Source: a virus. From it: 21,536 nt of DNA. Positions 1 through 21,536 of the stretch are shown piece by piece. How positions within the stretch are numbered: position 1 is the first letter of the stretch; each line of letters begins with the position of its first letter. The stretch spans positions 1 to 21,536 of IMG/VR virus record IMGVR_UViG_3300029309_000396, one strand, 5' to 3'. The position numbers and the translations under genes were made by a program. A model generated the notes under the pieces. That model was not told the DNA's origin, did no database searches, and was given only the letters and a program-made list of their open reading frames with translations.

Positions 1-620
1 AGGTTTAAACACTTTCTGTTTATATCTCCACCAGACTCTTTTCTCATGTTAATAAATTCTTCTATTTCAGGATGAGAGATATCCATATAAGCTGCATAAC
101 TACCACGTCTAGTTACACCTTGATTAAAGGCTAACATTTGAGAATCAACAACATGAATAAAAGGTATGCTTCCTGTAGAGCGACTACCGTTAGAGGTAGA
201 GATACCATTACTTCTTATATCTCCCCAGTATCCTCCGATACCACCGCCTGAACTTGCCAACCATATGTTTTCATCATAGTGGGATGACAAACCATCTCTA
301 CTATCAGGAACATAATTTAAAAAGCAACTGATAGGAAGACCACGACTTGTACCACCATTGCTAAGTATAGGAGTGCTAAACATAAACCAAAGGTCAGAGC
401 TATAGTTGTAAAGTCTTTGTGCTAATTCAAAGTCTGTCTCGCCTTTAAAAGTAGCTCCAAAAACTGCAGCTCTAGCAAAAGCTTCTTGAGCATGAGTCTC
501 CTCATCCCAGAAGTATCTATCCTTTAATGTGTCTAAACTAAATTTATCTAGCTTCTTTTCTTTATCGTAATCTATTACTATCCCTAGATAAGGTTTAGTT
601 CCTACTTTATCTTCAACCAT
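1..620 (-). CDS. Ribonucleotide reductase large (catalytic) subunit, N-terminal part
   Basis: Reduces ribonucleotides to deoxyribonucleotides, supplying dNTPs for phage replication. About 206 N-terminal residues are visible; the gene runs off the left edge, so the rest is outside the window. The segment FSTPILSNGGTSRGLPISCF (residues 81-100) is the substrate-binding and first catalytic-cysteine region of the family (C99), followed by the glycine-rich ASSGGGIGGYWGDIRSNG and TGSIPFIHVV blocks. The start at 620 has GGAG 8 nt upstream and overlaps the preceding gene by 8 nt. Class I versus class II cannot be settled because the diagnostic C-terminal half is missing and no small subunit is visible. 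The copy of GTTTAAAC at 3-10 lies in this gene. Confidence 0.93.
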   Translation of the reverse strand, partial: MVEDKVGTKPYLGIVIDYDKEKKLDKFSLDTLKDRYFWDEETHAQEAFARAAVFGATFKGETDFELAQRLYNYSSDLWFMFSTPILSNGGTSRGLPISCFLNYVPDSRDGLSSHYDENIWLASSGGGIGGYWGDIRSNGISTSNGSRSTGSIPFIHVVDSQMLAFNQGVTRRGSYAAYMDISHPEIEEFINMRKESGGDINRKCLN

Positions 621-807
621 CTTTTAATTCTCCGTGTAACATTGTAGAGTTGTATATTTCTGAGCCATCTTCCATTATTAATTTTAAATATGGTCTAATT
701 CCAGACTTAAATTTACCATAGTCTGTATGTTCTATCTTAACTACTTTCTTTTTGTCTATGTACATTCCGACTTCTACTGTTTGGAATCCTGTTGTTTTAA
801 CGCTCAT
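613..807 (-). CDS. Hypothetical protein, 64 aa
   Basis: I do not recognise this protein. It is small, mixed in charge, and probably beta-rich, with a short central segment DYGKFKSGIRPYLKLIMEDG. The start at 807 is supported by a strong GGAGGT ribosome binding site inside the end of the preceding gene, which it overlaps by 11 nt. Its end overlaps the ribonucleotide reductase start by 8 nt, so it is probably translationally coupled to it. Position suggests an accessory role in nucleotide metabolism, but this is inference only. Confidence 0.75.
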   Translation of the reverse strand: MSVKTTGFQTVEVGMYIDKKKVVKIEHTDYGKFKSGIRPYLKLIMEDGSEIYNSTMLHGELKDG

Positions 808-1072
808 TATCTACCTCCTGTTCTAAATATATATTAATAATTGCGTAGTGAATAATTTTTTGTAAGTCTTTTATATTCTTACCGTCTTTCTTTCCGTATC
901 TCATAGCGTACTTCATAATGTTGCCAATACAAAAGCCCTCACCATGACCGGAATCAATAATCATATCTGTTGCCTGATACTTACCATTTCCATAATGTTG
1001 ATTATAAGTTAAATCAATATAGTCTTTAATATCTTTTAATATTTTATCTTCATTGAATTTATATTTAATCAT
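797..1072 (-). CDS. DUF3310-like phage protein, 91 aa
   Basis: The pattern GFCIGNIMKYAMRYGKKDG followed by KDLQKIIHYA (residues about 46-77) matches the F-x-x-GN-x-x-KY-x-x-R ... DL-x-K-x-x-HY layout of DUF3310, a small helical protein common in phage replication modules whose function is unknown. The length is normal for the family. It overlaps the upstream gene by 8 nt and the downstream gene by 11 nt, within the string leading to ribonucleotide reductase. The family assignment rests on pattern memory rather than a search. Confidence 0.75.
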   Translation of the reverse strand: MIKYKFNEDKILKDIKDYIDLTYNQHYGNGKYQATDMIIDSGHGEGFCIGNIMKYAMRYGKKDGKNIKDLQKIIHYAIINIYLEQEVDNER

Positions 1073-1313
1073 TTATATTTTCCAAAGTAGCATCAGGATT
1101 TTGTTTTATTTTTTTATAAAACCATCTATAAGAGTAAGCACTCAACATAAATTTATTATTTAAGTAAACGTGTGTTTGCTCAGGTAAAAACTTATGTAAA
1201 TTTTTTTCATTAATTTTTTTAGAGTCTTCTCCCTCTGGAGTCATACTTCTAATCCAATCAATTAATAAATGTTTAGCTTTTTTTCTAAGCTTCTTTGCTT
1301 TTTTCTGATTCAT
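1065..1313 (-). CDS. Hypothetical phage protein, 82 aa, lysine-rich N-terminus
   Basis: The likely start is the ATG at 1313 (MNQKKAKK...). An in-frame TTG at 1325 would add four residues but is less likely. The first 20 residues are very lysine-rich and predicted helical; the C-terminal half carries FMLSAYSYRWFYKKIKQNP. I recall similar small proteins in other marine phages, but no function is known to me. It overlaps the end of the exonuclease gene by 29 nt and the next gene by 8 nt, placing it in the DNA-metabolism operon. The basic N-terminus would allow nucleic acid binding, which is only inference. Confidence 0.75.
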   Translation of the reverse strand: MNQKKAKKLRKKAKHLLIDWIRSMTPEGEDSKKINEKNLHKFLPEQTHVYLNNKFMLSAYSYRWFYKKIKQNPDATLENIND

Positions 1314-2076
1314 AATTTTTAACAAGTTTCCAATAATTTAAAATACTATTAAACATATTGATGTGTTTCTCATGCGACTCTTTATCCCATACATAACAAG
1401 ATATTATGTCAGGATTTTTTCTGTCTACAAAAATAGAAACTCTTTCTGGATTATTATAATTACATCCTTGTGCATACGCTGATAGTTGCATACCATGTTC
1501 ATCATAAACTAATTTAGCAGGTTCTTTACCCTCTAAGTTATCTTTAGTTTTAAAATCAACAAATATTCCTGACTTAGAATACAAATCAATCTTACCACCA
1601 TAACCTAAATCAGCACAGAAAGAATCTTCTGCAATCCAATTTTCATCTGGAAATGTTTCGTCTAAATAATTTTTTATCTTCTTGTATATTTTATTTTTAG
1701 ATTTACCTAAGAATCCTTTTTCTATCTTAGCGTGTATTTCAGTTCCTTTCTTAGCTGCATTCTTACCAATCTCTTTTGAGTGTTCTTTACACCTGTGCAT
1801 AAACTCTTGATTAGATTCCAACTCTTCCTGTTCTAAAGTTAAAGCAGAGTTTATAGCTTGTTCTATCTTCCAATTTTCTAAAGCTGGTTTAGCAACCATT
1901 CCTAGTATTGTAGTTACTGATGGAACTAGTCCTAAGTTTTTAGCGTCTCTTAATGTAGTGTTTCTTTCTTTACCATTAGCACCGATAATAGTATACATAG
2001 GTTCTCCTTCCTGAGTATACCAATGACCAGACTCTGATTTAAATTTACTGTATTCGTCATTTACATTTTTTATCAT
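1285..2076 (-). CDS. PD-(D/E)XK exonuclease (RecB/Cas4-like nuclease domain)
   Basis: Probable DNA exonuclease for recombination, replication or host DNA breakdown. At 263 aa it carries the layout of the RecB-like PD-(D/E)XK superfamily: GTEIHAKIEKG with a conserved histidine (H115), the first acidic metal ligand in YGGKID (D164), the core DFKTK (D174, K176), and the downstream Q-x-x-x-Y helix QLSAY (Q197-Y201). Four scattered cysteines do not match the spacing of a Cas4/AddB iron-sulfur cluster, so none is claimed. The start at 2076 overlaps the preceding nuclease gene by 20 nt. It sits directly downstream of DNA polymerase and a second putative nuclease, as in many T7-like replication modules. 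Confidence 0.85.
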   Translation of the reverse strand: MIKNVNDEYSKFKSESGHWYTQEGEPMYTIIGANGKERNTTLRDAKNLGLVPSVTTILGMVAKPALENWKIEQAINSALTLEQEELESNQEFMHRCKEHSKEIGKNAAKKGTEIHAKIEKGFLGKSKNKIYKKIKNYLDETFPDENWIAEDSFCADLGYGGKIDLYSKSGIFVDFKTKDNLEGKEPAKLVYDEHGMQLSAYAQGCNYNNPERVSIFVDRKNPDIISCYVWDKESHEKHINMFNSILNYWKLVKNYESEKSKEA

Positions 2077-2476
2077 ATTCTTTAAACGCTTTAATTACAT
2101 CTTTTGAAAATAACTTTTGCAAGTTTACTAAGTACATTTTACTTGCTTTGTTATCGCCACCTGAAACTGTTTTAAAATAATCAAGATTATCTACTATAGT
2201 TCTTAGAACATCTGTTTTAAAAACCAAAGTACAATATTCTTCATCGCCAATACAAAGATTATGAAACCAATAGTCAGACTCTGTTGCTTTTATTCCTGAT
2301 GGTTTATTCCAACACTCATACTCAATAGCGATGTTACCTGTCTTCATCCACATATCACGTTCTGACTTAACTTCTACTTTTTTGTTGGTAAGCATATCTT
2401 TAATTTTATCTTCACGAATCTCTCCGTACTTTAAATCTATGTCAAACTTTTTTCTATTTTCTTTAGTGGGTTTCAC
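2057..2476 (-). CDS. Putative PD-(D/E)XK endonuclease, 139 aa
   Basis: Small protein with a plausible nuclease core: acidic residues near D12-E19, then VEVKSERDMW (E35-V36-K37) as the (D/E)-x-K strand, then TGNIAIEYE and KPSGIKATESDYWFHN. This resembles resolvase or restriction-like endonuclease folds carried next to DNA polymerase in phages, where they resolve branched DNA or degrade DNA. The assignment follows from motif layout, not from a clear match to one named family. It overlaps the polymerase end by 14 nt and the exonuclease start by 20 nt. Confidence 0.7.
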   Translation of the reverse strand: MKPTKENRKKFDIDLKYGEIREDKIKDMLTNKKVEVKSERDMWMKTGNIAIEYECWNKPSGIKATESDYWFHNLCIGDEEYCTLVFKTDVLRTIVDNLDYFKTVSGGDNKASKMYLVNLQKLFSKDVIKAFKEYDKKCK

Positions 2477-4193
2477 TCCAGTCTCCTCCTATCTTGTACT
2501 CCCCGTCTAGAGGGCATCGAAGATTTAATAATTCTCCTGCTTCTATTATAGCATCCACAGCACATTGTCCAACATACTCTGCTTGTGATTCCTTAACTTC
2601 TACTTGCCACTCATCATGGATATTAGCAACAAAGTTATAATCAATACTGTTTAAACGTAGCTTACTATCTAACAAAACTAAAGCCTGTTTCATTACAATA
2701 GCTCCTGCTCCTTGAAGTAAGGTATTCAGGGCAGCGTGTGCATTTCTAATATATAACTTCCTTCCATCTAAACCTTTGAGGTAACCCTTAGACGATGCTC
2801 TTCTAACCCTGTCTCCAAGAGATTTAAATGTAGGCTTATTATCGAAGAAATGTTGTCTAGCTCTTTTACCATCTCTTGTATTTCCTCCAACCACTTTTCC
2901 AAGCTTTTCATCTCCTGCTCCGTACATGAGTGCATAGATGAATGTCTTTGCCTGATTTCTAGATTCAAGTCCTGCAGATTTTTGATTAGCTGTGTGTATG
3001 TCTCCATTGATAATTTCATCTCGAAACTCCTCGTCATTCATGTAATGAGCTAACATCCTTATCTCTAAGCCACTAGCATCAATACCTACTAAATTATATC
3101 CCTCTTCTGCAACCCAACAAGCCCGACACTCTTTTCCATACTCAGAGTTTACACTAGGCACTTGAGCCATATTAGGATTCCTATGAGTCATTCTTCCTGT
3201 TATAGCTCCATTAGGTATAACAAAACCATGTACTCTTCCATCTTCTTGTACTGCCTCACACCACGATTCAATCTGAGCTATTCTTTTTTGTAATAGTAAA
3301 AAGTCAGCTATTAACTTTGCTTCGTGGATATGAGTTATCTCAGATAAAGTTTTCTCGTCAACTATAGGTTGACCTGTCGGAGTAAATCTTTCTGGCTTCC
3401 AACCAAAGTCAACTAAGTATTCTCCTATTTGTTTTCTACTACCAAGATTAAACTCTTGTAAAGTTTTTCTCATAAAAGGTTCAAAGTTAGAAGTGTTTAA
3501 ACACCTTTCATATTCTTCATCAGATAAACCTCTTTTTGATAGAGTCCCATCTTTTTTAATGTATGGTGTAGCTAATTTATCATCAACCCACTTTGGTTTA
3601 AAAGTTGTATGAACTTCATCTTCTATCTCTTGTTTCTTTTCTCTAAGCTCTGCTAAAAGTAGCTCTGCTTTTCTTTCATCAAACTTAAATCCTGCAATCT
3701 CTTGTTTCTTCATTATGTCAGCTATTGCTGTTTCTAACTGTAAAGATTGTTTAGAGAATCCTTTTGATTCTTTTTGCAACTTTTTAAACACTAAAGTATT
3801 TAGCTGTACATCTCTGACACAATAGTTCAACATTTCAGATGAGTAATTAAGATAATCTTCAAACTCTATCTTGTTGAATCCTAACTTAAAACCCCAAGTC
3901 TCTAAGCTATGTCCTCCTTCTCTAGTAGGATTAAACAGTCTTGACATAACCAAAGTATCTAAAATTTTCTTGTCAGATAGTTTTATACCTGCAAATTTTT
4001 CTACCATTGGTATATCAAAACCAATTATATTGTGCCCAATCAAAGTGTCAGCCGACATAAGTAAGTCATAACCATCCTGTAGTTTTTTAGGCGGAAACTT
4101 AAATATTTCGTTTGTCTCTAAATCTTGGGCAACAATACACCAAATCTTAGTTGCTTTTAAATCATCTGTTTCTATGTCAAAAACTAAATCCAT
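2463..4193 (-). CDS. polA: Family A DNA polymerase with 3'-5' exonuclease (T7 gp5-like)
   Basis: Replicative phage DNA polymerase, 576 aa, shorter than T7 gp5 (about 704). The N-terminal proofreading domain has DIETD (D6, E8), GHNIIGFDIP and YCVRDV, the three exonuclease motifs. The polymerase domain has motif A VGIDASGLEIR (D372), motif B/O-helix RNQAKTFIYALMYGAG (K416, Y420) and motif C NIHDEWQVEV (H526, D527, E528), so both catalytic aspartates are present. The O-helix position equivalent to E. coli Pol I F762 and T7 Y526 is tyrosine, a form known from T7-like enzymes to admit dideoxynucleotides and often seen in lytic phages. No 5' nuclease domain is present. It starts 2 nt after the primase-helicase stop, in the same operon. 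Confidence 0.97.
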   Translation of the reverse strand: MDLVFDIETDDLKATKIWCIVAQDLETNEIFKFPPKKLQDGYDLLMSADTLIGHNIIGFDIPMVEKFAGIKLSDKKILDTLVMSRLFNPTREGGHSLETWGFKLGFNKIEFEDYLNYSSEMLNYCVRDVQLNTLVFKKLQKESKGFSKQSLQLETAIADIMKKQEIAGFKFDERKAELLLAELREKKQEIEDEVHTTFKPKWVDDKLATPYIKKDGTLSKRGLSDEEYERCLNTSNFEPFMRKTLQEFNLGSRKQIGEYLVDFGWKPERFTPTGQPIVDEKTLSEITHIHEAKLIADFLLLQKRIAQIESWCEAVQEDGRVHGFVIPNGAITGRMTHRNPNMAQVPSVNSEYGKECRACWVAEEGYNLVGIDASGLEIRMLAHYMNDEEFRDEIINGDIHTANQKSAGLESRNQAKTFIYALMYGAGDEKLGKVVGGNTRDGKRARQHFFDNKPTFKSLGDRVRRASSKGYLKGLDGRKLYIRNAHAALNTLLQGAGAIVMKQALVLLDSKLRLNSIDYNFVANIHDEWQVEVKESQAEYVGQCAVDAIIEAGELLNLRCPLDGEYKIGGDWSETH

Positions 4194-4195
4194 AA

Positions 4196-5863
4196 TTAAA
4201 ATGCTTTGTCATCATAATCAACTTCAATGTCTGAATCAGACAGTTCACTAAGTCTACCTGTTTCAGTATCGTAAAGCAAGTGAGAAGCCATACCAACGTC
4301 TCCTGTGTATCTTGATTTTAAGATACGTACTCTCGTTGTTCTTGACTCATCAAAGTCATCAGACTGTTGATTTCTTTCTAGAGCTATCACACAATCTGAT
4401 AGTTGAGCTATACTGTTTGAGCCACGTAAATGAGATAGACTTACCTCTATACCATTTTCATGACCTTTATTACCATCAACTCTTCTTAGATGAGATACTA
4501 AAATAATACCTGCTCCTGTCTCCTCTACAATACTTCTGAGCCTAGTCATGATATTATCAATAGCTCTTCTTTCATCTCCTTCAGATACCGCACTAACTAA
4601 CATATGTAAGTGGTCTACCACTATCCATTTGCAGTCACATCCGACAATCATAAATCTTAATTTACTAAAGATATCATCAATGTCATTAGTACCAAAGTGA
4701 GAATGAATCCATACTCTATTTTTATTTTCGCCATCATAAAGAATATTAAACATCTTATCTAATTCTTCTCTACTAAACTTTTCTCTCTCTTGGTCTATAT
4801 ACAGTCTAGCATTAGCCTCAATGGAAAGTATGCCATCTATAGTTCTTCTCCAATCCTCCTCAAGAGCTATCACTCCAACATTATCTGTTGTATTTTTAAT
4901 CAAGTGATGTTCAAGTTCTCTAGTAACTGAAGACTTGCCTAGCCCTGTACCACCTGTTAAAGTAACTAACTCTCCTTGTCGCAAACCATAAAGCTTCTTG
5001 TTTAAACCCTCCCAAGGATAAGGAATACTATCTTTCTTTTCTCTGTCATGAAACTTTTCTCTTTGCTCAGATACATTTATAACTCCTGATGGAGTGTAAA
5101 CTTTAGCAGTCCAGAAAGCCTCAACAAATTCTTTATGCTTATTGTTTCTAAGCATATCGTTAGGGTCTTTCCAACCATTAGGCAAAGTAAGAATCATAGC
5201 CTTGCCCGGTTTAAACAGTCTAGCAACTTTTGTTGCAGCCTCTTTTCCTGCCTTGTCATTATCAAAAGCAATGACCACATTTTCAAAGTTGTCAAAGTAT
5301 TCAAGACTTTCTTTTATATCTTTGACTGCACCTGCTGCTCCACGCTTGATTGAAACAACTGCCCATTTACTACCTAACAATTCATAGGCTGACATAGCAT
5401 CACATTCGCCTTCGGTAATCGTTACATACTTACCACTATTAAATAGTTGTTGACCAAACAAGCCTGTTTCATTGTAGCTACCTGATAAGAAAAAGTTTTT
5501 ATCTTTTACAACTCTAGTCTTTGTAGCTGAAAGCTCATGACCATTATAGTACGGATATAAATGTTTAATTACTTTGCCCTGTAAATCATGGACAACTTTT
5601 ACTCCATACTTTTCTGCTGTTGCTTTTGAAATGTGTCTGTCAGACAACGCTGAAAACAAACCGCCATCTAAAGATTCAGTCTGTTTAAACGTATTGGTAT
5701 TTTGTTTTTGCATATTACTTCCTTCATTATTTTGTTTGTTGTACTTCGGCATAAATTCTCCACAACTGAAACATTTTGCCGAGCCATCTTTGTTAACCCC
5801 TACTGCATCACTGCTACCACATAAGGGACATGGTTGGTGAACTTTGTCCCAACTGCTATCCAT
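4196..5863 (-). CDS. Bifunctional primase-helicase (T7 gp4-like)
   Basis: Makes RNA primers and unwinds DNA at the fork, working with the adjacent polymerase. The 555-aa protein has the full domain order. A zinc-binding domain has C12/C15 and C31/C34 (CPLC ... CFSC). A TOPRIM domain has TEGECDA (E151-D155) and AFDNDKAG near residue 200. A hexameric RecA-like helicase has Walker A GGTGLGKS (304-311), Walker B WIVVDHLHML, VSHLRR, and LRGSNSIAQLSD. The start MDSSWDKVHQPCPLC places the first zinc ligand at residue 12, as in full-length gp4. It lies between the small gene at 5880 and the polymerase. Confidence 0.97.
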   Translation of the reverse strand: MDSSWDKVHQPCPLCGSSDAVGVNKDGSAKCFSCGEFMPKYNKQNNEGSNMQKQNTNTFKQTESLDGGLFSALSDRHISKATAEKYGVKVVHDLQGKVIKHLYPYYNGHELSATKTRVVKDKNFFLSGSYNETGLFGQQLFNSGKYVTITEGECDAMSAYELLGSKWAVVSIKRGAAGAVKDIKESLEYFDNFENVVIAFDNDKAGKEAATKVARLFKPGKAMILTLPNGWKDPNDMLRNNKHKEFVEAFWTAKVYTPSGVINVSEQREKFHDREKKDSIPYPWEGLNKKLYGLRQGELVTLTGGTGLGKSSVTRELEHHLIKNTTDNVGVIALEEDWRRTIDGILSIEANARLYIDQEREKFSREELDKMFNILYDGENKNRVWIHSHFGTNDIDDIFSKLRFMIVGCDCKWIVVDHLHMLVSAVSEGDERRAIDNIMTRLRSIVEETGAGIILVSHLRRVDGNKGHENGIEVSLSHLRGSNSIAQLSDCVIALERNQQSDDFDESRTTRVRILKSRYTGDVGMASHLLYDTETGRLSELSDSDIEVDYDDKAF

Positions 5864-5879
5864 AAGCCCTCCTGTTATG

Positions 5880-6143
5880 TTATTTTTTGACGGTCTTTGT
5901 TTTAGACTCTTTTACTTCCTCAGCCTCAACAACCTCTTCTACTTTCGCTTCAGGGCTGTCCTCTAACAATTTCTCTAAGTTAGCTCTGTGAGTAGCTGAG
6001 GCAAAACTTAGTGCTTCAGTTACAGTGTCTAAATTACCTACCTTAGAAATTATAACTCTAGCCTCTCCTTGCTTTGCCTCTTCTTTAATCTTATTTATAT
6101 CGTAGACTACTTCACCATCTTCTTTCTTTACTGTAATAATCAT
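5880..6143 (-). CDS. Hypothetical protein, 87 aa, charged C-terminal tail
   Basis: I do not recognise this protein. An N-terminal alpha/beta segment of about 55 residues is followed by a low-complexity tail rich in Glu, Val and Lys (EEVVEAEEVKESKTKTVKK), acidic then basic at the very end. It starts 2 nt after the stop of the ssDNA-binding protein gene and ends 16 nt before the primase-helicase, so it belongs to the replisome operon. The tail could be a protein-protein tether, but that is a guess. Confidence 0.75.
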   Translation of the reverse strand: MIITVKKEDGEVVYDINKIKEEAKQGEARVIISKVGNLDTVTEALSFASATHRANLEKLLEDSPEAKVEEVVEAEEVKESKTKTVKK

Positions 6144-6145
6144 AA

Positions 6146-6559
6146 TTAAAACTCCTCATTTTCAGAATCAGACTCAGAATATTCTACCAGATTTTCAACC
6201 TTAACTGCTACTAATTCAGCAAAACTTCCGTAATCATTTTTATACGGTTTTATCTTGACAGTAACTTCAGAACCATTACCTACTAATGAATCTAAACTAT
6301 TACCATCAGAATCTAAAAGTTTAGGAGCTTCATTCAAAGTACCATCATTTCTTTCTGCTCTTCTGCTAAAAGTAAATGCAGGTTCTTCGTACTTAGATTC
6401 TCCTGTTCTAGTCCTAACTTGAGATAAGCCAATGCCTTCTAATTTAGTGGCAGTCTCATCATCAGTTAAAACAGTAAGTCCATACTTATGTGGTTTAAAC
6501 CTAGTATTAGGTGTGGTTATGTTAGCCCACATAGCTTTTCCTTTTACATATTCATACAT
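6146..6559 (-). CDS. Single-stranded DNA-binding protein (T7 gp2.5-like)
   Basis: Probably coats single-stranded DNA at the replication fork. The 137-aa protein has an aromatic- and basic-rich core consistent with an OB fold (MWANITTPNTRFKPHKYGLTV, then TVKIKPYKNDYGSFAELVAVKVENL). It ends in an acidic tail closing on phenylalanine (ESDSENEEF), the hallmark of T7 gp2.5 and bacterial SSB tails that contact polymerase and helicase. It is the first gene of the replisome block, with its own promoter at 6586-6614 and a good AAGGAG site 9 nt before the start. Function is inferred from the tail, size and operon position. Confidence 0.82.
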   Translation of the reverse strand: MYEYVKGKAMWANITTPNTRFKPHKYGLTVLTDDETATKLEGIGLSQVRTRTGESKYEEPAFTFSRRAERNDGTLNEAPKLLDSDGNSLDSLVGNGSEVTVKIKPYKNDYGSFAELVAVKVENLVEYSESDSENEEF

Positions 6560-6585
6560 AATATTATACTCCTTAAAATAAATCT

Positions 6586-6614
6586 ATTATAGCATATAGG
6601 GTTTTTAGGCACAA
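6586..6614 (-). promoter_or_regulatory. Sigma-70-type promoter for the replisome operon
   Basis: On the minus strand a TTGTGC -35 (6614-6609) and a perfect TATAAT -10 (6591-6586) are separated by 17 bp. Transcription would start near 6579, about 20 nt before the ssDNA-binding protein start codon, with AAGGAG in the leader. The upstream bases include short inverted repeats (GTATC/GATAC; AGGGT/ACCCT across the promoter) that might bind a regulator. Confidence 0.65.
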
Positions 6615-6685
6615 GACCCTAAACTTGTTCAATACCTGAGTATCGAATGATACGATAAAGGAAGTGTAAATATGAGGGCTACGCA

Positions 6686-6895
6686 TCATGCCATTGGGGA
6701 AACATCAAAGATGTCACTTAAATTTGCTATGTCATTTTCAAACAGAGTTATAAAAAAGTTATCTTCTGTTCTACTAATTTCATAACAAACTTTATTCTCA
6801 TAAAGTTCCTTATAGTTATCATTCACAAAGTTGGTAAACTTTTGATATTGTTTTTCGTCTACCAATCTTGTTTCAGAGCTATTAATCATTTTCAT
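6686..6895 (-). CDS. Hypothetical protein, 69 aa
   Basis: I do not recognise this protein. It is small, slightly acidic and probably alpha/beta. The start at 6895 has GGAG 9 nt upstream and lies 12 nt after the stop of the preceding gene. A second in-frame ATG lies two codons later. It is followed by about 125 bp without a gene that holds the promoter of the replisome operon. Confidence 0.7.
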   Translation of the reverse strand: MKMINSSETRLVDEKQYQKFTNFVNDNYKELYENKVCYEISRTEDNFFITLFENDIANLSDIFDVSPMA

Positions 6896-6907
6896 ACTAT
6901 ACTCCTA

Positions 6908-7411
6908 CTATTTCTCAATGTCAACCTCCTTATGCCACCAATTAGGCATTGCTCTACCTTTCTCCCACTTAGCGTAATGCTTTTCGTTGATACAGTAATC
7001 TCTGTACGCTTTGATAGGGTCATCATCTTTGTATTTATCTGGCATAGCTTGTGCGAGTGGTGTCATACCAATACGCTTGATATTGTCAGGCTGTTTAAAC
7101 AATGCCCTTGCTAACTTGTCAACTGATTTGTGAGTCTTACCGTATCTAAAAGTATACTCTCTACCTAAAGCTAAGAAGTGTTTGTATAGCCAAAAGTAAT
7201 TAGCACTTGACTCTCTTGCCCAAACTGTACAAGGGTGATTCCAATATGCTCTTTTGTAAAGTCCTGCCTCGTCTGCATACTTATTGCCATCTAATTCTCT
7301 GTGTGCAGTACACAACATCTGTGCAGTTTCTAATGGCATTTTAACCAACATCTTATCTGGCTGTGCGTGTGCTGATAAAATTGGACAGTCATAAAAATAA
7401 AATATATTCAT
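6908..7411 (-). CDS. Conserved phage protein of unknown function, 167 aa
   Basis: The sequence opens MNIFYFYDCPILSAHAQPDK and contains VKMPLETAQMLCTAHRELDG, WNHPCTVWARESSANYFWLY, EYTFRYGKTHKS and a C-terminal YRDYCINEKHYAKW. I recognise this arrangement as a widespread family in T4-like and marine phages that is usually left unnamed or loosely linked to DNA repair. Conserved His, Cys and Trp residues suggest an enzyme or metal-binding protein, but I cannot name a reaction. The start codon overlaps the stop of the small basic gene upstream (ATGA), so the two are coupled. One GTTTAAAC (7093-7100) is inside. Confidence 0.8.
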   Translation of the reverse strand: MNIFYFYDCPILSAHAQPDKMLVKMPLETAQMLCTAHRELDGNKYADEAGLYKRAYWNHPCTVWARESSANYFWLYKHFLALGREYTFRYGKTHKSVDKLARALFKQPDNIKRIGMTPLAQAMPDKYKDDDPIKAYRDYCINEKHYAKWEKGRAMPNWWHKEVDIEK

Positions 7412-7563
7412 CTGCCTTGCCCTCGATATGCTTTGTAACTCTTCCTTTTGTTTTTATTCATGTGCTTAGTAGATATCTTAACTCGTCTACCTCTGCCACC
7501 TCTGCCCTGAGATGTGCTTTTCTTAACATGATTAATTAGTTTTACTTCCTTCCTAACTGCCAT
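7408..7563 (-). CDS. Small basic Arg/Gly-rich protein, 51 aa
   Basis: A short gene coding a very basic peptide with SQGRGGRGRRVK in the middle and many Lys residues on both sides, resembling nucleic-acid-binding RGG-type tails. The ATG at 7563 lies 2 nt after the preceding stop with GAGGG upstream. Its TGA overlaps the ATG of the 167-aa gene (ATGA), a typical coupled arrangement that supports its being real. Function is unknown; nucleic acid binding is inferred from charge only. Confidence 0.7.
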   Translation of the reverse strand: MAVRKEVKLINHVKKSTSQGRGGRGRRVKISTKHMNKNKRKSYKAYRGQGR

Positions 7564-7565
7564 AT

Positions 7566-7772
7566 TTAATCCCTCGTTCTATGGTCTCTACGATACTGTA
7601 CATACTCTTTAACAAGACTTGTAAAGTTATCTTCGTACCATTCTTTATAAGGCTTCTGCTCATCCTTCCACCTTAAACACTCATCACAATACTCTACATA
7701 CTTTCTACCTATAAAAAAAGTTATAGCTTTGTACTTTTTAGATTTCTTAATTTTTAAATTTCTTATATCCAT
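7566..7772 (-). CDS. Hypothetical protein, 68 aa
   Basis: I do not recognise this basic, lysine- and tyrosine-rich small protein (FIGRKYVEYCDECLRWKDEQ in the middle, with one CDEC pair). It is the first gene downstream of the strong promoter at 7824-7852, followed by the Arg/Gly-rich microprotein 2 nt later. The CDEC pair alone is not enough to claim a zinc site. Confidence 0.7.
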   Translation of the reverse strand: MDIRNLKIKKSKKYKAITFFIGRKYVEYCDECLRWKDEQKPYKEWYEDNFTSLVKEYVQYRRDHRTRD

Positions 7773-7823
7773 AAATAAAATAAAATATTAAATAATTATT
7801 TTTAATCAAAATTTTATAACAAG

Positions 7824-7852
7824 ATTTTATCATAAATTTTTGACATTGTCAA
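7824..7852 (-). promoter_or_regulatory. Strong sigma-70 promoter at the start of a transcription unit
   Basis: The minus strand carries a perfect -35 TTGACA (7852-7847) and TAAAAT -10 (7829-7824, five of six matches) separated by 17 bp. The -35 is half of a small palindrome, TTGACAATGTCAA, that could be an operator. The promoter immediately follows the terminator-like hairpin at 7857-7887, so one unit appears to end and the next to begin here. The leader to the start codon at 7772 is about 45 nt and extremely A+T-rich. Confidence 0.75.
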
Positions 7853-7856
7853 GCCC

Positions 7857-7887
7857 AAAAAAAATGAGCAGTTTTATATCATGCTCA
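7857..7887 (-). terminator. Rho-independent-type terminator; hairpin family copy 1
   Basis: On the minus strand TGAGCA, an 11-nt loop and TGCTCA are followed directly by eight T residues, the form of an intrinsic terminator, although the stem is short (6 bp). It is one of four related hairpins (others at 7926-7952, 12245-12270 and 13523-13549). It sits just upstream of the promoter at 7824-7852. Confidence 0.6.
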
Positions 7888-7925
7888 GGATATCATTTAA
7901 TATGGAGATTTAAATGAAAAATATT

Positions 7926-7952
7926 TAAGCAGTTTAACATCATGCTTAGGAT
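7926..7952 (-). repeat. Intergenic hairpin family copy 2
   Basis: On the minus strand TAAGCA, an 11-nt loop (TGATGTTAAAC) and TGCTTA are preceded by ATCC and followed by AATATTTTT. Relative to copy 1 both sides of the stem changed together (G-C to A-T), which supports a paired structure. It could be a weak terminator working in tandem with copy 1, about 40 nt further on. Confidence 0.6.
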
Positions 7953-7996
7953 GTCATAACTCAAAACGGAAAAAATTATGAAACTGTTTAAACGCT

Positions 7997-8230
7997 CTAA
8001 CTATATTTATAATTATCTTTATTATATTCTAGTCCAAGTACATTTACTAACTGCCATTTTATATTCTGTAAATTTCTAGCGTCACTTAAAAACATATCTT
8101 GACACTCAAATAAAGTATCTAAAGCTGTATCAAGATTGTTTACTGAATCAACTAGAGCTTGATACTGTTCGTTAGAAAACTCTATTGACACTTTTGTTTT
8201 TAATTTTTTTACTGTTACATCTTTTTTCAT
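7997..8230 (-). CDS. Hypothetical protein, 77 aa
   Basis: I do not recognise this protein. A basic N-terminus (MKKDVTVKKLKTK) precedes a probably helical body with alternating hydrophobic residues (ALVDSVNNLDTALDTLF), which could form a coiled coil or helical hairpin. Its start overlaps the upstream stop by 4 nt (ATGA). It is the last gene before the tandem hairpins at 7857-7952, and a GTTTAAAC lies just past its stop codon (7986-7993). Confidence 0.7.
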   Translation of the reverse strand: MKKDVTVKKLKTKVSIEFSNEQYQALVDSVNNLDTALDTLFECQDMFLSDARNLQNIKWQLVNVLGLEYNKDNYKYS

Positions 8231-8454
8231 TTTACTTCTCCATCATAATGCATTGATATTATCTCTGCTATCTTTTCATAAGTACAGTCTATGATTTCAT
8301 TATCTTTGAATCCTCTATCCTCATCATAGTCCCCACTCATTAAATCGTTATGTACATCTTCGACAAATCTATCTGTAGTTTTGTCTGATAACTTTGATGC
8401 TATCTCATTTGCTACTGATAAGTTCTCATGTATCTTATCTTGCCAAGTCTGCAT
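8227..8454 (-). CDS. Hypothetical acidic protein, 75 aa
   Basis: Unrecognised, helical and acidic (SGDYDEDRGFKDNEI). The start has GAGGAAG upstream and overlaps the preceding gene by 20 nt; the stop overlaps the next gene by 4 nt. It belongs to the long string of small early-region genes. Confidence 0.7.
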   Translation of the reverse strand: MQTWQDKIHENLSVANEIASKLSDKTTDRFVEDVHNDLMSGDYDEDRGFKDNEIIDCTYEKIAEIISMHYDGEVK

Positions 8455-8782
8455 TTTCTTCCTCCATAAGTTGTTGTTCTTCTAAACATTCTCTGTCATA
8501 TTCTAAATCATAATAGTCAAATTCTTCAAAGCATTCATCTTCATAAGTTACTTTGTCTGACCATTTCCAATCTGTATCCCATAAGGATATTCCATCTGTC
8601 TTTGAGTTGTCAACTATGACTGTATCATCTTTTAAAGTTATGATTAAGTCAGTCCACTTACCTACTTGAATTTGTTTAATATCATCTACATTAAACTTAT
8701 AACTCTCTGCAATATTTTCTATATCCCAATGTAAATAGGTATTATATTTTGCACGCACTGTTTTTACTTTACTGTAAGACAT
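8435..8782 (-). CDS. Hypothetical acidic protein, 115 aa
   Basis: Unrecognised. The start at 8782 (MSYSKVKTVRAKY) is preferred over an in-frame ATG further upstream because GGAGGA stands at the right distance and the upstream stretch is covered by another small gene. The C-terminal third is strikingly acidic (DECFEEFDYYDLEYDRECLEE), a composition common in DNA-mimic or protein-binding early phage proteins. That parallel is inference. Confidence 0.7.
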   Translation of the reverse strand: MSYSKVKTVRAKYNTYLHWDIENIAESYKFNVDDIKQIQVGKWTDLIITLKDDTVIVDNSKTDGISLWDTDWKWSDKVTYEDECFEEFDYYDLEYDRECLEEQQLMEEENADLAR

Positions 8783-8783
8783 T

Positions 8784-8957
8784 TTATATTTCCTCCAAGT
8801 CTTCATTTTCAATGTACTCTGAGATATAAGATACATCTACCTTTCTGCCTACTGTAAATAATTTAATACTTCCATCTTCGCTTCGAAGTGGATTACCCTC
8901 TTTATCCTCTTTACAAAACTGTACATCCCATAATTTAGGTACATATTTTTTACCCAT
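8784..8957 (-). CDS. Hypothetical protein, 57 aa
   Basis: A short gene starting at the ATG at 8957 (MGKKYVPKLWDVQFCKED) with AGAGG upstream and ending one base before the next start codon. The C-terminus is acidic (EYIENEDLEEI). It fills the gap between the 64-aa and 115-aa genes exactly, with a good ribosome binding site, which is why I call it. Function is unknown. Confidence 0.65.
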   Translation of the reverse strand: MGKKYVPKLWDVQFCKEDKEGNPLRSEDGSIKLFTVGRKVDVSYISEYIENEDLEEI

Positions 8958-8958
8958 T

Positions 8959-9153
8959 CTATTCCTCTCTAATTATTTTAAAAGTTTTTAGTTGTTGTAT
9001 TTCATCCCACTTTTTTAAAGGTATTCTTTTCCAATGCGGAGCATGAGCTTCTTTAATCTTTACCCACTTATAACCAACTGTACCGACCTTAAACATTCTA
9101 TGTCCTGCGGGTACATTCCGTAACTCGTAAGCATTGTAGAAACTAATCAACAT
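8959..9153 (-). CDS. Hypothetical basic protein, 64 aa
   Basis: Unrecognised, rich in aromatic and basic residues (GYKWVKIKEAHAPHWKRIPLKKWDEI), probably a compact beta fold. Its start is embedded in the end of the preceding gene (11-nt overlap), with GGAA upstream. Nucleic acid binding would fit the composition but is not shown. Confidence 0.65.
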   Translation of the reverse strand: MLISFYNAYELRNVPAGHRMFKVGTVGYKWVKIKEAHAPHWKRIPLKKWDEIQQLKTFKIIREE

Positions 9154-9289
9154 CTTTTATTTCCTTTGGTAAATCTTCCCATCTATAAAACTTTTTAGTT
9201 TCAGCATCCCAAAACAAACCCTTATAAATAGGTTCATCATCAACAGGAATACTACCTATCGTTACTCTCGGTTTATAATTTTTTGCCAT
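9143..9289 (-). CDS. Hypothetical protein, 48 aa
   Basis: A short gene with a strong AAGGAG site five to seven bases before the ATG at 9289. It encodes MAKNYKPRVTIGSIPVDDEP and a C-terminal FWDAETKKFYRWEDLPKEIK. It overlaps the next gene by 11 nt. The ribosome binding site and fit between neighbours support it; no function is recognised. Confidence 0.65.
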   Translation of the reverse strand: MAKNYKPRVTIGSIPVDDEPIYKGLFWDAETKKFYRWEDLPKEIKDVD

Positions 9290-9300
9290 ATGTTCTCTCC

Positions 9301-9498
9301 TTAATTTTTATTTGGAATTAATCCCCTTCTATCAATTTCAATCATCATATCTAACATATCTGCATGAATGTGAGGTTTTGAATCTTTTGCACATTTCCAA
9401 AAATAATCTAATAAATCTTGATTAGAACAATCTTGAATCTCAAAATCTTCTACCCAAACAGGATTGTTAAATTTTATAGTATGGTTTTTAAAAGTCAT
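9301..9498 (-). CDS. Hypothetical protein, 65 aa
   Basis: Unrecognised. The start at 9498 (MTFKNHTIKFNNPVW) is preferred to upstream in-frame starts because GGAG precedes it at normal spacing. The body is acidic and ends DMMIEIDRRGLIPNKN. It heads a short gene string and is preceded by a 183-bp gene-free stretch. Confidence 0.65.
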   Translation of the reverse strand: MTFKNHTIKFNNPVWVEDFEIQDCSNQDLLDYFWKCAKDSKPHIHADMLDMMIEIDRRGLIPNKN

Positions 9499-9681
9499 TG
9501 TTTTCTCCATAATAATAAGTGCAGGGCGGTGTTTATAGAGTGCTTGTAAACCCACTCAACAGGAACACATTTAAATTCCTTCCTGTAGTTATCCCTTATC
9601 AGAATACCCTACACTATTTAATAATAAGATTGTCTCATCTCAGAAACAAAAGTCAATACTATATAACTATAAGTTATATGC
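9499..9681 (-). promoter_or_regulatory. Gene-free leader with a possible promoter and two inverted repeats
   Basis: The minus strand has TTGAGT (9559-9554), 16 bp, then TATAAA (9537-9532), a fair sigma-70 match about 35 bp before the start codon at 9498. ACAGGAA ... TTCCTGT (about 9561-9588) and GAGTG ... CACTC can form hairpins across it. One minus-strand frame (about 9492-9605) is open and protein-like but has no start codon, so a decayed gene is possible. Confidence 0.35.
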
Positions 9682-9954
9682 TTATTCATTTAAGTTTATT
9701 AATTTATATTCTCCTCTTTCAATTTTACCAACTACATCAGATTTCTTTTCTCCTAAAAATAAATCCCTACATTTGACAACATGCTCATTAATCCATCCGT
9801 ACTTGTCATCAATAAAGACTTCATCCTCTGTAATCTTTACAATTATTTTATCTTCACTCTTGTAGTAAGTAGCATCATCATCAACCATGATAAAATCATT
9901 CTCTAACTTTTTACCACCTAAATTATACATATTTCTTTCTACTAATTTTTTCAT
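9682..9954 (-). CDS. Hypothetical protein, 90 aa
   Basis: Unrecognised. The start at 9954 (MKKLVERNMYNLGG) overlaps the upstream stop (ATGA); a further upstream in-frame start would sit inside the previous gene without a binding site. The protein is alternately acidic and basic and probably beta-rich (DKIIVKITEDEVFIDDKYGW). A GTTTAAAC (9960-9967) lies 6 nt before the start codon. Confidence 0.65.
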   Translation of the reverse strand: MKKLVERNMYNLGGKKLENDFIMVDDDATYYKSEDKIIVKITEDEVFIDDKYGWINEHVVKCRDLFLGEKKSDVVGKIERGEYKLINLNE

Positions 9955-10352
9955 AAGCTGTTTAAACGCTCCTCCCAATCTTCCATAATATTATTAATAT
10001 CTATAATCTTTTCTAAAGAAAGACCATAATCCCAAACTCTTTCAATGCCATCATTCCAATTAGTCCATCTTATAAAAGATACATTCTTGTATCCTTTTTG
10101 AGTGACCCACTCTCCATCTTCGTTTTGATAAGAGTTCCATTCATCCTCAGGCAAATCTTTATCATACTTCAAAATAAATATATCAGATGAATCCGTAGCA
10201 TTAACTCCTGCGTACTCATCATCCCTTGTAGCATGACATAGTTCTGGGTCATTAGTTATGTCCTGTAAAACATTACCTTCACATTCAATAAAATAATGAT
10301 ACCCTTTGTTTTTAGTTTCTTCTAGAATCTCTTCTAATAAATGTCTAACCAT
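9951..10352 (-). CDS. Hypothetical acidic protein, 133 aa
   Basis: Unrecognised. An acidic protein with many Trp, Asp and Glu residues (SFIRWTNWNDGIERVWDYG; N-terminal helix HLLEEILEETKNKG). GGAGGTG precedes the ATG at 10352. A strong promoter (10377-10405) inside the preceding gene would drive it directly, so it may be expressed at a higher level or different time than its upstream neighbours. Confidence 0.7.
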   Translation of the reverse strand: MVRHLLEEILEETKNKGYHYFIECEGNVLQDITNDPELCHATRDDEYAGVNATDSSDIFILKYDKDLPEDEWNSYQNEDGEWVTQKGYKNVSFIRWTNWNDGIERVWDYGLSLEKIIDINNIMEDWEERLNSL

Positions 10353-10361
10353 GACACCTCC

Positions 10362-10499
10362 TTAGTAATCGTTATCATTGTATTTTACCACTCCCTGCTT
10401 GTCAAACCTTTTTGTTTCTTGTGGTTGTATAAAAAACAATGTCAATATTGCAAAGCTAAAAACAACTATGCAAAACAATAATAAAACTCCATTCGTCAT
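10362..10499 (-). CDS. Single-span membrane microprotein, 45 aa
   Basis: A short gene whose first 26 residues, VLLLFCIVVFSFAILTLFF with few polar positions, form one clear transmembrane helix. A short polar tail (QPQETKRFDKQGVVKYNDNDY) follows. The start overlaps the stop of the zinc-ribbon gene and has GGAGG upstream. It would sit in the inner membrane. Small membrane proteins in early phage regions often modify host envelope or exclusion functions; which applies here is unknown. The 3' part of the gene also carries the promoter at 10377-10405. Confidence 0.65.
   Translation of the reverse strand: MTNGVLLLFCIVVFSFAILTLFFIQPQETKRFDKQGVVKYNDNDY
10377..10405 (-). promoter_or_regulatory. Sigma-70 promoter inside the membrane microprotein gene
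   Basis: The minus strand has a perfect TTGACA (10405-10400), 17 bp, and TACAAT (10382-10377, five of six). Transcription would start near 10370, giving a leader of about 18 nt with GGAGG before the start at 10352. It lies within coding sequence, so chance is possible, but hexamers, spacing and position agree. Confidence 0.6.
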
Positions 10500-10666
10500 A
10501 CTACCTCCTCGCCTTGCATAAAGGCTTTATAAATATTACTTTCCGGTTCTAAATATATTGTTTTTTCTGTATCATCATTCCCACAAAAAGGACATACAGG
10601 TATAAATTTATTCTTCTCGCCATAGTGTTTATGACATTTAAGACATTCAACTACTTGTAGATACAT
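10496..10666 (-). CDS. Zinc-ribbon microprotein, 56 aa
   Basis: A short gene encoding CLKC (residues 8-11) and CPFC (about 25-28), a four-cysteine zinc-ribbon arrangement, followed by an acidic, tyrosine-containing tail. A strong GGAGG site stands before the ATG at 10666. It overlaps the upstream gene by 20 nt and the membrane microprotein by 4 nt. Such small ribbons bind nucleic acid or host transcription proteins in other phages; the target here is unknown. Confidence 0.7.
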   Translation of the reverse strand: MYLQVVECLKCHKHYGEKNKFIPVCPFCGNDDTEKTIYLEPESNIYKAFMQGEEVV

Positions 10667-10850
10667 CTGACACCTCCTCCTCTATATTGCTACATTGCCA
10701 ATCTTTTGAAGCATCATAACCAATCGCCCATTTCAATTCTTCTTTAGCTAAGTCATGTGCTTCATCTTCGTTCTTTGCTTCTACAACATAATCGTATTGT
10801 AAAGTTTCAAATGGTACGAAAGATACCTTATATTGTGTTGGTTTACTCAT
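10647..10850 (-). CDS. Hypothetical protein, 67 aa
   Basis: A small alpha/beta protein: a beta strand pair (YKVSFVPFETLQYDYVVEA) is followed by a helix (NEDEAHDLAKEELKWA). This strand-strand-helix layout with an 'A-x-x-x-EA-x-x-x-A' helix occurs in several phage and plasmid families of unknown function. It overlaps both neighbours (8 and 20 nt). Confidence 0.7.
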   Translation of the reverse strand: MSKPTQYKVSFVPFETLQYDYVVEAKNEDEAHDLAKEELKWAIGYDASKDWQCSNIEEEVSDVSTSS

Positions 10851-11085
10851 GCTTCCTCCTCTCTAGTAGTTTTAATCTTCGACATGATTCCCATTTACTA
10901 GCGTAGCCACATAATGCCATACCTACACCGCTTATGAAATCTTCAACTGTAACTCCTTCTCGCAGTTTCATCTCGCCTTCTTCGTAGTCTAAGTCACATA
11001 AGTCGTAGATAATATCTTCTGTTTCACTTAGTATTTGTTTAGCTTTAACTCCTTCTTCAATAGCTTGTTCGTCTATATATATCAT
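10843..11085 (-). CDS. Hypothetical acidic protein, 80 aa
   Basis: Unrecognised. Acidic and helical in the first two thirds (SETEDIIYDLCDLDYEEGEMKL), with a short basic C-terminus (RRLKLLERRKHE). It is coupled to its neighbours by a 4-nt overlap upstream and an 8-nt overlap downstream. Confidence 0.7.
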   Translation of the reverse strand: MIYIDEQAIEEGVKAKQILSETEDIIYDLCDLDYEEGEMKLREGVTVEDFISGVGMALCGYASKWESCRRLKLLERRKHE

Positions 11086-11324
11086 ATTATTTCCTCCTCA
11101 GCATCTATGAATTGTTGACAAGCCCTATTCATATCATCCCATTGTTTCGTGATGCTACCTAGTTTATCCATCAAAAAAGATACTCCTTGATAGACTGTGC
11201 CTGTGTCCTCATATGCTTTTACCTGACATTTAAGTTCTTCTACTATCATCTTAGAAAACATTTTATCAATTATTTCCTTTGCTTTAGTAGCTTCCTCTTT
11301 AGTCATTACTATTTCTTTAACCAT
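11082..11324 (-). CDS. Hypothetical helical protein, 80 aa
   Basis: Unrecognised and almost wholly helical by composition (TKEEATKAKEIIDKMF; ITKQWDDMNRACQQF). The start at 11324 has GGAG 6 nt upstream, and just above that lie GTTTAAAC (11334-11341) and a stable hairpin (11342-11368), which could influence its translation. Confidence 0.7.
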   Translation of the reverse strand: MVKEIVMTKEEATKAKEIIDKMFSKMIVEELKCQVKAYEDTGTVYQGVSFLMDKLGSITKQWDDMNRACQQFIDAEEEII

Positions 11325-11341
11325 TATTACTCCGTTTAAAC

Positions 11342-11368
11342 GCTCCCTATTTAATTAGGTAAGGGAGC
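11342..11368. repeat. Intercistronic inverted repeat (hairpin)
   Basis: GCTCCCT and AGGGAGC (7 bp, four G-C or C-G pairs among the first five) flank a 13-nt A+T-rich loop. It lies between two minus-strand genes, immediately upstream of CGTTTAAACG and the ribosome binding site at about 11331-11334. No T tract follows on the minus strand, so it is more likely a processing or translation-control hairpin than a terminator. Confidence 0.55.
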
Positions 11369-11384
11369 TAAACCTTAGCCCTCT

Positions 11385-11573
11385 TTACTCAAGCTCCTCA
11401 GCTATCAAAGTTACTTTGTAACCTAGCTCCTTTGCCCTTTGTAAAGTTTTAAGTGAGATAGTTTTCCCACCGCCAACCTCTCTAATAAAATCAGCTAAGG
11501 TATTATGGGGATAATAAAAATCAGAACCATAATAATTTTTCTTAACTATTTTTATTTCGTTGTCGATAATCAT
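11385..11573 (-). CDS. Hypothetical protein, 62 aa
   Basis: Unrecognised. The C-terminal half (ISLKTLQRAKELGYKVTLIAEELE) reads like a helix-strand-helix unit; the N-terminal half is strand-rich and basic. The GGGKT in the middle is not a complete Walker A motif. It overlaps the SprT-like gene by 4 nt (ATGA), so it is translated in step with it. Confidence 0.65.
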   Translation of the reverse strand: MIIDNEIKIVKKNYYGSDFYYPHNTLADFIREVGGGKTISLKTLQRAKELGYKVTLIAEELE

Positions 11574-12208
11574 TCTTCCTCCTTAACTTCTGGCTCTAGC
11601 GATTCCATACCGCAAGAGTTACAAACATAGTTAATCATCAAGTCTATGTTCTTTCTTGATGTTCTGTAACTAAACTCACATTCAGTACAAGCTACTTTTA
11701 TCATTCTTGTAGTCTGTTTCTTGATACCTCCTGTGCTTACCTCTGCATGTGGATACTTACCAATACTCTTAATGATACCTTCAAGAATACCTTTCAACCA
11801 ATCCCCTGCAGTAGTTGCAGTCATTTTACCTTCAAGCCCAATCGCCTTAGCAATCTTTCTAAAAGTTCCTTTGTGTCCACTCTTGCAGTCATCAATCGCA
11901 TGAATCATTTCATGAGCTAATATATCAAGAACCCTCATAGAATCTTCAACAACAGGCGAGACAAATATCTCATTAATATTGCTCTTGCTTGATTCCCTAT
12001 TAAAGCACACTCCCAAAGTTTTATTCTTTGTTCTCTTGCCTCCGCTAGGTGGAAACCCACAAGATATTTTTATATCTGATGGAACATCTATTTCTTTTCC
12101 CACTTTAGAAGTAACTTCAGAGAGTTTAAACACTTTTGAAGTTAGTTCATTTTTTGCTAGAGATAACCATTGTTCCCTAGTCAAAGATTTGTTTTCTAAT
12201 AGTTTCAT
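11570..12208 (-). CDS. SprT-like zinc metalloprotease
   Basis: Predicted zinc-dependent peptidase of the SprT/SPRTN type, 212 aa. The catalytic HEMIH (residues 99-103) sits in LDILAHEMIHAIDD, with a further conserved GHKGTFRKIAKAIGLEG that supplies the third ligand region. The C-terminus has a zinc ribbon, CTEC near residue 170 and CNSC near residue 195. SPRTN proteases cut proteins crosslinked to DNA; the phage role is not established. GGAGGA precedes the start at 12208, and hairpin family copy 3 lies in the leader. It contains GTTTAAAC at 12124-12131. Confidence 0.88.
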   Translation of the reverse strand: MKLLENKSLTREQWLSLAKNELTSKVFKLSEVTSKVGKEIDVPSDIKISCGFPPSGGKRTKNKTLGVCFNRESSKSNINEIFVSPVVEDSMRVLDILAHEMIHAIDDCKSGHKGTFRKIAKAIGLEGKMTATTAGDWLKGILEGIIKSIGKYPHAEVSTGGIKKQTTRMIKVACTECEFSYRTSRKNIDLMINYVCNSCGMESLEPEVKEEE

Positions 12209-12244
12209 TCATCCTCCATATTTCATATATTAAGAAACTCAATA

Positions 12245-12270
12245 TGAGCAGTTTAAACTCTTACTCAGGA
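12245..12270 (-). repeat. Intergenic hairpin family copy 3
   Basis: On the minus strand TGAGTA, an 11-nt loop (AGAGTTTAAAC) and TGCTCA are preceded by TTCC. The inner C of copy 1 is a T here, which still pairs with G as a wobble. The loop contains a complete GTTTAAAC (12251-12258). No T tract follows. It sits about 37 nt before the start codon of the SprT-like gene. Confidence 0.55.
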
Positions 12271-12310
12271 ATTTAAAATAACCTATAACTTTTGATTATA
12301 AGCTTATTAC

Positions 12311-12676
12311 TTAGTAAAGAAAATCAAATACACTCTCATGCATCAATGTATTTTTAGTAGCCTCCTTTAACATTTTAAATTTTATTTCCTTAGCTTCATC
12401 CGTTAGGGTATAGCTAAGCCCTGTCCTAACAACTAACATATCATCTAAATCAGATATTCTTTCTTCAATTCTATCTGTCATAACTTTAGTTTTGCTTACC
12501 TCATTATATAAATTATTAGATACATCATACTTATCTAGCTCAACACTAGCGTCAGTTAATACAGTCGCTTTCATTTCTAATTTTATTAACTCCTGCCAGA
12601 GATTGCTAACCTCCTCAGTTATAGCTTGAGTGGTTAACTTCTCAGGGTTAGTCGTTTCTAAATTTAAATTAATCAT
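12311..12676 (-). CDS. Hypothetical helical protein, 121 aa
   Basis: Unrecognised. Long amphipathic stretches (NLWQELIKLEMKATVLTDASV; DRIEERISDLDDML) suggest a coiled-coil or helical bundle. It is flanked by a 102-bp gene-free leader downstream and a 22-bp gap upstream with an AGGAGAA binding site before the ATG. Confidence 0.7.
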   Translation of the reverse strand: MINLNLETTNPEKLTTQAITEEVSNLWQELIKLEMKATVLTDASVELDKYDVSNNLYNEVSKTKVMTDRIEERISDLDDMLVVRTGLSYTLTDEAKEIKFKMLKEATKNTLMHESVFDFLY

Positions 12677-12698
12677 TTTTATTTTCTCCTTTATTTTA

Positions 12699-12920
12699 TT
12701 AATCGTCTAAATGTTCCATAAAATCATCAATATGTTCTTTAGCTTCTTTAAAACTATAGTGCCAAACATCCATACCAGAATCAATTAAGTCCTCATCTTC
12801 AGATTCAATAACCCAAATATCTTTATCATAACTAGAATCTGTTAAATCATTTTCAAAATTATGATAAGTAAATTCTAAAAGGTTACCTTTCCTTATTTCA
12901 AAGTTTTTATATTTAGCCAT
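12699..12920 (-). CDS. Hypothetical acidic protein, 73 aa
   Basis: Unrecognised and strongly acidic (DKDIWVIESEDEDLIDSGMD; C-terminal EHIDDFMEHLDD). GGAGG precedes the start at 12920. It lies directly downstream of the ArdA gene, and the acidity would suit a second DNA-mimic or inhibitor, but nothing more specific can be said. Confidence 0.7.
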   Translation of the reverse strand: MAKYKNFEIRKGNLLEFTYHNFENDLTDSSYDKDIWVIESEDEDLIDSGMDVWHYSFKEAKEHIDDFMEHLDD

Positions 12921-12936
12921 TGTTAATACCTCCTTT

Positions 12937-13446
12937 TTAATTTTTAAATATTGCCACTTGATAATTTGGTAAATCTAGAGCCATGTATTCATATTGTAAA
13001 TCGTTGGCAAACTTTTCATAATCAAAATAACTAGCTAGAAAATCTCTATCCAGAGAATTACCTATCAATATTTCATCTGCATAATCGTCAGAATATTCTT
13101 GAAAGCTATCATAAATACCTAAGTAATTATCTTCAGCTTCATCTACCATATAATCTTCATAATCTCTATAGCAGTTTTCCGCATAAGCTATGATGGCATC
13201 ATTATCTAAATGACTGTCTTCCATAGCTTGAACAAAATTAAAAAGCTTTTCAAGGTCTGGATACTCTGTATCTAAACTTATTCCCTCAAAGTCATGCACC
13301 GCAACCTCATCAGCGTGTTCCGTTACATCTTGAATAGCCCATCTAAATTTATCAAAGTCTTCATAGTCGCTAGGTGTTAGCCAACCGCCGACCATTCGAC
13401 CTTGATTATAAGCCTCTAAAGAAGCTACATATATTTTTATTTTCAT
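12937..13446 (-). CDS. ardA: ArdA-type antirestriction protein
   Basis: Mimics B-form DNA and blocks type I restriction-modification enzymes of the host, protecting incoming phage DNA. The 169-aa protein matches the family in length (about 165-170) and layout: the opening IYVASLEAYNQGRMVGGWL, the central VAVHDFEGI, the NYLGIYDSFQEYSDDYADE block and the closing YFDYEKFANDLQYEY. It is very acidic throughout, as expected for a DNA mimic. It sits near the start of the early arm, where a restriction countermeasure is needed first. Its leader (13447-13563) contains several predicted hairpins. Confidence 0.92.
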   Translation of the reverse strand: MKIKIYVASLEAYNQGRMVGGWLTPSDYEDFDKFRWAIQDVTEHADEVAVHDFEGISLDTEYPDLEKLFNFVQAMEDSHLDNDAIIAYAENCYRDYEDYMVDEAEDNYLGIYDSFQEYSDDYADEILIGNSLDRDFLASYFDYEKFANDLQYEYMALDLPNYQVAIFKN

Positions 13447-13563
13447 AATTAAATACTCCGTTTTGTTTTCTGTTTCGCATATCCTCTCGGATGCTCGTCA
13501 GCATGGTTAATTCCATGTACAGAGAGCAGTTTTAAATCTTGCTCAGGATTTTATTTATCCTCC
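13447..13563 (-). promoter_or_regulatory. Structured leader of ardA with four short hairpins
   Basis: Reading on the minus strand, hairpin family copy 4 (13549-13523) is followed by CATGG/CCATG around 6 nt (13517-13502), ATGCT/AGCAT around 4 nt (13504-13491) and ATCC-GAGA-GGAT, a GNRA-type tetraloop near 13492-13481. GGAG precedes the ardA start. No promoter hexamers are evident. One minus-strand frame is open and protein-like but lacks a start codon. Confidence 0.45.
13523..13549 (-). repeat. Intergenic hairpin family copy 4
   Basis: On the minus strand TGAGCA, an 11-nt loop (AGATTTAAAAC) and TGCTCT, preceded by ATCC. Five of six stem pairs hold; the outermost is mismatched. It has the same loop length as the other three copies and no T tract. 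Confidence 0.55.
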
Positions 13564-13719
13564 TTAGATTACGTTAACTATGATAACTGAAGCGATACAA
13601 AGTAGCAAAGCAAAAGGTTTAAGAATAAACCAATTAAACCAAGACAACCTGTCAACGCTTGTTATTGTTCTAATGTCATTGAGAAATAAATCCCACTCTC
13701 TTCTAATAAATTTAATCAT
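13564..13719 (-). CDS. Single-span membrane microprotein, 51 aa
   Basis: A short gene starting at the ATG at 13719 with a strong AAGGAGA site. The first 30 residues are polar and basic (MIKFIRREWDLFLNDIRTIT), then WFILKPFALLLCIASVIIVN forms one transmembrane helix running to the C-terminus. It would be a tail-anchored inner-membrane protein. One copy of the hairpin/pseudoknot element (13736-13773) ends immediately before its ribosome binding site. Function is unknown; early membrane microproteins in phages are often exclusion or lysis-timing factors. Confidence 0.7.
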   Translation of the reverse strand: MIKFIRREWDLFLNDIRTITSVDRLSWFNWFILKPFALLLCIASVIIVNVI

Positions 13720-13735
13720 TTTTTAAATCTCCTTT

Positions 13736-13773
13736 GAAGAGCTTTTATAATTGGGTAGCTCTTCATAAACCCT
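13736..13773 (-). promoter_or_regulatory. Candidate cis-regulatory RNA (hairpin/pseudoknot), copy 1
   Basis: On the minus strand AGGGTTTAT is followed by the stem GAAGAGCT / AGCTCTTC (8 bp) around a 13-nt loop, ACCCAATTATAAA. The loop's ACCC can pair with the upstream GGGT to form a compact H-type pseudoknot. The 3' arm ends 2 nt before the AAGGAG site of the 51-aa membrane protein, so folding could control its translation. A second copy with compensatory stem changes lies at 14118-14155. Confidence 0.65.
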
Positions 13774-13786
13774 TGTGAAGTTAATC

Positions 13787-14101
13787 TTACTCCTTATCTT
13801 CTGCCCTATATTTTCTCATGTAAACCAATTCCAAGTCATTCTTAATAGATGGTTTATCACTCCAAGAGAAATTCTTGAGCTTGTATTCTCTTCGAATTTC
13901 ATCTCCTTCTGGTGTAATTTCTTTCGAAGCAACTACAGTATTTTTGAATGTATTAACATCTGTAAGATGTGCATAGCATTTATCCTCAGGCATATCAAAA
14001 TCAATGCTTACGAGCTTTTGTTTTGTACCCTTAAAGATTTTATCTATTACTCTAAAGTCTTCAAAGAAATAGCTTAATAAAGTTAATTGTTGTGTTTTCA
14101 T
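13787..14101 (-). CDS. Hypothetical protein, 104 aa
   Basis: Unrecognised alpha/beta protein (MKTQQLTLLSYFFEDFRVID; later FDMPEDKCYAHLTDVNTF). The start at 14101 is preferred over an in-frame ATG at 14116, because the latter overlaps the only ribosome binding site (GGAG, 9 nt before 14101). The second copy of the hairpin/pseudoknot element ends just upstream of that site, so translation may be regulated in the same way as the gene at 13564-13719. Confidence 0.7.
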   Translation of the reverse strand: MKTQQLTLLSYFFEDFRVIDKIFKGTKQKLVSIDFDMPEDKCYAHLTDVNTFKNTVVASKEITPEGDEIRREYKLKNFSWSDKPSIKNDLELVYMRKYRAEDKE

Positions 14102-14117
14102 AATATAAGTCTCCATT

Positions 14118-14155
14118 GAGAAGCTTTTAAAATTGGGTAGCTTCTCATAAACCCT
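14118..14155 (-). promoter_or_regulatory. Candidate cis-regulatory RNA (hairpin/pseudoknot), copy 2
   Basis: On the minus strand AGGGTTTAT, stem GAGAAGCT / AGCTTCTC (8 bp), loop ACCCAATTTTAAA (13 nt). Compared with copy 1, two stem positions differ on each arm in a compensatory way, while the loop's ACCC and the upstream GGGT are unchanged. It ends about 4 nt before the GGAG of the 104-aa gene. GTTTAAAC (14156-14163) adjoins its 5' side. Confidence 0.65.
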
Positions 14156-14167
14156 GTTTAAACTCTC

Positions 14168-14536
14168 TTAGTTGTTAGCTTGTCTCTCTGCGAATATCTG
14201 AGCATTCCTAGCAACGTCTGAAACTGAGCCACCATTCTGAACTAGCCTTCCATCAACCTGAATCAATCTTCTTTTAAATTTAGGTTTCATGATTGTCTTA
14301 ACCGCTTTTCTTTTTAAAGCTCTGTTGACTCTCTCGGCTCTCTTCAGAAACTCTTCAACCTGTTTAACATTCTCAGAATCAAAGTATTCAATTAAAAGCC
14401 AGATATTATTGCCGTTGAGTTCATCCTTGCCAACATATCTAAAATGTTGCCCATGCTCATCAATACCAAATTGACCCTTCTGGAAAGAGCCTTCCGCAGT
14501 TCCATATTTAATTGTTACAGTTTTTTGAAATTTCAT
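14168..14536 (-). CDS. Hypothetical basic protein, 122 aa, first gene of the leftward arm
   Basis: Unrecognised. The start at 14536 (MKFQKTVTIKYGTAEG) is chosen because GGAG lies 5 nt upstream; an in-frame ATG further up lacks one. The first 60 residues look beta-rich, and the middle is a basic helix (EEFLKRAERVNRALKRKAVKT; KPKFKRRLIQ), so DNA or RNA binding is plausible. As the gene nearest the origin and the leftward promoter, it is expected to be among the first expressed. Confidence 0.75.
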   Translation of the reverse strand: MKFQKTVTIKYGTAEGSFQKGQFGIDEHGQHFRYVGKDELNGNNIWLLIEYFDSENVKQVEEFLKRAERVNRALKRKAVKTIMKPKFKRRLIQVDGRLVQNGGSVSDVARNAQIFAERQANN

Positions 14537-14576
14537 AATTTCTCCATAGTTAAAATTAATATTGAGCAACCCCAAG

Positions 14577-14596
14577 TTATCCACAAGTTATCCACA
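14577..14596 (+). promoter_or_regulatory. Two perfect DnaA boxes
   Basis: TTATCCACA occurs at 14577-14585 and again at 14588-14596 in the same orientation, one helical turn apart (11 bp). This is the consensus host DnaA binding site. Two exact copies side by side next to an A+T-rich repeat region point to DnaA-assisted origin opening or to repression of the gene at 14168-14536. Confidence 0.7.
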
Positions 14597-14705
14597 TTTG
14601 AATATTTAGCGTTGCCGTCCATGCGTTCATTATACAGAAAAACACCAGAGATTTTATAACTGTGAGTTATATTGTTATAGCGTGAAGTTATAATTAAAAT
14701 CTTTA

Positions 14706-14737
14706 GAAGTTTATGAAGTTTATGAAGTTTATGAAGT
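14706..14737 (+). repeat. Tandem 9-bp repeats (iteron-like)
   Basis: GAAGTTTAT is repeated three times without a gap (14706-14732) and followed by a partial fourth unit, GAAGT. Related TTTATGAAG and TTTATAAAG words continue to about 14760. Tandem A+T-rich direct repeats next to DnaA boxes are typical of origins. Confidence 0.7.
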
Positions 14738-14860
14738 CTTTTATAAAGTCCTTTATGAAGTGTTAGATATACCTACTACTTTATAAGTGCATTCTCTCTG
14801 ATAGTTAACCAGACTGAATAACTTTAAAAGGGGCTTTTTATTTTTTGAATCTTGCAAAGA

Positions 14861-14941
14861 CTTTATAAAGTTTTAAAAGTTTTACAGAGAGAGTTTAAAC
14901 ACTTTATAAAGTCTTCATAAATTTAGAAAGCCTTTATAAAG
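14861..14941. repeat. CTTTATAAAG palindromes, three exact copies
   Basis: The 10-bp palindrome CTTTATAAAG occurs exactly at 14861-14870, 14902-14911 and 14932-14941, with near copies at about 14739-14749, 14776-14784 and 15086-15095. Such clustering suggests binding sites for an initiator or regulator rather than base composition alone. Confidence 0.6.
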
Positions 14942-15198
14942 TCTTTGAAAGGGGAGCTATTAGAATCTAGAGAAGCCTTTGTAAAGTTTTACAGGCGGGG
15001 GCAGAGTGCCAGAGGGGGGTACACCGGTAGTATATAGTTCATCTACATTTTACAAAGTTTTTCAATGTTAACCAGTGCCCCTATACTTTATAAAAGAGAC
15101 ATAGTTTTTATATATAAATATAGAAACTTTTTAAGGGTTTTATAAAAGAATATTTGGGTGGGTTATATAGGTATTTACCGGGGGTCGGTAACACTTAT

Positions 15199-15227
15199 AT
15201 TATACAGTTGCAAATTCATTTTGTCAA
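15199..15227 (-). promoter_or_regulatory. Leftward perfect-consensus sigma-70 promoter
   Basis: The minus strand has TTGACA (15227-15222), a 17-bp spacer and TATAAT (15204-15199), both hexamers perfect. Transcription would start near 15192, at the edge of the inverted repeat TTACCG/CGGTAA (15175-15191), and run through the origin region into the early arm. Confidence 0.85.
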
Positions 15228-15250
15228 GCATTATTTTTATACTTGACAAA
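15220..15250. repeat. Inverted repeat spanning the two -35 hexamers
   Basis: TTTGTCAAG (15220-15228) and CTTGACAAA (15242-15250) are exact inverted 9-mers separated by 13 bp, each containing the -35 of one of the divergent promoters. It may simply reflect two facing consensus -35 elements, or be an operator allowing joint control. Confidence 0.55.
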
Positions 15251-15271
15251 TTTGCAAAGTACCTCTATAAT
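15243..15271 (+). promoter_or_regulatory. Rightward perfect-consensus sigma-70 promoter
   Basis: TTGACA (15243-15248), 17 bp, TATAAT (15266-15271), both hexamers perfect. The expected start of transcription (about 15278) is within 1-3 bases of the small terminase ATG at 15280, so the first mRNA would be leaderless or nearly so. Confidence 0.85.
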
Positions 15272-15279
15272 AGTAAGGT

Positions 15280-15696
15280 ATGTCCTATCTGCAAACTAAA
15301 AAAGAAAGAAACCTTACTGAAAAGCAACAAGCATTTTTAGATAATCTTGTTACAACAGATGGTGACTTTAAAAAGTCTGCAGAACTGGCAGGATACTCAG
15401 GCAATCACTATCAAGTTTTGAAATCTCTTAGGGAAGAAGTAGTCGACTTAGCCTCGGATGTACTTGCTCGTTCTGCACCAAAAGCTGCATTTAAGTTAGT
15501 GCAGTTAATGGAATCGGACAGACCCGTACCTCAAGCTAGTCAAAAGCTAACTGCAGCTCAGACTATCCTAGATAGAGTGGGTGTTGCTAAGACTGATAGA
15601 GTTGAGGTTAATCATAATGCAACAGGCGGTATATTTATCCTGCCTGAAAAACAAGCTATAGATGTAGACTATGAAGATATTTCTAACGGAAGTTGA
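15280..15696 (+). CDS. terS: Terminase small subunit
   Basis: DNA-recognition subunit of the packaging motor, 138 aa. The N-terminal region LTEKQQAFLDNLVTTDGDFKKSAELAGYSG is a helix-turn-helix of the phage terminase small subunit type, followed by helical oligomerisation segments (ARSAPKAAFKLVQLME; QKLTAAQTILDRVG) and an acidic C-terminus that may contact the large subunit. It heads the rightward arm directly behind a perfect promoter. No ribosome binding site with normal spacing precedes the ATG, and AAGG lies too close, so leaderless initiation is likely. Its end overlaps the next gene by 26 nt. Confidence 0.85.
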   Translation: MSYLQTKKERNLTEKQQAFLDNLVTTDGDFKKSAELAGYSGNHYQVLKSLREEVVDLASDVLARSAPKAAFKLVQLMESDRPVPQASQKLTAAQTILDRVGVAKTDRVEVNHNATGGIFILPEKQAIDVDYEDISNGS

Positions 15697-15871
15697 AGAA
15701 GATGGTAAAAGATATGCAGGTCCTAATATACTTGCAGAAGACTGGCAAAAGGCTGAACAAGCTGCAAAACATAATAACTTAATACTTATTGGTGAGTTTG
15801 TTGAAATAGTTGCAGATGGTGAGTTAATGCATTACATTGATAAAGTAGAAGACACAAGAGTACTACACTAA
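15671..15871 (+). CDS. Conserved small phage protein, 66 aa
   Basis: Small alpha/beta protein (MKIFLTEVEEDGKRYAGPNI, then a helix DWQKAEQAAKHNNL and a strand-rich acidic end). Similar 'FLTEVE-DGK-YAGP ... EAE' proteins recur between the terminase genes of marine phages, but no function is known to me. It overlaps the small terminase by 26 nt and the next gene by 1 nt (TAATG), so it is translationally coupled on both sides. Confidence 0.7.
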   Translation: MKIFLTEVEEDGKRYAGPNILAEDWQKAEQAAKHNNLILIGEFVEIVADGELMHYIDKVEDTRVLH

Positions 15872-16167
15872 TGGCACACGAAAAAAGAAGAGCGTCTTTA
15901 ATAAAAAAGCACAACTTAAAAGGAGTTAATAAACCTAAACGTACTCCTAACCATCCGACAAAATCACATATGGTTTTAGCTCAGGAAGGTCATACGCTAA
16001 AACTCATACGTTTTGGACAGCAGGGTGCTGAGACTGCAGGTAAGCCAAAACCCGGTGAATCTGAAAGAATGAAGAAGAAAAGAGCGTCTTTCAAAGCTCG
16101 GCATCGTAAAAACATAGCTAAAGGTAAGATGTCAGCAGCTTACTGGGCTAACAGAGTTAAATGGTAA
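15871..16167 (+). CDS. Conserved basic phage protein, 98 aa
   Basis: Highly basic protein with the recognisable block LIRFGQQGAETAGKPKPGES and the closing RASFKARHRKNIAKGKMSAAYWANRVKW. This pattern occurs in many marine phages and some large viruses as a domain of unknown function. The charge implies nucleic acid contact, perhaps in packaging or as a virion protein, but this is inference. The start overlaps the previous stop (TAATG), and the IscU gene begins 1 nt after its stop. Confidence 0.75.
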   Translation: MAHEKRRASLIKKHNLKGVNKPKRTPNHPTKSHMVLAQEGHTLKLIRFGQQGAETAGKPKPGESERMKKKRASFKARHRKNIAKGKMSAAYWANRVKW

Positions 16168-16168
16168 T

Positions 16169-16618
16169 ATGGCTTATTCCAAACAAGTAGTTGACCGTTT
16201 TGAAAGTGTTTTAAATAATCCTGACAAACATGCAGTTGGTAGGTTTGACCCCAACGACCCTAATGTAGCTACCGGTTTAACTGGTGCTCCCGCATGTGGT
16301 GATGTTATGAAGTTGCAATTAAAACTAAATAATGATGTAATAGAGGATGTTAAATTTAAAACCTATGGTTGCGGTTCTGCCATAGCATCAAGCACAATGT
16401 TTGTTGATATGTTGAAAGGTAAAACTATAGCTGAAGCAAAGCAGATAAAAGATAAAGATATTGCTGCAGCTTTGGAACTGCCTTCTATTAAGTTACATTG
16501 CAGTGTTTTAGCAGAAGAAAGTATTCATAGAGCTATAACAGACTGGGAAGCTAAAGTACAACATAGACAACATAACCAGCCAGAACGCTGGGAAGACCCT
16601 AACGGTTACGGTTACTAA
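16169..16618 (+). CDS. iscU: IscU-type iron-sulfur cluster scaffold protein
   Basis: Scaffold on which [2Fe-2S] and [4Fe-4S] clusters are assembled with a cysteine desulfurase before transfer to client proteins. The 149-aa protein aligns with E. coli IscU over nearly its whole length: MAYS at the start, GAPACGDVMKL (C43, D45), FKTYGCGSAIASS (C68), and LPSIKLHCSVLAEE (H110, C111). All five cluster or transfer residues are present. The HscA-binding LPPVK is LPSIK here. A phage-specific C-terminal tail of about 20 residues (RQHNQPERWEDPNGYGY) is added. It is in the late arm between the terminase genes; an auxiliary metabolic role, or maturation of an Fe-S virion protein, is inferred. Confidence 0.95.
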   Translation: MAYSKQVVDRFESVLNNPDKHAVGRFDPNDPNVATGLTGAPACGDVMKLQLKLNNDVIEDVKFKTYGCGSAIASSTMFVDMLKGKTIAEAKQIKDKDIAAALELPSIKLHCSVLAEESIHRAITDWEAKVQHRQHNQPERWEDPNGYGY

Positions 16619-16779
16619 TGCCACACGCAGGACACTTTGGAGTAAAATCCGCAGCTAAACGTAACAGAATGGCTCGTAACAAAGCTAGAGCTAAACAAGT
16701 ATCTGATGAACAGTTTAATGATAACTGGGATAAAATTTTTGGAGGCAAAAATGCCAAGAAAAGCAATGACAAAAAGTAG
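16618..16779 (+). CDS. Small basic protein, 53 aa
   Basis: A short gene that begins on the last base of the iscU stop (TAATG) and encodes MPHAGHFGVKSAAKRNRMAR followed by acidic and basic segments (DNWDKIFGGKNAKKSNDKK). Coupling to iscU and its position in a tightly overlapping gene string support it. It overlaps the next gene by 29 nt; the GGAGG of that gene is inside it. Function is unknown. Confidence 0.65.
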   Translation: MPHAGHFGVKSAAKRNRMARNKARAKQVSDEQFNDNWDKIFGGKNAKKSNDKK

Positions 16780-16993
16780 AACTACCACAAAAAGACGTGT
16801 TACTAAAAGCACAGGCGGTAAATCTAAATCAAGAGTTAATGAAGCTGGTAACTATACTAAACCTACTATGCGAAGAAATCTTTTCAATAAGATTAAAGCT
16901 GGTAGTAAAGGCGGTAAACCCGGACAATGGAGTGCTCGAAAGGCACAGATGTTAGCTAAACAGTATAAAGCTAAAGGTGGTGGTTACAGATAA
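16751..16993 (+). CDS. Conserved small basic phage protein, 80 aa
   Basis: The start at 16751 has an excellent GGAGG site 6 nt upstream; an upstream in-frame ATG lies inside the previous gene. The protein is very basic, with NEAGNYTKPTMRRNLFNKIK and KGGKPGQWSARKAQMLAKQY as the recognisable block, ending KAKGGGYR. I recognise this block from many marine phages and some nucleocytoplasmic large DNA viruses; no function is established. The charge suggests DNA association in the virion or during packaging. Confidence 0.75.
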   Translation: MPRKAMTKSRTTTKRRVTKSTGGKSKSRVNEAGNYTKPTMRRNLFNKIKAGSKGGKPGQWSARKAQMLAKQYKAKGGGYR

Positions 16994-17119
16994 ATGGAAC
17001 TAGCACTATACACTATTGCTTTTGTTGTTGGTTTAACTTTTGGTTTTATCATGTCTCAAATAGTTGTAAATTTAATTTATACGATTACAGAAAAAAATGC
17101 CACTAAAAAAAGGAAGTAG
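16994..17119 (+). CDS. Single-span membrane microprotein, 41 aa
   Basis: A short gene starting directly after the preceding stop codon (TAAATG). The sequence [20 protein letters not shown] is one transmembrane helix, with a hydrophobic continuation and a lysine-rich end ([10 protein letters not shown]) that would face the cytoplasm. It overlaps the next gene by 23 nt. A small holin-like or membrane-anchoring role is possible, but a holin cannot be claimed from one helix. Confidence 0.6.
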
Positions 17120-17252
17120 TCAAAAAACTATTTCAAAGAATATTAAAAAACTTAAAAAAGAGGGTAAGCCTCAAAAACAAGCTGTAGCTATAGCACTATC
17201 TAAAGCAGGTAAAAATGACAAAAAGAAAAGACCCAGAAGTAGGAACAGGTAA
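17097..17252 (+). CDS. Conserved small basic phage protein, 51 aa
   Basis: A short gene encoding [20 protein letters not shown] and then [16 protein letters not shown], a pattern I recognise as a very common small phage protein beside structural and terminase genes. Function is unknown. It overlaps the membrane microprotein by 23 nt and the next gene by 38 nt. The C-terminal 12 residues ([10 protein letters not shown]) are probably constrained by that overlap. Confidence 0.7.
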
Positions 17253-17517
17253 GAAACCTAAAGGTAGTGGTAGACGTTTGTATACCGATGAGAACCCGAA
17301 AGATACAGTTAGTATTAAGTATGCTACTCCTACAGATGCTCGTAACACTGTAAAGAAAGTTAAGAACATTAATAAACCATTTGCTCGTAAGATACAAATA
17401 CTTACTGTACTTGAACAAAGAGCAAAGGTTCAAGGTAAAACAGAACAAGCAAATATAGCTAAACGAGGTAAAGAAGCTATTAGGAGAGAAAATGAGTCTA
17501 ACAAAAACACAGCGTAG
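17215..17517 (+). CDS. Conserved basic phage protein, 100 aa
   Basis: Basic protein opening [20 protein letters not shown] and [16 protein letters not shown], followed by a helical, Lys/Arg-rich C-terminal half. The '[23 protein letters not shown]' type of opening recurs in marine phages next to the large terminase. Function is unknown; nucleic acid binding is inferred from charge. It overlaps both neighbours (38 and 26 nt). Confidence 0.72.
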
Positions 17518-17740
17518 TCTTAGACAGTGGACCAAACAAAAATGGAGAACTAAGAGTGGCAAGAAGTCCTCGGAGACCGGAGAACGCTACTTACCTGAAA
17601 AAGCTATTAAAGCCCTATCAGATGAAGAATATGCAGCAACGACAAGGGCAAAAAGAAAAGGCACAAAGAAAGGCAAACAATTTGTTAAACAACCAAAACG
17701 AGTTGCCGAAAAAACAAGAAAGTATAGAAAGACCTCCTAA
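17492..17740 (+). CDS. Conserved basic phage protein (probably DUF5872 type), 82 aa
   Basis: The sequence WTKQKWRTKSGKKSSETGER then YLPEKAIKALSDEEYAATTR and a Lys/Arg-rich end is a pattern I associate with DUF5872, a small basic domain in phages and large viruses; the number should be confirmed by a profile search. GGAG stands 7 nt before the ATG. An alternative frame is also open through its second half and continues into the next gene, but codes mainly Gln/Lys-rich sequence there. Role unknown. Confidence 0.75.
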   Translation: MSLTKTQRSLRQWTKQKWRTKSGKKSSETGERYLPEKAIKALSDEEYAATTRAKRKGTKKGKQFVKQPKRVAEKTRKYRKTS

Positions 17741-17744
17741 ACAA

Positions 17745-18044
17745 ATGAGATTAGTTCCTGACGGTTACATAAGAAGAGCTACTTCAACTATACCTTTTGG
17801 TTATGAGTTAGATGAGAATACTCCTAACTATTTAAAACCTATCGAAGAAGAACTAGACGCTTTATCTTTTGCAGAGAGTATGATTTTAAATGAAGAGTGT
17901 AGTCTACAAGAAGCTTGTGATTGGTTAGAGTACAAAACAGGTAGAAAGATTTCAAAGCCCGGACTAAAGAAACATGTCGATAAAAAATACGGACAGCGAG
18001 AAGAAAGATTGGGAAGTCAATCCTCATCTTTACTTGCAAGATGA
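17745..18044 (+). CDS. Helix-turn-helix-like protein preceding the large terminase, 99 aa
   Basis: MRLVPDGYIRRATSTIPFGY and ELDENTPNYLKPIEEELDAL precede a helical segment, CSLQEACDWLEYKTGRKISK, that reads like a helix-turn-helix used in terminase small subunits or terminase-associated DNA-binding proteins. I start it at the ATG at 17745, 4 nt after the preceding stop; the same frame is open back to 17556, but that part lies over the DUF5872-type gene and looks like its shadow. It overlaps the large terminase by 71 nt in another frame. Function is inferred from position. Confidence 0.65.
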   Translation: MRLVPDGYIRRATSTIPFGYELDENTPNYLKPIEEELDALSFAESMILNEECSLQEACDWLEYKTGRKISKPGLKKHVDKKYGQREERLGSQSSSLLAR

Positions 18045-19644
18045 TGAAGGTAACTTTGTCTTAAAAAAAGACGGTACACCTAGAAAGAAAGGCGGTAGAC
18101 CTAATACTGCTGAACAAGCTAAGTTAGCAGCCCAGCGAACTGTAGCTCGTAAACAAAAAAACATTCATAAGTTAGAAGAAAAACTAAAGAATGCTAAAAA
18201 ATCTTTTAAAAAACAAAAAACAACTTTAGAGAATCTTGGTAGCGGTGACCAAACACTTGTTACGGATTCAGATATTTCAGCACTTCCAAAAGCAGTCCGA
18301 GAAGACCTCAAAGATGCAAATGTCTTGTTCCATCCTAATGAAGGACCACAGACAGATTTCTTAGCTGCAGACGAAAAAGACGTACTATACGGTGGTGCTG
18401 CAGGAGGGGGAAAATCATACGCAATGTTGGTAGACCCTCTCCGATACGCTCATAAGAAAGCTCATCGTGCTTTAATACTTCGTAGGTCTATGCCAGAGTT
18501 ACGAGAAATGATAGATAAAAGCCGAGAGCTATATCCACAGGCTTTTCCCGGTGCTAAGTTTAGAGAAGTAGAAAAACTTTGGAACTTTCCAAGCGGTGCA
18601 AAGATAGAGTTTGGTTTCTTAGAACGTGATGCAGATGTTTATAGATATCAAGGTCAAGCATACTCTTGGATTGGGTTTGATGAAATAACACACTTACCTA
18701 CAGAGTTTAGTTGGAACTATTTAGCTTCTCGTCTTAGAACAACTGACCCAGAAATAAAAACTTATCTTCGATGTACTGCTAACCCCGGTGGTGTTGGTTC
18801 AAGTTGGGTTAAGAAGAGATACATAGAACCAGAAGAATCTAATAAAAGTTTTGTAGGTACAGATGGACTAACTCGTAAGTTTATTCCTGCAAAACTTGCA
18901 GATAATCCATATTTATCTGAAGATGGTGTGTATGAGCAAATGCTTAACTCGTTACCTCCTATTCAACGTAGACAGTTATTAGAAGGAAATTGGGATGTTG
19001 CAGAAGGTGCTGCATTCGTAGAGTTTGACTCAGACGCACATATTATTACACCTTTTGAGATACCTTTGTCTTGGGAACGTGTAAAAGGCATTGACTACGG
19101 GTATGCTTCAGAGAGTTGTTGTCTATGGGGAACTATAGATATGAATGATGGAACTCTTATAATTTATAGAGAATTGTACAAAAAAGGCTTGACAGGTGAA
19201 GAATTAGGCAGTATAATAACTGATATGGAGATGGTAGACCCATTTTCAGTAAACGGTGTATTGGATACAGCAGCTTGGGCTAGAACTGGAACGACAGGAC
19301 CTACTGTTGGTGAAGCCTTGATTAAAGCAGGTCATAAATTAAGACGTGCTGATAAGAATAGAATACAAGGTAAAATCCAAATACACGAATATTTAAAGGT
19401 TCGAGAAAGTGGTAGACCAAAGTTGCAAATATTCAATACATGCCCTAATTTAATTAGAGAATTACAAAGCATACCACTATCAAAGACCAATCCAGAAGAT
19501 GTAGATACTCATGCTTCGGACCACGCATATGACGCTTTACGTTATATGATTATGAGTAGACCTAGAATGGAAAGTCCATTAGAAAGGTTACGAGGCATAA
19601 AAAGAGATATATTTAAACCTTCTGATTCGACATTTGGATATTGA
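17974..19644 (+). CDS. terL: Terminase large subunit (packaging ATPase and nuclease)
   Basis: Motor and nuclease that packages concatemeric DNA into proheads, 556 aa. A basic, helical N-terminal extension of about 110 residues (KKGGRPNTAEQAK ... KKSFKKQKTTLE) precedes the ATPase domain, with Walker A GGAAGGGKS (140-148) and Walker B WIGFDEIT (D236, E237). The RNase H-like nuclease domain has GIDYGYA (D374), VLDTAAWA (D431) and SDHAYDALRY (D516, D520), giving the expected acidic triad. The start is the only ATG available near the 5' end. A perfect sigma-70 promoter lies inside the gene at 19199-19227. Confidence 0.95.
   Translation: MSIKNTDSEKKDWEVNPHLYLQDDEGNFVLKKDGTPRKKGGRPNTAEQAKLAAQRTVARKQKNIHKLEEKLKNAKKSFKKQKTTLENLGSGDQTLVTDSDISALPKAVREDLKDANVLFHPNEGPQTDFLAADEKDVLYGGAAGGGKSYAMLVDPLRYAHKKAHRALILRRSMPELREMIDKSRELYPQAFPGAKFREVEKLWNFPSGAKIEFGFLERDADVYRYQGQAYSWIGFDEITHLPTEFSWNYLASRLRTTDPEIKTYLRCTANPGGVGSSWVKKRYIEPEESNKSFVGTDGLTRKFIPAKLADNPYLSEDGVYEQMLNSLPPIQRRQLLEGNWDVAEGAAFVEFDSDAHIITPFEIPLSWERVKGIDYGYASESCCLWGTIDMNDGTLIIYRELYKKGLTGEELGSIITDMEMVDPFSVNGVLDTAAWARTGTTGPTVGEALIKAGHKLRRADKNRIQGKIQIHEYLKVRESGRPKLQIFNTCPNLIRELQSIPLSKTNPEDVDTHASDHAYDALRYMIMSRPRMESPLERLRGIKRDIFKPSDSTFGY
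19199..19227 (+). promoter_or_regulatory. Perfect-consensus sigma-70 promoter inside terL
   Basis: TTGACA (19199-19204), 17 bp and TATAAT (19222-19227) lie in sense orientation in the nuclease domain of terL. Transcription would start near 19234 and supply the portal and downstream structural genes independently of the 15243-15271 promoter. Confidence 0.6.
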
Positions 19645-19646
19645 TA

Positions 19647-21536
19647 ATGGCAGAGAAAGATAACTCTTTTTTAACAGCCGACAACATTTATGAAGATGTT
19701 GAAGGTGAGGCAGGAAAAAATTTAAGTTTAGAAGAAGACCAACAACTAAACTTAGTTGGTATTATTAAAAGTAGATTTGCTCTTGCTGAAGAATCTAGAG
19801 ATTCTGATGAAAGAAGATGGTTAAGGTCATACGAAAACTATCGAGGACTTTACAATAAGTCTGTTAAATTTAGAGAATCAGAAAAGTCTAGAATATTTGT
19901 CAAGATAACTAAAACTAAAGTACTTGCAGCATTTGGACAATTAGTAGATGTTATCTTTGGTACAGGTAAGTTTCCAATAGGTATATCAGAAACTAAACTA
20001 CCAGAGGGTGAAAAAGAAGATGCATTTTTAGATTTTCAAAATCCATCACCTAGTTTAGAAAGTGGCATACCTGATAACATCGGTAACAGATTAGAAGATT
20101 CTCCTGTTGAAAGCATTTACGATGTTGGATATGAAGGAGATGGTAAAACTTTAAAAGCTGGTGCAACATTTGGCACTGGCATGTTTGAAGACACTATTGA
20201 TGAGATAGCTGAAAAATCTGGATTTTTAAAAGAAGGAACAAGTGCTAACCCACAAAACATAGAATTATCTCCAGCACAAAGAACTGCAAGAAGAATGGAA
20301 AAGCTGGTTCATGACCAGATAGAAGAATCAAACGGTGGTTCAGAAATTAGAAGTGCTTTACTAGAGGCAGCTTTATTAGGAACAGGAATTGTAAAAGGTC
20401 CTTTTAACTTCAACAAGAAACTACATAAGTGGGATACAAATGAAGAAGGTGATAGAGAATATAACCCACTTGAAGTTAGAGTACCTAGAATAGAATTTGT
20501 TAGTTGTTGGGACTTTTATCCAGACCCTGCAGCTACAAATATAGAAGAGTGTGAGTACGTAGTTCATCGTCATAAAATGAATCGTAGTCAATTAAGGCAA
20601 CTTAGAAACATGCCTTTCTTTGACAAAGATGCTATTCGTGAATGTATTCAAGAAGGTCCTAACTATGAGGAAAAAGACTTTGAATCACAGTTGCGAGATG
20701 ATTATAAAGCAGATGAAACTTATATGCCAAACTTTGAAGTTTTGGAATATTGGGGAATCATGGATGCTGAGTATGCAAGGGAAGTAGGTATTGAATTACC
20801 AGATTCAGTAGATGACTTAGATGAGGTACAAATCAATGCTTGGATATGCGGTAGCAAATTACTAAGAGCTGTTATCAATCCGTTTACACCTTATCGCATA
20901 CCTTACAATGCTTTTCCATACGAAAGAAATCCTTACAATTTTTTTGGTATTGGAATTGCAGAAAACATGGATGACTCACAACAAATTATGAATGGTCATG
21001 CAAGAATGGCTATTGATAATTTAGCTCTGGCAGGTTCATTAGTATTTGATGTTGATGAGTCTGCACTGGTCGGAGGACAAAACATGGAAGTCTATCCCGG
21101 TAAAATATTCAGAAGACAAGCTGGTATGCCGGGACAAGCAATATACGGATTAAAGTTTCCGAATACTGCACCTGAAAACATGATGATGTTTGATAGGTTT
21201 AGACAACTTGCTGATGAGCAAACTGGTATACCTAGTTATAGTCATGGTCAAACTGGAGTACAAAGTATGACTAGAACTGCATCAGGTATGTCAATGTTAT
21301 TAGGAGCAGCAAGTTTAAACATCAAAACAGTCGTTAAAAATCTTGATGACTTTTTGTTGAAGCCACTAGGCGAAGCTTACTTTCAATGGAACATGCAGTT
21401 TTTTGATGGTGAGATAGATGTGGCTGGTGATTTAGAAGTTAGAGCTACTGGTACAAATAGCTTGATGCAGAAAGAAGTTAGAAGTCAAAGACTTACTATG
21501 TTCTTACAAACTGCACAAAGTCCAGCTATCGCACCG
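19647..21536 (+). CDS. Portal protein (head-tail connector), 3' end beyond window
   Basis: Forms the dodecameric ring through which DNA enters and leaves the capsid. At least 630 residues are visible before the right edge. It follows terL by 2 nt, the expected place for a portal. Features include the N-terminal RWLRSYENYRGLYNK, FVKITKTKVLAAFGQLVDVIFG, VEFVSCWDFYPDPAA-type block near residue 285, a core NPYNFFGIGIAENMDDSQQI, and GIPSYSHGQTGVQSMTRTAS with LNIKTVVKNLDDFLLKPLGE, which resemble the large P22-type portals of podoviruses. Length also suits that group. GTTTAAAC occurs once (21313-21320). Confidence 0.88.
   Translation, partial: MAEKDNSFLTADNIYEDVEGEAGKNLSLEEDQQLNLVGIIKSRFALAEESRDSDERRWLRSYENYRGLYNKSVKFRESEKSRIFVKITKTKVLAAFGQLVDVIFGTGKFPIGISETKLPEGEKEDAFLDFQNPSPSLESGIPDNIGNRLEDSPVESIYDVGYEGDGKTLKAGATFGTGMFEDTIDEIAEKSGFLKEGTSANPQNIELSPAQRTARRMEKLVHDQIEESNGGSEIRSALLEAALLGTGIVKGPFNFNKKLHKWDTNEEGDREYNPLEVRVPRIEFVSCWDFYPDPAATNIEECEYVVHRHKMNRSQLRQLRNMPFFDKDAIRECIQEGPNYEEKDFESQLRDDYKADETYMPNFEVLEYWGIMDAEYAREVGIELPDSVDDLDEVQINAWICGSKLLRAVINPFTPYRIPYNAFPYERNPYNFFGIGIAENMDDSQQIMNGHARMAIDNLALAGSLVFDVDESALVGGQNMEVYPGKIFRRQAGMPGQAIYGLKFPNTAPENMMMFDRFRQLADEQTGIPSYSHGQTGVQSMTRTASGMSMLLGAASLNIKTVVKNLDDFLLKPLGEAYFQWNMQFFDGEIDVAGDLEVRATGTNSLMQKEVRSQRLTMFLQTAQSPAIAP

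Follow-up and report, generated by a model that had tools for sequence, protein, structure and literature searches.

A compact H-type RNA pseudoknot recurs behind stop codons and before tRNAs in phage genomes

Four intergenic elements at the locus

The window analysed here is a 21,536-nt stretch of viral DNA (IMG/VR record IMGVR_UViG_3300029309_000396), and its minus strand carries four copies of a short conserved element (Table 1). Copies 2 and 1 form a tandem, with copy 2 located 32 nt upstream of copy 1, in the gap between genes for 77-aa and 68-aa proteins; copy 3 is placed between a 121-aa gene and a gene for a SprT-like protein, and copy 4 is found 12 nt behind the stop codon of a 51-aa gene, 5′ of ardA. 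The 77-aa, 68-aa and 121-aa ORFs gave no Pfam or PHROG match, and the Pfam SprT-like match of the SprT-like gene (1.3e-5) falls slightly short of the Pfam cut-off.

Table 1. Pseudoknot copies and flanking genes in the window.
Feature	Position	Strand	Details
Pseudoknot copy 1	7865..7893	minus	sequence read directly
Copy 1, S1a	7889-7893	minus	ATATC
Copy 1, L1	7888	minus	C
Copy 1, S2a	7882-7887	minus	TGAGCA
Copy 1, junction	7881	minus	T
Copy 1, S1b	7876-7880	minus	GATAT
Copy 1, L3	7871-7875	minus	AAAAC
Copy 1, S2b	7865-7870	minus	TGCTCA
U8 tract	7857..7864	minus	immediately 3′ of copy 1
Pseudoknot copy 2	7926..7954	minus	S1 ACATC/GATGT, L1 C, S2 TAAGCA/TGCTTA, L3 TAAAC
Pseudoknot copy 3	12245..12273	minus	S1 AATTC/GAGTT (one G-U), L1 C, S2 TGAGTA/TGCTCA (one G-U), L3 TAAAC
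Pseudoknot copy 4	13523..13551	minus	S1 AAATC/GATTT, L1 C, S2 TGAGCA/TGCTCT (outer pair lost), L3 AAAAC
68-aa ORF	7566..7772	minus	downstream of copies 2 and 1
77-aa ORF	7997..8230	minus	precedes copies 2 and 1; 42 nt from its stop to copy 2
SprT-like protein gene	11570..12208	minus	downstream of copy 3; phrog_6361, 7e-37
121-aa ORF	12311..12676	minus	precedes copy 3; 37 nt from its stop to copy 3
ArdA antirestriction gene	12937..13446	minus	downstream of copy 4; PF07275, 2.9e-20
51-aa ORF	13564..13719	minus	upstream of copy 4

A sequence-only reading had described these elements as a family of intergenic hairpins with a 6-bp stem and an invariant 11-nt loop. All four copies are present on the minus strand at the places it gave, and the ORF list sets each of them between ORFs, as it had said. 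Its stem assignments are likewise correct: TGAGCA/TGCTCA in copy 1, a compensatory TAAGCA/TGCTTA in copy 2, a single G-T wobble in copy 3 and one outer pair lost in copy 4. The eight-U run that it had noted directly follows copy 1, the only one of the four window copies with a U-tract. Its view that termination alone does not explain the element is right. Copy 1 with its U8, the sole intrinsic-terminator arrangement among the window copies, may have a double role as such a terminator.

The element is an H-type pseudoknot

The presumed loop is not unpaired. A second helix (S1) uses NGANNN, the 5′ portion of this loop, as its 3′ strand and, as its 5′ strand, the WTCC flank that the earlier reading had placed before the stem; this pairing is found in all four copies (Table 1). 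The element is a compact H-type RNA pseudoknot of about 28 nt, in which the "loop" pairs 5′ of the stem: S1 of 4–5 bp, a one-nucleotide L1 (C), S2 of 6 bp, one junction nucleotide and an A-rich L3 ending in AAAC, with the consensus NNNN-C-TGRNCA-N-N'N'N'N'-NNAAAC-TGNYCA. What had been taken for a conserved hairpin loop is thus constant in its last nucleotides (NAAAC), as is the single C, and varies elsewhere; the idea of a conserved RNA-level element survives with a different fold. The full pseudoknot descriptor matched 4 times in the window; in 400 windows resampled under a first-order Markov model it matched 0.11 times on average and never more than once. A simple-hairpin pattern allowing up to 3 mismatches matched 14 times against 8.5 expected, barely above chance, and misses the second helix; we rejected the plain-hairpin description.

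Our pattern scans left either S1 or the middle S2 positions free, so that pairing at these positions served as a test. With S1 free, pairs 1–3 were formed in 130, 130 and 129 of the 130 copies among the matches listed, compared with 123, 62 and 62 when partners were redealt. In these listed matches pair 1 was mostly of one type (CG126/GC3/TA1), and pairs 2 (AT65/TA56/CG7/GC2) and 3 (GC66/CG51/AT10/TG2) took several. With the two middle S2 positions free, both were paired in 111/111 listed copies, one being only G-C and the other GC42, AT36, TA25, CG7 and GT1. Among the matches listed, L1 was C in 221/222 and L3 was NAAAC in 207/210. In a 73-row alignment, 97.4% of cells paired, versus 76.5% after shuffling and 23–35% when slid, and double-sided changes were seen in 150 cells versus 43 ± 5. 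Both helices therefore covary, as in the H-type fold class. A related locus (L498) contains a copy identical to window copy 4 and an ortholog of copy 3 that has C-G in place of the S2 wobble.

Distribution and relation to known RNAs

The sequence-only reading had proposed a search for the motif in relatives, and other phages do carry it. Motif pattern scans of IMG/VR yielded at least 705 copies in at least 436 loci, and further carriers include cyanophages, roseophages, crAss-like phages, Chaseviridae, Staphylococcus and Lactobacillus phages and Microviridae, with hosts that include E. coli, Staphylococcus, Lactobacillus, cyanobacteria, roseobacters, Mycobacterium and gut bacteria. In Chaseviridae, whose hosts are E. 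coli and Erwinia, S1 contains one G-A opposition, and we count these copies as probable only. Weak matches that do not have both helices, such as a BLAST match in Prevotella Lak and a pattern match in pelagiphage HTVC115P, were not counted.

Searches of Rfam 15 gave no match in the window and none at E≤1 in 5 short motif-bearing loci; in 11 further, tRNA-bearing loci they gave tRNAs only and no ribozyme match, and we rejected a self-cleaving ribozyme identity. The window segment with copies 1 and 2 gave nothing above threshold, and a csRNA match there (27.6 bits versus a cut-off of 57) was dismissed. A small riboswitch such as preQ1-I is likewise not indicated, as there is no Rfam match and the flanking genes are mutually unrelated. 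Full-text searches of open-access papers gave no account of the element. The fold class is already known; the novelty lies in the RNA family and in where it occurs and is placed.

Several known RNAs resemble the element in part. The T2/T4 gene 32 pseudoknot is also a small H-type pseudoknot in phage mRNA, and we take its L1 to be one nucleotide over a 6–7-bp S2, as in the element described here. It is autoregulatory and has coaxially stacked stems (PMC3014915). The gene 32 knot, a binding site for gp32, is located in a 5′ region at a distance of 67 nt from the gene that it precedes, whereas our element occurs in multiple copies behind the stops of many unrelated genes and has a fixed NAAAC loop and a fixed TGRNCA/TGNYCA stem. 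The coremin xrRNA of BNYVV RNA3 and others has a short motif, GUCCGAAGACGUUAAACUAC, that shares GUCC....GACGUUAAACU with the common phage variant. In coremin, a small hairpin whose loop reads YGAD or YGNNAD is followed by a spacer GUUAAACUAC and a second hairpin; the motif blocks both Xrn1 and scanning ribosomes and occurs in 3′ UTRs and intergenic regions; the paper describing it mentions no phage or bacterium (PMC10520033). In contrast to these hairpins, the phage element is a covarying two-stem pseudoknot, in which the loop C-TGRNCA-N pairs downstream as S2 and L3 is NAAAC with variable 5′ nucleotides.

STAXI (RF01728) is another set of repeated pseudoknots, located close to genes for SSB, integrase and antirestriction proteins (PMC2864571). 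Unlike our element, it has a 153-position model, tandem repeats and frequent UUCG tetraloops, and we rejected it because it had no window match even at E≤10. REP-type and terminator hairpins are intergenic, lie behind stop codons and are a proposed exonuclease barrier for bacterial mRNA 3′ ends; they share position and proposed role with the phage element but have neither a covarying second helix nor invariant loop nucleotides. Theta (HDV-like) ribozymes are phage RNAs beside phage tRNAs, proposed to process tRNA 3′ trailers (PMC10879173). They are self-cleaving nested double-pseudoknots, whereas the element is far smaller and lies on the tRNA 5′ side.

Placement relative to stop codons

Flanking genes of a 425-copy set were called with a codon-usage gene finder. 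Among these listed matches, 392/425 follow a same-strand CDS, only 11 overlap a gene, and 4 are convergent and 8 divergent. The distance from the stop codon to S1a has a sharp edge: none of the 425 listed copies is at 0–2 nt and one is at 3 nt, followed by 57 at 4 nt, 32 at 5, 27 at 6 and 24 at 7. The edge recurred in copies outside any search pattern, with 15 at 4 nt, 16 at 5 nt and none closer than 4 nt. In gaps of at least 120 nt, 67/217 copies are no more than 15 nt from the upstream stop, and 24/217 come within 45 nt of the downstream start. The knot keeps its place relative to the stop codon before it, not to the gene after it.

Such spacing could mean that the knot abuts the terminating ribosome and stops post-termination or read-through ribosomes from entering the next start or folding tRNA. 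The 4-nt edge would put the first S1 pair at the leading edge of a ribosome with the stop codon in its A site, nearly every copy has a co-directional cistron or tRNA downstream, and coremin, the plant-virus motif, halts scanning ribosomes as well as Xrn1 (PMC10520033). About a third of copies, however, lie more than 15 nt behind the stop, and a ribosome barrier leaves the U-runs described below unexplained; we regard it as rather unlikely. A pseudoknot 5–9 nt downstream could also stimulate stop read-through or −1 frameshifting, and the observed spacing matches that typical of known recoding pseudoknots. Yet the reading frame that continues past the stop is about as short as the other frames (median 7 versus 6.5 codons), an in-frame stop precedes the knot end in 104/166 copies, slippery heptamers occur in just 6/166, the spacing spans more than one reading frame and tRNAs are often next. 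We rejected recoding, for which we see hardly any chance.

Only 1/76 divergent junctions has a knot, so true 5′ leaders are almost free of copies; convergent junctions (2/44) show no enrichment. Upstream gene functions are mixed (DUF932 in 23/92, Hsp20 in 5, also SSB, RNR and HNH), as are those downstream (PcfJ-like, clamp loader and others), from which we draw no link to a pathway. For sprT the association looks more linked to the downstream gene, as in one locus (L500) the knot that precedes sprT lies behind another gene. These data bear on a cis-regulator that binds a protein or ligand, such as a translational operator of the gene 32 type or a small riboswitch. The strictly conserved L1 C, L3 AAAC and S2 ends could form a recognition site, and the geometry recalls the gene 32 operator (PMC3014915), but the near absence from 5′ leaders, the position behind an upstream stop, the unrelated flanking genes and tRNAs and the several copies per genome make this improbable. 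Of the roles that the sequence-only reading had offered, processing, or a 3′-boundary role, fits; regulator binding and attenuation do not, and gene-specific attenuation is argued against because knots precede unrelated genes and tRNAs.

Association with tRNAs and U-runs

Among the tRNA-proximal copies listed, 62/64 sit 0–15 nt 5′ of the tRNA, where RNase P must cut. In motif-bearing loci, a knot is present in 66% of CDS>tRNA gaps versus 13% of CDS>CDS gaps (odds ratio 13, p=3e-30). The first 8 nt 3′ of the knot are G-poor, and a U-run follows 20% of copies against a background of 4.2%, that is, 5 times more often (p=8e-33); among the matches listed, TTTT lies within the next 10 nt in 86/425. 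An element that acts on RNA polymerase, as a terminator, a pause site or an RNA-based antiterminator, would account for these U-runs, that of window copy 1 included. However, 80% of copies are without one, which does not describe an intrinsic terminator overall; T-run frequency does not depend on the length of the downstream gap (p=0.66), there are often just 20–30 nt from the knot to the next start, so a promoter does not fit, and the nucleotide-resolution tie to the stop codon points to translation-aware placement. A transcription element is to our minds as improbable as a cis-regulator.

A proposed 3′-boundary roadblock

We tentatively favour, at a little less than even confidence, a model in which the knot is a mechanical RNA roadblock that marks where the upstream cistron ends on its 3′ side. 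It would most likely create a 3′ end that resists exonucleases, and failing that would act as a barrier to ribosomes. In a polycistronic phage transcript, the knot would sit as near the stop as a terminating ribosome permits without melting it. The transcript would be cut or ended downstream, by RNase P at a tRNA 5′ end, by an endonuclease or by termination at a U-run, and 3′→5′ exonucleases would then trim back only as far as the pseudoknot, so that the upstream mRNA would retain a defined, stable 3′ end just past the region that ribosomes need. Triple interactions of the invariant C and NAAAC probably hold the knot closed, as in other small pseudoknots with A-rich loops. The covarying fold, the anchoring behind the stop codon, the enrichment 5′ of tRNAs and the U-runs speak for this model. 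So does the broad host range, since 3′→5′ exonucleases are general and E. coli has no RNase J.

Resistance to 5′→3′ exonucleases, as in xrRNAs, would instead shield the downstream mRNA or tRNA precursor from RNase J. The ACGTC variant resembles the plant-virus coremin motif (GUCC....GACGUUAAACU), in phages whose hosts have RNase J the knot keeps its position ahead of the scaffold and capsid genes, and downstream starts are nearly always at least about 19 nt from the knot. But Chaseviridae, which probably carry the element too, infect E. coli and Erwinia, neither of which has RNase J; in long gaps the knot lies near the upstream stop, not the downstream start; and RNase P makes tRNA 5′ ends anyway. 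We consider this polarity quite unlikely.

Two observations count against the 3′-boundary roadblock itself, as does the apparent link with the downstream gene near sprT. A 3′ stabiliser would be of use at convergent gene ends too, yet these are not enriched in knots (2/44); ordinary terminator hairpins may do that job there. In siphophages of Staphylococcus, Lactobacillus and the Geobacillus type, the knot precedes scaffold and capsid genes, where protection or insulation of the downstream mRNA is at least as sensible as an upstream-boundary role.

The pseudoknot appears to rank among the commonest structured RNAs of phages, and many well-known phages carry it. That it is a universal phage RNA part, shielding mRNA 3′ boundaries from host exonucleases and/or ribosomes, comes close to an even chance in our judgement. 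If so, it would be among the smallest natural RNA elements, present in dsDNA and ssDNA phages of many bacterial phyla, and a prokaryotic-virus counterpart of the xrRNAs of eukaryotic viruses, selected to nucleotide precision behind the terminating ribosome and before tRNAs. Should exonucleases or ribosomes be blocked, the element would offer a 28-nt portable part to stabilise or insulate cistrons. Its placement gives sharp predictions on how phages protect or partition polycistronic mRNA and tRNA transcripts.

A covarying H-type pseudoknot

The four copies lie on the minus strand exactly where the sequence-only reading had placed them, and the TGAGCA/TGCTCA stem that it described is present as helix S2 (table); in reporting one stem with an 11-nt 'conserved loop', however, it missed a second helix, S1. 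Every copy has the layout S1a-C-S2a-N-S1b-NAAAC-S2b, where a and b are the 5′ and 3′ strands of each helix. The RNA folds as an H-type pseudoknot in which loop L1 and the junction are each one nt long and loop L3 is A-rich. A structural descriptor specifying C in L1, AAAC in L3, the three inner S1 pairs and at least five S2 pairs recovered exactly these four copies from the window; 400 first-order Markov resamples averaged 0.11 hits and never had more than 1.

Repeated elements in the window
Feature	Position	Strand	S1	S2
Pseudoknot copy 1	7865-7893	-	ATATC/GATAT	TGAGCA/TGCTCA
Pseudoknot copy 2	7926-7954	-	ACATC/GATGT	TAAGCA/TGCTTA
Pseudoknot copy 3	12245-12273	-	AATTC/GAGTT (one G-U)	TGAGTA/TGCTCA (one G-U)
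Pseudoknot copy 4	13523-13551	-	AAATC/GATTT	TGAGCA/TGCTCT
Second repeat	13733-13773	-		8 bp
Second repeat	14115-14155	-		8 bp
Tandem repeat TTTATGAAG (9-nt unit)	14701-14745			
Palindrome GTTTAAAC (examples)	7986, 9960, 11334, 12251			

A scan of IMG/VR with one pattern matched at least 120 stretches. Further scans put no constraint on selected positions, which made pairing there a real test. Among the matches listed, all 119 copies formed pair 3, through four pair types, when three S1 positions were free, and two scans with two free S2 positions gave paired bases in 111/111 and 40/40 copies. When neither S1 nor the junction was constrained, pairs 1-3 formed in 130/130, 130/130 and 129/130 of the listed copies, and 101/130 formed pair 4. 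Pair 5 formed in 29/130, less often than expected by chance, so S1 is usually 4 bp. Freeing L1 or L3 returned the C in 221/222 and NAAAC in 207/210 listed copies, respectively. In a 73-row alignment, 97.4% of cells were paired and both sides had changed in 150 cells, versus 43 ± 5 in shuffles; sliding the partner by one column reduced pairing to 23-28%. Conservation in relatives, which the earlier reading had proposed as a check, was found: 4.39 Mb of fetched loci held 705 non-redundant descriptor copies (17 in Markov controls) in 436 loci, 150 of which carried two or more.

Distribution among phages

The window, 21.5 kb long and taken from IMG/VR, is a linear piece of a marine phage genome. 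At the DNA level its near matches are confined to pelagiphages HTVC115P, HTVC104P, HTVC103P and HTVC033P (portal gene) and roseophage CRP-345. Named carriers of the pseudoknot include cyanophages (Synechococcus S-EIVl and S-RIM4, Nostoc NMeng1), roseophage SIO1, Celeribacter P12053L, Lentibacter ICBM1-3, Paracoccus ParKuw1, Mycobacterium Labelle, Corynebacterium phi673, Moorella MTATph1, Lactobacillus phig1e and phiEF-1.1, Staphylococcus 80, 88 and phiETA3, thermophilic D6E, crAss-like cr7_1 and Microviridae. In a genome collection (257 Gb, 85,000 species) the first pattern had just 19 exact matches, most of them on contigs of metagenome-assembled genomes, and the element is therefore essentially viral.

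Chaseviridae of E. coli and Erwinia are probably carriers as well. In Escherichia phage flopper and in phiEcoM-GJ1, the probable pseudoknot (~1460-1570 in the fetched loci L492 and L493) lies inside a poorly annotated region of ~1.2 kb, adjoins a tRNA-Arg call and has complementary segments on both sides (GTAACCTAA...TTAGGTTGC), which suggests that it forms part of a larger structured RNA.

Placement behind stop codons and before tRNAs

With genes called by a codon-usage gene finder, only 11/425 copies overlapped a gene, and 392 of the 414 others had a same-strand coding sequence upstream. Distances from the stop codon to S1a (5 nt) begin abruptly: no copies at 0-2 nt and one at 3 nt, then 57, 32, 27 and 24 at 4, 5, 6 and 7 nt. 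The 223 copies selected by no search pattern had the same sharp onset. Judged from the mRNA entry tunnel of the ribosome, this spacing would leave the first S1 pair just outside the leading edge while the stop codon occupies the A site.

Presence of the motif was the criterion for fetching these loci, so the following figures compare junction classes and are not absolute frequencies. Junctions up to 400 nt wide held 227 copies between coding sequences (CDS>CDS), 63 in CDS>tRNA gaps, 2 in convergent gaps and 1 each in divergent, antisense and tRNA>CDS gaps; all junctions of 35-400 nt numbered 1722 CDS>CDS, 95 CDS>tRNA, 44 convergent and 76 divergent. CDS>tRNA gaps are favoured 13-fold (p=3e-30), copies are under-represented in divergent gaps (p=6e-4), and 62/64 copies before tRNAs lie 0-15 nt from the tRNA.

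Of 217 copies in gaps of at least 120 nt, 67 sit no more than 15 nt behind the upstream stop and 24 no more than 45 nt ahead of the downstream start; the copy is clearly nearer the upstream gene in 138 of the 189 gaps of 150-1000 nt. The pseudoknot is therefore mainly a 3′-UTR element. There are counter-examples: Staphylococcus, Lactobacillus and D6E phages share one syntenic site before the scaffold and capsid genes, and in relatives of the window one copy precedes sprT despite a different upstream gene. Window copies 4, 3 and 2, which lie 12, 37 and 42 nt behind upstream stops, fall in the tail of the distance distribution, not at its mode.

The commonest gene directly upstream (23/92) encodes a ~338-aa DUF932 protein (phrog_1221; L017, L029, L336 and ~20 other loci). 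In one contig group (L043, L091, L095, L103 and others), a DnaA-box-like TTATCCACA lies a few tens of bases 3′ of the pseudoknot; at least one such 9-mer occurs in 131/504 loci.

Other repeats in the window

Rightward packaging genes meet a leftward early block encoding DNA polymerase A, primase-helicase, Gp2.5-like SSB, SprT-like and ArdA proteins; the short tandem repeat lies in the region between the two blocks, which is possibly an origin or has a regulatory role. The palindrome is 16-fold over-represented in the window (16 sites versus 0.97 expected) and also over-represented in its relatives L498-L501 (L500, 15 versus 0.43); it might serve as a site for a phage regulator, a primase or modification.

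A different intercistronic pseudoknot-like repeat reads GGGT-TTAT-GAAGAGCT-ACCC-AATTATAAA-AGCTCTTC in one copy and GGGT-TTAT-GAGAAGCT-ACCC-AATTTTAAA-AGCTTCTC in the other, with compensatory changes in S2. It lies directly 5′ of the next gene's Shine-Dalgarno, and its only matches in a scan of viral contigs were in L498 and L502. Behind the stop of a 109-aa gene, the main pseudoknot follows by ~8 nt in three relatives (L499:1069; L500:1255, where sprT is the next gene; L501:5195) and the second family takes this place in the window (13733-13786), as if the two could replace each other.

Possible function

Recoding was excluded. A simple terminator was rejected, U-runs following 20% of copies (five times background) and 80% lacking them. 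Of the roles suggested by the sequence-only reading, regulator binding as a single-pathway riboswitch or operator in a leader is contradicted by near-absence from true leaders and by heterogeneous neighbouring genes. The pseudoknot matched no Rfam family in searches of the window and motif-bearing loci, and had no match to STAXI.

Most likely, the pseudoknot would act as a roadblock RNA that gives the upstream cistron a fixed and stable 3′ end. Consistent with this are its nucleotide-precise siting behind the terminating ribosome together with the need for co-transcribed RNA downstream, its preference for sites of obligatory RNase P cutting, its tail, which is unstructured, poor in G and often rich in U, and its presence across hosts that differ in nucleases. 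The ACGTC variant resembles coremin, an xrRNA of plant viruses (PMC10520033), although coremin has another loop and a second hairpin in place of the phage element's pseudoknot; the likeness is a clue towards a roadblock but no argument for placing the phage element in that class. A barrier to ribosomes fits nearly as well as the 3′-end roadblock, and the two could coexist.
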